NCBI RefSeq assembly: GCF_030551875.1
Contig: NZ_JAUOZU010000007.1
Span: forward strand, 372,001-436,000
Reading direction: 5' to 3'
Source: Fluviirhizobium alvei
GTDB taxonomy: Bacteria; Pseudomonadota; Alphaproteobacteria; Rhizobiales; Rhizobiaceae
DNA length: 64,000 nucleotides
Position numbers and translations under genes: made by a program. Below the pieces are notes generated by a model. It did no database searches and was not told the origin of the DNA. It saw only the letters and a list, made by a program, of their open reading frames with translations. Positions 1 through 64,000 of the stretch are shown in pieces. Position 1 is the first letter of the stretch, and the number at the start of each line of letters is the position of its first letter.

Positions 1-201
1 TTTGAAACAATAGAGCGCCACCGTTTCAACCAAAAGTTCAGCGCGCACTGCAGCATCGAGATAGAGATTGTCGATATCTACGACGGTTCCATCATTCTGG
101 CGGATGGAAATTGGTATCGATTTATGGCCGGAATCAATGCTTTCCAACGCCACAGGTTGAACAATCGATCCGGTAATGACAATGATGTCCCCGACAGCCA
201 T
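1..201 (-). CDS. Hypothetical protein, N-terminal part (runs off the left edge)
   Basis: An open frame of 67 codons begins with ATG at 199-201 and continues past base 1 without a stop. The protein starts MAVGDIIVITGSIVQPVAL and contains a short acidic stretch (DGTVVDIDNL). An AGGGG Shine-Dalgarno-like run lies about 7 bases upstream of the ATG on the minus strand, which supports this start. I recognise no domain in the visible part. It has no signal peptide or membrane helix. Function unknown; the reading frame is probable but not certain because only the first third or so of a typical protein is visible. Confidence 0.5.
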   Translation of the reverse strand, partial: MAVGDIIVITGSIVQPVALESIDSGHKSIPISIRQNDGTVVDIDNLYLDAAVRAELLVETVALYCFK

Positions 202-205
202 CCAT

Positions 206-555
206 CGCCCCTATTTTCGCCGGTACAGCGCTACGTTGTTAATTGCCCTATCAATAATTTCCACATACCATGCAACGCAAGGTGCAAAGTCGCTTAATTT
301 GCTGAAAAGCTAATAAAATTTACGAATGTAGGCGCTTTATGATCACCAATCATTTTTTCGACCCATCGCCTGGTGTCGCTAGAACATCCACTGGTTCAGC
401 GGCTGGCGAAAACAAGGTCGGATAGTTCCTTTTGGGCACGACCGCACCTAAGCATTGGTCGGAACTTAACGAACCAGGCGAGCGCCCTCATTTTCGGGCA
501 CCGAAGCTCGTCTCAGGTTTTTCCGTTTTATTCAGGGAATTGTCGCTGAATGAAA
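206..555. other. Intergenic region without a recognisable gene
   Basis: About 350 bases between the edge gene and the tRNA. The left half is AT-rich (around 290-330), which is compatible with promoters for the minus-strand edge gene. I see no convincing open frame, terminator hairpin with a T-run, or RNA gene. Confidence 0.4.
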
Positions 556-632
556 TGGTAGCGGGAGGCGGACTTGAACCGCCGACCTTGGGGTTATGAA
601 TCCCACGCTCTCACCACCTGAGCTACCCCGCC
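556..632 (-). tRNA. tRNA-Met (anticodon CAT)
   Basis: Read on the minus strand the segment folds as a full cloverleaf with an encoded 3' CCA (556-558). The acceptor stem starts GGCGGGG and pairs with TCCCGCT, with G-T at both ends. The D-stem is GCTC/GAGC and the T-arm GGCGG-TTCAAGT-CCGCC. The anticodon loop carries CAT (complement of 596-598). The GGCGGGG-TA-GCTCAG start and the lack of an initiator-type C1-A72 mismatch point to elongator methionine tRNA. A CAT anticodon could also mark tRNA-Ile(k2C), which TilS, also encoded here, would modify, but the body resembles elongator Met of rhizobia. Confidence 0.95.
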
Positions 633-755
633 ACATGATCCCGAGGCCTGAGCCCCAAGGAACGGGCGGCTTATATGTCTGCCCCCGTTGCCCTGTCAAG
701 CGCTGTTGTGGAAAAACAGCAAGTTGCCGGAAAATTTCGGCAGTTTCCCGGAATC

Positions 756-1952
756 TCAGGCGGCAGCCGGGGCGGTCAGCAACTGGCGGAGCATGGTTTC
801 CGCCACCACTTCCTTTTCAGACCGGTCAATGAATCCGCCGCCATAGACGCGCGCGTCCTCACCCGGGGCCGAATAGAGCGCACAGGCCTGCCCCGGGGCG
901 ACGCCGGGCTCGCCCTCGGCCAGTTCCACATAGATTCCCAGCGATCCGACATGCAGTTTGGCCGGCTTCGGCGGCTTGGTCGAGCGAACCTTGGCGAAAC
1001 AGTCAAACCCGTCCGCAGGCGTCTCGGTCAACGGAAAATCCCCGAGCCAGTTCACGTCGCGCAGGAAAAGACGCCGTGTCTCGAGCGCTTCCTTCGGTCC
1101 CACGATCACCCGTTTGCCACGGGCATCGAGATGGACGACATAAAGCGGCTCGCCGGTGGCAATGCCGATGCCGCGACGCTGCCCGATCGTGTAATGCAGG
1201 ATGCCTTCATGACGACCGAGAACCCGGCCATCCAGATGCACGATATCGCCAGCCAGAGCCGCATCGGGCCGGAGCTTGGTGATCACATCCGAATATTTTC
1301 CCTGCGGCACGAAGCAGATGTCCTGGCTATCGGCCTTGGCGGCAACAACCAGCCCCATTTCGGCGGCGAGTTCGCGCACAGCCGCCTTTGACATACCGCC
1401 GAGCGGAAAGCGCAGATAATCGATCTGTTCCTGCGTGGTGGCAAAGAGGAAGTAGCTCTGGTCACGTTCGGCATCAACCGGACGGTAAAGCGCCCGCCGT
1501 TCGGGATGTCCCGGAACGGGATTCGGACGCGAGCGGATATAGTGCCCGGTTGCCAGCGCATCAGCGCCCAATTCCTTGGCGGTGATCAGAAAATCGGCAA
1601 ACTTGACGGTCTGATTGCAGGCGACGCAGGGAATCGGCGTCTCGCCGGCCACATAGCTTTCGGCGAACGGATTGATGACGGTTTCTAAAAAACGGCGCTC
1701 GTAATCGAGGACGTAATGGGGAATGCCGAGCGTTTCGCAAACACGGCGGGCATCGTCGATATCCTGCCCCGCGCAGCATGATCCAGCCCGGTGCACGGCG
1801 GCGCCATGATCATAGAGCTGCAGCGTAATGCCGAGAACATCATAGCCTTCGCGTTTGAGCAGCCCGGCCACGACAGACGAATCAACACCACCCGACATGG
1901 CAACGACCACGCGAGTCTGTTCCGGAGGCTTGTCGAAATCGAGGCTGTTCAC
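756..1952 (-). CDS. mnmA: tRNA 2-thiouridine(34) synthase MnmA
   Basis: MnmA adenylates U34 of Lys, Glu and Gln tRNAs and inserts sulfur from a TusE- or IscS-type relay, in the cytoplasm. Visible signatures are the PP-loop SGGVDSS near residue 20, the nucleophile region [11 protein letters not shown], and the second catalytic cysteine in [15 protein letters not shown], followed by the C-terminal beta-barrel ([15 protein letters not shown]). I chose the GTG at 1950-1952, which gives [12 protein letters not shown] and 398 residues, the usual rhizobial length. The frame stays open upstream to an ATG at 2048, which would add 32 residues of low-complexity sequence unlike the family. It lies alone between tRNA-Met and divergent sciP. 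Identification is secure; the start is the uncertain part. Confidence 0.96.
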
Positions 1953-2130
1953 GGCCACTCTTTGCGCTTTCTGGATTGATCTGCGGCCAAACGCCTGAGG
2001 CGGAGCGGCCTTTTTCAACGATATAGGAGCAAAATATTCCCGTATCAAGCCAAGAGAATCAGGAGTTCCTGTGGCGCGAGAAACGAGAATTCTGTTTTCG
2101 TTGCATTTTCAGCAAATTTTATCAGGGACG

Positions 2131-2145
2131 TTTAGTCAATTTTAA
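2131..2145 (+). promoter_or_regulatory. CtrA-like box and GANTC sites upstream of sciP
   Basis: TTTA-N7-TTAA at 2131-2145 differs by one base from the CtrA consensus TTAA-N7-TTAA. GANTC (CcrM methylation) motifs occur at 2056-2060 (GAATC) and 2191-2195 (GAGTC), flanking it. All lie in the 149-base gap before sciP, whose product modulates CtrA in Caulobacter. Sequence match is seen; binding is inferred. Confidence 0.4.
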
Positions 2146-2197
2146 AACTGCAGCCGTAATCTGCCTACATCTGGTCTTTGTTAGTGTAGAGAGTCCA

Positions 2198-2473
2198 ATG
2201 ACCGAAGTCATGCGTCCAAGAATTAAATATGTCATCGGTCCCGATGGCAGCCCCCTGACGATTGCCGATCTCCCGCCCTCCAATACGCGGCGCTGGGTGA
2301 TCCGTAGAAAGGCGGAAGTCGTTGCCGCCGTTCGGGGTGGTCTTTTGAGCCTCGAAGAAGCCTGTGAACGTTACACGCTGACCGTGGAAGAGTTCCTTTC
2401 CTGGCAAAGCTCCATTTCCGAGCATGGTCTGGCAGGTCTCCGCACCACCCGCATCCAGCAGTACCGCCATTAA
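2198..2473 (+). CDS. sciP: CtrA inhibitor SciP (DUF1153 family)
   Basis: A 91-residue helix-turn-helix protein. In Caulobacter, SciP binds the master regulator CtrA and blocks its recruitment of RNA polymerase, which restrains CtrA-activated genes after S phase. The sequence has the invariant family blocks KYVIGPDGSPLTIADLPP, RWVIRRKAEVVAAVRGG, LSLEEACERYTLTVEEF and the C-terminal LAGLRTTRIQQYRH, at normal length. The start ATG follows an AGAGAG ribosome-binding run. It is a single-gene unit with its own terminator (2501-2524). A CtrA-like box and GANTC sites upstream suggest cell-cycle control, which would make a feedback loop; that part is inference. Confidence 0.95.
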   Translation: MTEVMRPRIKYVIGPDGSPLTIADLPPSNTRRWVIRRKAEVVAAVRGGLLSLEEACERYTLTVEEFLSWQSSISEHGLAGLRTTRIQQYRH

Positions 2474-2500
2474 ACTTGAATCTTTTCGTGTTTTAAAAAG

Positions 2501-2524
2501 CAGGCCGCATGCGGCCTGTTTTTT
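2501..2524 (+). terminator. Intrinsic terminator of sciP
   Basis: CAGGCCGCATGCGGCCTG (2501-2518) is a perfect palindrome that can fold as a GC-rich hairpin, followed directly by a T-run (2519-2524). It lies 27 bases after the sciP stop. Confidence 0.9.
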
Positions 2525-2620
2525 GTTTTCCGGCATAAGACCAAGCCCGTTACATCCCCGCTTTTCCGTCCGGACCTATCCTGATTGCTGACGATCAATT
2601 CCAGCAGCACGGACAAGCCC

Positions 2621-3655
2621 ATGTCGGACACAACAGCCAATCTCGACCTTCCCTATATTCTGCCGTCGCAGGCGCAGAAACATGTCACGCACAATGAGGC
2701 GCTGCAATTGCTGGACGCGATCGTCCAGCTGGTCGTATCCTCGCAAGCAGCCTCCCCGCCGCCTGATCCGGAAGAAGGCGATTGCCATGCGGTCATTGCC
2801 ACCGCAAGCGGCGACTGGACGGGACAGGAAGGCGCCCTGACGGCCTATATCGATGGAGACTGGATCTTCATTGCGCCGAAACCAGGCTGGCGCGCCTGGT
2901 TTGTCACCGAAGGCGTGCAGCGATACTGGACCGGTACAGAATGGTCTCTTCTCCCCGCTCCTTCGGCCTTTGAACGGCTGGGCATCCATGCGACGGCCGA
3001 TGAGACCAACCGGCTCGCCGTGTCCGCCGACGCTTCTCTGTTCAACCATGCCGGCGCAGGTCACCAGTTGAAACTCAACAAGGCCAGTGTAGCCGATACG
3101 GCATCCCTGCTGTTCCAGACGGCCTGGTCCGGACGTACAGAGATGGGCCTGAGCGGCAGCGATGCCTTTCAATTGAAGACCTCCTCCGACGGTTCCAGCT
3201 GGACAACAGCTCTGACAATCAGCCCCGAAGGCGCGGTTCTCTTGCCCACGCGCCCTTTGGTGCGCGCTTCCTATGGCGAAACGGCCATGACACCGCCGGA
3301 CGGCACCCTGAGCGGATTCGGCACGCTGCATTTCAACCAGGGTGGCTTTGCGCTCGGCAGCGCGATTCCTTCGGGATCGGGCAATCGGCTCATTGTTCCG
3401 GTGACCGGCCCCTATCTGGTCACGGTCAATGTGTCCTGCACTGCTGCGGCCAGCCATACGGTCAGCCTTCTCAAGGATGGCAGCGTGACCATTCTCACGA
3501 TTCGCGATTTTGATTCGGGCAGTGCCAGTTACAGCCAGTCAGCGACCGCGATCGCCTGGCTTGAGGCGGGAAGCTGGCTTGCCCTGCAGCATCACGGCGC
3601 CGCCGAACTTCAGTTCGGATACGGCAAGACGGAGCTGATTGCCGCGCTGCTATAA
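2621..3655 (+). CDS. DUF2793 domain protein, phage-tail/GTA-like, with C-terminal beta-sandwich
   Basis: A 344-residue protein beginning MSDTTANLDLPYILPSQAQKH, the hallmark opening of DUF2793. This domain is found in tail-associated proteins of alphaproteobacterial prophages and gene-transfer agents. Residues about 1-110 hold the DUF2793 part (TGQEGALTAYIDGDWIFIAP, YWTGTEW). The last 110 or so residues, with VPVTGPYLVTVNVS and a KDGSV strand, look like a C1q/TNF-type jelly roll. I chose ATG 2621 over an upstream in-frame TTG at 2585 because the DUF2793 consensus starts there. No other phage gene is nearby, so it stands alone between sciP and serA. Role in this organism unknown. Confidence 0.75.
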   Translation: MSDTTANLDLPYILPSQAQKHVTHNEALQLLDAIVQLVVSSQAASPPPDPEEGDCHAVIATASGDWTGQEGALTAYIDGDWIFIAPKPGWRAWFVTEGVQRYWTGTEWSLLPAPSAFERLGIHATADETNRLAVSADASLFNHAGAGHQLKLNKASVADTASLLFQTAWSGRTEMGLSGSDAFQLKTSSDGSSWTTALTISPEGAVLLPTRPLVRASYGETAMTPPDGTLSGFGTLHFNQGGFALGSAIPSGSGNRLIVPVTGPYLVTVNVSCTAAASHTVSLLKDGSVTILTIRDFDSGSASYSQSATAIAWLEAGSWLALQHHGAAELQFGYGKTELIAALL

Positions 3656-3658
3656 CAA

Positions 3659-3689
3659 AACGCCTCCCCCGCTAAACGGAGGAGGCGTT
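3659..3689. terminator. Bidirectional terminator between the DUF2793 gene and serA
   Basis: AACGCCTCC (3659-3667) pairs perfectly with GGAGGCGTT (3681-3689). On the minus strand the hairpin is followed by TTTTGTTATA, so it mainly ends serA. It sits between two convergent genes and can serve both. Confidence 0.8.
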
Positions 3690-3713
3690 CGATTGTGCGC
3701 TCGAGATCGAGAA

Positions 3714-5309
3714 TCAGTCGATGTTGAAGACCAGCGGCTTGGCGTGGCGGATGGCCGGATTGGCCGTCAGCTTGGCAAGAACCTCTTCCTTGACCGGACC
3801 ATCGACATAAAGAAGCGCGATTGCATCGCCACCCTGCTTGTCACGACCCAGCTGGAAGTTGGCGATATTGACGCCCGCTTCACCGAATGTCGTGCCCATG
3901 AAGCCGATCATGCCCGGAACGTCGGTGTTGGCGATATAGACCATGTTGGCGCCAACATCGGCATCCATGTTGATGCCCTTGATCTGGATGAAGCGCGGCT
4001 TGCCATCCGAGAAGACGGTACCAGCAACCGAACGGGTCTGGTTGGCGGTCTTCACCGTCAGCTTGATATAGCCGTCATAGACACCGGTCTTGTCGCGCTT
4101 GACTTCGCTCAGGATGATGCCCTTTTCCTTGATCATGATCGGCGCCGAAACCATGTTGACGTCGGCAACCAGCGGGCGGATGAGGCCAGCCAGCAGTGCG
4201 GAGGTCAGCGCCTTGGTGTTCATGTTCGCGGTCGCGCCATCATAAAGGATTTCAATTTCCTTGATGGCGCTCTCTGTAACCTGGCCGACGAAGGCGCCGA
4301 GCACATCAGCAAGCCTGATGAACGGCTTCAGGCGTGGCGCTTCCTCTGCCGTGATCGAGGGCATGTTGATGGCGTTCGAAACAGCACCATAGATGAGGTA
4401 GTCCGACATCTGCTCGGCGACCTGAAGTGCGACATTTTCCTGTGCTTCGGTGGTCGAGGCTCCGAGATGCGGGGTGCAGACCACATTCGGCAGGCCGAAG
4501 AGCGGGCTTTCGGTGGCGGGTTCGACCTCGAACACGTCGAAGCCGGCGCCAGCGACATGGCCGGACTTGATGGCTTCGGCGAGTGCTGCTTCGTCGACAA
4601 GGCCGCCACGGGCACAGTTGATGATACGCACGCCCGGCTTGGTCTTGGCAATGGCTTCGGCATTGAGGATGCCGCGGGTCTTGTCGGTCATCGGCACATG
4701 AAGCGTGATGAAATCCGCCTTCGCGAGCAGATCGTCGAGCTCGACCTTGATGACGCCCATTTCCTGCGCCCGTTCAGCCGACAGGAAGGGATCATAGGCC
4801 AGCACATGCATCTTGAGGCCGAGCGCGCGAGCGCAGACGATCGAACCGATATTGCCGGCGCCGATCACACCCAGCGTCTTGCCGGTGATTTCCACACCCA
4901 TGAACTTCGACTTTTCCCACTTGCCAGCCTGCGTCGAGGCATCGGCGGCGGGAAGCTGGCGGGCGACGGCAAACATCAAAGCGATCGCATGTTCGGCCGT
5001 GGTGATGGAGTTGCCGAACGGCGTGTTCATGACGATGATGCCGCGGCGCGAGGCTGCCGGGATATCGACATTGTCGACACCGATGCCGGCGCGGCCGATA
5101 ACCTTGAGGTTGGTCGCAGCCGCAATCAGCTTCTCGGTCGCCTTGGTGGCGGAGCGGATGGCAAGACCATCATAATTGCCGATGATTTCGGCGAGCTTTT
5201 CCTTGTCCTTGCCGAGCTTCGGCTGGAAATCGACTTCAACGCCACGATCACGGAAGATCTGGACGGCGGTTTCAGACAGTTCGTCGGATACGAGTACGCG
5301 CGGTGCCAT
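3714..5309 (-). CDS. serA: D-3-phosphoglycerate dehydrogenase SerA
   Basis: It oxidises 3-phosphoglycerate to 3-phosphohydroxypyruvate with NAD, the first step of serine synthesis. The 531-residue protein is the long form. It has an N-terminal substrate/cofactor domain with the Rossmann motif GVIGAGNIGS (residues about 145-154) and the catalytic region NCARGGLVDEAAL. The catalytic histidine is in TPHLGAST. An ASB (allosteric substrate-binding) domain follows at about residues 320-450, then a C-terminal ACT domain (VPGMIGFMGTTFGEAGVNIANF). The ACT domain predicts serine feedback, an inference from the family. It lies 70 bases downstream of serC, with which it forms the serC-serA operon. Confidence 0.98.
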   Translation of the reverse strand: MAPRVLVSDELSETAVQIFRDRGVEVDFQPKLGKDKEKLAEIIGNYDGLAIRSATKATEKLIAAATNLKVIGRAGIGVDNVDIPAASRRGIIVMNTPFGNSITTAEHAIALMFAVARQLPAADASTQAGKWEKSKFMGVEITGKTLGVIGAGNIGSIVCARALGLKMHVLAYDPFLSAERAQEMGVIKVELDDLLAKADFITLHVPMTDKTRGILNAEAIAKTKPGVRIINCARGGLVDEAALAEAIKSGHVAGAGFDVFEVEPATESPLFGLPNVVCTPHLGASTTEAQENVALQVAEQMSDYLIYGAVSNAINMPSITAEEAPRLKPFIRLADVLGAFVGQVTESAIKEIEILYDGATANMNTKALTSALLAGLIRPLVADVNMVSAPIMIKEKGIILSEVKRDKTGVYDGYIKLTVKTANQTRSVAGTVFSDGKPRFIQIKGINMDADVGANMVYIANTDVPGMIGFMGTTFGEAGVNIANFQLGRDKQGGDAIALLYVDGPVKEEVLAKLTANPAIRHAKPLVFNID

Positions 5310-5379
5310 GAGTGGGCTCCTTGAAATGGGGATTCAAATCGGGAATGGAGCCTTCCGCCCGAGACGGAAGGCAAAGGGC

Positions 5380-6558
5380 TCAGGCCGCAGCCTTGGCTAA
5401 TGCAGCCTTCTGCTTTTCGAAAGCGAAGGTCAGCCATGGCATCAGGGCTTCGAGATCAGCCGTTTCGATCGTGGCACCGCACCAGATGCGCAGACCCGAC
5501 GGAGCGTCGCGATAGGCGCCGACATCGAGCGCAACCGCTTCCTTTTCGAGCGTCGCGACCATGCCCTTGGCAAAGGCGGCTTGCCCATCGGCATCGAGCG
5601 CGGTCACAGCCGGATCGACGATCTTCAGGCAGACCGATGTATTGGAGCGGGTATCCACCGTTTCTGCGAGATTGGCGAGCCAGGGATTCTTTTCGCAGAA
5701 ATCGAACAGTACCTTGGCGTTGGCATCGGCCCGCGCCATCAGCGCCTTCAGGCCACCGAGCTCCTTGGCCCAAAGAAGCGCATCGATATAGTCCTCGACG
5801 CAGAGCATCGACGGCGTATTGATCGTCTCACCCTGGAAGATGCCTTCGATGATCTTGCCGCCCTTGGTCATGCGGAAGATCTTCGGCAGCGGCCAGGCCG
5901 GATTGTAGCTTTCAAGCCGTTCGACGGCGCGCGGGCTGAGGATGATGACGCCATGGGCACCTTCACCGCCGAGCACCTTCTGCCAGGAGAAGGTGACGAC
6001 ATCGAGCTTGGCGAAATCGAGGTTCTGCGCGAAAGCCGCCGAGGTGGCATCGCAGATCGTCAGGCCCTGGCGGTTCGCCGGAATGAAATCAGCGTTGGGA
6101 ACGCGGACGCCCGAGGTCGTGCCATTCCAGGTGAAAACCACGTCACGGTCGAAATCGACCTTGGAGAAATCGACGATCTTGCCGTAATCGGCGGTGAACT
6201 TGCGGACGTCACCGAGCTTGAGTTCCTTGACGACATCGGAAACCCAGCCAGAGCCGAAGCTTTCCCAGGCGACCATATCGACGCCGCGGGCACCGAGCAG
6301 AGACCACAGCGCCATTTCGACAGCACCCGTGTCCGAGGCCGGCACGATACCGATCCGGTAGTCGGCGGGCACTTCCAGAACATCGCGGGTGAGGTCGATC
6401 GCCTGCTTCAGCTTGTTCTTGCCGAGCTTGGAACGATGAGAACGGCCCAGCGCTGCATCTTTGAGCGCATCCAGCGACCAGTCAGGACGCTTCGAGCAGG
6501 GGCCAGAAGAAAAATTGGGGTTTGCCGGGCGCAATGCCGGCGCGGCGATATCTACCAT
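5380..6558 (-). CDS. serC: Phosphoserine aminotransferase SerC
   Basis: A PLP enzyme that transaminates 3-phosphohydroxypyruvate with glutamate to give phosphoserine. It is the alphaproteobacterial-type SerC of 392 residues. The opening [14 protein letters not shown] is the phosphate/substrate loop, and the Schiff-base lysine is in [15 protein letters not shown]. The cofactor aspartate is in [10 protein letters not shown]. The start ATG follows an AGGGTAGC-type site. It is the first gene of serC-serA. A promoter with a long inverted repeat lies 55-90 bases upstream, and a short leader hairpin between it and the ATG suggests expression control before serC. Confidence 0.98.
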
Positions 6559-6602
6559 TTTAAGCTACCCTTCCAGGTATATGGCCTCTCGTTGGGGAGA
6601 GG
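6559..6602 (-). promoter_or_regulatory. Leader hairpin of serC-serA
   Basis: On the minus strand the short 5' leader contains CCTCTC-CCCAAC-GAGAGG (6585-6602), a 6-bp stem with a 6-base loop, ending 26 bases before the serC ATG. A structured serC-leader RNA motif has been reported upstream of serC in Rhizobiales; this hairpin sits in the expected place. I cannot confirm membership from the sequence alone. Confidence 0.5.
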
Positions 6603-6612
6603 TGTCCCGCCG

Positions 6613-6644
6613 CTGTGAATATGGGATCGCCTATTCACAGTCAA
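6613..6644 (-). promoter_or_regulatory. serC promoter overlapped by a 9-bp inverted repeat
   Basis: On the minus strand TTGACT (6639-6644) is followed after 17 bases by TATTCA (6616-6621), a plausible sigma-70-class promoter. The same stretch forms CTGTGAATA-N10-TATTCACAG (6613-6640), a perfect inverted repeat lying between and over the two hexamers. This arrangement suits a repressor or activator operator. The regulator is unknown. Confidence 0.6.
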
Positions 6645-6682
6645 GCCGGAAGTGACGCAAACGGAAGATAATTTGACGCAGG

Positions 6683-6712
6683 CAAAAGGGGCGGTTCTTT
6701 CGAGCCGCCCCT
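6683..6712 (-). terminator. Terminator-like hairpin just upstream of the serC promoter
   Basis: AGGGGCGG (6687-6694) pairs with CCGCCCCT (6705-6712). On the minus strand the hairpin is followed by TTTTGCC. It ends the outer-membrane protein gene that stops at 6742. Confidence 0.85.
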
Positions 6713-6741
6713 CTGTATGAGTTCCAGTTAAACGCTATCGC

Positions 6742-7575
6742 TTACCAGCCGGTCATGCGCAGGCCGACGCGGATTTCGTGGCGTCCGAACCCGTTGTCCG
6801 TGCCCTTGACGCCGCTCGCGCCCTTGCTGCTTTCGCCCTTGCTCCAGTCGAACATGTCGCCACCGGCAATATCGGAATAGCGATAGCCGAAATCGAGCTT
6901 GTAGTTCGTTGCGATATCATAGGAAACGCCGGCCATCAGGGCGTAGGCGAAACGCCAGCTTTCGACGCCGGCATAATCCTTGGCGTTGTATTTGACCCAG
7001 TTGTTGCAGCCGCTTGTGCCGCTGGTGCAATGTTTGGAAACATGCTGGTCGCCCCAATCGATGTTGGCGATACCGGCACCGGCACCGAGATAGGGGGTCA
7101 GGCCCCAGTAGGTGCCGAGATCGATATAGCCGTTCGCCATCACATCGAGCACGGCGAGTGCCTGCTTGTGGGTGAAGGCACAGCCGGTGCCGCCATTTTG
7201 CAGTGAAGAGCAGCGCGAATCAGTCGAGGAGTTACCGCTGAAATTGGACTTGAAATAGTCGACCGTCAGATCGGAACGAAGGAAGTCGTTGAACTGATAT
7301 CCGAAGCCTGCCGAAAGGCTGTAATCGCCCTCAAGGCGGGCACTGTCGAATGTGTCGCTCGAATAGGTGTCCGTGGCAGAATTGTAGTTCTTCCAGCTCG
7401 GTTTACCGGCCGAGGAGGAGGCATTGTAGCCGAGGTCGCCACGGATGTACCAGCCGGAAGCGGCCGCAATCGTTCCGGTATATTCCGGCGCCTGTACCTC
7501 CGGCGGAAGATCGAAGGCGGATGCGGTACCAGTTGTGGCGAAAAGCAGTGCGGCGGCGAGTATCTGGGGTTTCAT
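6742..7575 (-). CDS. Outer-membrane beta-barrel protein, Omp25/Omp31-like
   Basis: A 277-residue outer-membrane protein with a signal peptide (MKPQILAAALLFATTGTASA) and a mature start FDLPPEVQAPEY. Beta-strand patterns follow, with the family blocks GWYIRGDLGYN, YLGAGAGIANIDWG, ESWRFAYALMAGVSYDI and YKLDFGYRYSDIAGGD. Barrels of this family are surface proteins of rhizobia and Brucella. The ATG at 7575 has a GAAGGAAA ribosome site; an in-frame ATG at 7590 would add MEGNA. Two Cys-bracketed loops are unusual (C-SSLQNGGTG-C and C-TSGTSG-C). It is a paralogue of the gene at 8435-9253. Ligand unknown. Confidence 0.85.
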   Translation of the reverse strand: MKPQILAAALLFATTGTASAFDLPPEVQAPEYTGTIAAASGWYIRGDLGYNASSSAGKPSWKNYNSATDTYSSDTFDSARLEGDYSLSAGFGYQFNDFLRSDLTVDYFKSNFSGNSSTDSRCSSLQNGGTGCAFTHKQALAVLDVMANGYIDLGTYWGLTPYLGAGAGIANIDWGDQHVSKHCTSGTSGCNNWVKYNAKDYAGVESWRFAYALMAGVSYDIATNYKLDFGYRYSDIAGGDMFDWSKGESSKGASGVKGTDNGFGRHEIRVGLRMTGW

Positions 7576-7707
7576 GGCGTTTCCTTCCATGGAGCGGATC
7601 GAACCGCCCGATGTTCTTTACGCCACTATGCCAAGAGAGGGTTAACCCGCAGTTAAGCATGTTCCTTTGTCAAGGATTCACCATAAATTCGGCTTCGCCA
7701 TGTCGCA

Positions 7708-8271
7708 TCAGGCAAACAGGCTCGATGTGAGCAATAGGGAAAACCCAAAGAGGGCGACGGACGCGATCCTGCGAAGATCGAACCTGTTGCCATCGGCGAT
7801 GCGTCCGAGCGCGAATGCTCCGAAGGACAGCCAGCTGACGGATGCAAGAATGATCAAGAGCGCAGCAATGGCGAGATGAAACCATATCGACAACAAACTG
7901 CCTTGCGGCATCAAAACAAGACCAATCACAATGCCCTTGGGATTGAGCAAGGTCGTAACAAATACCTGCGTGACGCTAACCATGCGCACGGCGCCAACCT
8001 CGGGCAACCACAATTTCAGGGCCAGGTAGAGGATCCACAGAGCGGCACAGGCTTTCAACAACCTGGTAACAGTCGGGAATTGTTCAAGCCAAGGCGCCGC
8101 CACCGTTGCCAGTGGCGTAATGATAAGAAGGTAGGCCACAAGTTCGGCCACCATCAGGGGCAGCGAACGGGCGAAGCCATTTCTGGACGCACCGAGAGCC
8201 AGCAGTGTGTTGGTCGGCCCCGGCGTCAACAACAGCAGCAAGACGCCGGAAACGAATTCAATGACGGACAT
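7708..8271 (-). CDS. LysE/RhtB-family exporter
   Basis: A 187-residue inner-membrane protein with about six hydrophobic helices. The N-terminal signature is VLLLLLTPGPTNTLLALGASRNG and a second conserved block is VTTLLNPKGIVIGLVLMP, both typical of LysE-type amino-acid or homoserine-lactone exporters. I prefer the ATG at 8269-8271 because an AAAGAG ribosome site sits 7 bases before it; the ATG at 8277 is too close to that site. It lies between two related barrel genes, on the same strand, with no obvious functional link. The exported solute cannot be told from sequence. Confidence 0.85.
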   Translation of the reverse strand: MSVIEFVSGVLLLLLTPGPTNTLLALGASRNGFARSLPLMVAELVAYLLIITPLATVAAPWLEQFPTVTRLLKACAALWILYLALKLWLPEVGAVRMVSVTQVFVTTLLNPKGIVIGLVLMPQGSLLSIWFHLAIAALLIILASVSWLSFGAFALGRIADGNRFDLRRIASVALFGFSLLLTSSLFA

Positions 8272-8383
8272 GGGCATTCTCTTTGCGACCAGATGATGCT
8301 CTTGGCTAAATCTTTCGTCCGTTCTTAGCCTTGATCAAAATCAAGCGGAAGGCCGAGCCGACCATGAGCCGAGCCCCAAACGC

Positions 8384-8409
8384 AAAAGCCGCCCGGAAAC
8401 CGGACGGCT
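8384..8409 (-). terminator. Intrinsic terminator after the second Omp25/31-like gene
   Basis: AGCCGCCCGG (8387-8396) pairs with CCGGACGGCT (8400-8409) with one G-T pair and a 3-base loop. On the minus strand it is followed by TTTGCG. Confidence 0.85.
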
Positions 8410-8434
8410 TGCAAGAAACAATTTTAAGGCGGCC

Positions 8435-9253
8435 TTATTTGAAAACAGCCGGCTGCTGCGGAATTTCGGCCGGCGGCAGATATGCGGCCTCCTCGCAACC
8501 ACCGAAGTTGTAGCGCAGACCAGCGCGACCTTCGTGGATATCAAAACCCTTGTCGTAGCCGGGACCGCCATTGAGCCGGTAGCCGAACATGTTGCCGCCG
8601 GCGACATGGCGATAACGGTAGCCGACGTCGGCCTTCAGGTTGCAGGTAATATCGACCGATGCACCAGCCATGAGCGCGTAGGTGAAGCGCCAGCTTTCAC
8701 GACCGTGATGCTCGAACGTGCCATCATCGTTGGTGTTCTTGAGCGAATCCCACTTCACGTAGGTGCCACCGATACCGGCGCCGAGATAGGGCGTGACGAT
8801 GCCCCAGTGGCCGATATCGACATAGGCGTTTGCCATCAGACCCCAGGCAGACAAGGCCGAAACGTCGCTCGAGGTGCAGGCATTGCCGCTGTTGCCGCAG
8901 GTGCCCGAGGTCGAGCCGCGGAACTTTGCAGAGAAGAGATAGTCGAGCGTTGTATCGACACGCAGATGTTCATCGATCTGGTAACCGACGCCAACACCGA
9001 GATTGCCGGTATTGTCGAGTTTGGCGCTGTCGAAATCGTGCAGGTTGCTGTTGGAGCCCTGGAAATAATGGGCGCCTTTCAGACGCATCAGGTCGTAGGA
9101 AACATCACCACGGAGATACCAGCCATTGGCGGCAGCGACCACCGGTTCGGCAATCGGCGCCGGCTCTGCCGGTGCGGGCTCGTAGAGGTCTGCGGCGTGC
9201 GCTTGGGCACTCAGCCCGAGTGCCACGGATGCGAATGCCAAAACTTTCTTCAT
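8435..9253 (-). CDS. Outer-membrane beta-barrel protein, Omp25/Omp31-like (paralogue)
   Basis: A 272-residue barrel protein with signal peptide MKKVLAFASVALGLSAQAHA and a Pro/Ala/Glu-rich mature start. Shared blocks with the 6742-7575 protein (GWYLRGDVSYD, YLGAGIGGTYVKWD, ESWRFTYALMAGASVDI, GYRYRHVAGGNMFG) show common ancestry. It has a Cys-bracketed loop (TCGNSGNAC) and two further cysteines near the end (ITCNLK, GGCEEAAYLPP). The C-terminus is a Pro-rich extension after the last strand (YLPPAEIPQQPAVFK) rather than the usual terminal aromatic, which is odd for a barrel. Start chosen at ATG 9253 with a GTGGAG site. Own terminator downstream. Confidence 0.82.
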   Translation of the reverse strand: MKKVLAFASVALGLSAQAHAADLYEPAPAEPAPIAEPVVAAANGWYLRGDVSYDLMRLKGAHYFQGSNSNLHDFDSAKLDNTGNLGVGVGYQIDEHLRVDTTLDYLFSAKFRGSTSGTCGNSGNACTSSDVSALSAWGLMANAYVDIGHWGIVTPYLGAGIGGTYVKWDSLKNTNDDGTFEHHGRESWRFTYALMAGASVDITCNLKADVGYRYRHVAGGNMFGYRLNGGPGYDKGFDIHEGRAGLRYNFGGCEEAAYLPPAEIPQQPAVFK

Positions 9254-9416
9254 GATACGCTCCACATAGATTTTGGCCGGCACTCAATCACCGGTCTGAG
9301 AATTCCCTGATCATCATGGATAATGGAGCGGAAAGGTTAAAACCCACTTAACCAAGAACATTTACCATAGAATTGTTTAAACCGCTGATTTCATTAGTAA
9401 CGGAATCGCCAGACGC

Positions 9417-9443
9417 AAAAAGGCCGGCGTTTGGCCGGCCTTT
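9417..9443 (-). terminator. Intrinsic terminator of glmM
   Basis: AAAGGCCGGC (9419-9428) pairs with GCCGGCCTTT (9434-9443). On the minus strand the stem ends in a T-run followed by GCG. It lies 20 bases after the glmM stop. Confidence 0.9.
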
Positions 9444-9463
9444 GACTTTGGATGCTGGAAGAA

Positions 9464-10816
9464 TCAAGCCGCGGGTTTGACGCTGCCGATCACTTCGATG
9501 AGACCGTCGACGATCCGTTCGAGCTGGCCGCGATCGTCGCCTTCGGCCATCACGCGGATCAGGGGCTCGGTGCCGGACGGACGGATGACCAGGCGTCCAT
9601 GATTGTTGAGCTCGCTCTCGGCCTGCGAAATCGCAGCCTTCACCACCTTGTCCTCAAGTGGTTTGCCGCCCTTGAAACGGACATTCTTCAGCAGTTGCGG
9701 CACCGGTTCGAACCGGTGGCAGACTTCGCTCACGGTGCGATCCGTGCGCTTGACTGCGGCAAGAACCTGGAGGGCTGCCACAAGTCCATCACCCGTGGTG
9801 CCGAAGTCCGACAGAACGATATGGCCGGACTGTTCGCCGCCGACATTGAAATTGTGGCTGCGCATATGCTCGACCACGTAGCGATCCCCGACCTTGGTGC
9901 GCGCCAGCGTCATGCCGCGATCCTGCATGAACCGTTCAAGCCCGAGATTGGACATTATGGTGGCGACGATGCCCTGCCCGCGCAGGATGCCGTCATTGGC
10001 CCAGGTCTCGCCGATCAGCGCCATCAGTTGGTCACCGTCAACGAGGTTGCCCTTCTCGTCGACGATGATCACCCGATCTGCATCGCCGTCGAGCGCAATA
10101 CCGATATCGGCGCGCACCTCGTGCACCTTGCGCTGCAATGTCTGCGGGTGGGTGGAGCCGCATTCCAGATTGATGTTGGTGCCATTGGGTGCGTTTCCGA
10201 TCGTCACCACCTCGGCCCCTAGCTCCCAGAGCGCGGCGGGCGCGACCTTGTAGGCCGCTCCATTGGCGCAATCGATGGCGATGCGCAGGCCGGACAGGGT
10301 CACGTCCTTCGGCAAGGTGCGTTTAACGAATTCGATATAGCGGTAGATGTCGCCATCGACACGCTTCGCTCGGCCGATTTCATCCGACTTCGCCAGTTGC
10401 GGACCGATCTCCTGATCCATCAGGGCTTCGATCTCGCTTTCGAGCTCATCGGAAAGCTTGTAGCCATCCGGGCCGAACAGCTTGATACCGTTATCCTGAT
10501 AGGGATTGTGCGAAGCCGAGATCATCACGCCGATATCGGCGCGCAGCGAACGCGTGAGCATGGCCACGGCCGGCGTCGGAATGGGGCCCAGAAGAAACAC
10601 ATCGAGCCCGGCAGCCGTGAAACCCGCCACCAGCGCATTCTCGAGCATATAGCCGGACAGGCGCGTATCCTTGCCGATGACAACCCGGTGGCGATGCCCG
10701 CCCCGTCGGAAGAGCGTTCCCACGGCAGTGCCGACCCGCATGGCGAGGTCGGGGGTCATCGGGAAGAGGTTGGATTGACCGCGAATGCCGTCTGTTCCGA
10801 AATATCGTCTGCTCAT
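9464..10816 (-). CDS. glmM: Phosphoglucosamine mutase GlmM
   Basis: It interconverts glucosamine-6-phosphate and glucosamine-1-phosphate on the way to UDP-GlcNAc for peptidoglycan and lipid A. The 450-residue protein starts [13 protein letters not shown], the usual opening. The phosphoserine active site is S102 in [13 protein letters not shown]. The Mg-binding loop is LDGDADRV and the C-terminal phosphate site is [15 protein letters not shown]. The ATG at 10816 follows AGGAAAAC; the frame is open further upstream to 10954 but that extension is not family-like. It precedes ftsH in the same order as in other Rhizobiaceae, although here the FadL-like gene lies between them. Confidence 0.98.
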
Positions 10817-11065
10817 TGTTTTCCTAGTGTCTGGTGAACATCGCACCTGTCGCGCGGCACCGTCGTCGGCCATGCTGTGAGCGCAACAATCGCCACCGCC
10901 AAAGAATGTCCGCCGATAGGCCCTGCCCCGCACAAAGCTGCACCTGCTGCCCATGCGGACCGAATTCTGATCTCATGCCACAAAATGCTGGCGAAACCAC
11001 ATCAAATTCTTCGAATGTCGCAACACTATGTCATTGCGGTTAAAGCGTCGACGCTTGGTAAAACG
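10817..11065. other. Intergenic region upstream of glmM
   Basis: About 250 bases between glmM and the terminator of the FadL-like gene. It must hold the glmM promoter. Short open frames here lack ribosome sites and family-like sequence, so I call none. Confidence 0.4.
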
Positions 11066-11111
11066 GCAAAAGGCCTCGTGATCGCTCCGATGGATGCGAT
11101 CACGAGGCCTT
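11066..11111 (-). terminator. Long-stem terminator of the FadL-like gene
   Basis: A perfect 16-bp stem, AAGGCCTCGTGATCGC (11070-11085) with GCGATCACGAGGCCTT (11096-11111), and a 10-base loop. On the minus strand it is followed by TTTTGCCG. Confidence 0.9.
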
Positions 11112-11129
11112 CGCCCCCCGAAAGTGATC

Positions 11130-12266
11130 TCAGAACTTGATGCGATAGGATGTCGAGACGCCGAGAGCCCAGTCCCCGCCCGCGGTCGCATCATAGGTGG
11201 CGCCATTTGCGGTCGACTGCTCGCCTGCGGTTAGGTAGCTGAGGCCGACGCCAAGCTGGAACGCACCCGGTCCTGCCTTGAGGGCACCGCCCACGCCGAG
11301 CGTCCAGGTATCCGTCATGATGTCGGCACCGGTGCCAACGCCACGATCCCAGGTCAGGTTCACGGTACCGGACAACAGATCATTGAACTTGTGGCCGATA
11401 CCCGCCTGCACGGTCCAACCGTCACGCCAGTTATAGACATCATGTTGCGGGCCGAGGACCGCGATATCGTAGTTGAGCGCATCGAGAATGCTCCAGTCGG
11501 TCCATTCCACCGAACCATAGACCAGCCAGTCAGGCGCGATGCCGGATTGCAGGCTGAGCTTGATCGATTGCGGCAGTGTCCCCACACCATCCGACGGAAG
11601 CGGCGTCGTGCCCACGACCGGGATTAGCGCATCCGGCGTAAAGTCGCCAGACACCTTGTGCTCGACTTCCGAGCGGTACATCAGCTGTGCCCGCATGGCA
11701 TATTCGGGAATGTCGTAGGCCAGACCAAAACGATAGCCGAAGGCAGAATCATCAGCGAGACGCAGGGTGCCGTAAAAAGTCTCGGCCTTGTAACGGAAGT
11801 CCTGCAGGAAGACGCCGCCGATCACATGGATGCGGCCTGGGCCGGCATCAAACCGCACGGCGCAGGTTCCACCATATTCGTTCGTCGTGAAGCCCTTTTC
11901 GATTGCATAGTTGCCAATCTGCGCAGCTTCGGCTGCATTGGCCTGCGGTCCGTAGACCGATGAGGCGCCGAACGGCTGCGTATAGGTCAGGGCGCAGCTG
12001 AACGAATCGGAAATGCTGGCCTTGATGGCGAGATTCGGAACGAAATAGGATTTCGAAATAGGATCGTCACTGGACTGTACGCCATCGATCGTGTCGAACT
12101 GCCGCTTCGGCGCCACATAGGTGACACCTGCGTCGATCGCAGCTTTTCCATCCTCAAACAGAATATCAATATTTGCGTCGCCCCGCGAGAAGCCGCCCGC
12201 AAATGCATTCGAATGAAGCGCAGCCAAGGCAACCGCAGCAGCCAGGCCAAGTTTCAGATAGGTCAT
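11130..12266 (-). CDS. OmpP1/FadL-family outer-membrane transporter
   Basis: A 378-residue outer-membrane protein with signal peptide MTYLKLGLAAAVALAALHSNAFA and mature start GGFSRGDANIDILFE. The family imports hydrophobic compounds such as long-chain fatty acids across the outer membrane. Visible FadL-like features are the NIDIL/YVAP N-terminal hatch region, the TYTQPFGASSVYG block, LSLQSGIAPDWLVYGSVEWTDWS, and an end in aromatic YRIKF. Start ATG 12266 has a strong GGAGGGGGAT site. It is monocistronic with its own long-stem terminator. Substrate not assignable. Confidence 0.88.
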   Translation of the reverse strand: MTYLKLGLAAAVALAALHSNAFAGGFSRGDANIDILFEDGKAAIDAGVTYVAPKRQFDTIDGVQSSDDPISKSYFVPNLAIKASISDSFSCALTYTQPFGASSVYGPQANAAEAAQIGNYAIEKGFTTNEYGGTCAVRFDAGPGRIHVIGGVFLQDFRYKAETFYGTLRLADDSAFGYRFGLAYDIPEYAMRAQLMYRSEVEHKVSGDFTPDALIPVVGTTPLPSDGVGTLPQSIKLSLQSGIAPDWLVYGSVEWTDWSILDALNYDIAVLGPQHDVYNWRDGWTVQAGIGHKFNDLLSGTVNLTWDRGVGTGADIMTDTWTLGVGGALKAGPGAFQLGVGLSYLTAGEQSTANGATYDATAGGDWALGVSTSYRIKF

Positions 12267-12589
12267 GGTTAAATCCCCCTCCATATGAACCACGATGGAG
12301 GCAGTTTTAGTCAGGTTTTTTTCCTGTTCAACTCACCCGGATTCACGCCAACAGACTGAATTCGTTGACTGATTTACGTAAGAGAATTCATAAGCTCACT
12401 ACGAATTTAACGAAAAGCAATTTTGTTCCAAAAAGCGACTATGTACGATGCATGAATTAGGAGATTTTTCTCCCCAATTACTCCGATGAGGCAATTACGC
12501 CACAGACCCCAACCAAAATTGGCGCCCCAAAAAAACCGAAATCAATGACAGCTCACCCTGTGGGCAAACCGGGATTCGTTTGGCGGAAC
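12267..12589. other. Intergenic region between the FadL-like gene and the ftsH terminator
   Basis: About 320 AT-rich bases that probably hold the promoter of the FadL-like gene. No open frame, RNA gene or palindrome stood out. Confidence 0.4.
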
Positions 12590-12622
12590 CAAAAGAAAAC
12601 CCGCCGGAATCGTCCGACGGGT
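12590..12622 (-). terminator. Intrinsic terminator of ftsH
   Basis: ACCCGCCGGA (12599-12608) pairs with TCCGACGGGT (12613-12622), one G-T pair. On the minus strand it is followed by TTTTCTTTT. Confidence 0.88.
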
Positions 12623-12649
12623 CATACAGAACTATTTAGATCGTAGATA

Positions 12650-14599
12650 TCAGGGCTGCGGCTGCGGTTCGAGATCGCCTTCCGCTTCGCCACCCTTGCC
12701 GCGGCTGTCATCCTTTTTCGGGCCTGCCGAGGGAACAGCCGAGCCGCGATGCGGCGTCGAGCTATCGTCGAAGACATCGCGTGACGGCGGCTTGCCGTTC
12801 ATCAGGTCCCGCAGTTCGTCACCGGTCAGGGTTTCGAACTCGAGCAGGGCCTCTGCAATTGCGGTGAACTGCTCGTTGTTCTCGGTGATGATCCGGCGGG
12901 CAGACTGTTCGCCTTCTTCGATCAGACGGCGCACTTCCTGGTCGATCAGCTTTGCCGTCTCATCCGAAATGTTGGTCGACTGGCTGACCGAATGGCCGAG
13001 GAACACTTCCTGCTCGTTCGAGCGATAGCGTACGCGGCCAAGCTTTTCGCTCATGCCCCATTCCATCACCATCGAGCGGGCGAGGTTAGTCGCCATCTGA
13101 ATATCGCCGGATGCACCGGTCGTAACCTTTTCCGGACCGAAGGTCAGGATTTCCGCTTCGCGACCGCCAAACAGCATGGTCAGACGGGCGAGAGCCTTCT
13201 CGTAGGTCCAGTTGTAACGGTCGCTTTCCGGCAGCGTCATGACCATTCCGAGCGCACGACCGCGCGGGATGATCGTTGCCTTGTGGATCGGGTCGATATT
13301 ACCGGCAAGCTTGAGTGCGATGATGGCATGACCAGCTTCGTGATAGGCGGTGTTGCGCTTCTCATCCTGGGTCATGGCGAGCGACTTGCGCTCGGCACCC
13401 ATCATCACCTTGTCCTTGGCATCCTCGAACTCGGACATCGTCACGACACGCTTGTTGCGGCGCGCAGCCAGAAGGGCCGCTTCATTGACGAGATTCATCA
13501 GGTCGGCACCGGAGAAACCCGGCGTACCGCGAGCGAGCACCTTCAGATCGACATTCGGCGCCATCGGCACATTGCGTGCATGCACCTTGAGGATCTTTTC
13601 GCGACCGAGCACATCCGGATTGGGGACCGTGATCTGGCGGTCGAAACGGCCCGGACGCAGCAGAGCCGGATCGAGCACGTCGGGACGGTTGGTCGCGGCA
13701 ATGATGATCACGCCTTCGTTCTGCTCGAAACCATCCATCTCGACGAGAAGCTGGTTAAGCGTCTGTTCGCGCTCGTCATTACCGCCGCCGAGACCGGCGC
13801 CGCGATGACGACCCACGGCATCGATTTCATCGATGAAGATGATGCAGGGGGCGTTTTTCTTGGCCTGTTCGAACATGTCGCGCACGCGGGAAGCACCGAC
13901 ACCGACGAACATTTCGACGAAATCCGAACCGGAAATGGTGAAGAAGGGCACATTGGCTTCGCCGGCCACCGCGCGTGCGGTCAGCGTCTTACCGGTACCC
14001 GGAGGGCCGACCAGCAGCACCCCGCGCGGAATGCGACCGCCGAGGCGCTGAAACTTCTGCGGATCGCGAAGGAATTCGACGACCTCTTCGAGATCCTGCT
14101 TGGCTTCGTCGATGCCGGCGACATCTTCAAACGTCACACGACCATGCGCTTCGGTCAGGAGCTTGGCCTTCGACTTGCCGAAACCCATGGCGCCACGCGA
14201 ACCACCCTGCATCTGCCGCATCAGGAACAGCCAGACGCCGATGATCAGGATGACAGGAAGCAGATTGAGCAGATAGCCCAGCAGGCTGGAGGACGAATCG
14301 GTTTCCGGACGCACCGAAACCGTGACATTCTTGTCCTGCAGACGGTTGATCAGACTGGCATCGATCTCGGGCGTATAGGTCTGAAACACCTGGCGGGTAT
14401 CGGCAAATGTACCGCGCACCTTGTTACCGGTGAATTCAACCTGAGCCACGCGACCGTCATCGACGGCCTTGACGAAATCGGAATAGGGAATTTCACCGGA
14501 ACTGACGCGTTCGCCCTGTGACTGGAACATGCTGAAAAGCGCGACCAGCAGCACGGCTATAATAACCCATAGGGCGATGTTTCTGATATTCGGGTTCAT
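12650..14599 (-). CDS. ftsH: ATP-dependent zinc metalloprotease FtsH
   Basis: A membrane-anchored AAA protease that degrades misfolded membrane proteins and short-lived regulators. The 649-residue protein has two N-terminal helices (about 8-24 and 108-126) flanking a periplasmic domain. The Walker A is GPPGTGKT (198-205), Walker B IIFIDEID (253-260) and the [23 protein letters not shown]. The zinc site is HEAGH (419-423). A Gly/Asp-rich tail ends EPQPQP. The start MNPNIRN has a GTGAGG site; an ATG nine bases upstream is in frame. An RpoH-type promoter is seen at 14655-14686. Confidence 0.98.
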
Positions 14600-14654
14600 T
14601 GACCTCACCGGATAGTTCGCCCACGGTTGACCGCTTGACGGGCTTTTTCAATCC

Positions 14655-14686
14655 CTAACATAGGCACCTAGCACCCGATTGCCAAG
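14655..14686 (-). promoter_or_regulatory. RpoH (sigma-32)-type promoter of ftsH
   Basis: On the minus strand CTTG (14683-14686), an 18-base spacer and CCTATGTTAG (14655-14664) match the alphaproteobacterial heat-shock consensus CTTG-N17/18-CYTATNTNNG at every fixed base. It lies 56 bases upstream of the ftsH ATG and just after the tilS stop. Use by RpoH is inferred. Confidence 0.75.
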
Positions 14687-14696
14687 CCGCGCCCAA

Positions 14697-16040
14697 TCAA
14701 AAACGCGCGAGAAGCGGAGTGGGCGGCGCGACAAATGGGCTCAAACCCGCCTTTTGTGCCAAAGTTGCCGCGAGCGGAAGAAGATCGATCGGCAGAAAAC
14801 GATCATAGGGTGCCAGTATTGGCTCTATCGTGAGTTCCTCCGCAGATCCCGTTGCAAGGGCTGGGCGGGCTGCGTTTGCCGCCTTTTGCGCCCGGTTGCC
14901 AAGCCCCGAATCCAACAGGGGAGCAACAAGGGCGATGCCCTCGCCAGCATCGCGGATTATCGCCGAAACCTCCCCAACGTTCTTGATCCGAAAGCGCCCA
15001 TCCCAGATTTTCTCTGTTCCAGGCTCGATCGTCACAGGATCGATACCGCGCGCTTCGCGAACCACCGAAAGACGGTGCCGGCGCCGCTCGATGAGACAAC
15101 GGCCGAACGACACCCGGAACGGCATATTGTTTCGGAGCATGTGACCGAGCCTCATCTGCTGCTCCTGCCCCGGGCGGTGCGGTCGCCCGCCGATGACGGC
15201 AATCACCGACGTCAGGCCCAGCATCACGGCGGGATCATCGAACGCGAAGCCGGTTAGATCGATCTCGGCCGCAAGCGTCGAATGAAGCGTTACGTTCGCG
15301 TGAAGCCATGCGGCAGCCTGATGCGCCAATGCGCTTCGGGTGCATGGATGCACGATATCGAAGCCGGGCTTTCTGCCAAGCTGTTGGCGAATGCGGACCC
15401 GTTCGAAAAGCGGATTTTCGTTGGACGGATCCTCGATCCAGGGCAACGCCCGGCTCTCGAGATAGTCGCGCAATGCGGCGCGTTCGAGCCCGAGAAACGG
15501 GCGATGGAACCAGACGCGCCGATCCACGAGCACCGATTGCACCATTCCGAACGCATGATCGGGGTCACGTGCCCGGCGCATGGCAAGCGTCTCCCGGTTA
15601 TCGTCGGCGGTATGCGCGAGCAGCACCAGATCGGCACCCCGATCAACCGCATGGCGGCTGAGAAGGCCATACCGTGCCTCTCGCGCCCGTTCCTGGATCG
15701 AGGCGGAGGGTTTTTCGCCCTCCCAGCGCAGAATGGAATGTGGAATGCCAAGCTGGTTGGCAAATTGCCCGACGGCAAACGCCTCTTCCGCCGATTCGGT
15801 ACGCAACCCGTGATCGACTGTCGCGGCAATGACGTCGACATCCGAACGAAGCCCGGAGATGACAACCGCCTGAAGTGCGGCGAGCAGCGATGTGGAATCG
15901 CTCCCGCCAGAAAAGGCAACGAGGATTTTCGTATTGGGTGGCAGCGCGGCAACGAATGTCCGCATCACATCCTCGGGCCCGGGACCGCTCGACGCAATCA
16001 GATGCGGAGCAGGTTCAGCAGAGCGCGAGGGGATCGTCAT
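14697..16040 (-). CDS. tilS: tRNA(Ile)-lysidine synthase TilS
   Basis: It attaches lysine to C34 of tRNA-Ile(CAU) with ATP so that the tRNA reads AUA. The 447-residue protein shows the PP-loop ATPase signature SGGSDS (residues 44-49) in ILVAFSGGSDSTSLLAAL, followed by ATVDHGLR, LLAHTADDNRET and the Arg-rich FHRPFLGLERAALRDYL. The C-terminal region carries the tRNA-binding extension. I start at ATG 16040, one base after the cpoB stop, so the genes are translationally close. The frame is open upstream to 16124 but that would overlap cpoB. Position between cpoB and ftsH is the common rhizobial order. Confidence 0.95.
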   Translation of the reverse strand: MTIPSRSAEPAPHLIASSGPGPEDVMRTFVAALPPNTKILVAFSGGSDSTSLLAALQAVVISGLRSDVDVIAATVDHGLRTESAEEAFAVGQFANQLGIPHSILRWEGEKPSASIQERAREARYGLLSRHAVDRGADLVLLAHTADDNRETLAMRRARDPDHAFGMVQSVLVDRRVWFHRPFLGLERAALRDYLESRALPWIEDPSNENPLFERVRIRQQLGRKPGFDIVHPCTRSALAHQAAAWLHANVTLHSTLAAEIDLTGFAFDDPAVMLGLTSVIAVIGGRPHRPGQEQQMRLGHMLRNNMPFRVSFGRCLIERRRHRLSVVREARGIDPVTIEPGTEKIWDGRFRIKNVGEVSAIIRDAGEGIALVAPLLDSGLGNRAQKAANAARPALATGSAEELTIEPILAPYDRFLPIDLLPLAATLAQKAGLSPFVAPPTPLLARF

Positions 16041-16041
16041 C

Positions 16042-17031
16042 TCAGCAGGCCAGACGCTTCTGTTCGCTGGCAACCTTGTTGATGATGGCGCGCGATGCCT
16101 TGGGATAGGCCTTCGAGACTTCACGCAGGGTGGCGCAGGCGGTATCCTTGCTGTCGAGGGCTGCCAGAGACATGGCGAGTTTCAGCAGCATTTCGGGCGC
16201 CTTGTTGGATTTGCCATAGGTCTTGTAGGCATTCAGAAAGGTCTTGGCCGATTCGTTATACTTGCCCTGCGAGTATTGCGCTTCGCCAAGCCAAAAATTG
16301 GCATCCGCAGCCTTCTTGCTATCCGGATGGCTGCTGATGAAGCCGGCAAAGCCCTGCTCTGCCGAAGCATAGTCGCCGGCAAGGATCTGCTCATAGGCAA
16401 CCTGATACTGAGATCCTTCCGAGGTCGTATCGAGAGAAGCGGTTTCCTTCGCCGTCGACGTATCCGGCGGCGGCAGATCGGTGGTGGCGATGGAATCCGG
16501 ATTCGGTGTCTCGGCACCGACGACATTGCCGTTGCTGTCGAACTGGATCGAGCCGAGATCGCCGGGCGGCTTGCCGAGCGCCGGGTCGCTTGCCGTTTCG
16601 TTGGCGGCAGAATCCATCGGCTGCTCAAGGGCCGGATCAGGAACGGCTTCCGGCGAAATCTCGCCGGAAGCTGTGTCGGTGGTCTGGGTTTCCGCGCCCG
16701 GAACCGTCTCGAGCGAGCTTTTCTTCTTGCCGCCTTCGAGGTCCTGGAATCGGAATTCGTTGTCTTCCTGCGCCTTTCGCAACTGTTCCTGCATCTGCAG
16801 AAGCTGGAAAGTCATGTCCTCGACCTTACCGGTCAACTGCCGAACCTGCTCTTCCAGTTGCTGGACGCGCATTTCGGCATCGGCCGACTGGGCGAGGATT
16901 ACCGGCGCTTCCTGGACGGCGGGTGCCTTGTGTTTGGATCCGAAAAGATCAAACGCCATGGCACTGGAACCGCTTGCCCAGACAAGAGTGGCGGCAAAGC
17001 CAAACATGCCGGCCATCACCATTTTTCTCAT
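16042..17031 (-). CDS. cpoB: Tol-Pal system protein CpoB (YbgF)
   Basis: A periplasmic protein that links the Tol-Pal complex to peptidoglycan synthesis during division. The 329-residue protein has a signal peptide (MRKMVMAGMFGFAATLVWASG), an N-terminal coiled coil (EMRVQQLEEQVRQLTGKVED), and a long Pro/Ser/Thr/Glu-rich linker. A C-terminal TPR domain begins at YQVAYEQILAGDYASAEQGF. I chose the ATG at 17031 because a GGGA site lies 9 bases before it; ATGs at 17040 and 17088 are possible. A terminator separates it from pal, so it has its own promoter here. Confidence 0.92.
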   Translation of the reverse strand: MRKMVMAGMFGFAATLVWASGSSAMAFDLFGSKHKAPAVQEAPVILAQSADAEMRVQQLEEQVRQLTGKVEDMTFQLLQMQEQLRKAQEDNEFRFQDLEGGKKKSSLETVPGAETQTTDTASGEISPEAVPDPALEQPMDSAANETASDPALGKPPGDLGSIQFDSNGNVVGAETPNPDSIATTDLPPPDTSTAKETASLDTTSEGSQYQVAYEQILAGDYASAEQGFAGFISSHPDSKKAADANFWLGEAQYSQGKYNESAKTFLNAYKTYGKSNKAPEMLLKLAMSLAALDSKDTACATLREVSKAYPKASRAIINKVASEQKRLAC

Positions 17032-17143
17032 CTCGTGCATTCCCGTTCGATTGGAGACGTTGCCCCGAAGCGGCGCAACTGACGTCATCTTTCAATTTTG
17101 AGACAAAAAATCAACGGAGTCGGGCTAAAGTAAGGAAAAACGC

Positions 17144-17170
17144 AAAAAGACGGCCACCAGGGCCGTCTTT
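17144..17170 (-). terminator. Intrinsic terminator after pal
   Basis: AAAGACGGCC (17146-17155) pairs perfectly with GGCCGTCTTT (17161-17170) around a 5-base loop. On the minus strand the stem ends in a T-run followed by GCG. It separates pal from cpoB. Confidence 0.9.
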
Positions 17171-17193
17171 GAGAAAGAATAGGCGTTTGCTTA

Positions 17194-17724
17194 TCAGCCG
17201 CCCGAAAGCGCCGTAACCGCACGACGGTTCTGCGACCAGCAGGAAATGTCGTCGCAAACGGCCACCGGCTTTTCCTTGCCGTAGGAAATGGTGCGCATGC
17301 GGTTGGCAGCAACGCCACGCGAAGCGAGGAAGTCGCGCGTCGCTTCGGCACGACGGGCACCAAGTGCAAGGTTATACTCGCGGGTACCACGCTCGTCGGC
17401 ATGGCCTTCGACCGTGATCGCGTAGTTCGGATACTGGTTCAGCCACTGAGCCTGGCGGGTCAGGGTCTGGGCGGCATCAGCACGGATCGCCGACGAATCG
17501 GTGTCGAAGAAGATGCGGTCGCCGACATTGACCGTGAAATCCTGCTGGGAACCCGGCGTCGCGACGCTGTTGTTATTGTTCAACCCGAGATCATCGGCGC
17601 TGTTGAACTTGTTCTTCTTGTTGGCGCAGCTTGCAAGTGCGATGCCTGCAACCAGTGCGATAACGAACGGATTGCGTGCGAGCTTCGCCATATGGCCGGG
17701 CTGATAGGTTGCGATGTGGCTCAT
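17194..17724 (-). CDS. pal: Peptidoglycan-associated lipoprotein Pal
   Basis: An outer-membrane lipoprotein that binds peptidoglycan and TolB. The 176-residue protein has a lipobox ALASC with the lipidated cysteine at position 33. An OmpA-type domain follows, with VNVGDRIFFDTDSSAIR, the diaminopimelate-binding block VEGHADERGTREYNLALGARRA, and RTISYGKEKPV. The start ATG 17724 has an AGGAG site six bases upstream, preferred over the inner ATG of MAKLARNP. It lies 137 bases after tolB. The order tolB-pal-cpoB is standard. Confidence 0.97.
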   Translation of the reverse strand: MSHIATYQPGHMAKLARNPFVIALVAGIALASCANKKNKFNSADDLGLNNNNSVATPGSQQDFTVNVGDRIFFDTDSSAIRADAAQTLTRQAQWLNQYPNYAITVEGHADERGTREYNLALGARRAEATRDFLASRGVAANRMRTISYGKEKPVAVCDDISCWSQNRRAVTALSGG

Positions 17725-17861
17725 GGCCTGCTCCTAAGTCTTAACAATCAAGGTTGCCGGACTGTAACCGGTTGAGATTAATGCCGGTTCAACATTTATG
17801 GTTAACAAAGCGGAAATCCGCACCGATTTGCAACAAACCGGCAGGATTTCCACCCTATCGA

Positions 17862-19166
17862 TCACTCCATCAGGGGCGACCAGGCCGGATCGGAAGCGAA
17901 GGCCGGGGTCTGAATCCGCTGCTCGTTGTAACCGGTCAGGTCGATGGAATAGAGCGCCGGGCCGCCGGAACCAGCCGGCTGGCGGAAGAACATCAGAACG
18001 CGTCCATTCGGAGCCCAGGTCGGACCTTCGTTATGGAAGCCGGTCGTCAGGATCCGCTCACCGGACCCATCCGGCTTCATGACGCCGATCGAGAACTTGC
18101 CGCCCGACTGCTTGGTGAAGGCGATCAGATCGCCGCGCGGCGACCATACCGGCGTCGAATAGGCGCCATCGCCAAAGGAGATACGGGTCTGTCCCGAACC
18201 GTCGGCATTCATCACATAGAGCTGCTGACGTCCACCACGGTCGCTTTCGAACACGATCTTCTGGCCATCCGGCGAATAGGACGGCGAAGTATCGATTGCG
18301 GCCGTCGAGGTAAGCCGGGTCGTCGTGCGCGAACGCAGGTCCATCGTATAGATGTTCGCGTTGCCCTTGACCGAGAGGCTCATGATCACGCGTTGGCCAT
18401 CCGGCGAAAAGCGCGGCGAGAAGGTCATGCCGGGGAAATTGCCGACCACGTCGCGCTGCCCGGTTTCGAGCTGCAGGAGATAGACGCGGGGCTGGTTGCC
18501 CTCAAACGACATGTAGGTGATTTCCTGCTGGTTCGGCGAGAAACGCGGCGTCAGCACGATGTCGTTCGAGCGTGTGAGCGTGCGGACGTTGAACCCGTCC
18601 TGATCCATGATCGCAAGCTGGCGCTGACGGGCATTCTTCGGGCCGCTTTCGGAAACGAACACGATGCGCGTATCGAAATAGCCCTTTTCGCCGGTCAGCT
18701 TCTCATAGATCGCGTCGGCGATGATATGGGCAAGGCGGCGCCAGTTTTCCGGCCGGGTGTAGAACTGCTGGCCGATCAGCTGCTGGCCACCATAAGTATC
18801 CCAGACGCGGAACTCGGCACGAAGACGGCCATCGCCTTCCTTGCTGACGCGACCGACGACCAGAACCTGGGCGTTGATGGTCTTCCAGTCTTCGAAGCGG
18901 GGCGGCGCATCCGGGTTGGAGATCTGCTGGATGAAGGCTTTCTTGTCGATCGGCGCAAACAGCCCCGAACGCTTGAGATCGGCCGCAATCACCTGCGAAA
19001 CCTGAGCCCCGACGCCATCGCCCGACAGAAGATCGGTGATGGCAATCGGCATGGGCTCAACATTGCCCTTGCGGATATCGATGCGCACCTCTGCGCTGGC
19101 AGCCGTTCCGAAGACCGCGACGAACGCGAACATCAAAAGCGCCTTGAGAATTGGGTGTCTTGTCAT
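17862..19166 (-). CDS. tolB: Tol-Pal periplasmic beta-propeller TolB
   Basis: The periplasmic hub of the Tol-Pal system, bridging TolA and Pal during outer-membrane constriction. The 434-residue protein has a signal peptide ending AASA, an N-terminal alpha/beta domain ([17 protein letters not shown]), and a six-bladed propeller. The propeller repeats are of the type [50 protein letters not shown] and [13 protein letters not shown]. The order and strand match tolQRAB-pal-cpoB. Length is normal. Confidence 0.97.
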
Positions 19167-19228
19167 CCTCTGTCAGCCTTTCAGCCTACTTGTTCTCGTT
19201 GAAACGGCATGTGCCGCCATGGAAATTC

Positions 19229-20392
19229 TCACATCATGTCGCCGGGACTGAAGTTGACGACGACGACCTTCCAGGTCTCGTACTTGTCCTTCGGCAACTT
19301 GTCGAAGGGCGCCGACTTCATGACCGCGCGGATGGCGCCGCCCTCGAGCGCGCGCCGGGCGGTATCATCGCCGCCGGTGCCCTTGGCTTCGGGACGGCCG
19401 ATGATTTCGCCATTTTCATCCAGTTCGAACCGCACCGTGATCACGATGTCGCTCGACGTGACCTGACCGGGCATGATCGACCAGTTATTCTCGATGATGC
19501 CACGCAGCGCATTCAACTCATCCTGAGAGAGCTTCTCGCCGCCGGTGGGCGTATCTCCGCCAAAGGCCTTGGTCTTCTTGTTGCGCTTGGCGCCGCCCGC
19601 TTCGCTATCGACCTTGTTGAGAAGGTCAGAAATCTGGTCGGTATTGAAGTCCGATTCTTTGGACGTAGTGGACTTGGCCGATTTCTTGTTCTTCTCGGTC
19701 TTCTTGCGGTCCTGCGTCTTGGCGGTCTTGGCCTCGGCGACCTCGACCTCCTTCTTGTCCTCTTTCTTCTTCTCTTCGGACTTCTTGGCGGTTTCCTTCT
19801 TTTCTTCCTTCTTCTCCTCGGTCTTTTTCACCTCGGCGATTTCAGGTCGCGTTGCAGGAACCGGCACATTGTCCGGAACAGGCTCTTCCTTGGCAACTTC
19901 GGCAGGCTTGTCTTCGGTCGGCTTGGCATCGGGGCGCGGCTCGGGCTTCACCTCAGCCTGCGGTTCGGCCTTGGCAGCAAGCTGTGTCGCGGGCTCGACC
20001 TGCTCTTCCTTGATGATCTCTTCGATCTCGACCGGCTTTTCCGCCTTTTCCGGCGTCACCTGGTCCGATTTCTCGGGAGCGCCCGCCTTCTGCACATTGT
20101 CAGGCTTTTCCGTCGGGGTCGGAACGGATTCGAGATCGAAATCGTTCTCGCCGACATTCTGGGCATTGTCCTTGACATCTTCGCGCTTGGTCTGCTCCTT
20201 GGCAGACTCTTCCTTCTTGGGAGCAGTCTTGTCACCCTGCTGGATCTGGGTCGTGTCTTCGATCGGCACAAGCTCGACGGGCAGCGCCTCCGACATGGTC
20301 AGCTCGAAGGGTTCCGGCGAGCCAAACGACAGCAGGAGGTAGGCCAGCAGCATGCTGTGCAAAGCGATCGATGTGACAATGCTGCCCTTCAT
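19229..20392 (-). CDS. tolA: Cell envelope integrity protein TolA
   Basis: It spans the periplasm to couple the TolQR motor to TolB and Pal. The 387-residue protein has one N-terminal membrane helix (SIVTSIALHSMLLAYLLLSF). A very long Lys/Glu/Pro-rich region follows (about 45-270), predicted as extended helix. The compact C-terminal TonB-like domain contains LSQDELNALRGIIENNWS, VRFELDENGEIIG and PKDKYETWKVVVVNFSP. The frame opens with GTG at 20395; I use the ATG at 20392. It is 10 bases downstream of tolR, in one operon with tolQ and tolB. Confidence 0.96.
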   Translation of the reverse strand: MKGSIVTSIALHSMLLAYLLLSFGSPEPFELTMSEALPVELVPIEDTTQIQQGDKTAPKKEESAKEQTKREDVKDNAQNVGENDFDLESVPTPTEKPDNVQKAGAPEKSDQVTPEKAEKPVEIEEIIKEEQVEPATQLAAKAEPQAEVKPEPRPDAKPTEDKPAEVAKEEPVPDNVPVPATRPEIAEVKKTEEKKEEKKETAKKSEEKKKEDKKEVEVAEAKTAKTQDRKKTEKNKKSAKSTTSKESDFNTDQISDLLNKVDSEAGGAKRNKKTKAFGGDTPTGGEKLSQDELNALRGIIENNWSIMPGQVTSSDIVITVRFELDENGEIIGRPEAKGTGGDDTARRALEGGAIRAVMKSAPFDKLPKDKYETWKVVVVNFSPGDMM

Positions 20393-20402
20393 CACCTTAC
20401 CG

Positions 20403-20873
20403 TCAGTTCCCCGTTTCCGGCTGTGTCACCAGACCGATATTCTTGAAGCCGGCGGCCTGAATGCGGCCCATGACCGACATGATCGAACCATAATCGGTGC
20501 CCGCATCGCCGCGCACGAAAATGCGCTCCTCGGCACCCGCCTTCGCGATGGCCTGAAGCTTCGGCACCACTTCGTCGATAGCGACGGCCACTTCGGATTC
20601 GTCGCCGAAGAAGATCTTGCCGTCCTTGTCGACCGAAATGGTGATCGGCTTCGTATCCGAATTCATTTCCTTGGCCTGGGTTTCCGGAAGATCGATCGGC
20701 ACGCCGGTCGTCATCAGTGGCGCCGCGACCATGAAGATGATCAGAAGCACGAGCATGACGTCGACGAGCGGCGTCACGTTGATTTCGCTGACCGGAGCCT
20801 TCTTGCCGCCGCCGCGGCGGCGTCCGCCACGACCGCCGGACGATCCGGCTTGAGGAGCTGCACCCATACCCAT
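20403..20873 (-). CDS. tolR: Biopolymer transport protein TolR
   Basis: A proton-channel subunit of the TolQR motor in the inner membrane. The 156-residue protein has a Gly/Arg-rich cytoplasmic N-terminus and one membrane helix with the conserved protonatable aspartate in INVTPLVDVMLVLLIIFMVAAP. A periplasmic domain follows with DKDGKIFFGDE and IFVRGDAGTDYGSIMSVMGRIQAAGF. It starts 15 bases after tolQ. Confidence 0.97.
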   Translation of the reverse strand: MGMGAAPQAGSSGGRGGRRRGGGKKAPVSEINVTPLVDVMLVLLIIFMVAAPLMTTGVPIDLPETQAKEMNSDTKPITISVDKDGKIFFGDESEVAVAIDEVVPKLQAIAKAGAEERIFVRGDAGTDYGSIMSVMGRIQAAGFKNIGLVTQPETGN

Positions 20874-20888
20874 CCGACAGGTCCCCGC

Positions 20889-21608
20889 TTACTGCGCCGC
20901 GGCGCGCGGCTGCAGCCGCTCGTCGATCTGGCGCGAGAGAATGGCGGAAAATTCGTCGGCAAAGCCTTCCATGCGGGCAACGAGCTTGCCAGCGTCACCG
21001 GAGAACTTGTTGTAGGCGATAACCGCGGGAATTGCCGCTACCAGACCGATCGCCGTTGCCAGAAGCGCTTCGGCAATACCCGGCGCGACGACTGCGAGGT
21101 TGGTGGATTTGGAGGCCGCAATGCCCTGGAACGAGGTCATGATACCGACGACGGTACCGAAAAGACCGATGAACGGACCAGCCGAACCGATCGTCGCGAG
21201 CGAGGAAAGCCGCGCTTCGAGCACTTCGGTTTCGCGTGCGAGCGTGACATCCATGGCGCGATCGATACGCATCTGCAGTCCGATCGGCGAACGCGCACCG
21301 CGCTCGAAACTCTTCTTCCATTCCCGCATGGCCGAAACGAAGATGGCGGCGGTTCCGGCAACCTGGCGTTCCGACAAAGTGCGATAGAGTTCTTCAAGCG
21401 ACTGGCCGGACCAGAAGACCTGCTCGAAACTGTCGAGCTGGCGACGGAAACGCCCGTAATTGACAAATTTGTCGACCACCATGGCCCATGTCCAGACCGA
21501 TGCGCCGAGCAATCCCAGCATGACCAGCTTGACGATGAAGCTGGCTTGCATGAACAGAGCCCAGAGGCTCACATCCGTATGCGCTGCTGCCAGATTTGCA
21601 GTTTCCAT
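20889..21608 (-). CDS. tolQ: Biopolymer transport protein TolQ
   Basis: The ExbB/MotA-type subunit of the TolQR proton motor. The 239-residue protein has three helices: near the N-terminus (FIVKLVMLGLLGASVWTWAMVV) and two in the C-terminal half (LATIGSAGPFIGLFGTVVGIMTSF and ALLATAIGLVAAIPAVIAYN). The start ATG has a GGAAATT site. It is the first gene of tolQRAB. Unlike the arrangement I know from many rhizobia, no ybgC or ruvCAB lies directly upstream; a two-component gene pair does. Confidence 0.97.
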   Translation of the reverse strand: METANLAAAHTDVSLWALFMQASFIVKLVMLGLLGASVWTWAMVVDKFVNYGRFRRQLDSFEQVFWSGQSLEELYRTLSERQVAGTAAIFVSAMREWKKSFERGARSPIGLQMRIDRAMDVTLARETEVLEARLSSLATIGSAGPFIGLFGTVVGIMTSFQGIAASKSTNLAVVAPGIAEALLATAIGLVAAIPAVIAYNKFSGDAGKLVARMEGFADEFSAILSRQIDERLQPRAAAQ

Positions 21609-21875
21609 AATTTCCAGTCCCCGAATCCAAATAGCCGGCCATGAGAAAGTTCCCAGCCCGGGCGGCGTTGATCGTAATGTTCGTCGCTAGTCAGCTGGAT
21701 CTGCAGCCTTTGGCATAAACCGGCCCATGTCTGCACATGCTAGCCTTCTTGCTGCCAAATTTGGTAAAAGGAAGGCGTGCGCTGCACAAAACTTGAGTGA
21801 AGTCACTAAGACTCCATTATGGTTAAAAGAGTGTTAGCACAACGGTATGTTCGGCGGTTTTCCGATTGACGGTCA

Positions 21876-22799
21876 TCAAGTCTGCATCAGCACATTCGCA
21901 GCCTTCACCGCAGCCGATGCCCGGTTCTCGACGCCGAGTTTAACATAGATCTGCTCGAGATGCTTGTTGACCGTGCGCGCCGACAGGCCGAGAATATCGC
22001 CGATATCCCGGTTGGATTTGCCCTTGGCGATCCAGACCAGAACCTCGGATTCCCGCCCGGTCAGCGCAAAGGTCTGCCGGAGCTTTTCGCCATCATTCTG
22101 TTGCGTCTGTCCTGTAAGACGGAAGAGATGCTCGTCCTGACCGATGGATCCCAGAAACGAGAGGACCAGAACCGCCCCGCCCGTTGCCTCGATCGATATG
22201 CCCTGGTCCTGCGGCTGGCTGCCATTCTCGCGCTGCAAGAGCCAGGCGCGGATCCGGCCAGACACGGTTTCAAGCCCGTCGTCCGAACCCATGGCAGCGT
22301 TGATCAGGCGGACGGCCTGCGGCGTCGACCACAGCGTCTGGCCGTTGCGTCGAGTGGCGAGCAGATGGCGACCCGCCGCATCGAGCGCCACACGCGCACT
22401 TTGCGCCGAACGAGCATTGGCAAGATGGACGCGGATACGGGCCCGCAACTCTTCGATATTGATCGGCTTGGTCAGGTAATCGACGCCACCCGCACCCAAT
22501 GCCCGCACGACATGTTCGGTTTCCGTAAGACCCGTCATGAAGATTACCGGAATCTGCGCCACCGACGGCAGCGCCTTGAGCCGCGCGCAGGTTTCGAACC
22601 CATCCATGGCCGGCATGACGGCATCGAGCAGGATCAGATCCGGCGTGATTCGTTCGACGATCGAAAGCGCGGAGGATCCCGACGTCGCGATCAGCACCGA
22701 ATAGCCCGATTGCTCGAGCGCGTCGGTGAGAAAACTCAACGAGTCCGGGCTGTCATCGACCAGAAGAACGATATCGCGGGGTTGCTGGGCAGGGTTCAT
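21876..22799 (-). CDS. LuxR-family two-component response regulator
   Basis: A 307-residue regulator. The N-terminal receiver (residues 8-125) has the acidic pair D15/D16, phospho-acceptor D59 (LILLDAVMPAMDG) and K111 (YLTKPINIEEL). A central segment (about 135-235) resembles a small PAS-like domain. The C-terminal LuxR helix-turn-helix is LTGRESEVLVWIAKGKSNRDIGDILGLSARTVNKHLEQIYVKLGV (read here as motif parts LTGRESEVL, KSNRDIGDILGLS and TVNKHLEQIYVKL). Its ATG overlaps the stop of the NCS1-kinase gene by four bases (ATGA), so the two are translationally coupled and surely work as a pair. Likely target is the divergent urt promoter, by position only. Confidence 0.9.
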   Translation of the reverse strand: MNPAQQPRDIVLLVDDSPDSLSFLTDALEQSGYSVLIATSGSSALSIVERITPDLILLDAVMPAMDGFETCARLKALPSVAQIPVIFMTGLTETEHVVRALGAGGVDYLTKPINIEELRARIRVHLANARSAQSARVALDAAGRHLLATRRNGQTLWSTPQAVRLINAAMGSDDGLETVSGRIRAWLLQRENGSQPQDQGISIEATGGAVLVLSFLGSIGQDEHLFRLTGQTQQNDGEKLRQTFALTGRESEVLVWIAKGKSNRDIGDILGLSARTVNKHLEQIYVKLGVENRASAAVKAANVLMQT

Positions 22800-25700
22800 G
22801 ACACCGCCTCCTCGCGGGCAATCTTGCGCAGGTCTGCCAGAAAGGCATCGATGTTGAAAGCCCGCACATGGGCCGACATGACTTCGGCAAAATGCCGGTT
22901 ATCCGGCTCCTTGGCGAGTTCCGCCAGTTTTGCCTCGATGCCGCGGACATAGCCGATCTCGCCGAGCCGGATCAACTCCTCGACATGGTGGATGCCGGGC
23001 GTCCGCATCTCGCCCCCCTGCTCGTCCATCGTTTCCATCGGGGCGATTGCATAGACCCATTCGAAACCGAGCCAGGCGGCCAGACGATCATGCAACTGGC
23101 GAAAATCCACCGGCTTGGCAAGGGCATCGTTATGACCATCCGAACCGCTCGGCGCCATACCGCTGTCACCGACATTGGCCGACAGCATGATGATGGGTGC
23201 AGTTTGACCGAGATCGCGCAGACGGCTCACCAGTTGCCAGCCGTTCATGCCGGGCATCGAGATGTCGACGAGGAATATGTCGGGTCGACCGCCTTCGAGC
23301 AGCGTCAGGCATTCAGGACCGGACGAGGCCGTCAACACCACGAAATCGAGCGGCACCAAAGCTTCGCGCATCAATTCGCGATGCTCCTCATTGTCATCGA
23401 CCACCATGACCGTGCGACGCGGCCCGGAATAGGTGAGGATCTTGCGGTCCGGCGCCGGTGTCGCCGGTCGATCGAGCCCATAGAGCATGAGCTTGACCCG
23501 GAAGGTGGTGCCCCTGCCCTCTTCGCTGTCGACCCGGATTTCGCCGCCGAGCGTCTGGGTGAGGAGACGCGTGATGGTGAGACCAAGACCGAGGCCCGGC
23601 GCCAGTTGCGACTGGCTGCCCGATCCGCGCTGGAACGGTTCAAAGATCACCTCGAGATCCTCGCGCGATATGCCGGACCCGGTATCGCTGATCGAAAAAG
23701 TCGCGACCTGGTTACGATACTGGATCGCCAGCTCCACCCGGCCCCGCTCGGTATATTTGACCGCGTTAGTCAAGAGATTGATGAGGATCTGGCGCAGGCG
23801 CTTCTCATCGGCCCGCACATATTGCGGCAAAGCCGGATCGCGGCGCACCGAGAATTCGAGCCCCTTCGCTTCGGCCTGCGGCCGGATCATCCCGCTGATC
23901 TGCTCGAAGAAATCATGCGTGTTGATTTCGTTGGAATAGACCTGGAGCCGACCGGATTCGATCCGCGAGATATCGAGAAGACCATCGATGAGGCCGGAGA
24001 GATAATCGGCGCTGCGCTTGATCACCTTGATCGCGGAACGTTTGGTTTCCGGCACCTGTTCATCGCGTTCGAGAAGCTGGGCATAGCCAAGGACGGCATT
24101 CAGCGGCGTGCGCAGCTCATGGGTCAGTCCCACGACGTAACGGCTCTTGGCACGGTTGGCGGATTCCGCCACTTCCTTGGCCTGCTGCAGTGCTGCATCC
24201 GTCTTCTTGTGGGCGGCGATTTCCTTGAGCAGCAGCGTATTCTGGCGCGAGCTTTCCTCTTCGGCCACCACGCGGCTGTCATGGGCCAGCACGAAGAACC
24301 AGGCCGCGATGCCCGAGAGAATCGAAAAGACCAGAAAGACAACCCAGGTCGTGCGGTTGACGACATCGGCAGTCTCCGGCGACAGGTTTCCGGCCCGGAT
24401 GGCGACCATCCAGAGGATGAGACCGATGGCGGCAATGACCGTGAAGGTAATCAGAGAATAACGACCCAGACGGGTCGAAAGCTGCGCCAGAACCGGTTCC
24501 GGCAGAACCGCGCTTGCGACTTCGGCAACCTGGTAATTGAGCCGCGCCTTCGGCTTGCAGAGATCGTGACAGCGACTGTCGAGCGAGCAGCAGAGCGAAC
24601 AGATCGGCGCCGAATAGGCCGGGCACCAGGCCATGTCCTCCGGCTCGAAAGGATGTTCGCAGATCGAGCAGGTGATGGTGCTGAGGCTCTTCCACTGCCG
24701 GCGCGGCTTGCGGGCGAGGTAATACTTCCCATCCGTCGCCCAGGCGATCAGGGGCACGGTGATGAAGGCGACGATCGGCGCGATATAGATGGCAAGCGAG
24801 GCCGCATAGTCGCCGAACAGGCCGAAATGCGCCGAGAGCGCGATGGCCGCCGTGATCAGCATGCCGCCGAAGCCAACCGGATTGATATCATAGAGATGGG
24901 CGCGCTTGAACTCGATGCCCGGCGGCGACAGGCCAAGCGGCTTGTTGATGAAGAGATCGGCCGAAATCGTGCAGAGCCAGGCAGCGGCGATAATGGAGAA
25001 GACGCTCAGTGTTTCCTCAAGCAGCTTGTAGATGCCGAGTTCCATCAGAAGCAGCGCGATCGCCACATTGAAGAACAGCCAGATGACGCGGCCCGGATGC
25101 GAATGGGTGAGGCGCGAGAAGAAATTCGACCAGGCGAGCGACCCGGCATAGGCATTCATGACATTGATTTTCAGCTGCGACACCACCACGAAGGCTGCCG
25201 TCAGCACCAGCGCCACCGTATGGTTCGGCACCATATAGCCGAAGGCGGTCACATACATATGGGCCGGATCGGCGGCCTGATCGGCCGGAATGCCGGAACT
25301 GAGCGCGAGCACCACCAGAAAGGAGCCAGCGAGCAGTTTCGGCGCCCCCACCACCACCCAGCCCGGACCGGCCAGGAAACGCAGGAAGCGCTGCATCAGC
25401 GATGGCGGGCGATGATCCGCCGGCAGAAAGCGCAGGAAGTCGACCTGCTCGCCGATCTGCGACATCAGCGCCAGGATGACGGCGGATGCGGCGCCGAATT
25501 TTGCCAGATCAAAGGGCGCAATCGTGCCGATCTCGCCGGATTCCGCACCCTTGCCGGCAAAGCCGAGCCAGAGATCGAACTTCTGCCAGTCCGAAAAGGC
25601 AATGAAGATGAAGGGCAGGATGTTGAGGATGATCCAGACCGGCTGCGTGATGAGCTGGAACTTCGAAATCATCCGCACGCCGTAGGTAACGAGCGGGATG

Positions 25701-26179
25701 ACGGCCACCGCGCTGATGATATAGCCGAGCCAGAGTGGAACGCCGAACACCAGTTCGAGCGCACCCGTCATGATCGATGCTTCGATGGCAAAGAGGATGA
25801 AGGTGAAGCTCGCATAGATCAGCGATGTGAGCGTCGAGCCGATATAACCAAAGCCGGCTCCGCGCGTCAAAAGGTCGATATCGACGCCATGGCGGATCGC
25901 ATAGCGGCTGATCGGGATGCCGATGACAAGCAAGACGATCGAGGCAACGATGATGGCGAAAATGGCATTGGTGGTGCCGTAGGAGAGCGTGATCGTGCCG
26001 CCCACAGCTTCGAGCGCCAGAAAGGAAATCGCACCGATCGCCGTCTGCGAAATGCGGGCAGGCGAATACTGCCGGGCACTTTTGGCCGTAAAACGCAGCG
26101 CGTAATCTTCCAGCGTCTGGTCGGCGACCCAGCGATTGTAGTCGCGGCGGACGGGGATGATGCGCTGGCGTGCGGTCAT
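22796..26179 (-). CDS. NCS1-type permease fused to hybrid histidine kinase/receiver (transporter-like sensor)
   Basis: An 1127-residue fusion. Residues about 45-485 form a multi-helix permease of the purine-cytosine/allantoin (NCS1) kind. Residues 504-541 are a Cys-rich module (C504, C507, C519, C527, C530, C531, C537, C541). Two further helices follow at about 574-594 and 611-631, then a coiled coil. The HisKA domain has the H-box THELRTPLNAVLGYAQ (H687). The HATPase domain has N805 in NLLTNAVKY, the G1 box DTGSGIS, and GLGLGLTITRLL. The receiver (923-1036) has D972 in LVDISMPGMNG, and a helical tail ends the protein. Sensors built on transporter domains are known (for example CbrA with an SLC5 module); this one uses NCS1. 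Divergent from urtA and coupled to a LuxR regulator, it probably senses or transports a nitrogenous solute. The ligand is inference. Confidence 0.9.
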   Translation of the reverse strand: MTARQRIIPVRRDYNRWVADQTLEDYALRFTAKSARQYSPARISQTAIGAISFLALEAVGGTITLSYGTTNAIFAIIVASIVLLVIGIPISRYAIRHGVDIDLLTRGAGFGYIGSTLTSLIYASFTFILFAIEASIMTGALELVFGVPLWLGYIISAVAVIPLVTYGVRMISKFQLITQPVWIILNILPFIFIAFSDWQKFDLWLGFAGKGAESGEIGTIAPFDLAKFGAASAVILALMSQIGEQVDFLRFLPADHRPPSLMQRFLRFLAGPGWVVVGAPKLLAGSFLVVLALSSGIPADQAADPAHMYVTAFGYMVPNHTVALVLTAAFVVVSQLKINVMNAYAGSLAWSNFFSRLTHSHPGRVIWLFFNVAIALLLMELGIYKLLEETLSVFSIIAAAWLCTISADLFINKPLGLSPPGIEFKRAHLYDINPVGFGGMLITAAIALSAHFGLFGDYAASLAIYIAPIVAFITVPLIAWATDGKYYLARKPRRQWKSLSTITCSICEHPFEPEDMAWCPAYSAPICSLCCSLDSRCHDLCKPKARLNYQVAEVASAVLPEPVLAQLSTRLGRYSLITFTVIAAIGLILWMVAIRAGNLSPETADVVNRTTWVVFLVFSILSGIAAWFFVLAHDSRVVAEEESSRQNTLLLKEIAAHKKTDAALQQAKEVAESANRAKSRYVVGLTHELRTPLNAVLGYAQLLERDEQVPETKRSAIKVIKRSADYLSGLIDGLLDISRIESGRLQVYSNEINTHDFFEQISGMIRPQAEAKGLEFSVRRDPALPQYVRADEKRLRQILINLLTNAVKYTERGRVELAIQYRNQVATFSISDTGSGISREDLEVIFEPFQRGSGSQSQLAPGLGLGLTITRLLTQTLGGEIRVDSEEGRGTTFRVKLMLYGLDRPATPAPDRKILTYSGPRRTVMVVDDNEEHRELMREALVPLDFVVLTASSGPECLTLLEGGRPDIFLVDISMPGMNGWQLVSRLRDLGQTAPIIMLSANVGDSGMAPSGSDGHNDALAKPVDFRQLHDRLAAWLGFEWVYAIAPMETMDEQGGEMRTPGIHHVEELIRLGEIGYVRGIEAKLAELAKEPDNRHFAEVMSAHVRAFNIDAFLADLRKIAREEAVS

Positions 26180-26261
26180 ACGACTTCAACGGTCTCCGGA
26201 TTGCTCAATTTGGAAGCAACAATCGATATTGAATAATTTTCAGCCAGAAGCAACGGATTTC

Positions 26262-26302
26262 CCGAACGTTCGGCTCCTTTGGAACCACGACCGGCGAACG
26301 TT
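26262..26302. promoter_or_regulatory. Repeated CGAACGTT motif in the kinase-urtA divergent region
   Basis: CCGAACGTTCGG (26262-26273) is a perfect 12-base palindrome, and its core CGAACGTT recurs at 26295-26302. The two cores are 31 bases apart, about three helical turns. They lie 85-125 bases upstream of the sensor-kinase ATG. Candidate dimer-binding sites; the protein is unknown. Confidence 0.4.
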
Positions 26303-26358
26303 TTTCAAGAGCCCGTCGCAGGAAGCAGCGACACCTTATTCCCCCTTTCCCCCCTTGG

Positions 26359-26378
26359 CATACGTCAAATGACGTATG
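26359..26378. promoter_or_regulatory. Perfect palindrome upstream of urtA (candidate operator)
   Basis: CATACGTCA-N2-TGACGTATG is a perfect 9+9 inverted repeat. It lies about 95 bases upstream of the urtA ATG in the divergent region shared with the sensor kinase. Its size and symmetry fit a dimeric regulator such as the adjacent LuxR-type protein. I saw no sigma-54 (TGGCAC-N5-TTGC) promoter here. Confidence 0.55.
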
Positions 26379-26472
26379 TCGCAATGCAGCATGGCGGCGG
26401 ATAGTCCCCTCAGACAACGGAAATTAAGGCTTTCTTAAACCGTTGCGCCACGAACAAGAGAGGGGAATTCCA

Positions 26473-27762
26473 ATGAAACTGACGAAATTGGTCTCGAGCG
26501 CGCTTCTGGCCGGCATGATGTCCGCCACCGCGTTCCACGGTGCATTCGCAGCCGACGACACCATCAAGATCGGCGTCCTGCATTCGCTGTCCGGTACGAT
26601 GGCGATCTCCGAAACCACCCTCAAGGACGCCATGCTGATGCTCGTCGAAGAGCAGAACAAGAAGGGCGGCGTCCTCGGCAAGAAACTCGAAGCCGTCGTC
26701 GTCGACCCGGCTTCCGATTGGCCGCTGTTCGCCGAAAAGGCGCGCGACCTGATCGAAAAGGACAAGGTTGCCGCCGTGTTCGGTTGCTGGACCTCGTCCT
26801 CGCGCAAGTCGGTCCTGCCGGTGTTCGAAGAGCTGAACTCCATTCTCTTCTATCCGGTCCAGTACGAAGGCGAAGAATCCTCCCGCAACATCTTCTATAC
26901 CGGTGCGGCTCCGAACCAGCAGGCCATTCCGGCCGTCGATTACCTTGCCAACACCGAAGGTGTCGAGCGCTGGGTTCTTGCGGGCACCGACTATGTCTAT
27001 CCGCAGACGACCAACAAGATCCTGAAGGCCTACCTGATGTCCAAGGGCGTCAAGGAAGAGGACATCATGATCAACTACACGCCGTTCGGTCATTCCGACT
27101 GGCAGACGATCGTCTCCGACATCAAGAAGTTCGGCTCGGCCGGCAAGAAGACCGCTGTGGTCTCCACCATCAACGGTGACGCCAACGTACCGTTCTACAA
27201 GGAACTCGCCAACCAGGGCATCAAGGCCGAAGACATTCCGGTCGTCGCCTTCTCGGTCGGCGAAGAAGAGCTCGCCGGCCTCGACACCGGCCCGCTTGTC
27301 GGCCACCTGGCTGCCTGGAACTACTTCCAGTCCGTCGATGCTCCGGTCAATGCCGAGTTCATCAAGACCTGGCATGCCTACACCAAGAACGACAAGCGCG
27401 TGACCAACGACCCGATGGAAGCTGCCTATATTGGCTTCAACGCCTGGGTGAAGGCTGTCGAAGCTGCTGGTACGACCGACACGGATGCCGTTCTCGACTC
27501 GATCATCGGCGTCTCCGTGCCGAACCTCTCGGGCGGCACCTCCACCGTCATGCCGAACCACCACATTACCAAGCCGGTTCTCATCGGCGAAATCCAGGCT
27601 GATGGCCAGTTCGATATCGTCCAGCAGACCCCGTCGGTCGTCGGCGATGAATGGTCCGATTACCTGCCGGACTCCAAGGATCTGATCTCCGATTGGCGCA
27701 AGCCGATGTCGTGCGGCAACTTCAACGTCGTGACCGGCAAGTGCGGCGGCAAGGGCTCCTGA
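26473..27762 (+). CDS. urtA: Urea ABC transporter substrate-binding protein UrtA
   Basis: The periplasmic urea-binding protein of the high-affinity UrtABCDE importer. The 429-residue protein has signal peptide MKLTKLVSSALLAGMMSATAFHGAFA and a branched-chain-type binding fold: DDTIKIGVLHSLSGTMAISE, WTSSSRKSVLPVFEE, LFYPVQYEGEESSRNIFYTGA, NGDANVPFYKELANQG, and NDPMEAAYIGFNAWVKAVE. These blocks are specific to UrtA among amide-binding proteins. ATG 26473 has an AGGGG site. It is the first gene of the urt operon, followed by two stem-loops before urtB. Confidence 0.97.
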   Translation: MKLTKLVSSALLAGMMSATAFHGAFAADDTIKIGVLHSLSGTMAISETTLKDAMLMLVEEQNKKGGVLGKKLEAVVVDPASDWPLFAEKARDLIEKDKVAAVFGCWTSSSRKSVLPVFEELNSILFYPVQYEGEESSRNIFYTGAAPNQQAIPAVDYLANTEGVERWVLAGTDYVYPQTTNKILKAYLMSKGVKEEDIMINYTPFGHSDWQTIVSDIKKFGSAGKKTAVVSTINGDANVPFYKELANQGIKAEDIPVVAFSVGEEELAGLDTGPLVGHLAAWNYFQSVDAPVNAEFIKTWHAYTKNDKRVTNDPMEAAYIGFNAWVKAVEAAGTTDTDAVLDSIIGVSVPNLSGGTSTVMPNHHITKPVLIGEIQADGQFDIVQQTPSVVGDEWSDYLPDSKDLISDWRKPMSCGNFNVVTGKCGGKGS

Positions 27763-27821
27763 TCATCTCAAACCCCATGAGATGACGATCCTGGGAGCGG
27801 GCGGTGATGAACTGCCCGCTC
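27763..27821 (+). other. Two intercistronic stem-loops after urtA
   Basis: TCATCTCA (27763-27770) pairs with TGAGATGA (27778-27785), and GAGCGGGC (27795-27802) pairs with GCCCGCTC (27814-27821). Neither has a long T-run. Such hairpins often protect the binding-protein mRNA and reduce read-through to permease genes; that role is inferred. Confidence 0.55.
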
Positions 27822-28039
27822 TCGTTTCCAAGACCTGACTGACTGGACCCGATATGTTACACCAAGCGTCGATGATAGGAACCGATTGCGCCGGAGCGAT
27901 TTTGGTTTCCGGCGAGGAGAAAACCACAGTCGGACCCAAAGGTCCGGCGCGGATTTTCAACGATGTCCGGAGGGCAAAAACGTCCGGTCCTTCGGATTGG
28001 CCGGACATCCTTCCCCGACTTTGTCGCAATCCTCTACCG

Positions 28040-29743
28040 ATGCCTTTGCATCGCTCTCCGGTCTGCTCCGCGTCGGATGACGGCGTCCGGTCCCACGCAA
28101 TTGCTTCCTATCATCGAGGCTTGGTATTTCGCGCCTTTCAAACCGTCTTTCTGGTATTTGCCCTTCTTTTCGTGCCCTTTATCGCCGCTGCCAGCGCAGC
28201 AGACGATCTTAAGACCCAGATCAACGCTTTAGCCACCGCGAAGCTGCCCGATATGCCGGAGAAGATCGAGGCCCTGGCAGCGACCGGCGATCCCGCCGTC
28301 GTTCCGCTTCTGGAAGCGCTTGCCGAAGGCAATCTTTACTTCCGCAAATCCGATAATTTCGTCTTTCTGACCAAGGCCTCCGGTTCAAATCTCTCGCTTG
28401 TCGACCCGGTATCGGGCGAAACCGTCGGCGAGGAAGCCAAGGGGGCGCTGAGCAAGATCAAGGTCAACAACAATCTCCGCCGAACCATTCGCTCCCTGCT
28501 CGGCGGGCTGACCTTGTTGAGCCCGGACCGCACTGTGCGCCTTTCGGCCGCCGATGCAGTGCTGAAATCTCCGAGCGCCGAAAATCTCGGGTTGCTCGAA
28601 ACAGCCATCGCAAAGGAAACGGATACCGTCGTCAGGATGCGGATGGAAACAGCCCGCGCTGTATCGATCCTCGGCTCCGATCGCATCATCGATGAGAAGC
28701 GCCAGGCCATCGAGATGATCAGCGACAAGATCGGCGGTCGTGACGCGGCCGGTATTCTGATGGGCGCATCCGCAACCATCGATCCTGCACTCAAGGCGGA
28801 TCTCGATGCAGCGATCTCGCGGATCGAAAGCACCCAGCAGCTCTGGGACATGACCCAGAACGTCTGGTACGGCCTGTCGCTGGGTTCGGTGCTTCTGCTC
28901 GCCGCGATCGGTCTCGCCATCACCTTCGGCGTCATGGGCATCATCAACATGGCGCATGGCGAAATGGTCATGCTCGGCGCTTATTCCACCTTCGTGGTGC
29001 AGGATATCATCCGCTCGAATGCACCCAACCTCTTCGACTGGTCACTGGCGATCGCCCTGCCGGTCGCCTTCCTCGTCACTGCCATCGTCGGCCTTGCCAT
29101 CGAGCGCGGCGTGATCCGCTTTCTCTATGGACGTCCACTCGAAACGCTGCTCGCCACCTGGGGCATATCGCTGATCCTCCAGCAGGCGATCCGTTCCATC
29201 TTCGGACCGACAAACCAGGAAGTCGGCAATCCGTCCTGGATGTCGGGTTCCTTCCCGCTCGGCGGCATGACGATTACCTGGAACCGCATGTGGATCGTTG
29301 CATTCTCGCTCTCGGTCTTCTTCGCGCTTCTGTTCCTGATGAAGAAATCCGCCTTCGGCCTGCAGATGCGCGCCGTCACCCAGAACCGTCGCATGGCTTC
29401 CTCGATGGGCATCCGCACACCCTGGGTGGATGCCTTCACCTTCGCGCTCGGCTCCGGCATTGCCGGCATTGCCGGCGTGGCACTGTCCCAGATCGACAAT
29501 GTGTCGCCGAACCTCGGCCAGTCCTACATCATCGACAGTTTCATGGTCGTGGTGTTCGGCGGCGTCGGCAATCTCTGGGGCACATTCGTCGGCGCACTCT
29601 CGCTCGGCATTCTCAACAAGTTCCTCGAACCGACCGTGGGCGCCGTGCTCGGCAAGATTCTCGTTCTGGTTCTCATCATCCTTTTCATCCAGAAGCGCCC
29701 CCGTGGTCTCTTCGCACTCAAGGGAAGGGCGATCGAAGCATGA
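28040..29743 (+). CDS. urtB: Urea ABC transporter permease UrtB
   Basis: An inner-membrane permease of the LivH type for urea. After a signal-like helix (TVFLVFALLFVPFIAAASA) comes a long periplasmic domain of about 200 residues typical of UrtB (LVDPVSGETVG, NNNLRRTIRSLLGGLTLLS). Permease helices then begin at VWYGLSLGSVLLLAAIGLAITFGVMGIINMAHGE. I list the ATG at 28040 (567 residues). A TTG at 28121 gives a standard signal peptide (MVFRAFQTVFLV) and 540 residues, the usual length, so the true start may be there. The frame stays open upstream to 27854 without family-like sequence. The end overlaps urtC by four bases. Confidence 0.93.
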   Translation: MPLHRSPVCSASDDGVRSHAIASYHRGLVFRAFQTVFLVFALLFVPFIAAASAADDLKTQINALATAKLPDMPEKIEALAATGDPAVVPLLEALAEGNLYFRKSDNFVFLTKASGSNLSLVDPVSGETVGEEAKGALSKIKVNNNLRRTIRSLLGGLTLLSPDRTVRLSAADAVLKSPSAENLGLLETAIAKETDTVVRMRMETARAVSILGSDRIIDEKRQAIEMISDKIGGRDAAGILMGASATIDPALKADLDAAISRIESTQQLWDMTQNVWYGLSLGSVLLLAAIGLAITFGVMGIINMAHGEMVMLGAYSTFVVQDIIRSNAPNLFDWSLAIALPVAFLVTAIVGLAIERGVIRFLYGRPLETLLATWGISLILQQAIRSIFGPTNQEVGNPSWMSGSFPLGGMTITWNRMWIVAFSLSVFFALLFLMKKSAFGLQMRAVTQNRRMASSMGIRTPWVDAFTFALGSGIAGIAGVALSQIDNVSPNLGQSYIIDSFMVVVFGGVGNLWGTFVGALSLGILNKFLEPTVGAVLGKILVLVLIILFIQKRPRGLFALKGRAIEA

Positions 29744-30906
29744 TTACCGGCTTTCTTCTTCGCGCACTCGACCGGCGCATCACCATTGCCATCGCCATCA
29801 TCCTCGCCGTGGCCGTGCTGGTGCCCGCTTCCAACCTGCTGCTGCCGACCGATAGCACCTTCCGCATCCCCACCTATGTCATGTCCCTCATGGGCAAGTA
29901 TCTGACCTATGCGCTTCTCGCGCTGACGCTGGACCTGGTCTGGGGCTATTGCGGCATCCTCTCGCTGGGCCACGCGGCCTTCTTCGCGCTGGGCGGCTAT
30001 GCGATGGGCATGTATCTGATGCGCCAGATCGGCCCGCGCGGCGTCTATGGCGACCCGGTCCTGCCCGATTTCATGGTGTTCCTGAACTGGAAGGAACTGC
30101 CCTGGTTCTGGCATGGCATGGATATGTTCTGGTTCGCCATGCTCATGGTTCTCGTCGTGCCCGGCCTGCTCGCCTTCATTTTCGGTTGGTTCGCTTTCCG
30201 CTCTCGCGTCAACGGCGTCTATCTCTCGATCATCACGCAAGCGATGACCTATGCGCTGCTCCTCGCTTTCTTCCGCAACGATATGGGTTTCGGCGGCAAC
30301 AACGGCCTCACCGATTTCAAGGATATTCTCGGCTTCTCGATCCAGGCGGATGGAACGCGTGCGACCCTGTTTGCCATGTCTGCGCTGATGCTGGCGCTCT
30401 GCCTGCTCCTGTCCTCGGCAATCGTCCGCTCGAAATATGGCAAGGTGCTGATCGGCGTCCGCGATGCCGAAAGCCGCACCCGCTTCCTCGGTTATCGGGT
30501 CGAGAACATCAAGCTCTTCACCTTCGTGGTGTCGGCCATGATGGCGGGCATTGCCGGCGCCCTGTTCGTCCCCCAGGTCGGCATCATCAATCCGGGTGAA
30601 TTCGAGCCCGGCAATTCGATCGAAGTCGTCATCTGGACGGCGGTGGGCGGCCGCGGCACGCTTATCGGCCCGATCATCGGTGCGGTGCTCGTCAATGCCG
30701 GCAAGACCTTCTTCACCGGTGCCTTCCCCGAATTCTGGCTGTTTGCGCTGGGCGGACTGTTCGTCCTCGTGACGCTCTTCCTGCCCAAGGGCATCGTCGG
30801 CACCTGGCAGCAGTTCATGGCGCGCCGGAAGGAATATGCCGATGAAGCATCCAAGGAAAAACAGGCGGCATCCCTTGCCGCAGCCGAGCCGGGAGCAGCC
30901 GAATGA
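29740..30906 (+). CDS. urtC: Urea ABC transporter permease UrtC
   Basis: The second permease, LivM type. The 388-residue protein has about ten helices with signature blocks LDLVWGYCGILSLGHAAFFALGGY, GNNGLTDFKDILGF, VLIGVRDAESRTRFLGYRVE and VIWTAVGGRGTLIGPIIGAVLVN. The start ATG lies in the ATGA overlap with urtB, and the end overlaps urtD in the same way. The C-terminus is a charged Lys/Glu/Ala tail. Length and order are normal for UrtABCDE. Confidence 0.97.
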   Translation: MITGFLLRALDRRITIAIAIILAVAVLVPASNLLLPTDSTFRIPTYVMSLMGKYLTYALLALTLDLVWGYCGILSLGHAAFFALGGYAMGMYLMRQIGPRGVYGDPVLPDFMVFLNWKELPWFWHGMDMFWFAMLMVLVVPGLLAFIFGWFAFRSRVNGVYLSIITQAMTYALLLAFFRNDMGFGGNNGLTDFKDILGFSIQADGTRATLFAMSALMLALCLLLSSAIVRSKYGKVLIGVRDAESRTRFLGYRVENIKLFTFVVSAMMAGIAGALFVPQVGIINPGEFEPGNSIEVVIWTAVGGRGTLIGPIIGAVLVNAGKTFFTGAFPEFWLFALGGLFVLVTLFLPKGIVGTWQQFMARRKEYADEASKEKQAASLAAAEPGAAE

Positions 30907-31670
30907 ACAGTGTCGTCAACGCAGATCTCAAGCCGCGCAGCATTCTCTATCTCGATGGCGTATCGGTAGCCTTTGATGGTTTCAAGGCACTGAACTCGCT
31001 CTCCTTCGTCGTCGAACCCGGCGAGCTGCGTGCCATCATCGGCCCGAACGGTGCCGGAAAGACGACGATGATGGATATCATCACCGGCAAGACGCGGCCG
31101 GATTCGGGAGAGGTCTATTTCAATGGCGAAATCGACCTCACGAAAAGGGATGAGGCGGCAATCGCCCAGCTCGGCATCGGCCGCAAGTTCCAGAAGCCCA
31201 CCGTTTTCGAAAGCCATACAGTCTGGGACAATATCGAACTGGCGCTCAACCGCAAACGCGGTGTCTTTGCCACTCTCTTCTACACACTGACAGCCAAGGA
31301 CCGGGCCCGTATCGAGGAAATCCTCGAAACCGTGCGGCTCACCCATCGCAAGGATGATTATGCCGCCAATCTCAGCCACGGCCAGAAACAGTGGCTGGAA
31401 ATCGGCATGCTTCTCGCGCAGGAACCGAAACTCCTGCTGGTCGACGAGCCCGTGGCCGGTATGACCGATGCGGAAACCTCTGAAACCGCGATCCTTCTCA
31501 AGGAGATCGCCAAAACGCGCTCGGTCGTGGTGGTTGAGCATGACATGGGGTTCATCCGCGATCTCGGCGTCAAGGTCACCTGCCTCGCCGAAGGATCGGT
31601 GCTGGCCGAAGGCTCGATCGATTTTGTTTCGAATGACCCAAAAGTCATCGAAAACTATCTGGGACGGTGA
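30903..31670 (+). CDS. urtD: Urea ABC transporter ATPase UrtD
   Basis: The LivG-type ATPase of the urea importer. The 255-residue protein has Walker A GPNGAGKTT, the Q-loop region GIGRKFQKPTVFE, signature motif LSHGQ (LSHGQKQWLEIGM), Walker B LLLVDEP, and the switch histidine in VVVVEHDMGFI. LSHGQ instead of LSGGQ is usual for UrtD. It overlaps urtC by four bases. Unusually, a 172-codon gene separates it from urtE. Confidence 0.97.
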   Translation: MNSVVNADLKPRSILYLDGVSVAFDGFKALNSLSFVVEPGELRAIIGPNGAGKTTMMDIITGKTRPDSGEVYFNGEIDLTKRDEAAIAQLGIGRKFQKPTVFESHTVWDNIELALNRKRGVFATLFYTLTAKDRARIEEILETVRLTHRKDDYAANLSHGQKQWLEIGMLLAQEPKLLLVDEPVAGMTDAETSETAILLKEIAKTRSVVVVEHDMGFIRDLGVKVTCLAEGSVLAEGSIDFVSNDPKVIENYLGR

Positions 31671-31746
31671 GGGAATGAAACTTCAGGCTTGAACGTCACC
31701 ATGAAACCGGTTCCATTGCGCCGGTTGCAACCAGGGAGTTCAAGAT

Positions 31747-32265
31747 ATGCCTTTTATCGGTTTCATATTGGTGGTGGCGGCGGGAGCTGCCGTATGGTGG
31801 TGGCGCCTGAAGATGCTCAAGGAAGTCGGAAGCGAAATGATCGATTCGGTCGAACGCATGCGCGGCGCCTATAAGCGCCGGCAATACCGCAAGGCAGCGG
31901 AAGCAGCTCCACTGACTTCGATCAAGGATCCCGCAATTGCTGCCGTAACCTTTTTTATGGTGCTGGCCGAAGACAAGCCGACGGGTATGGACGAGGCCAG
32001 AACGCTTATCCGATCGCGCATGAACGGTATCATAGCTGCACGTGACATGGACGATGTGCTCGTCTTCGCCGAATGGACAGCGAAACGTGTCGTCAGCCTT
32101 GAAGATCCGGTCCGGCGTTTTCGCGATCTCTGGCTCGCAAACCTGAATTTCGATGAGCGTCGCCAACTGGTCGGCATCGCCGATGAGGTCATCCGCATTG
32201 CGGGCGAACCGACCACAGAACAAAACAATGCCTTGCAGGCCCTCAGGAGGGTCCTGCTGAACTGA
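31747..32265 (+). CDS. Membrane-anchored TerB-like protein between urtD and urtE
   Basis: A 172-residue protein starting MPFIGFILVVAAGAAVWWWRL, one membrane helix at the N-terminus followed by a basic stretch (YKRRQYRKAAEA). The C-terminal part (about 115-170) has the pattern FDERRQLVGIADEVIRIAGEPTTEQNNALQALRRVL, which resembles TerB/DnaJ-like helical domains by its LVGIADEVIRIAGE block. An AGGGAG site precedes the ATG. It has 76 bases upstream and only 10 bases before urtE, so it is co-transcribed with the transporter. It is not one of the five known Urt subunits. Function unknown; a cytoplasmic-facing accessory at the membrane is a guess. Confidence 0.8.
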   Translation: MPFIGFILVVAAGAAVWWWRLKMLKEVGSEMIDSVERMRGAYKRRQYRKAAEAAPLTSIKDPAIAAVTFFMVLAEDKPTGMDEARTLIRSRMNGIIAARDMDDVLVFAEWTAKRVVSLEDPVRRFRDLWLANLNFDERRQLVGIADEVIRIAGEPTTEQNNALQALRRVLLN

Positions 32266-32275
32266 GAGGGAAGCC

Positions 32276-32971
32276 ATGCTGACTGTGGATAACGCCAACC
32301 TGCATTACGGTGCGGCACAAGCGCTGCGCGGAATTTCGATCAAGGCCGAGATGGGCAAGATCACTTGCGTGCTCGGTCGCAACGGTGTCGGCAAGTCCTC
32401 GCTGCTGCGCGCCGTCACCGGTCAGCATCCCTTAAGCGCTGGCAAGATCAGCTTCAACGACACGTTGTTGAACGGCATGGCGCCCTACAATCGAGCCAAG
32501 CTCGGCATCGGCTATGTGCCGCAGGGACGCGAAATCTTTCCGCTTCTGACGGTGAAGGAAAATCTCGAAACCGGCTTTGCGCCGCTCACGCGCAATGAGC
32601 GCAGCATTCCGGATGATATTTTCAGTCTCTTCCCGATCCTGCAAACCATGCTCGGGCGTCGCGGCGGCGATCTTTCCGGCGGCCAGCAGCAGCAACTGGC
32701 CATCGGTCGTGCGCTTGTCACGCGGCCGAAGATCCTGGTGCTCGACGAGCCGACCGAAGGTATCCAGCCCTCGATCATCAAGGATATCGGGCGGGCCATC
32801 CAGTATCTGCGCGACTCCACCGGCATGGCAATTCTGCTTGTGGAACAATATCTTGATTTCTGCCGCGAACTCGCCGACCATGTCTATATCATGGACCGCG
32901 GCGAGATCGTGCATGAAGGGGCTGCCGAAACGCTCGATACGCCGGAAGCGCGCCGTCACCTGACGGTGTGA
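32276..32971 (+). CDS. urtE: Urea ABC transporter ATPase UrtE
   Basis: The LivF-type ATPase of the urea importer. The 231-residue protein has Walker A GRNGVGKSSLLRAV, the block GIGYVPQGREIFPLLTV, signature LSGGQQQQLAIGRAL, Walker B ILVLDEPTEGIQPSI, and H-loop region LLVEQYLDF. The start has an AGAGGGAAGCC site. It runs directly into ureD (GTG/TGA context at 32968-32971), so urea import and hydrolysis are one transcript. Confidence 0.97.
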   Translation: MLTVDNANLHYGAAQALRGISIKAEMGKITCVLGRNGVGKSSLLRAVTGQHPLSAGKISFNDTLLNGMAPYNRAKLGIGYVPQGREIFPLLTVKENLETGFAPLTRNERSIPDDIFSLFPILQTMLGRRGGDLSGGQQQQLAIGRALVTRPKILVLDEPTEGIQPSIIKDIGRAIQYLRDSTGMAILLVEQYLDFCRELADHVYIMDRGEIVHEGAAETLDTPEARRHLTV

Positions 32972-32991
32972 CGCCAACATCAGGATCGCCT

Positions 32992-33819
32992 GTGAACATC
33001 ATGACGACCGCGTCGGCCATCCAGCCGCAACGCACGCGAGGAACGGGGCGGCTGGCGACCAAAAAGGTTGCCGGCAGAACCCGGCTCGACATCTTCTATC
33101 AGGAGGGGGCCGCGAAGATCCGCATGCCCGAATCCTTCGATGGTCGACTGGAAGCCGTCCTGATCAACACATCCGGCGGACTGACCGGCGGCGACCGCGT
33201 AAACTGGCAGGTCGATGCCGGTGCCGGGACCCATGTGACGGTGACGACGCAGGCCTGCGAGCGGGTCTACAAATCCTCCGGCGGCCATGCCGAGGTGAAT
33301 TCCACCCTGTCGGTCGGTGCAGGCGCGACACTCCATTGGCTGCCGCAGGAAACGATCCTGTTCGACCAGGGTGCGCTGCGCCGGAGGCTCGATGTCGAGC
33401 TTGCCGAAGATGCCTGCTTCATCGGGCTCGAGGCCGTGCTTCTGGGCCGCAAGGCGATGGGCGAAACCGTGGCCTCCGGCCAGTTTCGCGATCGCTGGCG
33501 TATCCGCCGGGCTGGGCAGCTGATCCATGCCGAAGAACTGGATCTGTCGGGGGCGATCGATCAGAGGATGGCGTCGCGGGCGACGCTCGCCGGCCACCAG
33601 GCCTTTGCGACCCTGCTCTATTGCGCACCCGACGGTGAGGCCAAACTCGAGAGGATCCGGACACTGGCGCAGGGGCAGATCGCCGGTGCAAGCCATTGGA
33701 AGGACAAGCTCGTGGTGCGGATCATCGCCTCGGAAGGGTTCGAGCTCAGAAAAATCCTGATCCCGATAATTTCGCTCTTGCGAAATGGCGATGCGCCGCC
33801 GAAAGTGTGGCATCTCTGA
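32992..33819 (+). CDS. ureD: Urease accessory protein UreD
   Basis: A scaffold chaperone that binds apo-urease and with UreF and UreG inserts nickel. About 275 residues, with family blocks INTSGGLTGGDRVNWQV, TTQACERVYKS, LHWLPQETILFDQGALRR and FIGLEAVLLGRKAMGE. I chose the GTG at 32992 because AGGA lies six bases upstream. Alternatives are GTG 32968, overlapping the urtE stop, and ATG 33001. It precedes ureA by 83 bases. Confidence 0.96.
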   Translation: MNIMTTASAIQPQRTRGTGRLATKKVAGRTRLDIFYQEGAAKIRMPESFDGRLEAVLINTSGGLTGGDRVNWQVDAGAGTHVTVTTQACERVYKSSGGHAEVNSTLSVGAGATLHWLPQETILFDQGALRRRLDVELAEDACFIGLEAVLLGRKAMGETVASGQFRDRWRIRRAGQLIHAEELDLSGAIDQRMASRATLAGHQAFATLLYCAPDGEAKLERIRTLAQGQIAGASHWKDKLVVRIIASEGFELRKILIPIISLLRNGDAPPKVWHL

Positions 33820-33902
33820 TTGTCAGATCCGATCCCGGGCCGCGCGCCATCGAGAGCGGAACGATTTGAAACCGACCGATTTTCACCCTTGCGGAGCATG
33901 CG

Positions 33903-34205
33903 ATGAACCTCTCCCCCCGCGAAAAAGACAAGCTGCTGATCTCGATGGCCGCGATGGTCGCCCGTCGCAGGCTCGAGCGCGGCGTCAAGCTGAACTACCC
34001 GGAAGCCATTGCGCTGATTTCCGATTTCGTGGTCGAAGGCGCCCGTGACGGTCGTTCGGTGGCCGAACTTATGGAAGCCGGCGCCCATGTCATCACTCGC
34101 GACCAGGTGATGGAGGGCATCGCCGAAATGATCCATGACGTGCAGGTCGAAGCGACCTTCCCCGATGGCACCAAGCTGGTGACCGTTCACGAACCGATCC
34201 GCTGA
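33903..34205 (+). CDS. ureA: Urease gamma subunit UreA
   Basis: The smallest structural subunit of urease, 100 residues. It begins [27 protein letters not shown] and has [59 protein letters not shown], the standard gamma sequence. A GCGGAG site precedes it. It is followed after 10 bases by ureB. Confidence 0.98.
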
Positions 34206-34215
34206 GGAGGCAACC

Positions 34216-34521
34216 ATGATTCCCGGTGAACTGATCCCCGCCAAGGGCGAAATCGAACTCAATGCCGGCCTGCCGACGGTGACGATCGATGTCGCCAACA
34301 CAGGTGACCGGCCGATCCAGGTCGGAAGCCATTATCATTTCTTCGAAACCAACAAGGGGCTCGATTTCGACCGCGACAAGGCGCGCGGCATGCGGCTCGA
34401 CATTCCGTCGGGAACCGCCGTCCGTTTCGAGCCCGGCCAGAAGCGTACGGTGACGCTGATCCCGCTTTCGGGCAAGCGCGAGGTCTATGGTTTCCGCCAG
34501 CTGGTGATGGGCAAACTGTGA
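34216..34521 (+). CDS. ureB: Urease beta subunit UreB
   Basis: The 101-residue beta subunit. It starts [18 protein letters not shown] and carries the conserved [21 protein letters not shown] and [33 protein letters not shown]. The ribosome site GAGGAGG is strong. The next gene downstream is not ureC, as in the simplest operons, but a secreted LprI-type protein. Confidence 0.98.
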
Positions 34522-34541
34522 CACGGATTGGGAGTGCCGGA

Positions 34542-34955
34542 ATGAAATGGACATTGGTTGCCGCTGTTTGGCTAAGCCTTTCGGCGAGCGCTGCGTGGGC
34601 CGAAGAAGCGGCGCCGCTGCTCTGCAAGGATGCGGTCACCGAGGCCGAGATGATCGAATGCGCCCATAACGAGTTCGAGATCGAAGACAAGAAGCTGAAC
34701 GCCCAGTGGGCCGAGACCAAGAAGGCCGTCTCCGAATGGGATGCGGCAATCGAGGACGAGGGATCGCGCGGCGCCGTCAAGGCGCTCTTGAAGTCGCAGC
34801 GTGCCTGGATCGATTATCGTGACGGCCATTGCGATGCCGATGGCTTCTCGGTCTATGGCGGCACGATGCGGCCTTCGGTGATCGAACTCTGCCTTGCAGA
34901 CCTGACGCGCAAGCGGACAGCCGAACTCAAAGATCTGATCGACGGGATCCAGTGA
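34542..34955 (+). CDS. Secreted LprI/DUF1311-family protein (copy 1)
   Basis: A 137-residue exported protein with signal peptide MKWTLVAAVWLSLSASAAWA. The mature part has the LprI pattern: LCKDAVTEAEMIECAHNEFEIEDKKLNAQW, RAWIDYRDGHCDADG, and a final cysteine in IELCLADLTRKRTAELKDLI. Four mature cysteines suggest two disulfides in the periplasm. LprI-type proteins include lysozyme inhibitors, but most members have no known role. The start ATG 34542 follows GGGAG; an upstream GTG at 34518 is in frame. The second copy follows three bases later. Its job in a urease operon is unknown. Confidence 0.85.
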   Translation: MKWTLVAAVWLSLSASAAWAEEAAPLLCKDAVTEAEMIECAHNEFEIEDKKLNAQWAETKKAVSEWDAAIEDEGSRGAVKALLKSQRAWIDYRDGHCDADGFSVYGGTMRPSVIELCLADLTRKRTAELKDLIDGIQ

Positions 34956-34957
34956 CG

Positions 34958-35410
34958 ATGACCAGAAACATCTTGGGGCTTGGGATCGGCAAACTCGGCA
35001 GTGCGGTGGCTCTGCTCATGGCATTGTCGGCAGCCCCCGCTTTTGCCGAGGAAGCGCCCGAAGTCGATTGCGAAAACGCGATGGCGCAGCAGGACATGAA
35101 CTATTGCGCCGAAATGGATTTCGAGAAATCGGATGCCGAACTCAACCGCACCTATAAAAAGGCCATGAAAGCGGCCCGCGATGCCGACAAATCCGCAGCC
35201 GAGATGGGCCCCGACTATGTCGGCGCGGTCGATGCGCTGAAGAAGGCACAGCGTGCCTGGATCGACTATCGCGACGGCCATTGCACCGGCGTCGGCTTTG
35301 AGGCGCGCGGCGGATCGATGGAGCCCATGCTGGTCTCCGGCTGCAAGGACCAGCTCACCCAGGCCCGCACCAAGGAACTGCAGGAACTGATCTCCGGTAC
35401 TGGAAACTGA
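34958..35410 (+). CDS. Secreted LprI/DUF1311-family protein (copy 2)
   Basis: A 150-residue paralogue of the preceding gene, starting two bases after its stop. Signal peptide MTRNILGLGIGKLGSAVALLMALSAAPAFA, then VDCENAMAQQDMNYCAEMDF, AQRAWIDYRDGHCTGVGFEARGG and SGCKDQLTQARTKELQEL. The shared RAWIDYRDGHC block and the same four-cysteine spacing show tandem duplication. The divergence between copies is large, so the duplication is old. It lies 190 bases before the GT29-like gene. Confidence 0.85.
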   Translation: MTRNILGLGIGKLGSAVALLMALSAAPAFAEEAPEVDCENAMAQQDMNYCAEMDFEKSDAELNRTYKKAMKAARDADKSAAEMGPDYVGAVDALKKAQRAWIDYRDGHCTGVGFEARGGSMEPMLVSGCKDQLTQARTKELQELISGTGN

Positions 35411-35600
35411 ACCATGCTCCACCGCTGCGAACAGGACGGGATGACAGATCGGGCTAACGGGCCCGCACTTGTCGTCACGACTGATCGCAAGATAGCGGTA
35501 GGCGACGATTGCCTGCGCTTTCGCCCTTTATCTGAACCCCTCTCCTGCCAACCGCGTATAACCATGAACAAAAACATGGAACCGGTTGGAGAGAGCTGAG

Positions 35601-36209
35601 ATGGGACGCAGGATCATGGTGGTGGGTAACGGGCAGATCGAAGCGGGCATAGGCAACAGAATCGACGCGGCCGATCTTGTCGTTCGTTTCAACGATTGCC
35701 GCTCGTTTGGCGCTGGCGGTGTCAAGACCAGCATCGTCGCCGTTTGCAATACGGGTCGTCCTGGCAAGCGGATGCTGGAAGAGAAGGACTGGCGCGAAAA
35801 CCGGGCCGTTCTGGAGGCCGACGCCATCTGGGGCGTTCGCGATCCGGAAAAATTCAGCGCCATGCGCGGGGTGCTGGCGACCACCCATCCTGAACTTGAT
35901 GATTTCTGCGACGACTACACCGACGGTTTCATTGAATTCTGTCGGTCGTCCGACAAACAGTTCCATGGCATTTCCGCAGCCACTTATGACCAGGTCGATG
36001 ACCTTTTGGCCCAGTACCGACCGGTGCCCTACGTCACGCCGTCGAGTGGTGCCATTGTTGTTGCGGAACTGCTCAACAACCATTGCCAGAATGACGATGA
36101 ACTGACCATTGCCGGCTTCAGCCACGAAGGCTGGGAGTGGCATCCCTGGCAGGCCGAAAAGGCCTGGATGGATGCGCTTGCCAGCTCGGGCCGCCTCAAA
36201 CGACTATAG
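35601..36209 (+). CDS. Urease operon accessory protein, GT29/sialyltransferase-like
   Basis: A 202-residue soluble protein. The opening [30 protein letters not shown] resembles the L-motif of family-29 glycosyltransferases (VGNxG-G-x-ID-D-VVRFN). [17 protein letters not shown] fits the next block, and [16 protein letters not shown] the S-motif region (TPSSG-ivvael). Proteins like this are annotated as urease operon accessory proteins in rhizobia, but I know of no biochemical role. Start ATG 35601 with a GGAGAGAG site. It precedes ureC by 29 bases. Whether it still transfers sugars or is a re-used fold cannot be told here. Confidence 0.75.
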
Positions 36210-36238
36210 CTTCCTCCCAAGACGCTCAGGAGTTCCGA

Positions 36239-37951
36239 ATGTCCTATAAAATGTCCCGCGCCGCCTATGCCTCGATGTTCGGCCCAACCACCGGCGACAA
36301 GCTCCGGCTCGCCGATACGGAACTGTTCGTGGAGGTGGAGAAGGATTTCACGACCTATGGCGAGGAAGTGAAGTTCGGTGGCGGCAAGGTCATTCGCGAT
36401 GGCATGGGACAAAGCCAGGTGACACGCGCCAATGGCGCCGTCGATACGGTCATCACCAATGTGCTGATCATCGACCATTGGGGTATCGTGAAAGCCGATG
36501 TGGGCCTGAAGGATGGCCGTATCGCCGCAATCGGCAAGGCCGGCAATCCAGACACACAGCCGGGTGTCAACATCATCGTAGGTCCCGGCACCGAAGCCAT
36601 CGCCGGCGAAGGCAAGATCCTCACCGCCGGCGGCATGGATAGCCACATCCATTTCATCTGCCCGCAGCAGATCGAGGAAGCCCTGATGAGCGGGCTGACC
36701 TGCATGCTGGGCGGCGGCACCGGCCCGGCCCATGGCACGCTTGCCACCACCTGCACGCCCGGCCCCTGGCATATCCAGCGGATGATCGAGGCGGCAGACG
36801 CCTTCCCGATGAACCTGGCCTTCGCCGGCAAGGGCAATGCGTCTCTTCCCGGCGCGCTCGAGGAAATGATCCTCGCCGGCGCTTCGGCGCTGAAACTGCA
36901 TGAGGACTGGGGCACCACGCCGGGGGCGATCGATTGCTGCCTGACGGTGGCCGATGAATATGACGTGCAGGTGATGATCCATACCGACACGCTCAACGAA
37001 AGCGGCTTCGTGGAGGATTCACTCGGCGCCATGAAGGGCCGCACCATTCACGCCTTCCATACCGAAGGTGCCGGCGGCGGCCATGCGCCGGATATCATCA
37101 AGGTCTGCGGGTCTCTCAATGTGATACCGTCGTCGACCAACCCGACGCGGCCCTACACGCTCAACACGCTCGCCGAACATCTCGACATGCTGATGGTCTG
37201 CCACCATCTGAGCCCGTCGATCCCGGAAGATATCGCCTTTGCCGAAAGCCGCATCCGCAAGGAAACGATCGCAGCCGAAGACATTCTGCACGATATGGGC
37301 GCCTTCTCGATCATTTCCTCCGATAGCCAGGCCATGGGTCGCGTCGGTGAAGTCGCCATCCGCACCTGGCAGACCGCCGACAAGATGAAGCGCCAGCGCG
37401 GTGCCCTGCCCGAGGAAAAGGGCGACAATGACAATGTCCGCGTCAAGCGTTACATTGCCAAATACACGATCAACCCGGCAATCGCGCATGGTCTGAGCCA
37501 CGAAATCGGTTCGGTGGAAGTCGGCAAGCGCGCCGATCTCGTGCTCTGGTCGCCGGCCTTCTTCGGCGTCAAGCCGGACATGGTGCTGCTGGGCGGCTCG
37601 ATCGCTGCCGCACCGATGGGCGATCCGAACGCCTCGATCCCGACCCCGCAGCCGGTTCACTATCGCCACATGTTCGGCGCATACGGCAAGGCCCGCACCA
37701 GTTCGTCGGTCACCTTTGTCAGCCAGGCTTCTCTCGATGCCGGTCTCGCCCAGAAGATCGGCGTGTCGAAACAGCTTCTCGCGGTGAAGAATACCCGTGG
37801 CGGCATTTCCAAGAAGTCGATGATCCACAACGACCTGACGCCGCATGTGGAAGTCGATCCGGAAACCTACGAAGTGCGGGCCGATGGCGTGCTGTTGACA
37901 TGCGAGCCGGCGACCGTTCTGCCGATGGCACAGCGCTATTTCCTTTTCTGA
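36239..37951 (+). CDS. ureC: Urease alpha (catalytic) subunit UreC
   Basis: The catalytic subunit, hydrolysing urea to ammonia and carbamate with a dinickel centre. The 570-residue protein has all active-site residues. Nickel-ligand histidines are H136 and H138 (MDSHIHF), K219 is the carbamylated lysine (LKLHEDWG), H248 and H274 are further ligands, and D362 is in SSDSQAMGR. The flap has C321 and H322 (MVCHHLSPS). The ATG at 36239 has an AGGAG site; the frame is open further upstream inside the previous gene. Cytoplasmic. Confidence 0.99.
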
Positions 37952-37975
37952 CGGCAAGGGCGAAGAGGCGCAACG

Positions 37976-38665
37976 ATGCTCAAACCTCTTCGCCTTCTGC
38001 TGCGCGGCATCGGCTGGCTCCTCGCCTTCATTGTGATCGTCGTTATCGCGATGGCCGCCGGCAGTCTGATCCCGCGGCCGCTGTTTGCGCCGGCAGAGGC
38101 CGGAGTTGGACAAGGCCAGACGATCTATCTGCTGGCAAACCCGATCCATACCGATATCGCCATTCCCCTGACCGACGCGATCAGGCAGCGTTTCGCAGAT
38201 CTCGAGCCCTTTGGTATCGAGATCAATCATCCGGGTGCAGCCTACCTGGTGATCGGTTGGGGCGGACGGTCATTCTATCTTGAAACGCCCACCTGGTCCG
38301 AGCTGAAGCCCGCGCCGGTTTTCAAGGCACTGACCATCGATGCATCCGTGCTGCATGTGGATCTGGCGGGCTCACGGCTTCAGAACCATCCCGCCGCAAC
38401 CCGGATCGACGTCTCGGAGGCAGGGTTCGAACGGATGCTGCGCTATATCGAAACGAGTTTCGTGCGCAACTCAGGACAACCGGTCGGCATTGCCGGCGCG
38501 GGATACAATGATACCGATGCGTTCTTTGAAGCGACCGGTTCCTTCAATGCGCTTTTGGGCTGCAACACCTGGACCGCATCGGCATTGCGAGAGGCCGGCG
38601 TCCGTACAGGATTGTGGAACCCGCTGCCGCAATCACTGGCGCTCTCGGTAGACCTCTACAACTGA
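37976..38665 (+). CDS. TIGR02117/DUF2459 family protein of urease regions
   Basis: A 229-residue protein with one N-terminal helix (GIGWLLAFIVIVVIAMAAGSL) and an exported or membrane-tethered domain: IYLLANPIHTDIAIPL, YLVIGWGGRSFYLETPTWSEL, LHVDLAGSR, and a conserved cysteine in LLGCNTWTASALREAGVRTGLWNPLPQS. This family has repeatedly been noted beside urease genes in proteobacteria but has no known function. It follows ureC by 24 bases with a GAAGAGG site, so it is probably the last gene of this operon. Cys and His residues in HTDI and GCNTW could form an active site; unproven. Confidence 0.85.
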   Translation: MLKPLRLLLRGIGWLLAFIVIVVIAMAAGSLIPRPLFAPAEAGVGQGQTIYLLANPIHTDIAIPLTDAIRQRFADLEPFGIEINHPGAAYLVIGWGGRSFYLETPTWSELKPAPVFKALTIDASVLHVDLAGSRLQNHPAATRIDVSEAGFERMLRYIETSFVRNSGQPVGIAGAGYNDTDAFFEATGSFNALLGCNTWTASALREAGVRTGLWNPLPQSLALSVDLYN

Positions 38666-38700
38666 TTGACTTCTGACATATGGTCATGCGCCTTCCGGCT

Positions 38701-40617
38701 TTATCCGCCCTGCCCCGACGGCCTGTGCGGCGTTTTCTTCCAGAAGAATGGCCGGCGCTTGAGTTCGATCGCCGCATGCCAGGCCGCCGCCGAGATCATC
38801 AACCAGTAGAGTGGAATGAAAAGCCAGCTCCGCCCCAGGCGCTTGCGCTCCAAACGGTACATGGCGTTGTAACCGAGCATGGCGAAAAGCAGAAAGGCGC
38901 CGATCACATTGATCCAGTCGAGCGCAAACAGAAACCACTGCAGGCCGTTGAGCGTGTTCGCGGCGAGCAGACACCAGCTGAACCAGACCATGAAACCGAT
39001 CAGCAACGGGTGGACCAGCGCCGACACCAGCATGCCGGTGATCATCATATGGAACATCAGCATGCCCGACGCGCCAAGTTCGTCGACGAGCCGGCGCGGA
39101 TCGCGCATATGCACCAGCCAGGTCTGCATCCAGCCCTTGAACCAGCGTCCCCTTTGCCCGAACCATATGCCTATTTCGGTCGGTGCGTCCTCATAAGTGG
39201 GCCGCGAAATCACCTCGGTCGCATAGCCGAGACGACGCAGGCGAAGGCCGAGATCGGCATCCTCGGTGACGTTGTACGGATCCCAGCCTCCGATCGAGCG
39301 CAGGGCATCGGTGCGGAAATGGTTGGAAGTTCCACCGAGCGGCAACGGGTGGTTGGCGCTAGCGAGCAGCGGTAACAGGCGCCGGAACAGACCGGAATAT
39401 TCGATCGAAAACAGGCCAGCTATCCAGTTGGTGCCACCATTGGAGATGATCAGCGGTGCTTGAAGGCAAACGACCGTTTCCGGCCGATTGCGAAAACGCT
39501 GGCAGGCTTCGCGCAACTGGTCCGGATGCGGCCTATCTTCCGCATCATAGAGAACCAGGAACTCGCCGCGCGCCCCGGCTAGCGCATAGTTCAGCGCCTT
39601 GGGCTTCGTGCGCGGCTGCATCGGCGGTACGCGCACGATTTCGAATTCCTTGCCGAGATCAAGCGCTTCCAGAGCCCCGATCGTGTCGGCGTCGTCGGCC
39701 TCGCAGACCAGTTTGATGTCAAGGCGGGATCGAGGCCAGTTCAGCCGCTGCAGCCGATCGATCAATTGCGGCACCACCTCCTTCTCCCGGTAAAGGGCGG
39801 CCATGACGGTGTAGACCGGATAGTTCTCAATCTCGGCAAGGGGCCTTGGGCGCGTTAGCCGCGCACCCTTGCTGACAGCGAGCCAACGGATGGCGAGGAG
39901 GAACAGATAAGAGGCCGACAGGAAAAGATGCATCACCAGCATCGTCGGTTCCGGCGCCATCCAGCCAAACGCGATCAGTGCAACCAACAGCGATCCGGCC
40001 CAGAAGCCCTGGTTCCCCTGAAAGACGATCCGCGCGCTGAGGTCGGGTCGGCTGTCGAACAACTGGTTGACCGCCTCGTTGACCCGCCGCGCCGATCCGA
40101 TCTGCCAAACCACCGAACGTATTGCCGTGGGTGTTGTCACGACGATCCGTTTCGCCAGCGTTGGCATTTTTGCAAGCCGCCGCCGCTCGTTCTCGAGGTT
40201 CAATGCTGTCGGCACGATGGCGAGGAGCGGCGCACGATCGGAAGGGTTGAGGCGCAGGCAATGGGGCGCCTTCAACTGGCTATCGAGGCTTGCATTGACA
40301 TGCACTTGTTGCGGTTCGATCCGTTCGACGAAGGCAAGCCCGAGCGCCTTTGCCAAAGCGCCATAATAGGCCTCTTCATCCACCGAACCATGCACGATCA
40401 GTTCGGCTTCGAGCGTCGTTCCGTGTGCGCGGGCGCGCTGTAACAGAAGCGCAATGAATGGCTTTGAAAAACCGAGTTCGCGCAAAACCGCGATTTCGCT
40501 CGTCTCATCATCCGAAAGGCCGATTTGAGGAAGAATCCGGAGCCCAGGCGCCGCCGGGTTTGGCCGGGCCATCGCCTGTCGTGGTAAATCGGCGCCTTCA
40601 TATTCCCCAATCGTCAT
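38701..40617 (-). CDS. GT2 family glycosyltransferase with N-terminal MshEN/T2SSE_N-like domain
   Basis: A 638-residue membrane protein. The N-terminal part (about 30-170) resembles the MshEN domain: LRELGFSKPFIALLLQRA, AYYGALAKALGLAFVERI. A pair of helices follows (FWAGSLLVALIAFGWM, LFLSASYLFLLAIRWLAV). A cellulose-synthase-like GT2 domain has VYTVMAALYREKEVVPQLI, DAEDRPHPDQL, the acceptor-site TED in NVTEDADLGLRL, and QRGRWFKGW. Four C-terminal helices could form the export channel. MshEN domains can bind c-di-GMP, which suggests allosteric control, by inference. I start at ATG 40617; upstream ATGs would overlap the divergent gene at 40658. Polymer unknown. Confidence 0.85.
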   Translation of the reverse strand: MTIGEYEGADLPRQAMARPNPAAPGLRILPQIGLSDDETSEIAVLRELGFSKPFIALLLQRARAHGTTLEAELIVHGSVDEEAYYGALAKALGLAFVERIEPQQVHVNASLDSQLKAPHCLRLNPSDRAPLLAIVPTALNLENERRRLAKMPTLAKRIVVTTPTAIRSVVWQIGSARRVNEAVNQLFDSRPDLSARIVFQGNQGFWAGSLLVALIAFGWMAPEPTMLVMHLFLSASYLFLLAIRWLAVSKGARLTRPRPLAEIENYPVYTVMAALYREKEVVPQLIDRLQRLNWPRSRLDIKLVCEADDADTIGALEALDLGKEFEIVRVPPMQPRTKPKALNYALAGARGEFLVLYDAEDRPHPDQLREACQRFRNRPETVVCLQAPLIISNGGTNWIAGLFSIEYSGLFRRLLPLLASANHPLPLGGTSNHFRTDALRSIGGWDPYNVTEDADLGLRLRRLGYATEVISRPTYEDAPTEIGIWFGQRGRWFKGWMQTWLVHMRDPRRLVDELGASGMLMFHMMITGMLVSALVHPLLIGFMVWFSWCLLAANTLNGLQWFLFALDWINVIGAFLLFAMLGYNAMYRLERKRLGRSWLFIPLYWLMISAAAWHAAIELKRRPFFWKKTPHRPSGQGG

Positions 40618-40657
40618 AACTTCTGCTACAAACACACAAACGATTACGAGTATCGAG

Positions 40658-41527
40658 ATGTCTGCAATCATAATGAAGCCATTGGTTGTGTCACGCTTTA
40701 TTTTGCTTGTGACCGCAATATTCTGTCTGACGACTATTGGGCGTACGGCTTCTGCTGAGGAACAGGGCGGAATATCCATTCCATCGCTTTTCGATCCGAG
40801 AGACAAGGCGTTTCCGCCGGATCTTGCAACCCTCCCCGGGATCCGGTTTGCCACAACCGTCGATTTTCCACCGTTCAACTATCTCGATCAATCCGGCAAA
40901 CTTCTGGGATTCCACGTTGAGCTTGCTCGCGAGATCTGCCGCGAACTCAAGATCACCGAACGATGCCAGATCGAGGCCATGCCATTTGGCGACCTTCAGG
41001 CAAGACTTGAGAAAGGCATTGTGGATGCCAGCATCGCCGGCATTCGTATCACGCCCGAGCTTCGGGAGCGATTTGCCTTTTCGCGCCCCTATATGATGTT
41101 GCCGGCCCGTTTCGTTGCCGCCAAGGCCGAAACGGGAGGCCCGAGCGATCTGAAGCCAGGGGATGCGGGCGTGGTTGGCAATACGCTGCACCAGACGATG
41201 GCCGAGCATTTCTTTCCGGACCTGAAACCCAGGCCCTACGCCAATCGCGCCGCTTTGCTGGAAGCCTTGCGCAAGAAGGAGATCAAAGCCGCCTTTGGCG
41301 ATGCCGTTCAGCTCTCTTTCTGGGTTGAAGCGCCAGCGTCTGAAGATTGCTGCCGCCTGTTTGGCGAGCCCTACTATTCCAGCCATTACCTCGGGGAAGG
41401 TCTTGCCCTGATGAGTCGCAAGGACCAGCCGCAGATTACCCAGGCGATCGACTATGCGCTGATCGCACTCGCGCGCAACGGTCGCCTCAACGAACTCTAT
41501 CTTCGCTATTTCCCGAACGGGCTTTGA
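40658..41527 (+). CDS. Family-3 periplasmic solute-binding protein
   Basis: A 289-residue exported protein with signal peptide (LVVSRFILLVTAIFCLTTIGRTASA) and the SBP_bac_3 fold. ATTVDFPPFNYLDQSGKLLGFHVELAREICREL is the classic opening, followed by DASIAGIRITPELRERFAFSRPY and LRKKEIKAAFGDAVQLSFWVE. Such proteins bind polar amino acids or opines for ABC importers. No permease or ATPase gene is beside it, so it is an orphan or has a non-transport role. It is divergent from the glycosyltransferase, with a shared 40-base gap. Confidence 0.88.
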   Translation: MSAIIMKPLVVSRFILLVTAIFCLTTIGRTASAEEQGGISIPSLFDPRDKAFPPDLATLPGIRFATTVDFPPFNYLDQSGKLLGFHVELAREICRELKITERCQIEAMPFGDLQARLEKGIVDASIAGIRITPELRERFAFSRPYMMLPARFVAAKAETGGPSDLKPGDAGVVGNTLHQTMAEHFFPDLKPRPYANRAALLEALRKKEIKAAFGDAVQLSFWVEAPASEDCCRLFGEPYYSSHYLGEGLALMSRKDQPQITQAIDYALIALARNGRLNELYLRYFPNGL

Positions 41528-41691
41528 ATATCGTTATTCAACGGCCTCGTCCGCAAGCCATGCATCAAGCGCATAGCTGTTATGCATTGCAGCAATCGAA
41601 CGGAATTATTGCTGCAATGCGGGATGTTTCTGATTAGAATTGTTCTTCATTAGCGGCGTCCCATTTGCCGCCCAAATTGATGGAGACAGAG

Positions 41692-42231
41692 ATGCTTGGC
41701 AAGAAAGTGCCTGACGTTACCTTCCGCACGCGCGTCCGCGATGAATCGATCGGCGGTCCCAATCCTTTCCGCTGGGAAGACAAGACAACGGCTGACTATT
41801 TTTCCGGCAAGAAGGTCGTTCTCTTTTCGCTGCCGGGCGCTTTTACCCCGACCTGCTCGACCTTCCAGCTGCCGGACTTCGAGAAGCTCTATCCCGAGTT
41901 CAAGGCTGAGGGTATCGACGAGATCTATTGCATCTCGGTGAACGACGCCTTCGTCATGAACGCCTGGGGCAAGAGCCAGGGCATCGAGAATATCAAGCTC
42001 ATTCCGGATGGTTCGGGCGAATTCACCCGCAAGATGGGCATGCTTGTCGCAAAGGACAATCTCGGCTTCGGCATGCGTTCCTGGCGCTATGGCGCCATCG
42101 TCAACGATGGCGTTGTCGAACAGTGGTTCGAAGAAGACGGTTTCTCCGACAATTGCGATTCGGACCCCTATGGAAAGTCCTCGCCGCAGAACATCCTTGA
42201 GAACCTGCGCGCCCTGAAAAAGGCCGCCTGA
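41692..42231 (+). CDS. Peroxiredoxin (Prx5/AhpE-like, redoxin family)
   Basis: A 179-residue thiol peroxidase. The peroxidatic cysteine is C55 in LPGAFTPTCSTFQLPDFEK, and the partner arginine lies in MGMLVAKDNLGFGMRSWRYG. Other blocks are IYCISVNDAFVMNAWG and IPDGSGEFTRKMG. This is the Prx5 type common in alphaproteobacteria, which uses glutathione or a glutaredoxin. I chose ATG 41692 with GGAG ten bases upstream; two ATGs just upstream are in frame. It stands alone with its own terminator between the urease gene groups. Confidence 0.95.
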   Translation: MLGKKVPDVTFRTRVRDESIGGPNPFRWEDKTTADYFSGKKVVLFSLPGAFTPTCSTFQLPDFEKLYPEFKAEGIDEIYCISVNDAFVMNAWGKSQGIENIKLIPDGSGEFTRKMGMLVAKDNLGFGMRSWRYGAIVNDGVVEQWFEEDGFSDNCDSDPYGKSSPQNILENLRALKKAA

Positions 42232-42263
42232 TTGAGGCGTGAAGCCAGCAACAGAGTTCGTGA

Positions 42264-42300
42264 AACCCCGGGAATCATTCGGTTCCCGGGGTTTTGTTTT
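42264..42300 (+). terminator. Intrinsic terminator of the peroxiredoxin gene
   Basis: AACCCCGGGAA (42264-42274) pairs perfectly with TTCCCGGGGTT (42283-42293), followed by TTGTTTT. Confidence 0.92.
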
Positions 42301-42405
42301 CGTAGAGGCCGGGCCTCCGCCTGATCCGTCTCGGCGATGGACCCGATTGCGCCGCCATGCCATAGTCCGTTCAGCCCAGACAGCATAAAGTTCGGAGATC
42401 ATGTG

Positions 42406-42873
42406 ATGCCATACCGTTCGACGCGGATCGACAAATCCGGATCAAACGATGCACCTCCCATCGACATTCTGATTCTCAAGCATGACGAGCGTCACATCCG
42501 CCGCAAGCTCCTGCATATGCAGCATGGCGATGTCGTGATGCTGGATCTCAAGGAGCCGGTGATGCTCGAACATGGTGATCTTCTGGCTCTGGAGGGCGGA
42601 GGTCATGTCGAAGTGATTGCTGCCGAAGAAGAGCTTTACGAAGTCACGCCGCGGGATCTCAGGCACCAGATCGAACTGGCCTGGCACCTCGGCAATCGGC
42701 ATCTGCATGCCCAGTTCGAGACCGGTCGCATCCTGATCGAGCGCGATCATGTGATCAAGGCGATGCTGGAAGGGCTGGGCGCCAGCGTGCGGGATGTCTG
42801 CGAACCATTCCATCCGTTACACGGCGCCTATCATGGGCACGGTCACGACCATGGGCACGGGCATGGCCACTGA
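42406..42873 (+). CDS. ureE: Urease accessory protein UreE
   Basis: A nickel metallochaperone that delivers nickel to the UreDFG-urease complex. The 155-residue protein has the N-terminal peptide-binding-like domain (HDERHIRRKLLHMQHGDVVMLDL), and the conserved nickel-binding block LAWHLGNRHLHAQFE. It ends in a His-rich tail with seven histidines alternating mostly with glycine (YHGHGHDHGHGHGH), a nickel store. Start ATG 42406 follows GGAGATC. Its last 11 bases overlap ureF. Confidence 0.97.
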   Translation: MPYRSTRIDKSGSNDAPPIDILILKHDERHIRRKLLHMQHGDVVMLDLKEPVMLEHGDLLALEGGGHVEVIAAEEELYEVTPRDLRHQIELAWHLGNRHLHAQFETGRILIERDHVIKAMLEGLGASVRDVCEPFHPLHGAYHGHGHDHGHGHGH

Positions 42874-43534
42874 TCGATCGGGACTGGCACTTCTTCGTTT
42901 GCAATCCTGGCTGTCGCCCGCCTTCCCGGTCGGTGGATTTGCCTATTCGTCCGCTCTGGAAGCCGCCACCCATCATGGCATCGTCAGGAATGCCGAAAGC
43001 CTCGGAGAATGGCTTGCCGCCCTTTTGGAGAAGGGCGCCTTCTGGAATGATATCGTTCTGCTGGCCGAAGCCTGGAATTCGACGTCAGATCCGGAGCGCC
43101 TGCGGACCACGACTGAGCTTGCGCTTGCGCTGGCCGGTTCGTCTGAGCGCCTGGCTGAGATCAGCCAGCTGGGTGGAGCCTTTGTTGCCGCTGCCCGCAG
43201 TTGGCCGCACCCCTTGCTCGACAGTCTGGGAAGCGACACGCCTTACTGCATTGCGGTTGGTGCTGTTGCAGGCGCCCATGAGATACCGCTTTTCCAGACC
43301 CTGGTCGCCTACCTTCATGCGGTTGTTTCCCAACAAATATCCGCTGCTATCCGTCTGTCGGTGATCGGACAGATCCAGGGCGTAAAGCTGCTTTCCGACA
43401 GCGAAAACATGATCCTCGATCTGGCAACGCGGGGGTCTGAAGCAAGCCTGGACGACCTTGGTTCTCAGACGATCATCGCGGATATCATGGCGATGCAGCA
43501 TGAGGTTCAGCATTCAAGGCTTTTCCGCTCATGA
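42863..43534 (+). CDS. ureF: Urease accessory protein UreF
   Basis: The GTPase-regulating chaperone that bridges UreD and UreG. The 223-residue, mostly helical protein shows LLRLQSWLSPAFPVGGFAYSSALE, GAVAGAHEIPLFQTLVAYLHAVVSQQISAAIRL, and PLFQ-type conserved motifs. I start at ATG 42863, overlapping ureE by 11 bases, which gives the usual length. An ATG at 42851 is possible. It is 121 bases before ureG. Confidence 0.95.
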   Translation: MATDRSGLALLRLQSWLSPAFPVGGFAYSSALEAATHHGIVRNAESLGEWLAALLEKGAFWNDIVLLAEAWNSTSDPERLRTTTELALALAGSSERLAEISQLGGAFVAAARSWPHPLLDSLGSDTPYCIAVGAVAGAHEIPLFQTLVAYLHAVVSQQISAAIRLSVIGQIQGVKLLSDSENMILDLATRGSEASLDDLGSQTIIADIMAMQHEVQHSRLFRS

Positions 43535-43655
43535 CGGTGGCCCGGCTACGCTTGACCTTGGATCAACCCTTTTTAAAACTGGACCGCCGCTTCAAAGGCG
43601 GCTCTTATGCCTGGCCGGCATCGACTTCGTTACGTTTATATCGGGATTTTGACAG

Positions 43656-44288
43656 ATGACATCACGCAATGGCCCCCTTCGAATCGGAATTGGCGGACCC
43701 GTCGGCTCGGGCAAGACTGCACTCACCGACAAGCTATGCAAGGCGATGCGCGACGAGTTCTCCGTCGCTGTCGTAACCAACGACATCTATACGAAGGAGG
43801 ATGCCGAAGCGCTGGTGCGCATGCAGGCTTTGACATCCGACCGCATCGTTGGCGTCGAGACTGGCGGCTGCCCGCACACCGCCATTCGCGAGGATGCCTC
43901 GATCAATCTCGCCGCGATCGCCGATCTCAATCGCCGCTTTCCCGATCTCGATGTCGTTCTGATTGAATCCGGTGGAGATAATCTCGCCGCCACCTTCTCG
44001 CCGGATCTCGCCGATCTGACGATCTATGTGATCTCGGTCTGCCAGGGGGAAGAAATCCCGCGCAAGGGCGGCCCCGGCATTACGAAGTCCGACCTGCTCG
44101 TCATCAACAAGAAGGATCTGGCGCCGTATGTGGGTGTCAATCTCGATGTGATGGAGACGGATGCCGACCGTATGCGCGCGGGAAAACCGTTCGTCTTTAC
44201 CGATATGCGCCATGGCGACGGCGTCGATGCTGTCGTCGACTATCTCCGTCGCTATGGTGGGCTTCAGGATCAGGCCGCGTCACGATAA
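43656..44288 (+). CDS. ureG: Urease accessory GTPase UreG
   Basis: A SIMIBI-class GTPase that powers nickel insertion into urease. The 210-residue protein has P-loop [11 protein letters not shown] (residues 13-23), the metal-binding CPH motif in [18 protein letters not shown], the switch block [17 protein letters not shown], and the guanine-specificity [10 protein letters not shown]. Length is normal. Last gene of the urease set; a small convergent gene follows. Confidence 0.98.
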
Positions 44289-44307
44289 ACCGATTGCGAC
44301 GGCTGGC

Positions 44308-44502
44308 TTATTCGAGCCAGTCGTCATGAATGACGCTGCTGAGAAGTGCGCCGCGCTCGCTGAACTTGAGATCCGGCTTGCGCCGCTTCTTCTTCGTTGG
44401 CAGATGGCCGGACAAACGCAGCATCGAACGGGACAGGCGGTTCCAACCGCCCTCGAAGGCAATAGCTGAAGCGATGATCAGACTCGATTGATAGACAGTC
44501 AT
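44308..44502 (-). CDS. Small hypothetical protein (64 aa), convergent to ureG
   Basis: A 64-residue protein starting MTVYQSSLIIASAIAFEGGWNRLSR, with a short hydrophobic N-terminal stretch and a basic centre (LPTKKKRRKPDLKF), ending HDDWLE. Confidence rests on a strong AAGGAGGAAGCC ribosome site just before the ATG. No family recognised. The hairpin GACGGCTGGCT/AGCCAGTCGTC across its stop codon (around 44298-44325) may help end both convergent transcripts. Confidence 0.6.
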   Translation of the reverse strand: MTVYQSSLIIASAIAFEGGWNRLSRSMLRLSGHLPTKKKRRKPDLKFSERGALLSSVIHDDWLE

Positions 44503-44744
44503 GGCTTCCTCCTTCTGTTCTCCCTGGTCTCACCCTAGAGGCTCGACGTAAAAACGGTCCTAACGCGTGCTTTATTCCGATACGCTTCGGCATCGAAAAA
44601 GTTCCATCGACAACAATATGGGAATGCCGCCATCATCCATCCAGACCGGCCGGGTGACATCTGGTCACATCTCTGTGAAGCCGCGATAGCGTCCGTTCGA
44701 CTGACGAGATAGAGGGTTACGGGATCCACGCAGGCGCGCTATGA

Positions 44745-44755
44745 CCTGTGACAGG
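44745..44755. promoter_or_regulatory. Small palindrome in front of the tetR-type gene
   Basis: CCTGT-G-ACAGG lies 20 bases upstream of the regulator start codon, where an autoregulatory TetR operator would be expected. A related GGACAGG follows at 44764-44770. Short, so weak evidence. Confidence 0.25.
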
Positions 44756-44775
44756 ATGAGGTTGGACAGGACCCT

Positions 44776-45423
44776 ATGGGCGAACTCGGGAAATTCGAAC
44801 GCAAGCTACCCAATGACCGGCGCAAGGCCCTGATCGAGGCGACTCTGGCCTGCCTGGCGCGCGAGGGGACTGCCGGTCTTTCCATCCGCAAGATCAGTAA
44901 GGAGGCCGGCATCTCCATCGGCCTGATCAACCATCATTATGCCGGCAAGGACGAGTTGGTCGGCGCCGCCTACGAGCATTTTTCCCTTGGTCATCTCGAT
45001 CGCAATCGCGAGCGGATCGAGGCTGCGGGAGACGATCCCCGGGCCCGCCTGCATGCCTATATCGAGGGCCTGCTCTCCGCGCCGATGATGGACCGGGGAA
45101 CGCTTCGGATCTGGGTCGTGTTCTGGAGCATCATCGAAAACTCCAAACCAATGCTCGATGTCCACGACCGGACCTATGCCGCCTACAGAGCCCTCCTCGC
45201 CTCGCTGATCGAAGCTGCGGGCCGCCAGGCCGGTGCCCCGCCGATCGACGGCAGGCTGGCGGCGATAGCACTCACCGCCATGCTCGACGGCCTCTGGCTC
45301 GAAGGCTGCATCAACCCTGAAACCTTCTCACCCGAGGAAGCCGTCATGATGTGCGAGAGCTGGGTGGATGCGCTCTTTTCCGGCAAGATGCCGCGATTGT
45401 TGGCGAGCATCGCGAGAAACTGA
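44776..45423 (+). CDS. TetR/AcrR-family regulator, BetI-like
   Basis: A 215-residue repressor-type protein. The N-terminal TetR helix-turn-helix is RKALIEATLACLAREGTAGLSIRKISKEAGISIGLINHHYAGKDELVGAAYEHF (key parts GLSIRKISKEAG and GLINHHY). The C-terminal ligand domain resembles BetI (TLRIWVVFWSIIENSKPMLDVHDRTYAAYRALL, AIALTAMLDGLWLEGCIN). A CAGGAC site precedes the ATG. It lies 94 bases upstream of the solute-binding/aminotransferase/DMFase-like operon in the same direction and probably controls it. BetI itself senses choline; the ligand here is not known. Confidence 0.9.
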   Translation: MGELGKFERKLPNDRRKALIEATLACLAREGTAGLSIRKISKEAGISIGLINHHYAGKDELVGAAYEHFSLGHLDRNRERIEAAGDDPRARLHAYIEGLLSAPMMDRGTLRIWVVFWSIIENSKPMLDVHDRTYAAYRALLASLIEAAGRQAGAPPIDGRLAAIALTAMLDGLWLEGCINPETFSPEEAVMMCESWVDALFSGKMPRLLASIARN

Positions 45424-45517
45424 ACGATCGTTAAGTTTCTATTGTCATCGCTCGTTTCTTGTGCTTGTCTGCGCGGGTAATTGCAAACACTGCAATCGAG
45501 CCCAACGGAGTGTGCCG

Positions 45518-46294
45518 ATGAAACGCCTGCTGACTTTTGCCTTGACCGCGTGCCTCTCGCTAGCTGCCACCACCATGCTCAGGGCCGAAGAGCCCCTGAA
45601 ACTCGGTCTTGCGCCGGAGCCCTATGCGCCATTCGAATGGAAGGAAGCCGATGGCACCTGGAAAGGCTTCGAGATCGATCTCGGCAAGGCGCTTTGCAAG
45701 GAAATGAAGCGTGACTGCGTTCTGGTCGAGATTGCCTGGGATGGCATCATCCCGGCCCTGCAGGCCAAGAAGATCGACGTAATCTTCAACTCGATGTCGA
45801 TCACCGAAGAACGCAAGAAGACCATCAATTTCTCCGACCCCTACTACTCGACCGTTCCGGCCTTCATCGGCCCGAAGGGCACCAAGGTTGAGCTGACCAA
45901 GGAAAGCATGTCGGGCAAGGTCATCGGCGTCCAGGTGGCCACCACCCATGCCGACTATGCCGAAAAGAACTTTGGCGATGTGGCCGAAATCCGCACCTAT
46001 GCCACTCAGGACGAAGCCAACGCGGATCTCGTCTCGGGTCGCGTCGATCTGGTTCTGGCAGACAAGGTCGCCCTCAACGAGTTCCTCAAGAGCGATGCGG
46101 CGAAAGATCTCGGCATGCTGGCCGATGTGACCGCCGATGGCCCGACCCTCGCCGGCGCGGGTATCCGCAAGGAAGACACCGAGCTTCTGGCACAGATGAA
46201 TGCGGCGATCGCCGCCGTGCTGAAAAGCGGCGAGTATGACAGGATTGCCAAGCCCTACTTTGCCTTCGACATCTATGGGCTGCCGCGCAAGTAA
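45518..46294 (+). CDS. Family-3 solute-binding protein (amino-acid/polyamine type)
   Basis: A 258-residue periplasmic protein with signal peptide MKRLLTFALTACLSLAATTMLRA. The domain has LKLGLAPEPYAPFEWKEADGTWKGFEIDLGKALCKEM, IAWDGIIPALQAKKIDVIFNSMSITEERKKTINFSDPYY, and ADLVSGRVDLVLADKVALNEFL. It is of the cationic amino-acid/opine kind. No cognate permease or ATPase is in the window. It is followed 61 bases later by the aminotransferase, so it may feed that enzyme's substrate. Confidence 0.9.
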   Translation: MKRLLTFALTACLSLAATTMLRAEEPLKLGLAPEPYAPFEWKEADGTWKGFEIDLGKALCKEMKRDCVLVEIAWDGIIPALQAKKIDVIFNSMSITEERKKTINFSDPYYSTVPAFIGPKGTKVELTKESMSGKVIGVQVATTHADYAEKNFGDVAEIRTYATQDEANADLVSGRVDLVLADKVALNEFLKSDAAKDLGMLADVTADGPTLAGAGIRKEDTELLAQMNAAIAAVLKSGEYDRIAKPYFAFDIYGLPRK

Positions 46295-46355
46295 CCAGAC
46301 AAATCGCGAAGCCCAGACGGTCGGGCTTCGCTCCCTTCTTCACATGAGAATGACA

Positions 46356-47711
46356 ATGAAAGCCACCCCATCCGCCGACTACCGTGATCTTTCCGATAGC
46401 CTGCCGCGCGTCGACCATGCATCCGGCAGCTATCTCTTCGACAAGAATGGCAAACGCTATCTCGATGGATCGGGTGGACCGGCAGTCTATTGCCTCGGCC
46501 ACACCCACCCCGAAGTCAATGAAGCGATGCGCATCCAGAACGAAAAGGTCGCGCATGCCTATCGCTACCATTTCAGCAGCGATGCGGCCGAGCAGTTGCA
46601 GGAGATCGTCACAGATCGCACCGGCGGCCATTTCAGCCACATGGTTTTCGTCTCCTCGGGATCGGAGGCCGTCGAAAGCTGCCTGAAGATCGCACTGCAA
46701 TATCACAGTGCGCGCGGCGAAAAGAGCCGCCGCCGCTTCATCTCGCGTCGCAGGTCCTGGCATGGCAATACGCTGGGCGCGTTGTCGATCTCGGACTTCA
46801 AGACCCGCCGGGACGCTTTCGAAGGCAGCCTGCTCGACGTCTCCTTCCTGTCTTCGGCAAACGCCTATCGACCGCCCGAAGGCGTTGCTCCAGAAGCGCT
46901 CGTTCCCTGGCTCGCTGCCGAGCTGGAGGCGGAAATCCTGAGGCTTGGTCCCGAAACCTTCGCCGCTTTCATTTTCGAACCCGTCGTCGGGGCCGCAGGT
47001 GGCGTGGTTCCCGCCCCGGAAGGCTATGCAAAGGCCATGCAGGCGGTGTGCCAGAAGTACGGCATTCTGGTGATCGGCGACGAAGTCATGTGCGGTTCCG
47101 GCCGCACCGGAACCTGGCGGGCGCTTGAACAGGACGGGATCGTTCCCGACATCATGAGCATCGCAAAAGGTCTGGCCGGCGGCTATGTTCCGCTCGGTGC
47201 GGCGCTTTATGGCGATAATATCCATGATGTGCTGATGGCGCGCCATGGCGGCGTCCAGACCGGCCATACATTCACCGGCCACACGACCGCCTGTGCCGCC
47301 GGCGTCGCCGTGCAGACGATCATCAAGCGCGACGGCCTCATCGATCATGTCAGAACCCGTGGCGCCAGCCTCAAGCAGGAGCTGGCAACGGCGCTCGCCG
47401 ATGTGGCCGAGGTTGGCGATGTTCGCGGGCGTGGCTTTTTCATCGGGCTCGAGATCGTTGCTGATCGGCAAACGAAGGCCCCGTTCAACCCGAACCTGAT
47501 GGTTCATGCCGATATCGGCCGCCGCGCACTCGAGCGCGGCCTGATCTGCTATCCCTGCACCGGCAATGTCGGTGGCACGGCGGGCGACACGCTCATTCTT
47601 GCCCCGCCCTACAATGCAACCGAAGAGACTTTGGGCGAGATCGTTTCGATGCTGGTCCCTTCAATCAAGGAGGCGGTGGCCTTTGCCCGCGCGCAGGAGG
47701 CAGTGAAATGA
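46356..47711 (+). CDS. Class III (fold-type I) PLP aminotransferase
   Basis: A 451-residue omega-amino-acid-type aminotransferase. Signatures are YLDGSGGPAVYCLGHTHPEV, VFVSSGSEAVESCLKIALQYH, WHGNTLGALSISDFKTRR, IFEPVVGAAGGVVPAPEGYAK, the cofactor aspartate IGDEVMCGSGRTG, and the Schiff-base lysine in SIAKGLAGGYVPLGA. Related enzymes act on beta-alanine, 4-aminobutyrate or similar amines. ATG 46356 is chosen among three close ATGs (46344, 46350, 46356). Its stop overlaps the DMFase-like gene by four bases, so the two products are coupled. Confidence 0.93.
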   Translation: MKATPSADYRDLSDSLPRVDHASGSYLFDKNGKRYLDGSGGPAVYCLGHTHPEVNEAMRIQNEKVAHAYRYHFSSDAAEQLQEIVTDRTGGHFSHMVFVSSGSEAVESCLKIALQYHSARGEKSRRRFISRRRSWHGNTLGALSISDFKTRRDAFEGSLLDVSFLSSANAYRPPEGVAPEALVPWLAAELEAEILRLGPETFAAFIFEPVVGAAGGVVPAPEGYAKAMQAVCQKYGILVIGDEVMCGSGRTGTWRALEQDGIVPDIMSIAKGLAGGYVPLGAALYGDNIHDVLMARHGGVQTGHTFTGHTTACAAGVAVQTIIKRDGLIDHVRTRGASLKQELATALADVAEVGDVRGRGFFIGLEIVADRQTKAPFNPNLMVHADIGRRALERGLICYPCTGNVGGTAGDTLILAPPYNATEETLGEIVSMLVPSIKEAVAFARAQEAVK

Positions 47712-49321
47712 CGGCGGATGCATCGACGAATGCCCATTATCAGGCGGTCATCGGACGCTATTTCGAAAGCCCGGCCAATCTGGCTGCGGGCGCCGCCTAT
47801 CTCTGGCATTATGTCGATCGCCACACCTACGCGCCCGGAGAGGAAGTCTCGGTCCATCTCAACAGTTCCGAGCGGAACCTGCGGGCGATCGTCCTCAGGG
47901 ATGGCGCGATTCCGCAGGCCATGCTCACGCTCACCGGCATTCAGGGCGCACGGCACGAAACGCCCGATCAGGCCTCGGTGGAAGGCTGCGGCTGGCCGGT
48001 GGCCTTCTCTTTCAAACCGGGCACCGACTGGCCCTCGGGTGGCTACAAGCTGATCCTTTGGTCGGAGGAAAATGCCCGCATCACATCAGAGACCATCTTC
48101 ATTCTCCGCCCGGCATCCGGACAGGGAAAAGGTCGCATCCTCTTCATTCCGCCGACAGCAACCTGGTCGGCCTATAATGATTGGGGAGGATCGAACCATT
48201 ATGAAGGTATCACGGGCCCCAACCGCGACCTCTATTCGCCCATCGTCGCGGCAGATCGTCCCTTCGCCAAAGGCTTCGTCAGCCTGCCCCCGGATGCACC
48301 ACGCGTCGCACTCGACCATGTGCCCGATCTGATGGCGCCGCCGCGCTATCCGCATATGGAATGGGCTTTCAGAACCGGCCACAGCAAGAAATATGCGTCG
48401 TCCGGCTGGGCGAGCTATGACCGGCATATGCTGCACTGGCTGGAACGCTACGGCTATGGCGTCGACGTGATAAGCCAGACTGACCTGCATTACCGACCGG
48501 ATCTGCTCGCTTCTTATCCGCTGGTCCTGTTCGCTGGCCATGACGAATATTGGAGCTGGGCCATGCGCGATGCCGTCGATGCCTATGTCGAAGGCGGTGG
48601 CCGCGTCGCCCGGTTTGCCGGAAACTTCATGTGGCAGATCCGGCTGGAAGACGAAGGACGGCGGCAGATCTGTTACAAATACCGAGCCGTCGCGGAAGAT
48701 CCGGTCGCAGGCACCGCCGACGCTCATCTTTTGACGACGAGTTGGGAGCATAAGGCCGTGGGCCGTCCCGGATCGCTGACCTTCGGGCTCAATGCCACGC
48801 GGGGCATCTATACCGGCTGGGCGGGCTGCGTGACGCGCGGCGCCCGCGGCTTTCCGATCTATCGGCCGGAGCACTGGTGCTTTGCCGGCACTGGACTGGG
48901 CTACGGCGACATTCTCGGTGCCGCCGCGCATGTCTTTGGCTATGAGGTCGATGGGCTCGATTATGTCATAAAGCACGGCCTGCCCTATCCCGGTGGAGAG
49001 GATCCCGTTCCCGAAGATCTCAGCATCCTGGCGCTCGGCATGGCAAGTAATGTCGAGGAAGGCGACGCCTATCGGGTCAGCGACGGCTTCATCGGCACCA
49101 GCGATGCGGAATTCATCGCCGAAGTTCTCTATGGCGAATGCAACGCCGAAACGCTGGAAAAATCCAAGCGCGGCGCTGGCATGATGGTGAATTTCACCCG
49201 CGGCAAGGGAGAAGTGTTTCACGCCGGCAGCGCCGAATGGCTTGCGGGCCTGATCCGCAAGGATGCCGGGGTCGAGGCAGTGACGCATAATGTCTTGCAG
49301 CGCTATTTGATCAGGCCCTGA
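47708..49321 (+). CDS. N,N-dimethylformamidase large-subunit-like hydrolase
   Basis: A 537-residue protein. Residues about 25-135 form a beta-sandwich (YAPGEEVSVHLNSSERNLRAIVLRDG). The rest has the N,N-dimethylformamidase beta-subunit family pattern: IPPTATWSAYNDWGGSNHYEG, SYDRHMLHWLERYGYGVDVIS, LVLFAGHDEYWSWAMRDAV (residues 273-291), GGGRVARFAGNFMWQIRLE, and GKGEVFHAGSAEWLAGL. DMFase hydrolyses an amide with a mononuclear iron held by tyrosines and a glutamate; I could not map those ligands with certainty. The characterised enzyme needs a small alpha subunit, and no such gene is next to this one. True substrate unknown; an amide made or used by the coupled aminotransferase is plausible. Confidence 0.8.
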   Translation: MTADASTNAHYQAVIGRYFESPANLAAGAAYLWHYVDRHTYAPGEEVSVHLNSSERNLRAIVLRDGAIPQAMLTLTGIQGARHETPDQASVEGCGWPVAFSFKPGTDWPSGGYKLILWSEENARITSETIFILRPASGQGKGRILFIPPTATWSAYNDWGGSNHYEGITGPNRDLYSPIVAADRPFAKGFVSLPPDAPRVALDHVPDLMAPPRYPHMEWAFRTGHSKKYASSGWASYDRHMLHWLERYGYGVDVISQTDLHYRPDLLASYPLVLFAGHDEYWSWAMRDAVDAYVEGGGRVARFAGNFMWQIRLEDEGRRQICYKYRAVAEDPVAGTADAHLLTTSWEHKAVGRPGSLTFGLNATRGIYTGWAGCVTRGARGFPIYRPEHWCFAGTGLGYGDILGAAAHVFGYEVDGLDYVIKHGLPYPGGEDPVPEDLSILALGMASNVEEGDAYRVSDGFIGTSDAEFIAEVLYGECNAETLEKSKRGAGMMVNFTRGKGEVFHAGSAEWLAGLIRKDAGVEAVTHNVLQRYLIRP

Positions 49322-49408
49322 CAGGACGGTGGATCCGGTTGTCTGTGTGAACCGAAGCCACCCTTTAAGCAGGCGTCGCAGCCTGCTGTGGCAGGGGTTT
49401 CTCCGTCT

Positions 49409-49759
49409 TTATGGCAGGCTGCAGACCCGGGATCGCACCAGAAACCGTTTCTCGCGACCATTGTCGAGCGAGAACATGCCACCGCGTCCCTCCACGACAT
49501 CGATCAGAAGTTCGCTCTGTTTCCAGACCTCATATTGGGCCGCACCGATATAGAAGGGCACGCCGCCGATATGTCCCAAAAGCACATCGCTATCTCCGAC
49601 GATGAAATCATCGGCCGGGTAGCACATCGGCGATGAACCGTCACAACAGCCGCCCGACTGATGAAAGAGAATATCGGGATGGTCGCGCTGGATTTCCCGG
49701 ATCAGGTCGAGTGCCGCCGGCGTTGCCGTGACCATTTCCTTGTCGATCGTGACAGGCAT
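49409..49759 (-). CDS. DUF779 protein, aldehyde-dehydrogenase partner
   Basis: A 116-residue protein with the DUF779 core: ATPAALDLIREIQRDHPDILFHQSGGCCDGSSPMCYPADDF and a basic end KRFLVRSRVC. The GGCCDGSSPMC block offers several cysteines, perhaps for a metal or redox role. DUF779 genes are routinely found directly after ExaC/AldB-type aldehyde dehydrogenases, as here. The start ATG 49759 has GGAG upstream. A terminator-like hairpin in the 92-base gap may lower its expression relative to the dehydrogenase. Function unknown. Confidence 0.88.
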   Translation of the reverse strand: MPVTIDKEMVTATPAALDLIREIQRDHPDILFHQSGGCCDGSSPMCYPADDFIVGDSDVLLGHIGGVPFYIGAAQYEVWKQSELLIDVVEGRGGMFSLDNGREKRFLVRSRVCSLP

Positions 49760-49774
49760 GTGCTTTTCTCCGCG

Positions 49775-49801
49775 AAAAAGGCCCCCGGAGAACCGGGAGC
49801 C
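49775..49801 (-). terminator. Hairpin with T-run between the aldehyde dehydrogenase gene and DUF779
   Basis: GGCCCCCGG (49780-49788) pairs with CCGGGAGCC (49793-49801), one G-T pair. On the minus strand it is followed by TTTTTCGCG. It may be a partial terminator inside the two-gene unit. Confidence 0.75.
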
Positions 49802-49851
49802 TGTCGTTGCTGATATCTTCATTGCGTGAAGCGGTGGATGACCGCCTCGTC

Positions 49852-51360
49852 TCAGAAGAAGCCAAGCGCGTTGGGCGAATAGGAAACCAGCATGTTCTTG
49901 GTCTGCTGGTAATGGTCGAGCATCATCTTGTGGGTCTCGCGGCCAATACCCGACTGCTTGTAGCCGCCGAAAGCAGCGTGGGCAGGATAGGCATGGTAGT
50001 TGTTGACCCAGACGCGACCGGCCTGGATGGAACGGCCGAACTGGTAGCAACGGTTGGCATCGCGGCTCCAGACGCCGGCACCCAGACCATAGAGCGTGTC
50101 GTTGGCGATTTCGAGCGCCTCGGCATCGTCCTTGAAGGTGGTGACCGAAACGACCGGCCCGAAGATTTCTTCCTGGAAGATCCGCATCTTGTTATGGCCC
50201 TCAAAGACCGTCGGCTTGACGTAGAAGCCATGCTCAAGGTCGCCCGACAGCAGGTTGCGCTCACCACCGGTCAGAACCTTGGCGCCTTCCTGGGTGCCGA
50301 TCTCGATATAGGACAGGATCTTGTGCAGCTGTTCGGACGAGGCCTGCGCACCGATCATGGTTTCGAGATCGAGCGGGTTGCCCTGCTTGATCTTCTCGAC
50401 GCGGGCGATCGCCTTTTCCATGAAGCGGTCATAGATCTTTTCATGCACGAGTGCGCGCGACGGGCAGGTGCAGACCTCGCCCTGATTGAGCGCGAACATG
50501 GCGAAGCCTTCGAGCGCCTTGTCGAAATAATCGTCATCTTCGGCCATCACATCCGAGAAGAAGATGTTGGGCGACTTGCCACCGAGTTCGAGCGTCACCG
50601 GGATCAGGTTCTGGGATGCATATTGCATGATCAGGCGGCCGGTCGAGGTCTCGCCGGTGAAGGCGATCTTGGCGATCCGCGGCGAAGAAGCAAGCGGCTT
50701 GCCGGCTTCAAGGCCGAAACCGTTGACGATGTTGAGCACGCCAGGCGGCAGGATGTCGGCGATCAGATCCGCCAGTACAAGAATCGAGGCCGGGGTCTGT
50801 TCGGCCGGCTTCATGACGACGCAGTTGCCGGCGGCAATGGCCGGAGCCAGTTTCCAGGCCGCCATCAGGATCGGAAAGTTCCACGGAATGATCTGGCCGA
50901 CAACGCCGAGCGGCTCGTGAAAATGATAGGCAATGGTGTTGTGGTCGATCTCGCCGATCGAACCTTCCTGCGAGCGGACGCAGGCAGCGAAATAGCGGAA
51001 ATGATCGATGGCGAGCGGAATATCGGCCGCCATGGTTTCGCGCAGCGGCTTGCCGTTGTCCCAGGTTTCGGCTTGAGCGAGCAGCTGGAGATTGGCCTCC
51101 ATACGATCGGCGACACGATTGAGCAGCAGCGCGCGTTCGGCCACCGAGGTGCGGCCCCACTTGTCCTTCGCCGCATGGGCGGCATCAAGAGCGAGTTCGA
51201 TATCCTTTTCGTTGGAACGGGCGACTTCGCACAGCTTGCCGCCGGTCACCGGCGTCGTATTGTCGAAATAGCGGCCGTCAACCGGTTCGACCCATTCGCC
51301 GCCGATGAAATTGCCATAGCGGGTCTTGAACGGGGTTTCGACGATTTTCTGGTGCAGCAT
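49852..51360 (-). CDS. NAD-dependent aldehyde dehydrogenase (AldB/ExaC type)
   Basis: It oxidises aldehydes, probably acetaldehyde or similar, to acids. The 502-residue enzyme has [23 protein letters not shown], the NAD site [12 protein letters not shown], general base E258 in [13 protein letters not shown], catalytic C297 in [14 protein letters not shown], and the end [13 protein letters not shown] typical of this subfamily. The start ATG 51360 follows a strong GGGAGG site. The C-terminal YSPNALGFF and the DUF779 partner set it apart from betaine aldehyde dehydrogenases. Confidence 0.95.
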
Positions 51361-51480
51361 GGTATTCCTCCCTGGTGTTGAACCCGACCTGGGTCCGTGC
51401 GGGAGATAAGCCACGGCGTGCCGTGTTACGTCCATCCGTGAGAAGACGGTGATAAAGGCAGGTTGTCGCGTTCCTGCAAC

Positions 51481-51510
51481 AAAAACCGGCCGTCACGTTG
51501 AGACGACCGG
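51481..51510 (-). terminator. Terminator of the M81/dpp operon
   Basis: CCGGCCGTC (51486-51494) pairs with GACGACCGG (51502-51510), one G-T pair. On the minus strand it is followed by TTTTTG. It ends transcription after the M81 gene, before the aldehyde dehydrogenase gene. Confidence 0.82.
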
Positions 51511-51543
51511 CCTTGACTGACAGTTTGGATGGCTGGCTTCGCC

Positions 51544-53049
51544 CTATCGCTCGAACTCGCGATCCAGCGGCCACATTGGCCGCGGCACTTTGCGATAGGG
51601 GCGAAGATGCGCCTGTGGGGTCGCAAGCGCGCCACTATCGGCAACGATGACCTTGCCCGCCACCGGTTCGAAATCGGCGCGGAAATGCTGCATCGACTTG
51701 ACCACCAGGAAACGCTGCTCGGTCGGTTCGATGCCGAAGGCGCGCACCTGTTCGAGATCGAGCATCTGGCCCGAAATCGTCACCACCAGCACATCGATCC
51801 CATGGGTGCGGAACACCGCCGTCGGCCCGAAACTGTGGGTGATACCGCCGAGAATTGGACCCTTGCCCGTATAGGAACCATCGGACAGATGAATGATCTT
51901 GCCCTCGAGCCGCAGCGGCCCGCCACCGAAGGTCGGATCCTGCTTGCCGCCGAGTTCGATCGTCACCACATCGCCGACCTTGCCCTGATGAAGGATGGCC
52001 GCAGCTTCCGGGTCGATCATCGGCGCAAAGGCGCCACCGGTTGCTCCGGCTTCGATCAGGGCCTTGAGAAGACCGGGCGCATCGCCATAGGCGCCGGCTC
52101 CGGGATTGTCGGCATAGTCTGCAATCACCAGCGGGCCCTTGGAATAATCGAAATCGCGCGCCTGGGCTGCAGCTTCTGCCGGCGTCAGGAACTGGTTGGA
52201 AACCTGGCCGCGCTGTTTCCAGATCGTATCGGCAATGCTGTCGGCGATCGCTTTGGCGCGTGCTTCCGCCCCTTCGGTTCCGGTGTCATAGGTCACGAGA
52301 ACGGTCACGCCGGTTTCGACGACATCGGCTTCCGCAAAGCAGGCGTTGATGGACACGGCAAGAATGCCGGGTTCGGTTTCGTAGCGGCGGGTGCTTTCGT
52401 AAAGCGCGAGTGTCTGCTCGACATCCGTTCGACCGGAATTGGCTTCTTCGAGCATCGGCAAGCGGGTGCAAAGCGTTACCGGCTTGACCTCGCCACGCAT
52501 GACCCGGTCGAGAAGTCGGCCGGCCATGCGTCCCGTTTCGCGCATGTCGACATGCGGATAGGTCTTGTAGGAGACATAGACCGGCGCGAGCGCGACCATT
52601 TTCGACGTCACGATCGCATGCAGGTCGAGCGTGATCGCGATCGGCAGATCCGGCCCGACGATGGCGCGCAGACGCGTCAGCAATTCACCTTCGCCATCGT
52701 CGCAGAATTCCGGCACCATCGCGCCATGGAGTGCCAGCAGGATGCCGTCGAGACTGTCACGATGGGTCTGCGCTGCCTCGCAGATCAGGCCCGCAATATG
52801 ATCGAATGCCTCACGCGATACAGGTGCCCCCGGCGTTGCATGGGCGGAGACGACATGGGTCATCGTCCATCCGGCTTCCTTTCCGGCATCCCGGAAGCCG
52901 GCCAGCTCGGCATTGACATCGCCGAAACGGTCGATGGCCGCCTGGCCGAGATCAAGCGCGCTGTCGCGAAAATCGGCAAGCCCCGTCGTCCCTTTCTTGA
53001 AATTGTTGCTTTCATGGACAAATTCGGCGGTCAGAACATGGAAGGCCAA
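51544..53049 (-). CDS. M81-family metallopeptidase (MlrC-like)
   Basis: A 501-residue zinc hydrolase of the microcystinase MlrC family. Family blocks are LTAEFVHESNNFKKG, DGILLALHGAMVPEF, the putative metal-binding ITLDLHAIVTSKM, and YKTYPHVDMRETGRMAGRLL. The C-terminal MlrC domain has GPLVIADYADNPGAGAYGDAPGLLKALIEAG. No signal peptide, so cytoplasmic. MlrC degrades linear peptides of microcystin; most relatives sit with peptide transporters. It is 9 bases downstream of dppF, so it most likely cleaves the peptide or acyl-amino acid that the transporter brings in. Confidence 0.92.
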   Translation of the reverse strand: MAFHVLTAEFVHESNNFKKGTTGLADFRDSALDLGQAAIDRFGDVNAELAGFRDAGKEAGWTMTHVVSAHATPGAPVSREAFDHIAGLICEAAQTHRDSLDGILLALHGAMVPEFCDDGEGELLTRLRAIVGPDLPIAITLDLHAIVTSKMVALAPVYVSYKTYPHVDMRETGRMAGRLLDRVMRGEVKPVTLCTRLPMLEEANSGRTDVEQTLALYESTRRYETEPGILAVSINACFAEADVVETGVTVLVTYDTGTEGAEARAKAIADSIADTIWKQRGQVSNQFLTPAEAAAQARDFDYSKGPLVIADYADNPGAGAYGDAPGLLKALIEAGATGGAFAPMIDPEAAAILHQGKVGDVVTIELGGKQDPTFGGGPLRLEGKIIHLSDGSYTGKGPILGGITHSFGPTAVFRTHGIDVLVVTISGQMLDLEQVRAFGIEPTEQRFLVVKSMQHFRADFEPVAGKVIVADSGALATPQAHLRPYRKVPRPMWPLDREFER

Positions 53050-53058
53050 GGCAATACC

Positions 53059-54006
53059 TCATAAAGGATTAAAACAGGCAAGCGCATGGCCATCGGCCTG
53101 CGCCAGATCCGGGCGTTGGGACAGGCAGCGATCCGTCTTGCGCTCGCAACGAGACGCGAAGGGACAGCCGGGCGGGAGATTGAACGGGCTTGGTATTTCA
53201 CCGCTGAGCGGTGCGATCGAGCGCCGCAGCGTCGGATCCGGGGCGAAAACCGAATCCATCAGCGCGTGCGTATAGGGATGACGCGGCTCCGTTTTCGCAT
53301 CCGGCAGGATCTCGACCACCGAGCCCAGATACATGACCACGATCCGATCGCAGAAGTAGCGCACCAGACCGAGATCATGCGAAATGAACAGGTAAGTAAG
53401 GCCGAGCGTCTGCCTGAGACCGGACAGGAGCTCGATGATCTGCGCCTGGATCGAAACGTCGAGCGACGCGGTCGGCTCATCAAGCACGACGAAATCCGGA
53501 GAGAGCGCAAGCGCACGCGCTATACCGACACGCTGCCTCTGGCCGCCGGACAACTGGTGCGGATGGCGTTGAGCGGTCGCAGCGGGAAGTCCGACGGCTT
53601 CCAGCATGGCGCCGATCGCATCAGTCGTAACCTTGTGCCCCTGCACCCGGAAGGGTTCGGAAAGTACTTCAGCGATCGTGTAGCGCGGATCGAGCGACGA
53701 ATAGGGATCCTGGAACACCATGGCCATGCGTCGCCGCATCAGGCGAAGTTCCGATGCCGAAAGCTTCCCGAGTTCGGTTCCATCGAGCGTGACGGAGCCA
53801 GACGTCGGTTCGATCAGCCGGAGGACCAGACGTGCAAGGGTAGATTTGCCGCAGCCGGATTCCCCGACGATACCGACAACTTCGCCACGCTTGATATCCA
53901 GCGACACGTCTCGAACCGCCATCAGGCTTCTCGGTCGCGAAAACAGGCCTGCGCTTGCCGAAAAACGCTTCGAAAGCCCCTCGATCCGGACAAAGGTCTC
54001 ATTCAT
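53059..54006 (-). CDS. Oligopeptide ABC transporter ATPase (DppF/OppF type)
   Basis: A 315-residue ATPase. Walker A is GESGCGKSTLARLVL, the Q-loop is in MVFQDPYSSLDPR, the signature LSGGQRQRVGIARALAL, Walker B FVVLDEPTASLD, and the H-loop YLFISHDLGLVRYFCD. The C-terminal oligopeptide extension has PPGCPFASRCERKTDRC, with a cysteine cluster seen in Dpp/Opp ATPases. It starts at ATG 54006 in a four-base overlap with dppD; the frame is open upstream but would lie within dppD. Confidence 0.95.
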   Translation of the reverse strand: MNETFVRIEGLSKRFSASAGLFSRPRSLMAVRDVSLDIKRGEVVGIVGESGCGKSTLARLVLRLIEPTSGSVTLDGTELGKLSASELRLMRRRMAMVFQDPYSSLDPRYTIAEVLSEPFRVQGHKVTTDAIGAMLEAVGLPAATAQRHPHQLSGGQRQRVGIARALALSPDFVVLDEPTASLDVSIQAQIIELLSGLRQTLGLTYLFISHDLGLVRYFCDRIVVMYLGSVVEILPDAKTEPRHPYTHALMDSVFAPDPTLRRSIAPLSGEIPSPFNLPPGCPFASRCERKTDRCLSQRPDLAQADGHALACFNPL

Positions 54007-54968
54007 GCCAAGCCTCCGAAAGGATGGTGACATGCCACGACGCCATCCGTTTGCAGCTGATGCGGCAGCGGTCGCTCGCTGCGGCACCGAGCATCGGCGG
54101 CAGCACAGCGCGGATGGAACCGACAGCCCTCGGGATAATCCGATGCCGACGGCACCTGGCCCCGGATGCCGGTGAGGCTGCCCGCAGCCATGTTTTCCTG
54201 CGGGATGCAGTTGATCAGCGCACTTGTATAGGGATGGGCAGGAGCGGCGAAGACCGAACCGACCGACCGTTCCTCCGCCAGTCGCCCAGCATAGAGGACG
54301 GCGACCCGATCGCAGATCTGGGCCACAACCCCCATGTCATGGGTGATCAGCATGAGGCCGAGATTGCGCTTCTGAACGAGATTGGCCAGGATCTGCACGA
54401 TCTGCGCCTGCACCGTCACATCGAGCGCCGTGGTGGGCTCGTCCGCCACGATCATTTCGGGATCGCCGGCCAGCGCCATGGCGATCACCACGCGTTGCTT
54501 CATGCCGCCCGAGAGCTGATGCGGATAGGCTTCGGCGACCGCTGCAGCCTCTGGAATGCGCAATTGCGTCATCAGATCGATCGTGCGTGCACGTGCGCTG
54601 CGCCGATCGAGCCCCAGATGTTGGCGGCTGACGATATCGATCTGCGCTCCGATTTTCTGCACGGGATCCAGCGCCGTCATCGGGTTCTGCGTCACGAAAC
54701 CGATCCGCCGCCCGCGCAGGGCGCGCCTGCCCTTCTCGCCAAGCGTAGCGATATCGACGCCATCGAAGGAAATCGTTCCGGCGCTGACGCGGCCACCGAT
54801 AAGCGGCAGAAGCCCGAGTGCGGTCAAGGCGGTCAAGGACTTGCCGGAACCGCTTTCGCCGACGAGCCCGAGAATTTGGCCGCGCTCCAGCGATAGACTC
54901 AGATCCTGTAGCAGTTGAACGCCACCGATCTCGACGCTCACCCGATCAAGTTGGAGCAGGGCCGTCAT
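54003..54968 (-). CDS. Oligopeptide ABC transporter ATPase (DppD/OppD type)
   Basis: A 321-residue ATPase with Walker A GESGSGKSLTALTALG, QNPMTALDPVQ, signature LSGGMKQRVVIAMALAG, Walker B MIVADEPTTALD, and LITHDMGVVAQICD. The C-terminal extension GCRFHPRCAAADARCRSERP is the Cys-rich element of this family. It overlaps dppC and dppF by four bases each, which shows one tightly coupled operon. Confidence 0.95.
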   Translation of the reverse strand: MTALLQLDRVSVEIGGVQLLQDLSLSLERGQILGLVGESGSGKSLTALTALGLLPLIGGRVSAGTISFDGVDIATLGEKGRRALRGRRIGFVTQNPMTALDPVQKIGAQIDIVSRQHLGLDRRSARARTIDLMTQLRIPEAAAVAEAYPHQLSGGMKQRVVIAMALAGDPEMIVADEPTTALDVTVQAQIVQILANLVQKRNLGLMLITHDMGVVAQICDRVAVLYAGRLAEERSVGSVFAAPAHPYTSALINCIPQENMAAGSLTGIRGQVPSASDYPEGCRFHPRCAAADARCRSERPLPHQLQTDGVVACHHPFGGLA

Positions 54969-55825
54969 GCCTGGGTCCTCATGCGATTGCGGATATCGAG
55001 TTCGGCAATCAGCGCATCGCCGAAGAGGTTGATCGCAACAACCGTGATCGCCACCGCCAGTCCCGGAAAGAGGATGATCCAGGGCGCCTTGAAGACGAGC
55101 GCCGATCCGGCAGACATCATGGCACCCCAGGACGGGGTTGGCGGCTGTGCCCCCAGACCGAAGAAGCCGAGCGTCGCTTCGAGGATGATGGCATCACCCG
55201 TCGCCAGCATGGCGCTCACCATCACGGGCGCCAGAGCATTGGGAATGAGATGCCGAAACAGGATATGGGCATCGCCGGCGCCCAGGCTGCGGGCCGCTTC
55301 GATGAAATTTTCGCCTTTCAGCGTCATGATCTGCGCGCGGGCGAGCCGGGTGAACTGGGCGAGATAGGCAACGCCGATGGCCGCCATCGTGCCCGTGACA
55401 CCAGGGCCGATGATCGCCACAAGGATGAGCGCAATCAGGATCTCGGGAAACGACCAGGAAAGATCGACCACCATGGTCACGAACCGGTCGAAACGCCCGC
55501 CGAAATAGCCGGCGGCAGCGCCGAGCGCCATACCCGCGGAGACTGACAGGAAAATGGCGATGCCGCTGACCGAAAGCGAGGTCCGCGCGCCATAGAAAAG
55601 CCGGGTCAGAAGATCGCGACCAAACTCATCGGTTCCAAGCCAGTGGGCAGCCGATGCAGATTGATAGGCTTCCCTCAGCGACTGGACCGCATAGTCATAC
55701 GGTGTCAGCCAGGGCGCGAAGATGGCCACGAACACCATGGCAAGCAACCAGCCGCCGGCGATCATGCCGAGTGGCCGTCGGAAAGCTCTGAGGAGCGCTG
55801 GTTTCTGTTGTGTGGCTGAGCTCAT
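54965..55825 (-). CDS. Oligopeptide ABC transporter permease (DppC type)
   Basis: A 286-residue inner-membrane permease with about six helices. Blocks are GMIAGGWLLAMVFVAIFAPWLTPYD, HWLGTDEFGRDLLTRLFYGARTSL, the EAA loop EAARSLGAGDAHILFRHLIPNALAPVMV and PSWGAMMSAGSALVFKAPWIILFPGLAV. It pairs with the DppB-type permease, overlapping it by four bases. Confidence 0.95.
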   Translation of the reverse strand: MSSATQQKPALLRAFRRPLGMIAGGWLLAMVFVAIFAPWLTPYDYAVQSLREAYQSASAAHWLGTDEFGRDLLTRLFYGARTSLSVSGIAIFLSVSAGMALGAAAGYFGGRFDRFVTMVVDLSWSFPEILIALILVAIIGPGVTGTMAAIGVAYLAQFTRLARAQIMTLKGENFIEAARSLGAGDAHILFRHLIPNALAPVMVSAMLATGDAIILEATLGFFGLGAQPPTPSWGAMMSAGSALVFKAPWIILFPGLAVAITVVAINLFGDALIAELDIRNRMRTQA

Positions 55826-56748
55826 GCGAGTGCTGCCCGAATGCGCGGATCCATGGCCGCAAGAATGAGATCGCCGATCAGGGTGCCGAGCATGACCGCC
55901 ATCGCCAGCATCAGGAGACTCGCCTGAACCACCGGATAATCATGCTGGCTGAGAGACTTGATCAGAAGCGTACCAAGCCCAGGTCGGGCGAACACGACTT
56001 CGACCGTGACCGCACCGCCCAGGATCCAGCCGATGCGGAGAGCAAGGATCGTGACGACCGGGATAAGCGCATGGCGAAGGACATGGACCAGCTGGATATA
56101 GAGGGGCGACAGGCCCTTGGCATGAAGAAGCATGACGAAATCGCTGCGCGACACTTCAATCATCGAGACCCGCGTGATGCGCGCCACAAGTGCGGTTCCG
56201 CCGAGCCCGACGGTGAGAACCGGAAGCACGAGCGAGGACCAGCTGCGAGCACCCGAGACCGGAAACCAGCCGAGCCAGACGGAAAAGATGAGCATGAGCA
56301 CGAGGCCGAGCCAGAAGGACGGCATGACCGAGCCCGCCAGCACGCCCCCCATGATCATGCGATCGAGCAGACTGTCGCGCTTCACGGCAGCGATTGCCCC
56401 CAGGACGAGGCCAACCACGGTCGAAAAAAGCAGAGCCAGCACGCCGAGGGTCAGCGAATGGGGAAGCGCCTGTGCGATCAGATCTGTGACCGGTCGGCGC
56501 GCGATGATGGCGGTGCCGAGATCGCCGGTGAACAGGCGCCCGAGCCAGAGGACATATTGCAGCGGCAGCGGCTTATCGAGCCCGTAGCGGGCTTCCATTT
56601 CGGCACGCGCCTGGGGTGAGGACCCGACCTTTAGGAGGTTGTCGATCGGGTCGCCCGGGATGAGATGCAGGATCAGGAAGATGATCAGCGAAACGGCGAG
56701 AAACACCGGCACGAGCATCAGCGTCCGTCGAATGGCGTAAGCGAGCAT
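55822..56748 (-). CDS. Oligopeptide ABC transporter permease (DppB type)
   Basis: A 308-residue inner-membrane permease. It starts MLAYAIRRTLMLVPVFLAVSLIIFLILHLIPGDPIDNLL, the classic DppB opening, and contains FTGDLGTAIIARRPVTDLI and an EAA loop (FVMLLHAKGLSPLYIQLVHVLRHALIPVVT). It follows the binding-protein gene by 30 bases. Confidence 0.95.
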   Translation of the reverse strand: MLAYAIRRTLMLVPVFLAVSLIIFLILHLIPGDPIDNLLKVGSSPQARAEMEARYGLDKPLPLQYVLWLGRLFTGDLGTAIIARRPVTDLIAQALPHSLTLGVLALLFSTVVGLVLGAIAAVKRDSLLDRMIMGGVLAGSVMPSFWLGLVLMLIFSVWLGWFPVSGARSWSSLVLPVLTVGLGGTALVARITRVSMIEVSRSDFVMLLHAKGLSPLYIQLVHVLRHALIPVVTILALRIGWILGGAVTVEVVFARPGLGTLLIKSLSQHDYPVVQASLLMLAMAVMLGTLIGDLILAAMDPRIRAALA

Positions 56749-56778
56749 GATGTCGATGTCTCCCGCGTTTCCTGATCC

Positions 56779-58362
56779 TTAGTCCTTCACCTCCATATCC
56801 ATGACGGCGATGGCGCCGACCGTGGAAGCATTGAGTTCAGCAGGGAAAGTGAGCCGATCCTTGTTGTAGCCGACGATGGTGACCGGCTGATAGATCGGTG
56901 CCATCGGGAACTGCGTCAGGACATACTCATGATAGGCGGTGAAGTTCTTCACGCGCTCCGCCATGTTCTTGGAGCCCTTCATCGCCGCCGTGCGCAGCTC
57001 TTCAGCCTTGGGATCGTTGAACATCGACACGTTCGGATAGCCGAGGCGGTCGCCACCGAAGAACCAGTCGACGATATCGGCATTGTCCCAGTTGTAGGAA
57101 CGAACGGCGAGCTGCTGCTGTCCGCTCTTGTACTGGTCGCGAATGGCAGAACTGTCGAAGGTCGTGATTTCGCTATCGACGCCGACGGCCTTGAGCTGGG
57201 CCTGGACGACTTCCGTCAGACGGCGGAAGATCGAGTCGCTCTGGGTCCAGAGTGTAACCTTGAGCGGCTTGCCATCCTTGACACGAACGCCATCGGCACC
57301 CTTTGCCCAGCCGGCTTCATCGAGAAGTGCGTTGGCGCGATCCGGATCGTAGCTGATCTTGGCCTTGTCGGAGACCTTTGATTCCGGCAGAGCCGAGATC
57401 AGGAACGTATCCGCCACGCTGCCGATGCCACCGAAGACCGAAGCCAGAATTTCCTTCTGATTGATCGCCTTGGAGACGGCTTCACGCACCTTGATATCGG
57501 TGAAGGGCTCCTTCGTCACGTTGATCGGCATGTAATAGACGTCCTGGCCCGGACGGGTCAGAACGGTCAGGCTCGTTTCAGCCTTCACTTCGTTCAGCAG
57601 ATCGGACGGCACGCTGAACAGGAGATCGACACCGCCCGTCTTCAGTTCGAGAAACGCAGTCGAGTCTTCGGAGATTTCGCGGATCGTCAGCTTGGCGATC
57701 TTGGCGGGACCCTGGTTCTTGGCGAGCGGCGAACCCCACTTGTAATCGTCATTGCGAACCAGAACGGTTTCCTTGCCGATTTCGAAGGATTCGAGCTTGA
57801 AGGGGCCGGTGCCGTAGACTTCGGTCACACCGTAATTGTCGCCCAGAGCCTCGAACGACTTCGGCTCGATTACGCTCATGAAGGTTGAGGAGAAATTGTA
57901 GATCAGGTTCGGCTCCGGCCGCGACATGACCAGCTTGACCGTAGAGTCATCGACGACTTCGACCTTGGCAACGGCTTCCGTCATGTAGGCGTTTTCGCTC
58001 TTCTTGAAGAGTTCGAGCCACTTGGCGACGGTGTTGGCATTGAAGGGTTCGCCATTGTGGAACGTAACACCCTTCTTGAGGTGGAAGGTCCAGGCCATCC
58101 CGTCGGGCGCTTCTTCCCAGCTTTCGGCGAGACCCGGGTGATAGGAGAGGTCTGCAGCCTGGGTCACGAGCCGGTCGAAGATCAGCGTCGTGGCAACGTT
58201 CAGGTTGGATGCCTTGATCGGGTTATAGGTCGGCGTGCCGACTTCGGCCGTTGCGAGCACGAAGGTGGCCTCCTGCGACCAGGCATGACCTGCCTGCGCC
58301 ATCATGGCGGCCATGCTGACGCCGGCAGCGACGATCATCTTGCGAAAGAAATAGGACATCAT
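56779..58362 (-). CDS. Family-5 peptide/solute-binding protein (DppA type)
   Basis: A 527-residue periplasmic protein with signal peptide ending QAGHAWSQ. Family-5 blocks are YNPIKASNLNVATTLIFDRLV, HPGLAESWEEAPDGMAWTFHLKKGVTFHNGEPFNANTVAKWLEL, GTGPFKLESFEIGKETVLVRNDDYKWG and the late LDEAGWAKGADGVR. This class binds di- or oligopeptides, nickel chelates or glutathione. The ATG has a GAGGAG site; a second ATG follows at once. First gene of the operon, 46 bases downstream of the RpiR regulator. Confidence 0.94.
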   Translation of the reverse strand: MMSYFFRKMIVAAGVSMAAMMAQAGHAWSQEATFVLATAEVGTPTYNPIKASNLNVATTLIFDRLVTQAADLSYHPGLAESWEEAPDGMAWTFHLKKGVTFHNGEPFNANTVAKWLELFKKSENAYMTEAVAKVEVVDDSTVKLVMSRPEPNLIYNFSSTFMSVIEPKSFEALGDNYGVTEVYGTGPFKLESFEIGKETVLVRNDDYKWGSPLAKNQGPAKIAKLTIREISEDSTAFLELKTGGVDLLFSVPSDLLNEVKAETSLTVLTRPGQDVYYMPINVTKEPFTDIKVREAVSKAINQKEILASVFGGIGSVADTFLISALPESKVSDKAKISYDPDRANALLDEAGWAKGADGVRVKDGKPLKVTLWTQSDSIFRRLTEVVQAQLKAVGVDSEITTFDSSAIRDQYKSGQQQLAVRSYNWDNADIVDWFFGGDRLGYPNVSMFNDPKAEELRTAAMKGSKNMAERVKNFTAYHEYVLTQFPMAPIYQPVTIVGYNKDRLTFPAELNASTVGAIAVMDMEVKD

Positions 58363-58408
58363 GTTCTCCTCTTGTTTGTTTTGATTGTGCGTAGTTGGTC
58401 AGTCATGA

Positions 58409-59335
58409 TCATGGGCGCGACCCGTCGGTATGACCGATGAAGCGTCCATAAAGCGTGGAGATGCGCGCCATCCGGTCTTCAACGCCGGCGCCGAGCTCGC
58501 GGAAAACGCCGTTGACCATCAGGCCGATCAACGAAGACATCGCCGCGGTCGTATCCCAGAAATGGTTGAGATCGGTCTGGACCGCGAAGATCTCGTCAAC
58601 GCAGTCATGCGCCCAGTCGCAATAGGGATCGGTGATCAGCGTCACCGGAATGCCGGCCTTGCGCGCTTCGACGGCAAGATCACGCGTCAGCCGCGAATAG
58701 CGGCGACCATCGATCAGCACCAGCGCCGTCTTATCGGGATCGGCAAGCAGGATCTCGGCAAAATGCCCGCCCGAAACATCGGCCAGATGCACGCCCGGCC
58801 TGAGATATTGCAGGTTATGAACGAGTTCGGCAGCATGGCCCCGCTCGGTCTGGAAACCGGCCACCCAGACATTGGGACGATGCGCCAGCCGGGCAATGGC
58901 GGTCGCAAACGCTTCGGTTGCCGCCGTTTCATAGACCTGCACCAGCGCCGCCATTTCGCGCTCAAGTGCCCGAGCCAGTTCGGCATTGCCCTCCTTGCTA
59001 CGACGATGGAAATCCTCGAGCCGGTCGCCGATCAGCCAGGCCTTGTCGCCGAGATCGGTCTGCAGGCTGGCCTTCAGCTCCTTGAGATGACGATAGCCAA
59101 TGCCACGGCAGAAGCGACCGACCGAGGCTTCGGACACGCCGGTCTTCTGCGCCACGGTGGAGGCGGTTTCGAACGGCAGCGATTGCAGGTTGGCAAGCAG
59201 ATAACTGGCGATCGACCGCTCCACCGGCGTCCCGAGGCTCGCAGCCCGCGACAGGCGCTGGCGGACATCGCCGCTCGCCTCAGCATCGCCCACATCTTTG
59301 CTCTGGTCCTGTTCGGCCAAGATCGCCTTCCCCAA
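58409..59335 (-). CDS. MurR/RpiR-family regulator with SIS domain
   Basis: A 308-residue regulator. The N-terminal RpiR helix-turn-helix has VERSIASYLLANLQSLPFETASTVAQKTGVSEASVGRFCRGIGYRHLKELK (key parts TVAQKTGVSEASVGRFCR). The C-terminal SIS domain (about 150-285) has VWVAGFQTERGHAAELVHNL and ALVLIDGRRYSRLTRDLAVEARKAGIPVTLITD, which binds a phosphosugar or similar effector in the family. It is upstream of, and co-directional with, dppABCDF, and divergent from the racemase gene, so it probably controls both. Confidence 0.93.
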   Translation of the reverse strand: MGKAILAEQDQSKDVGDAEASGDVRQRLSRAASLGTPVERSIASYLLANLQSLPFETASTVAQKTGVSEASVGRFCRGIGYRHLKELKASLQTDLGDKAWLIGDRLEDFHRRSKEGNAELARALEREMAALVQVYETAATEAFATAIARLAHRPNVWVAGFQTERGHAAELVHNLQYLRPGVHLADVSGGHFAEILLADPDKTALVLIDGRRYSRLTRDLAVEARKAGIPVTLITDPYCDWAHDCVDEIFAVQTDLNHFWDTTAAMSSLIGLMVNGVFRELGAGVEDRMARISTLYGRFIGHTDGSRP

Positions 59336-59379
59336 GATGAATGCGATATTCGTGACAGTTTTCTTTCACATCGTCAATC

Positions 59380-59400
59380 TTGAAATAAATATTTAGTCAA
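59380..59400. promoter_or_regulatory. AT-rich imperfect palindrome in the RpiR-racemase divergent region
   Basis: TTGA-N13-TCAA with symmetric AA/TT inside, centred between the rpiR-type gene and the racemase gene. RpiR-type regulators often bind AT-rich inverted repeats, so this is a candidate operator. The match is imperfect. Confidence 0.3.
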
Positions 59401-59432
59401 GCTATCGTCCCCGAACTTCGAGGGAGGACCCA

Positions 59433-60575
59433 GTGGCCAATCACCCAGACGCCAAGACCGTTCGCGCACCGCTGAAAATCGACTCTGCCGAACTCAGGAT
59501 CGTCCGCCTGCCGCTCGTGACACCCTTTGTCATTTCGACCGGTACGATGACCGAAAAGGTCTTCCCGCTCCTCATTCTGCGCGCCAATGGCATCGAGGGT
59601 TACGCCGAGGGCGTGATGGATCCGGAACCGGATTATCTCGACGAAACCGTCACCGGCGCCATGCATGTCATCCGCGAACTGCTGTTGCCGCAGATCATCG
59701 GCAAGAGTTTTTCGAACCCGCAGGAAGTGGGTGCCCTGCTTTCCCGCTGGCGCGGCAACCAGATGGCGCGCGCAACCGTGGAAATGGCCTTCTGGGATCT
59801 CTGGGCTAAGTCGCTCGACCTGCCGCTCCAGACCATACTCGGCGGTCGTGGCGAGGCCATCGATGTCGGCGTTTCACTGGGGATCGGGCCGATCCCGCAG
59901 ACGATCGAGCGGGTCGGCGCCCATCTCGAACAGGGCTACAAGCGCATCAAGCTCAAGATCAAGCCGGGCCACGACATACGCATGATCGAGGCGGTTCGCG
60001 AAGCCTTCCCGGATGCGCATCTGACGGTCGATGCCAACTCCTGCTACAGCCTTGCCGATACGGCTATGCTGAAGCAGCTCGACCGTTTCGACCTCGATTA
60101 TGTCGAGCAGCCGCTGGCCTGGGATGATATCCACGATCACGCGATCCTGCAGACACGGATGGATACGGCCATCTGCCTGGATGAATGTATCCGCACCGTC
60201 GACATTACCCGCAAGGCACTGACGATCGGCGCCTGCCGCGTCATCAACATCAAGGTCGGCCGTTCCGGTGGTTACGGCCCCTCGCTGGCGATCCACGATC
60301 TCGCCTCTGCCTTCAGCGTTCCGGTCTGGTGCGGCGGCATGCTGGAATCGGGCATCGGCCGCGCCCACAATATCCATCTGTCGACCTTGCCCAACTTTAC
60401 CAAACCGGGCGATACATCCTCCGCAAGCCGCTACTTCCATCGCGATATCGTCAATGAAAGGCTCGAGACCGTCGATGGCCGCATGCCCGTTCCGCACGGA
60501 CCCGGCATTGGCGTAACGATCGATCCGGTCGCTCTCAAGGCGGCAACCCTGACCGAGGAAACGTTCAAGGCATGA
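59433..60575 (+). CDS. Enolase-superfamily enzyme, N-succinylamino acid racemase/OSBS-like
   Basis: A 380-residue enzyme of the muconate-lactonizing subgroup. It shows the KxK acid/base pair K173/K175 (RIKLKIKPGHD), metal ligands D200 (VDANSCY), E225 (VEQPLAW) and D250 (LDECI), and the opposite base K274 (INIKVGRSGG). The 20s capping loop is PLVTPFVISTGTMTEK. This set is typical of MenC type 2/NSAR enzymes that racemise N-acylamino acids. GTG start at 59433 with a strong GGGAGG site. It overlaps the GNAT gene by four bases. No menaquinone genes are present, so a racemase role is favoured over OSBS. Confidence 0.85.
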   Translation: MANHPDAKTVRAPLKIDSAELRIVRLPLVTPFVISTGTMTEKVFPLLILRANGIEGYAEGVMDPEPDYLDETVTGAMHVIRELLLPQIIGKSFSNPQEVGALLSRWRGNQMARATVEMAFWDLWAKSLDLPLQTILGGRGEAIDVGVSLGIGPIPQTIERVGAHLEQGYKRIKLKIKPGHDIRMIEAVREAFPDAHLTVDANSCYSLADTAMLKQLDRFDLDYVEQPLAWDDIHDHAILQTRMDTAICLDECIRTVDITRKALTIGACRVINIKVGRSGGYGPSLAIHDLASAFSVPVWCGGMLESGIGRAHNIHLSTLPNFTKPGDTSSASRYFHRDIVNERLETVDGRMPVPHGPGIGVTIDPVALKAATLTEETFKA

Positions 60576-61282
60576 ATGACATCGAGTTCCGCGACCTCAA
60601 AGGCATGGTCGAATTCCGCAAGGCCGAGGAACTCCAGCGCGCTGTCTGGGGAGAAGGCGACATGCCCGATCCGGCCGATCTGATGATGGTCATCCAGACC
60701 GAGGGCGGCCTGGTCGGCGGCGCCTTTGCCGATGGCAACCTTCTCGGCTATGTCTTCGGCTTTCCGACCCGCGATCCCGATATCCAACATTCGCATCGGC
60801 TCGCCGTACTGCCCTCCGCAAGGGGACTCGGGCTCGGCGCGCAGCTGAAATTCTACCAGCGCCGCTGGTGCCTCGATCGCGGCATCCGAACCGTCCGCTG
60901 GACCTTCGATCCGCTGCGGGCCGTCAATGCCGCGCTCAACATTCACCGTCTGGGCGCGACGTCGGATACCTATCTCGTCGATTTCTATGGCGAAATGGGC
61001 GGCATCAACCAGGGCATCGCTTCCGACAGGTTGATGGCCCGCTGGGATCTCGATTCGGCAGCGGTCGCCGCAAGGGCTGAAGGAACTGCGCTGCCGCCCG
61101 CAGAGATCATCGACCGCGTCCGCGTTCCAGGCGACATCGATACGTTGCTCGACAACGATCCGGAGCAGGCGCGGCAGATCCGGCTCGCGATAAGGGACCG
61201 GCTTCTGGGCGCCTTTGCAGCGGGATTGCGGATCAGCGGTTTTGACCGCGCGGAAGGCGAATATCTTCTCAGCCGTGCCTAG
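60572..61282 (+). CDS. GNAT-family N-acyltransferase (COG3375-like)
   Basis: A 236-residue acyltransferase. The GNAT core is seen in EGDMPDPADLMMVIQTEGGLVGGAFADGNLLGYVFGFPT, the acyl-CoA site SHRLAVLPSARGLGLGAQLKFYQR, and WTFDPLRAVNAALNIHRLGATSDTYLVDFYGEM. Proteins of this kind next to N-succinylamino acid racemases succinylate D-amino acids in the known D-to-L conversion pathway. The ATGA overlap with the racemase gene supports a shared pathway. The expected desuccinylase (M20 type) is not in the window; the M81 enzyme might replace it, which is only a guess. Confidence 0.85.
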   Translation: MNDIEFRDLKGMVEFRKAEELQRAVWGEGDMPDPADLMMVIQTEGGLVGGAFADGNLLGYVFGFPTRDPDIQHSHRLAVLPSARGLGLGAQLKFYQRRWCLDRGIRTVRWTFDPLRAVNAALNIHRLGATSDTYLVDFYGEMGGINQGIASDRLMARWDLDSAAVAARAEGTALPPAEIIDRVRVPGDIDTLLDNDPEQARQIRLAIRDRLLGAFAAGLRISGFDRAEGEYLLSRA

Positions 61283-61326
61283 GCCCGCGTGGGAGGCACC
61301 GGGCTCGAACGAACCCGGCGTCGGCA

Positions 61327-62097
61327 TCAATCCTCGAATTTTTCGTGACCGTCGGCCACGCCCTTCTTCCAGTATCCGGCAGCCTTGACCCAACCGCGGT
61401 CATGGCCGAGCCGGTCGAGAAAATGCGCCCGCAACGATCGAGCCACCTGAGCCTCGGCAGCGATCCAGACGAAACTCTCGGCTTTGAGCGCCAGATCCCC
61501 GACGGCATCAAGCAGGGGTTCAGCCACGTCGGCTTGCGCGGCATCGCGATAGACCCAGCGCAGGTCAAGCCTGGCCGGGCTTTCAAACGACTGCCGCTCG
61601 GCCGCATCGGTCACTGCGACGATCGCGGTAATCTCGCAATCGGCACCCGCCTCCTCGATCCGCCGCCCGATGGCCGGAAGCGCAGTTTCATCGCCGATCA
61701 GAACGAGATGACGGATCTTGTCCGACAGGATCGCTGAACCACGCGGACCACCGATCTGGAGCTGATCGCCCGGCTTGGCGGAAAGCGCCCAGGACGTGGC
61801 TGGTCCGGCCTCATGCAGGGCGAAATCGAGCGTGAGCGTTAAGGCCGCGCGATCGAACCGCCGCGGCGTATAGTCCCGCATTGCGGTTCCTTCGCCATCC
61901 GGCACGAAGAGCTTCACATGGTCGTCGGGCGCGGCACTCGGGAAATCCGCAAGATCGTCGCCTGTAAGCACGATCCGCATCATGTTGGGGGTGATCCGCT
62001 CGACTGCGGCAACCGCGAGCATGCGCCGCTTGAGGTCATGCCGAACCCGGCGAATGATCGGCTCTTCAGCGGCGGAATTGGTTTCAAGCATCTGCAT
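61327..62097 (-). CDS. Siderophore-interacting protein / ferric-chelate reductase (ViuB-SIP family)
   Basis: A 256-residue flavoprotein that reduces iron in imported ferric siderophores. The FAD-binding barrel has MMRIVLTGDDLADF and the RxYTxR-type motif MRDYTPRRFD. The NAD(P)H domain has HLVLIGDETALPAIGRRIEE, and the end GYWKKGVADGHEKFED is typical. Cytoplasmic. Start ATG 62097 with AAGGAC upstream; a second ATG two codons later is possible. It is convergent with the GNAT gene. Confidence 0.93.
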   Translation of the reverse strand: MQMLETNSAAEEPIIRRVRHDLKRRMLAVAAVERITPNMMRIVLTGDDLADFPSAAPDDHVKLFVPDGEGTAMRDYTPRRFDRAALTLTLDFALHEAGPATSWALSAKPGDQLQIGGPRGSAILSDKIRHLVLIGDETALPAIGRRIEEAGADCEITAIVAVTDAAERQSFESPARLDLRWVYRDAAQADVAEPLLDAVGDLALKAESFVWIAAEAQVARSLRAHFLDRLGHDRGWVKAAGYWKKGVADGHEKFED

Positions 62098-62488
62098 TCA
62101 TTGTCCTTTCGGGCCGTCGCCCAGCCTGCAGGACACAGTCGCGCAGACCGGGACGGACGACCGCTCGATCATACGCGTTGAGTGACGTTAACGCTTACGT
62201 GCCGTAACCGTTCGTCCGGTCACGCCAATGATGTCCATGGCTAACCCAAACGGTTCTGCCTTTCAACCCGCGAGCGGCAAACATGACTATTAAATTCATG
62301 TAATCTTTCCAGCAAGCCATCCACCCGGAAAGCGCAGGCGATAGGACAAGCCGGAACGGTCCGATGTGCCATTCCCGACCATTATCGTATCGAACCGGGA
62401 CGCAACATTCACAAGAGCCGGAGAAATTCTTTCAGATTAACCAAAGGATTAGGGAGAAGTTGCGCCAACCAACCAGCAGAGTCATTTC
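62098..62488. other. Intergenic region, no gene recognised
   Basis: About 390 bases between divergent genes. I see GC-moderate sequence with no supported open frame, no terminator and no clear long palindrome. It should carry promoters for the siderophore-interacting protein and perhaps the small membrane protein. Confidence 0.4.
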
Positions 62489-62683
62489 ATGGATATGAAG
62501 ACATTCGGAAAACGCCAGCAGAGCCATATCGTGATTGGCCCATGGGCCAAGCCCAAGCCCGCGCGCAACAGTGCAGGCGGGTTGGGCTCGGTGCTCTCGG
62601 GTGCCAGAAGCACCTACCTCGCCGGTCTGCTGGTGATCTGCGCCCTTGCTGCAGCCGGAGCCTGGACCGTCGGCCTCGCCTGA
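62489..62683 (+). CDS. Small membrane protein (64 aa), hypothetical
   Basis: A 64-residue protein, MDMKTFGKRQQSHIVIG..., with a basic N-terminus and one C-terminal membrane helix (TYLAGLLVICALAAAGAWTVGLA). AGAG lies upstream of the ATG, a weak ribosome site; an inner ATG two codons later is possible. No family recognised. The clear helix and basic-inside pattern suggest a real bitopic inner-membrane protein, but shortness leaves doubt. Confidence 0.5.
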   Translation: MDMKTFGKRQQSHIVIGPWAKPKPARNSAGGLGSVLSGARSTYLAGLLVICALAAAGAWTVGLA

Positions 62684-62765
62684 TACAGGATTTACCAACC
62701 AAAGGCACCACAAGGCGCCGATCCCTGGCGGCCACTGAAACCTTACGCTGCCGCTCTGGCTTTCC

Positions 62766-64000
62766 TCAAAGAACGAAATCGCCCTTGTCGAGAAATGTCA
62801 GGCGCTGGAGGAAAACGGCCATATCGAGTGTGCCGTCACCATTGGCATCGATGCGCGCGAGCACGCCGCCGGAAACCTTGTCATAGCCCACCTGCGCTCC
62901 GTTGCCAGAAAAATCCCCTTTGCCGCACCAGCCGAACTTGCCGGCAAAATCCGACAGATCGATCTTGTCGCCACCGCCAAAATCGACGATCACATCGGCG
63001 GTCGATTTATTCTTGCCGCTCTCCTGGATAGCACTGAAAATGAAATCGTCGCCATCGGATCCACCAACAAGCTTGTCAAGCCCGAGACCGCCCGTCAGTT
63101 CATCCTGGTGTTTGCCGCCATTGAGAACGTCATTGTCATCCTCACCATAGAGGAAATCCTGGTCATCGCCACCATTCAATGTATCGTTGCCATCGGCACC
63201 TGAAAGCGTGTCATTGCCATTCATGCCATTGAGCAGGTTCGCGACGCCGTTACCGACGATCCGGTTGGTATTGAGGTTGCCGTTTACATTCACGGCATCG
63301 GTCTGCAGATAGATCGTCTCGATGTCCTGATCGTTCGAGAGATTGAAGCTGGTCGACGTATAGATTGTGTCTCTGGTACCCTCATTGGCAAATTCCGAGA
63401 TGCTGATATAGCCCGCACCGTGATGCGTGTTGATATCCTCGGCATCGACATAGTAGGAATCCTCACCCTTGCCACCGATGAGATAGTCCTGTCCGGCGCC
63501 GCCCTTCAGGACATCGTTACCGTCATAGCCGATCAGATAATCGGTGCCGCCATTGCCTTCGATCAGATTGTCCTTACCGTTGCCATATATGCTGTTGCTC
63601 GTATCGCCACCGAATGCCCGGACCGCGACCGTGCTATAGGTCATGACCAGCATTTCGACATTATCCGACAGCGTAAAGCTGTATGTGTCGGAATAGACCA
63701 CATCCGACCCTTGGTTCTTGCCTTCCTTGATCACATCGTTCTTGTCGTCGACATAATAGGTGTCGTCGCCGAGGCTGCCTTCCATATAGTCGCGGCCGCT
63801 GCCGCCATTGATCAGGTCATTGCCCATTCCGGCATAGATCGTATCGTTGCCATCGCCGCCGAACAGCGCATCACCACTGCTGTTCTCATCGCCGCCATAG
63901 ATCTTGTCGTTGCCGCCTCCGGCATAGATATTGTCGCTCCCACCTTCGCCAAGCAACACGTCGTTATCTGCGCCCAGCTTGTACTTGTCGGGATCGTCGC
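62766..64000 (-). CDS. RTX calcium-binding repeat protein, C-terminal part (runs off the right edge)
   Basis: At least 411 residues of a secreted repeat protein; the N-terminus lies beyond base 64000. RTX nonapeptides (GGxGxDxUx) occur in blocks: GGDGNDTIYAGMGNDLINGG, YDGNDVLKGGAGQDYLIGG and NGMNGNDTLSGADGNDTLNGG. They alternate with longer modules of the YYVDDKNDVIKE/VYSDTYSFTLSDNVEMLVM type. The end (IVDFGGGDKIDLSDFAG, DANGDGTLDMAVFLQRLTFLDKGDFVL) is the usual type I secretion C-terminus. A cysteine near the end (FGWCGKG) is unusual for a type I substrate. The activity domain is not visible, so role unknown. Confidence 0.93.
   Translation of the reverse strand, partial: DDPDKYKLGADNDVLLGEGGSDNIYAGGGNDKIYGGDENSSGDALFGGDGNDTIYAGMGNDLINGGSGRDYMEGSLGDDTYYVDDKNDVIKEGKNQGSDVVYSDTYSFTLSDNVEMLVMTYSTVAVRAFGGDTSNSIYGNGKDNLIEGNGGTDYLIGYDGNDVLKGGAGQDYLIGGKGEDSYYVDAEDINTHHGAGYISISEFANEGTRDTIYTSTSFNLSNDQDIETIYLQTDAVNVNGNLNTNRIVGNGVANLLNGMNGNDTLSGADGNDTLNGGDDQDFLYGEDDNDVLNGGKHQDELTGGLGLDKLVGGSDGDDFIFSAIQESGKNKSTADVIVDFGGGDKIDLSDFAGKFGWCGKGDFSGNGAQVGYDKVSGGVLARIDANGDGTLDMAVFLQRLTFLDKGDFVL

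Follow-up and report, generated by a model that had tools for sequence, protein, structure and literature searches.

Organization of the locus

The window, a stretch of 64,000 nucleotides from Fluviirhizobium alvei (Rhizobiales), contains a gene pair for a hybrid histidine kinase and a LuxR-type response regulator, which diverges from the urtABCDE and urease genes. The following features were identified.

22796..26179, minus strand: hybrid sensor kinase gene, 1127 aa, with an NCS1-type permease domain, an eight-cysteine (Cys8) module, two membrane helices, and HisKA, HATPase_c and receiver domains
24725..26179, minus strand: residues 1-485, NCS1-type permease domain, regarded as the sensory part
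26009..26011, minus strand: E57 codon, first membrane helix (alignment of sensors with free-standing relatives)
24557..24670, minus strand: Cys8 module, residues 504-541, pattern C-x2-C-x11-C-x7-C-x2-CC-x5-C-x3-C
24284..24469, minus strand: two predicted membrane helices, approximately residues 571-632 (hydropathy, helix prediction)
23951..24148, minus strand: HisKA dimerisation/phosphoacceptor domain, residues 678-743, with H687 (Pfam and alignment)
23486..23809, minus strand: HATPase_c domain, residues 791-898 (Pfam)
23081..23410, minus strand: receiver domain of the kinase, residues 924-1033, with D972 (Pfam and alignment)
21876..22799, minus strand: response regulator, 307 aa, with a receiver domain (residues 11-123, D59) and a LuxR/GerE domain (246-300, recognition-helix N278) (Pfam, alignment)
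26359..26378 (core 26361-26376), no strand: palindrome CATACGTCAAATGACGTATG, predicted regulator-binding site, 96 nt from the core to the urtA ATG
26473..27762, plus strand: urtA, binding protein of the urea ABC transporter (family match)
27854..29743, plus strand: urtB; the permease part matches TIGR03409, start uncertain, alternative 28121
29740..30906, plus strand: urtC (family match; longer frame 29290-30906)
30903..31670, plus strand: urtD (family match)
32276..32971, plus strand: urtE (family match)
32992..33819, plus strand: ureD
36239..37951, plus strand: ureC

The kinase is encoded by an open reading frame of 1127 codons without interruption. Its C-terminal half is an ordinary hybrid kinase: the HisKA, HATPase_c and receiver domains that define this class each score well over their Pfam cut-offs. 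A long helix is predicted between the two extra membrane helices and HisKA. All eight cysteines of the Cys8 module are invariant in 28 relatives, and no Pfam family matches the module in either the window protein or these relatives; judging from its sequence, the module probably binds metal. The regulator gene is the next one after the kinase gene and overlaps it by ATGA. Its product combines a receiver (Response_reg, 1.4e-29) with a GerE domain (3.9e-18), as do LuxR/NarL-type regulators. The original prediction had described the Cys-rich linker, HisKA with H687, the HATPase domain and the receiver with D972 in one frame, the ATGA coupling to a LuxR-type regulator, and the divergence from urtA, and all of these are confirmed.

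The urt and urease genes show some peculiarities. A predicted gene of 164 codons (31771-32265) lies between urtD and urtE, and genes of similar length occupy the same place in two other loci (L003 and L026). Three predicted genes of 133, 152 and 197 codons (34554-36209) separate a ureB-like gene (34216-34521, assigned by eye) from ureC, which is an unusual interruption of a urease operon.

Distribution, gene neighborhoods and free-standing relatives

Matches to the kinase were found in 63 of 199 genomes of the family, 63 of 249 genomes of the order, 21 of 337 genomes of the class, and 52 of 398 genomes of the phylum, in overlapping sets drawn evenly over groups. Four of the matches in the order are weak ones to free-standing permeases, leaving 59. 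Most likely a urea-responsive transceptor system, the kinase/regulator pair is widespread in Pseudomonadota. The plasmid collection contains 525 records matching the N-terminal query, 342 of them from Klebsiella, including a few free-standing permeases or misfiled chromosomes. Nearly all strong matches are encoded in a single frame exceeding 1000 codons. One clade has kinases of about 880-910 codons that lack the receiver, judging by length and match range.

Three types of gene neighborhoods can be described. The first type comprises the kinase, the LuxR-type regulator and urtABCDE, with or without urease. In the second type, the kinase pair is accompanied by a UrtA-like binding protein, ABC transporter genes, formamidase FmdA, a zinc-ribbon FmdB-like protein and, sometimes, an aliphatic amidase. 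In the third type, the shorter kinase is accompanied by formamidase and an AmiS/UreI channel, and the regulator is OmpR-type. In the seven loci of the shorter-kinase clade (L150, L151, L167-L170 and L278), the OmpR-type regulator replaces the LuxR pair, and six of them contain a receiver-kinase gene.

Among 92 diverse loci (all loci of the wider sets minus eight free-standing permeases), 90 have genes for urea transport, urease or formamidase/amide transport no more than about 10 kb away: 76 have a UrtA/FmdD-type binding protein, seven have formamidase without the binding protein, and seven have urease or UrtC; none of these genes was seen in the other two. These loci are related by descent, so the counts are not independent. 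The two loci without urea or amide neighbors (L283 and L286) belong to genomes that have urtA elsewhere. Of the 80 closest loci, 73 contain urtA inside the fetched stretch; seven lack it within 10 kb, two of them (L007 and L015) having urtA about 13 kb away. Four loci outside the class, all from one family (L249, L263, L275 and L277), contain urease and no urt genes near the kinase. Likewise, no urt or fmd ABC genes were found near the kinase in the seven formamidase/UreI loci. Urease, formamidase, aliphatic amidase and urea transport are represented among those neighbors that could be identified, whereas genes of purine or allantoin metabolism are not.

In a quick tree of 114 proteins, the seven neighborhood labels require 16 changes, compared to 53.9 for shuffled labels, and the urea-type gene sets appear at several separate places.

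The large Klebsiella variicola plasmid pX39-1 (L327) has a homologous kinase divergent from urtABCDE and formamidase, with a one-mismatch copy of the palindrome between them. This cluster, whose kinase is 50% identical to the one considered here, is similar to the UTS cluster (UrtABC/AmiF) of Klebsiella pneumoniae CG307. The paper on CG307 deals with the transporter and the formamidase, and a term search of it found neither "histidine kinase" nor "two-component" (PMC13060141).

Free-standing relatives of the permease domain show similar associations. Five of the seven examined are encoded near the same kinds of genes, two in urease operons and three near formamidase. In Klebsiella, the permease gene follows ureDABCEG; in Acinetobacter, it precedes ureEFG and ureDABC; in Moraxella and Tsukamurella, it is beside or near formamidase. 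In Methylovirgula, the genes for formamidase, kinase, regulator, permease (L366:7944-9593) and amidase form a row. The two Streptomyces relatives have no urease or amidase neighbors in view (L365 by annotation, L329 by frame list only). Six of the seven end with a CxxC...CSLC tail; at the C-terminus of the Klebsiella permease, this CxxC..CSLC is a form of the Cys module. Annotated at present as a cytosine permease, that chromosomal protein (L328:6941-8548) shares 40% identity with the sensor domain and is a possible urea permease.

More distant free-standing NCS1 permeases (L172, L173 and L259) adjoin AmiC/AmiR-type genes; L172 also has a hydantoinase B neighbor, L259 a carbon-nitrogen hydrolase neighbor, and the proteins of L172 and L173 end in CxxC...CxxC tails. 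In an Acinetobacter pittii plasmid (L330), about one third of the query matches a permease stretch beside the ISAba22 transposase gene, near ureC.

The same tree, whose root depends on a single very long branch, places the free-standing permeases among the sensors, next to the formamidase/UreI clade. We see an even chance that these proteins constitute an unrecognized NCS1 branch of permeases for urea and short-chain amides, inside which a receptor line, marked by the full Cys8 module, two helices, the kinase and a fixed E57, has moved several times between amide and urea gene sets. Given such moves, the family would offer a natural series for finding the determinants of urea versus amide recognition.

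The permease domain and its putative ligand

By homology and predicted fold, the first approximately 490 residues of the kinase are a divergent NCS1-type permease. The sensor domain is 40% identical to protein P0002 over 524 columns, and P0002 itself scores 38.1 bits against the PF02133 cut-off of 23.5; thus, there is full-length homology to proteins above this cut-off. A profile match has an E-value of 3.6e-39 over 452 columns. The best structural matches of the predicted fold (approximately residues 27-515, low model confidence) are Mhp1 and CodB, with 14-15% identity in the structural alignment. A transporter domain with a predicted LeuT fold (the low-confidence model resembling Mhp1 and CodB) thus precedes the kinase core in one polypeptide. 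The original prediction of an NCS1-type permease as the input of the hybrid kinase is supported.

Neither the window protein nor any of 28 relatives reaches the Pfam gathering cut-off of PF02133, and the permease domain reaches no Pfam or NCBIfam model. A PDB sequence search with the N-terminal domain gave nothing useful, and a profile of 28 sensors had no match among PDB sequences at E 1. Residues 1-568 of the 28 relatives gave no Pfam match of any kind at E 0.01; SLC5/SSF and STAC are thus unmatched there, and so is PF02133. The PDB profile match used for residue mapping came from an alignment that included free-standing permeases, so it was used for that purpose alone and not counted in support of homology.

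The hydantoin site of Mhp1 includes two sandwiching tryptophans and Asn318. In the profile alignment, the tryptophan positions correspond to L129 and A233 of the window protein, while Asn318 is kept as N342 in helix 8. In most aligned rows, the two stacking positions hold Leu or Phe and Ala, Gly, Ser or Thr, respectively. The original prediction had named loss of the NCS1 substrate-site residues as evidence against it; the aromatic pair is indeed lost but N342 is kept, so the objection applies by half. A polar core (E133, Q241, E244, Q245, D247, K337, N339 and N342) is fixed across the sensors and free-standing relatives, as would fit a preserved binding pocket. Five positions separate the two groups without exception, and E57 is the only charged one among them: position 57 is Glu in 106 of 106 aligned sensors, compared to Phe in six and Gln in one of the seven free-standing relatives. 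M341 was considered as a general mark of urea systems and rejected, being fixed only in 30 urt-type rows of the order and replaced by T or A in other urea-type clades; no residues that change together across all urea-type clades were found in the alignment.

Fused transporter kinases with SLC5 or Amt inputs are already known. The SLC5-STAC histidine kinase systems include CbrA/CbrB, CrbS/CrbR and RpuS/RpuR. CrbS is a hybrid kinase, and its LuxR-type partner CrbR depends on an imperfect inverted repeat at the genes for acetate use (PMC5715377, excerpt); RpuS/R regulates a pyruvate symporter (PMC9100948, excerpt). The protein described here resembles CbrA, CrbS and RpuS in the fusion of a transporter domain to a histidine kinase. 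It appears to differ in the input, NCS1-type instead of SLC5; in the connection, a Cys8 module and two helices instead of STAC (plus PAS in CbrA); and in the likely ligand, urea or amides instead of histidine, acetate or pyruvate. In the ammonium sensor kinase Ks-Amt5, a family of nutrient transporters has likewise supplied the input through which a kinase senses a nitrogen source; however, this input is an Amt domain, with no PAS, HAMP or STAC linker (PMC5764959). In AmsS/AmsR of Acinetobacter baumannii, compared by description only, the hybrid kinase has 14 predicted membrane helices, and a LuxR-type regulator is likewise encoded downstream, but the system affects the proton gradient and alternative metabolism (PMC10112286, excerpt). 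Mhp1 (hydantoin) and CodB (cytosine) share the predicted fold, but they are free-standing transporters, and the aromatic sandwich is lost in the window protein.

The gene neighborhoods suggest urea as the ligand in the window's system and formamide or short-chain amides in the sister clades, and loss of the aromatic pair with retention of the helix-8 asparagine fits a small ligand without a ring. We consider it probable that the gene pair encodes a transceptor two-component system that responds to urea by activating urt. By analogy with CbrA, CrbS and Ks-Amt5, the NCS1-type domain, a member of the putative urea/short-chain-amide permease branch, would bind urea in the window's part of the family, and binding would alter its permease-like conformation. 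This change would travel via the Cys8 module, the two extra membrane helices and the long helix to the kinase core. H687 would then be phosphorylated and the phosphate passed to D59 of the regulator, with the kinase's own receiver (D972) acting as a modulator or relay. Sister systems beside formamidase and amide-transport genes would play the same role for formamide or acetamide.

A variant of this scheme, compatible with it except for the nature of the signal, is a working urea importer that senses flux rather than binding. Such dual function has a precedent in CbrA of Pseudomonas, which has both transport and kinase activities (PMC7096432 and PMC13022988, excerpts), and the core polar residues are kept in the window protein. 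On the other hand, Ks-Amt5 lost transport on becoming a sensor (PMC5764959, excerpt), and the presence of Glu at position 57 in all sensors and in none of the free-standing relatives looks as if the site had changed. We regard the importer variant as possible but doubtful.

The permease domain could also bind no nutrient at all and report, through protein contact, the state of the Urt ABC transporter or the nitrogen supply, as contact sensing is known for other kinases, e.g., DctA-DcuS (PMC5703999, excerpt). This is improbable, since the four urease loci and the seven formamidase/UreI loci have no urt or fmd ABC genes found near the kinase, and since the polar core shared with free-standing relatives fits a preserved pocket.

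Even less plausible is the ligand initially proposed, a product of purine breakdown (for instance, allantoin, uric acid or hydantoin), with urea uptake as one of the outputs. NCS1 and NCS2 transporters of Pseudomonas aeruginosa do carry nucleobases and allantoin (PMC11633122, excerpt), and one distant free-standing relative adjoins the hydantoinase B gene mentioned above. However, 90 of the 92 diverse loci contain urt, urease, amidase or formamidase genes, the identified neighbors of the kinase include no purine or allantoin genes, and the hydantoin-stacking tryptophans are replaced in most rows, in the window protein by L129 and A233. This part of the original prediction is not supported.

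The original prediction knew of no characterized member of the family, and we found none in the open-access full-text literature, which leaves most subscription papers outside. The same literature yielded no dedicated bacterial two-component sensor for urea and no mention of NCS1 as a kinase input, the Cys8 linker, the urea/amide assignment or the palindrome. Soil, sea and the urinary tract are all environments where much of the nitrogen supply comes as urea. If urea sensing by the transceptor is correct, NCS1 joins SLC5 and Amt as transporter families turned kinase inputs, a urea/amide permease branch is predicted within a family known for nucleobases, and a function can be offered for many proteins whose present annotation says no more than 'ATP-binding protein' or 'hybrid sensor histidine kinase'. 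It would also provide a defined promoter site and testable residues, namely E57, E133, Q241-Q245 and N342 of the sensor and N278 of the regulator. Methylovirgula, with a sensor and its free-standing sister permease side by side, is a ready system for comparing receptor and transporter.

The response regulator and the palindrome upstream of urtA

The gap between the kinase gene and urtA contains a palindrome, TACGTCA-NN-TGACGTA. Its core TACGTCANNTGACGTA occurs with zero, one and two mismatches in 16, 62 and 21, respectively, of 137 distinct kinase/binding-protein intergenic regions; these remained from 178 after removal of identical ones and represent only loci with a divergent binding-protein gene within 700 bases. 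The observed number of regions with at most two mismatches, 99 of 137, compares with 0.1 expected from shuffles. By target, such sites precede urtA in 73 of 77 regions and fmdD in 26 of 60. Of the fmdD-type regions, 34 of 60 have at least three mismatches, and many of them carry a TACGC variant.

The presence of the conserved site depends on the kinase gene. Among distinct urtA promoters of kinase-bearing loci, 105 of 115 have the site with at most two mismatches and 109 of 115 with at most three; the six failing the latter threshold (L254, L269, L273, L282, L285 and L288) are all outside the order. Among these loci, Sinorhizobium meliloti is represented by strain 2011 (L367), whose pSymB carries the kinase, the regulator and urtA, the last preceded by a two-mismatch site. 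In contrast, at up to three mismatches the site occurs in none of 30 urtA promoters from kinase-free genomes of the same family or order. These controls derive from 42 kinase-free genomes among the genomes listed, 31 with a UrtA match and 30 with promoters read. Thus, the link of the kinase pair to urt is stronger than the original prediction could show. Control of the urea genes, which it had proposed, is backed for urt by the conserved palindrome and the kinase-free control, while for urease the evidence is adjacency alone.

When loci lack a directly divergent urtA within 700 bases, the site still precedes this gene in 34 of 40 promoters. Thirty-three of these 34 sites belong to the order, at 90-115 nt from urtA; of the seven promoters outside the order, one has a site with at most two mismatches. 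Five of the six promoters without the site have at least four mismatches. In all seven loci with urease or UrtC and without the binding protein, a site with at most two mismatches is absent from the fetched stretch.

In the window's genome, the palindrome is the only site with fewer than two mismatches; at up to two mismatches there are three sites, versus seven for a reversed control pattern. In a blind search of 11 further genomes, the reversed control was often equally frequent at two mismatches; the best site preceded urtA or fmdD in seven of them (G014, G100, G386, G815, G896, G905 and G953), including two urtA copies located 11-13 kb from the kinase. G154 and G1086 had several two-mismatch sites, including the one at the target, and G365 and G789 had none at the target.

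The recognition helix of the regulator covaries with the half-site. A half-site with C at base 5 (TACGC instead of TACGT) accompanies eight of the nine regulators with Asp or Thr at residue 278, versus 16 of 83 with N, in a comparison that ignores descent and is carried mainly by two clades. Such a correlation is expected if the LuxR-type regulator reads the palindrome. In the proposed urea system, the phosphorylated regulator would bind TACGTCAAATGACGTA, 96 nt before urtA, and activate urtABCDE and possibly also the downstream urease genes. The least likely alternative is that the palindrome belongs to another urt regulator and the kinase pair is a mere neighbor: the site goes with urtA, not with the kinase gene, and a palindrome by itself names no regulator, but the site is absent from the 30 kinase-free promoters, is common to the urt and fmd systems, both of which have the kinase/regulator pair, and covaries with the recognition helix.

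A sigma-70-like match at 26210 was judged to be no evidence. One-mismatch sites outside the expected context were observed in G100 and G154 (L313 and L314), with no urea or amide genes seen around them, save a weak UrtA/UrtC similarity in L313 (27-28% identity). Four loci that lack urtA nearby (L005, L007, L008 and L009, position 9909) have a two-mismatch copy 76 nt before the kinase gene, which may reflect self-regulation.
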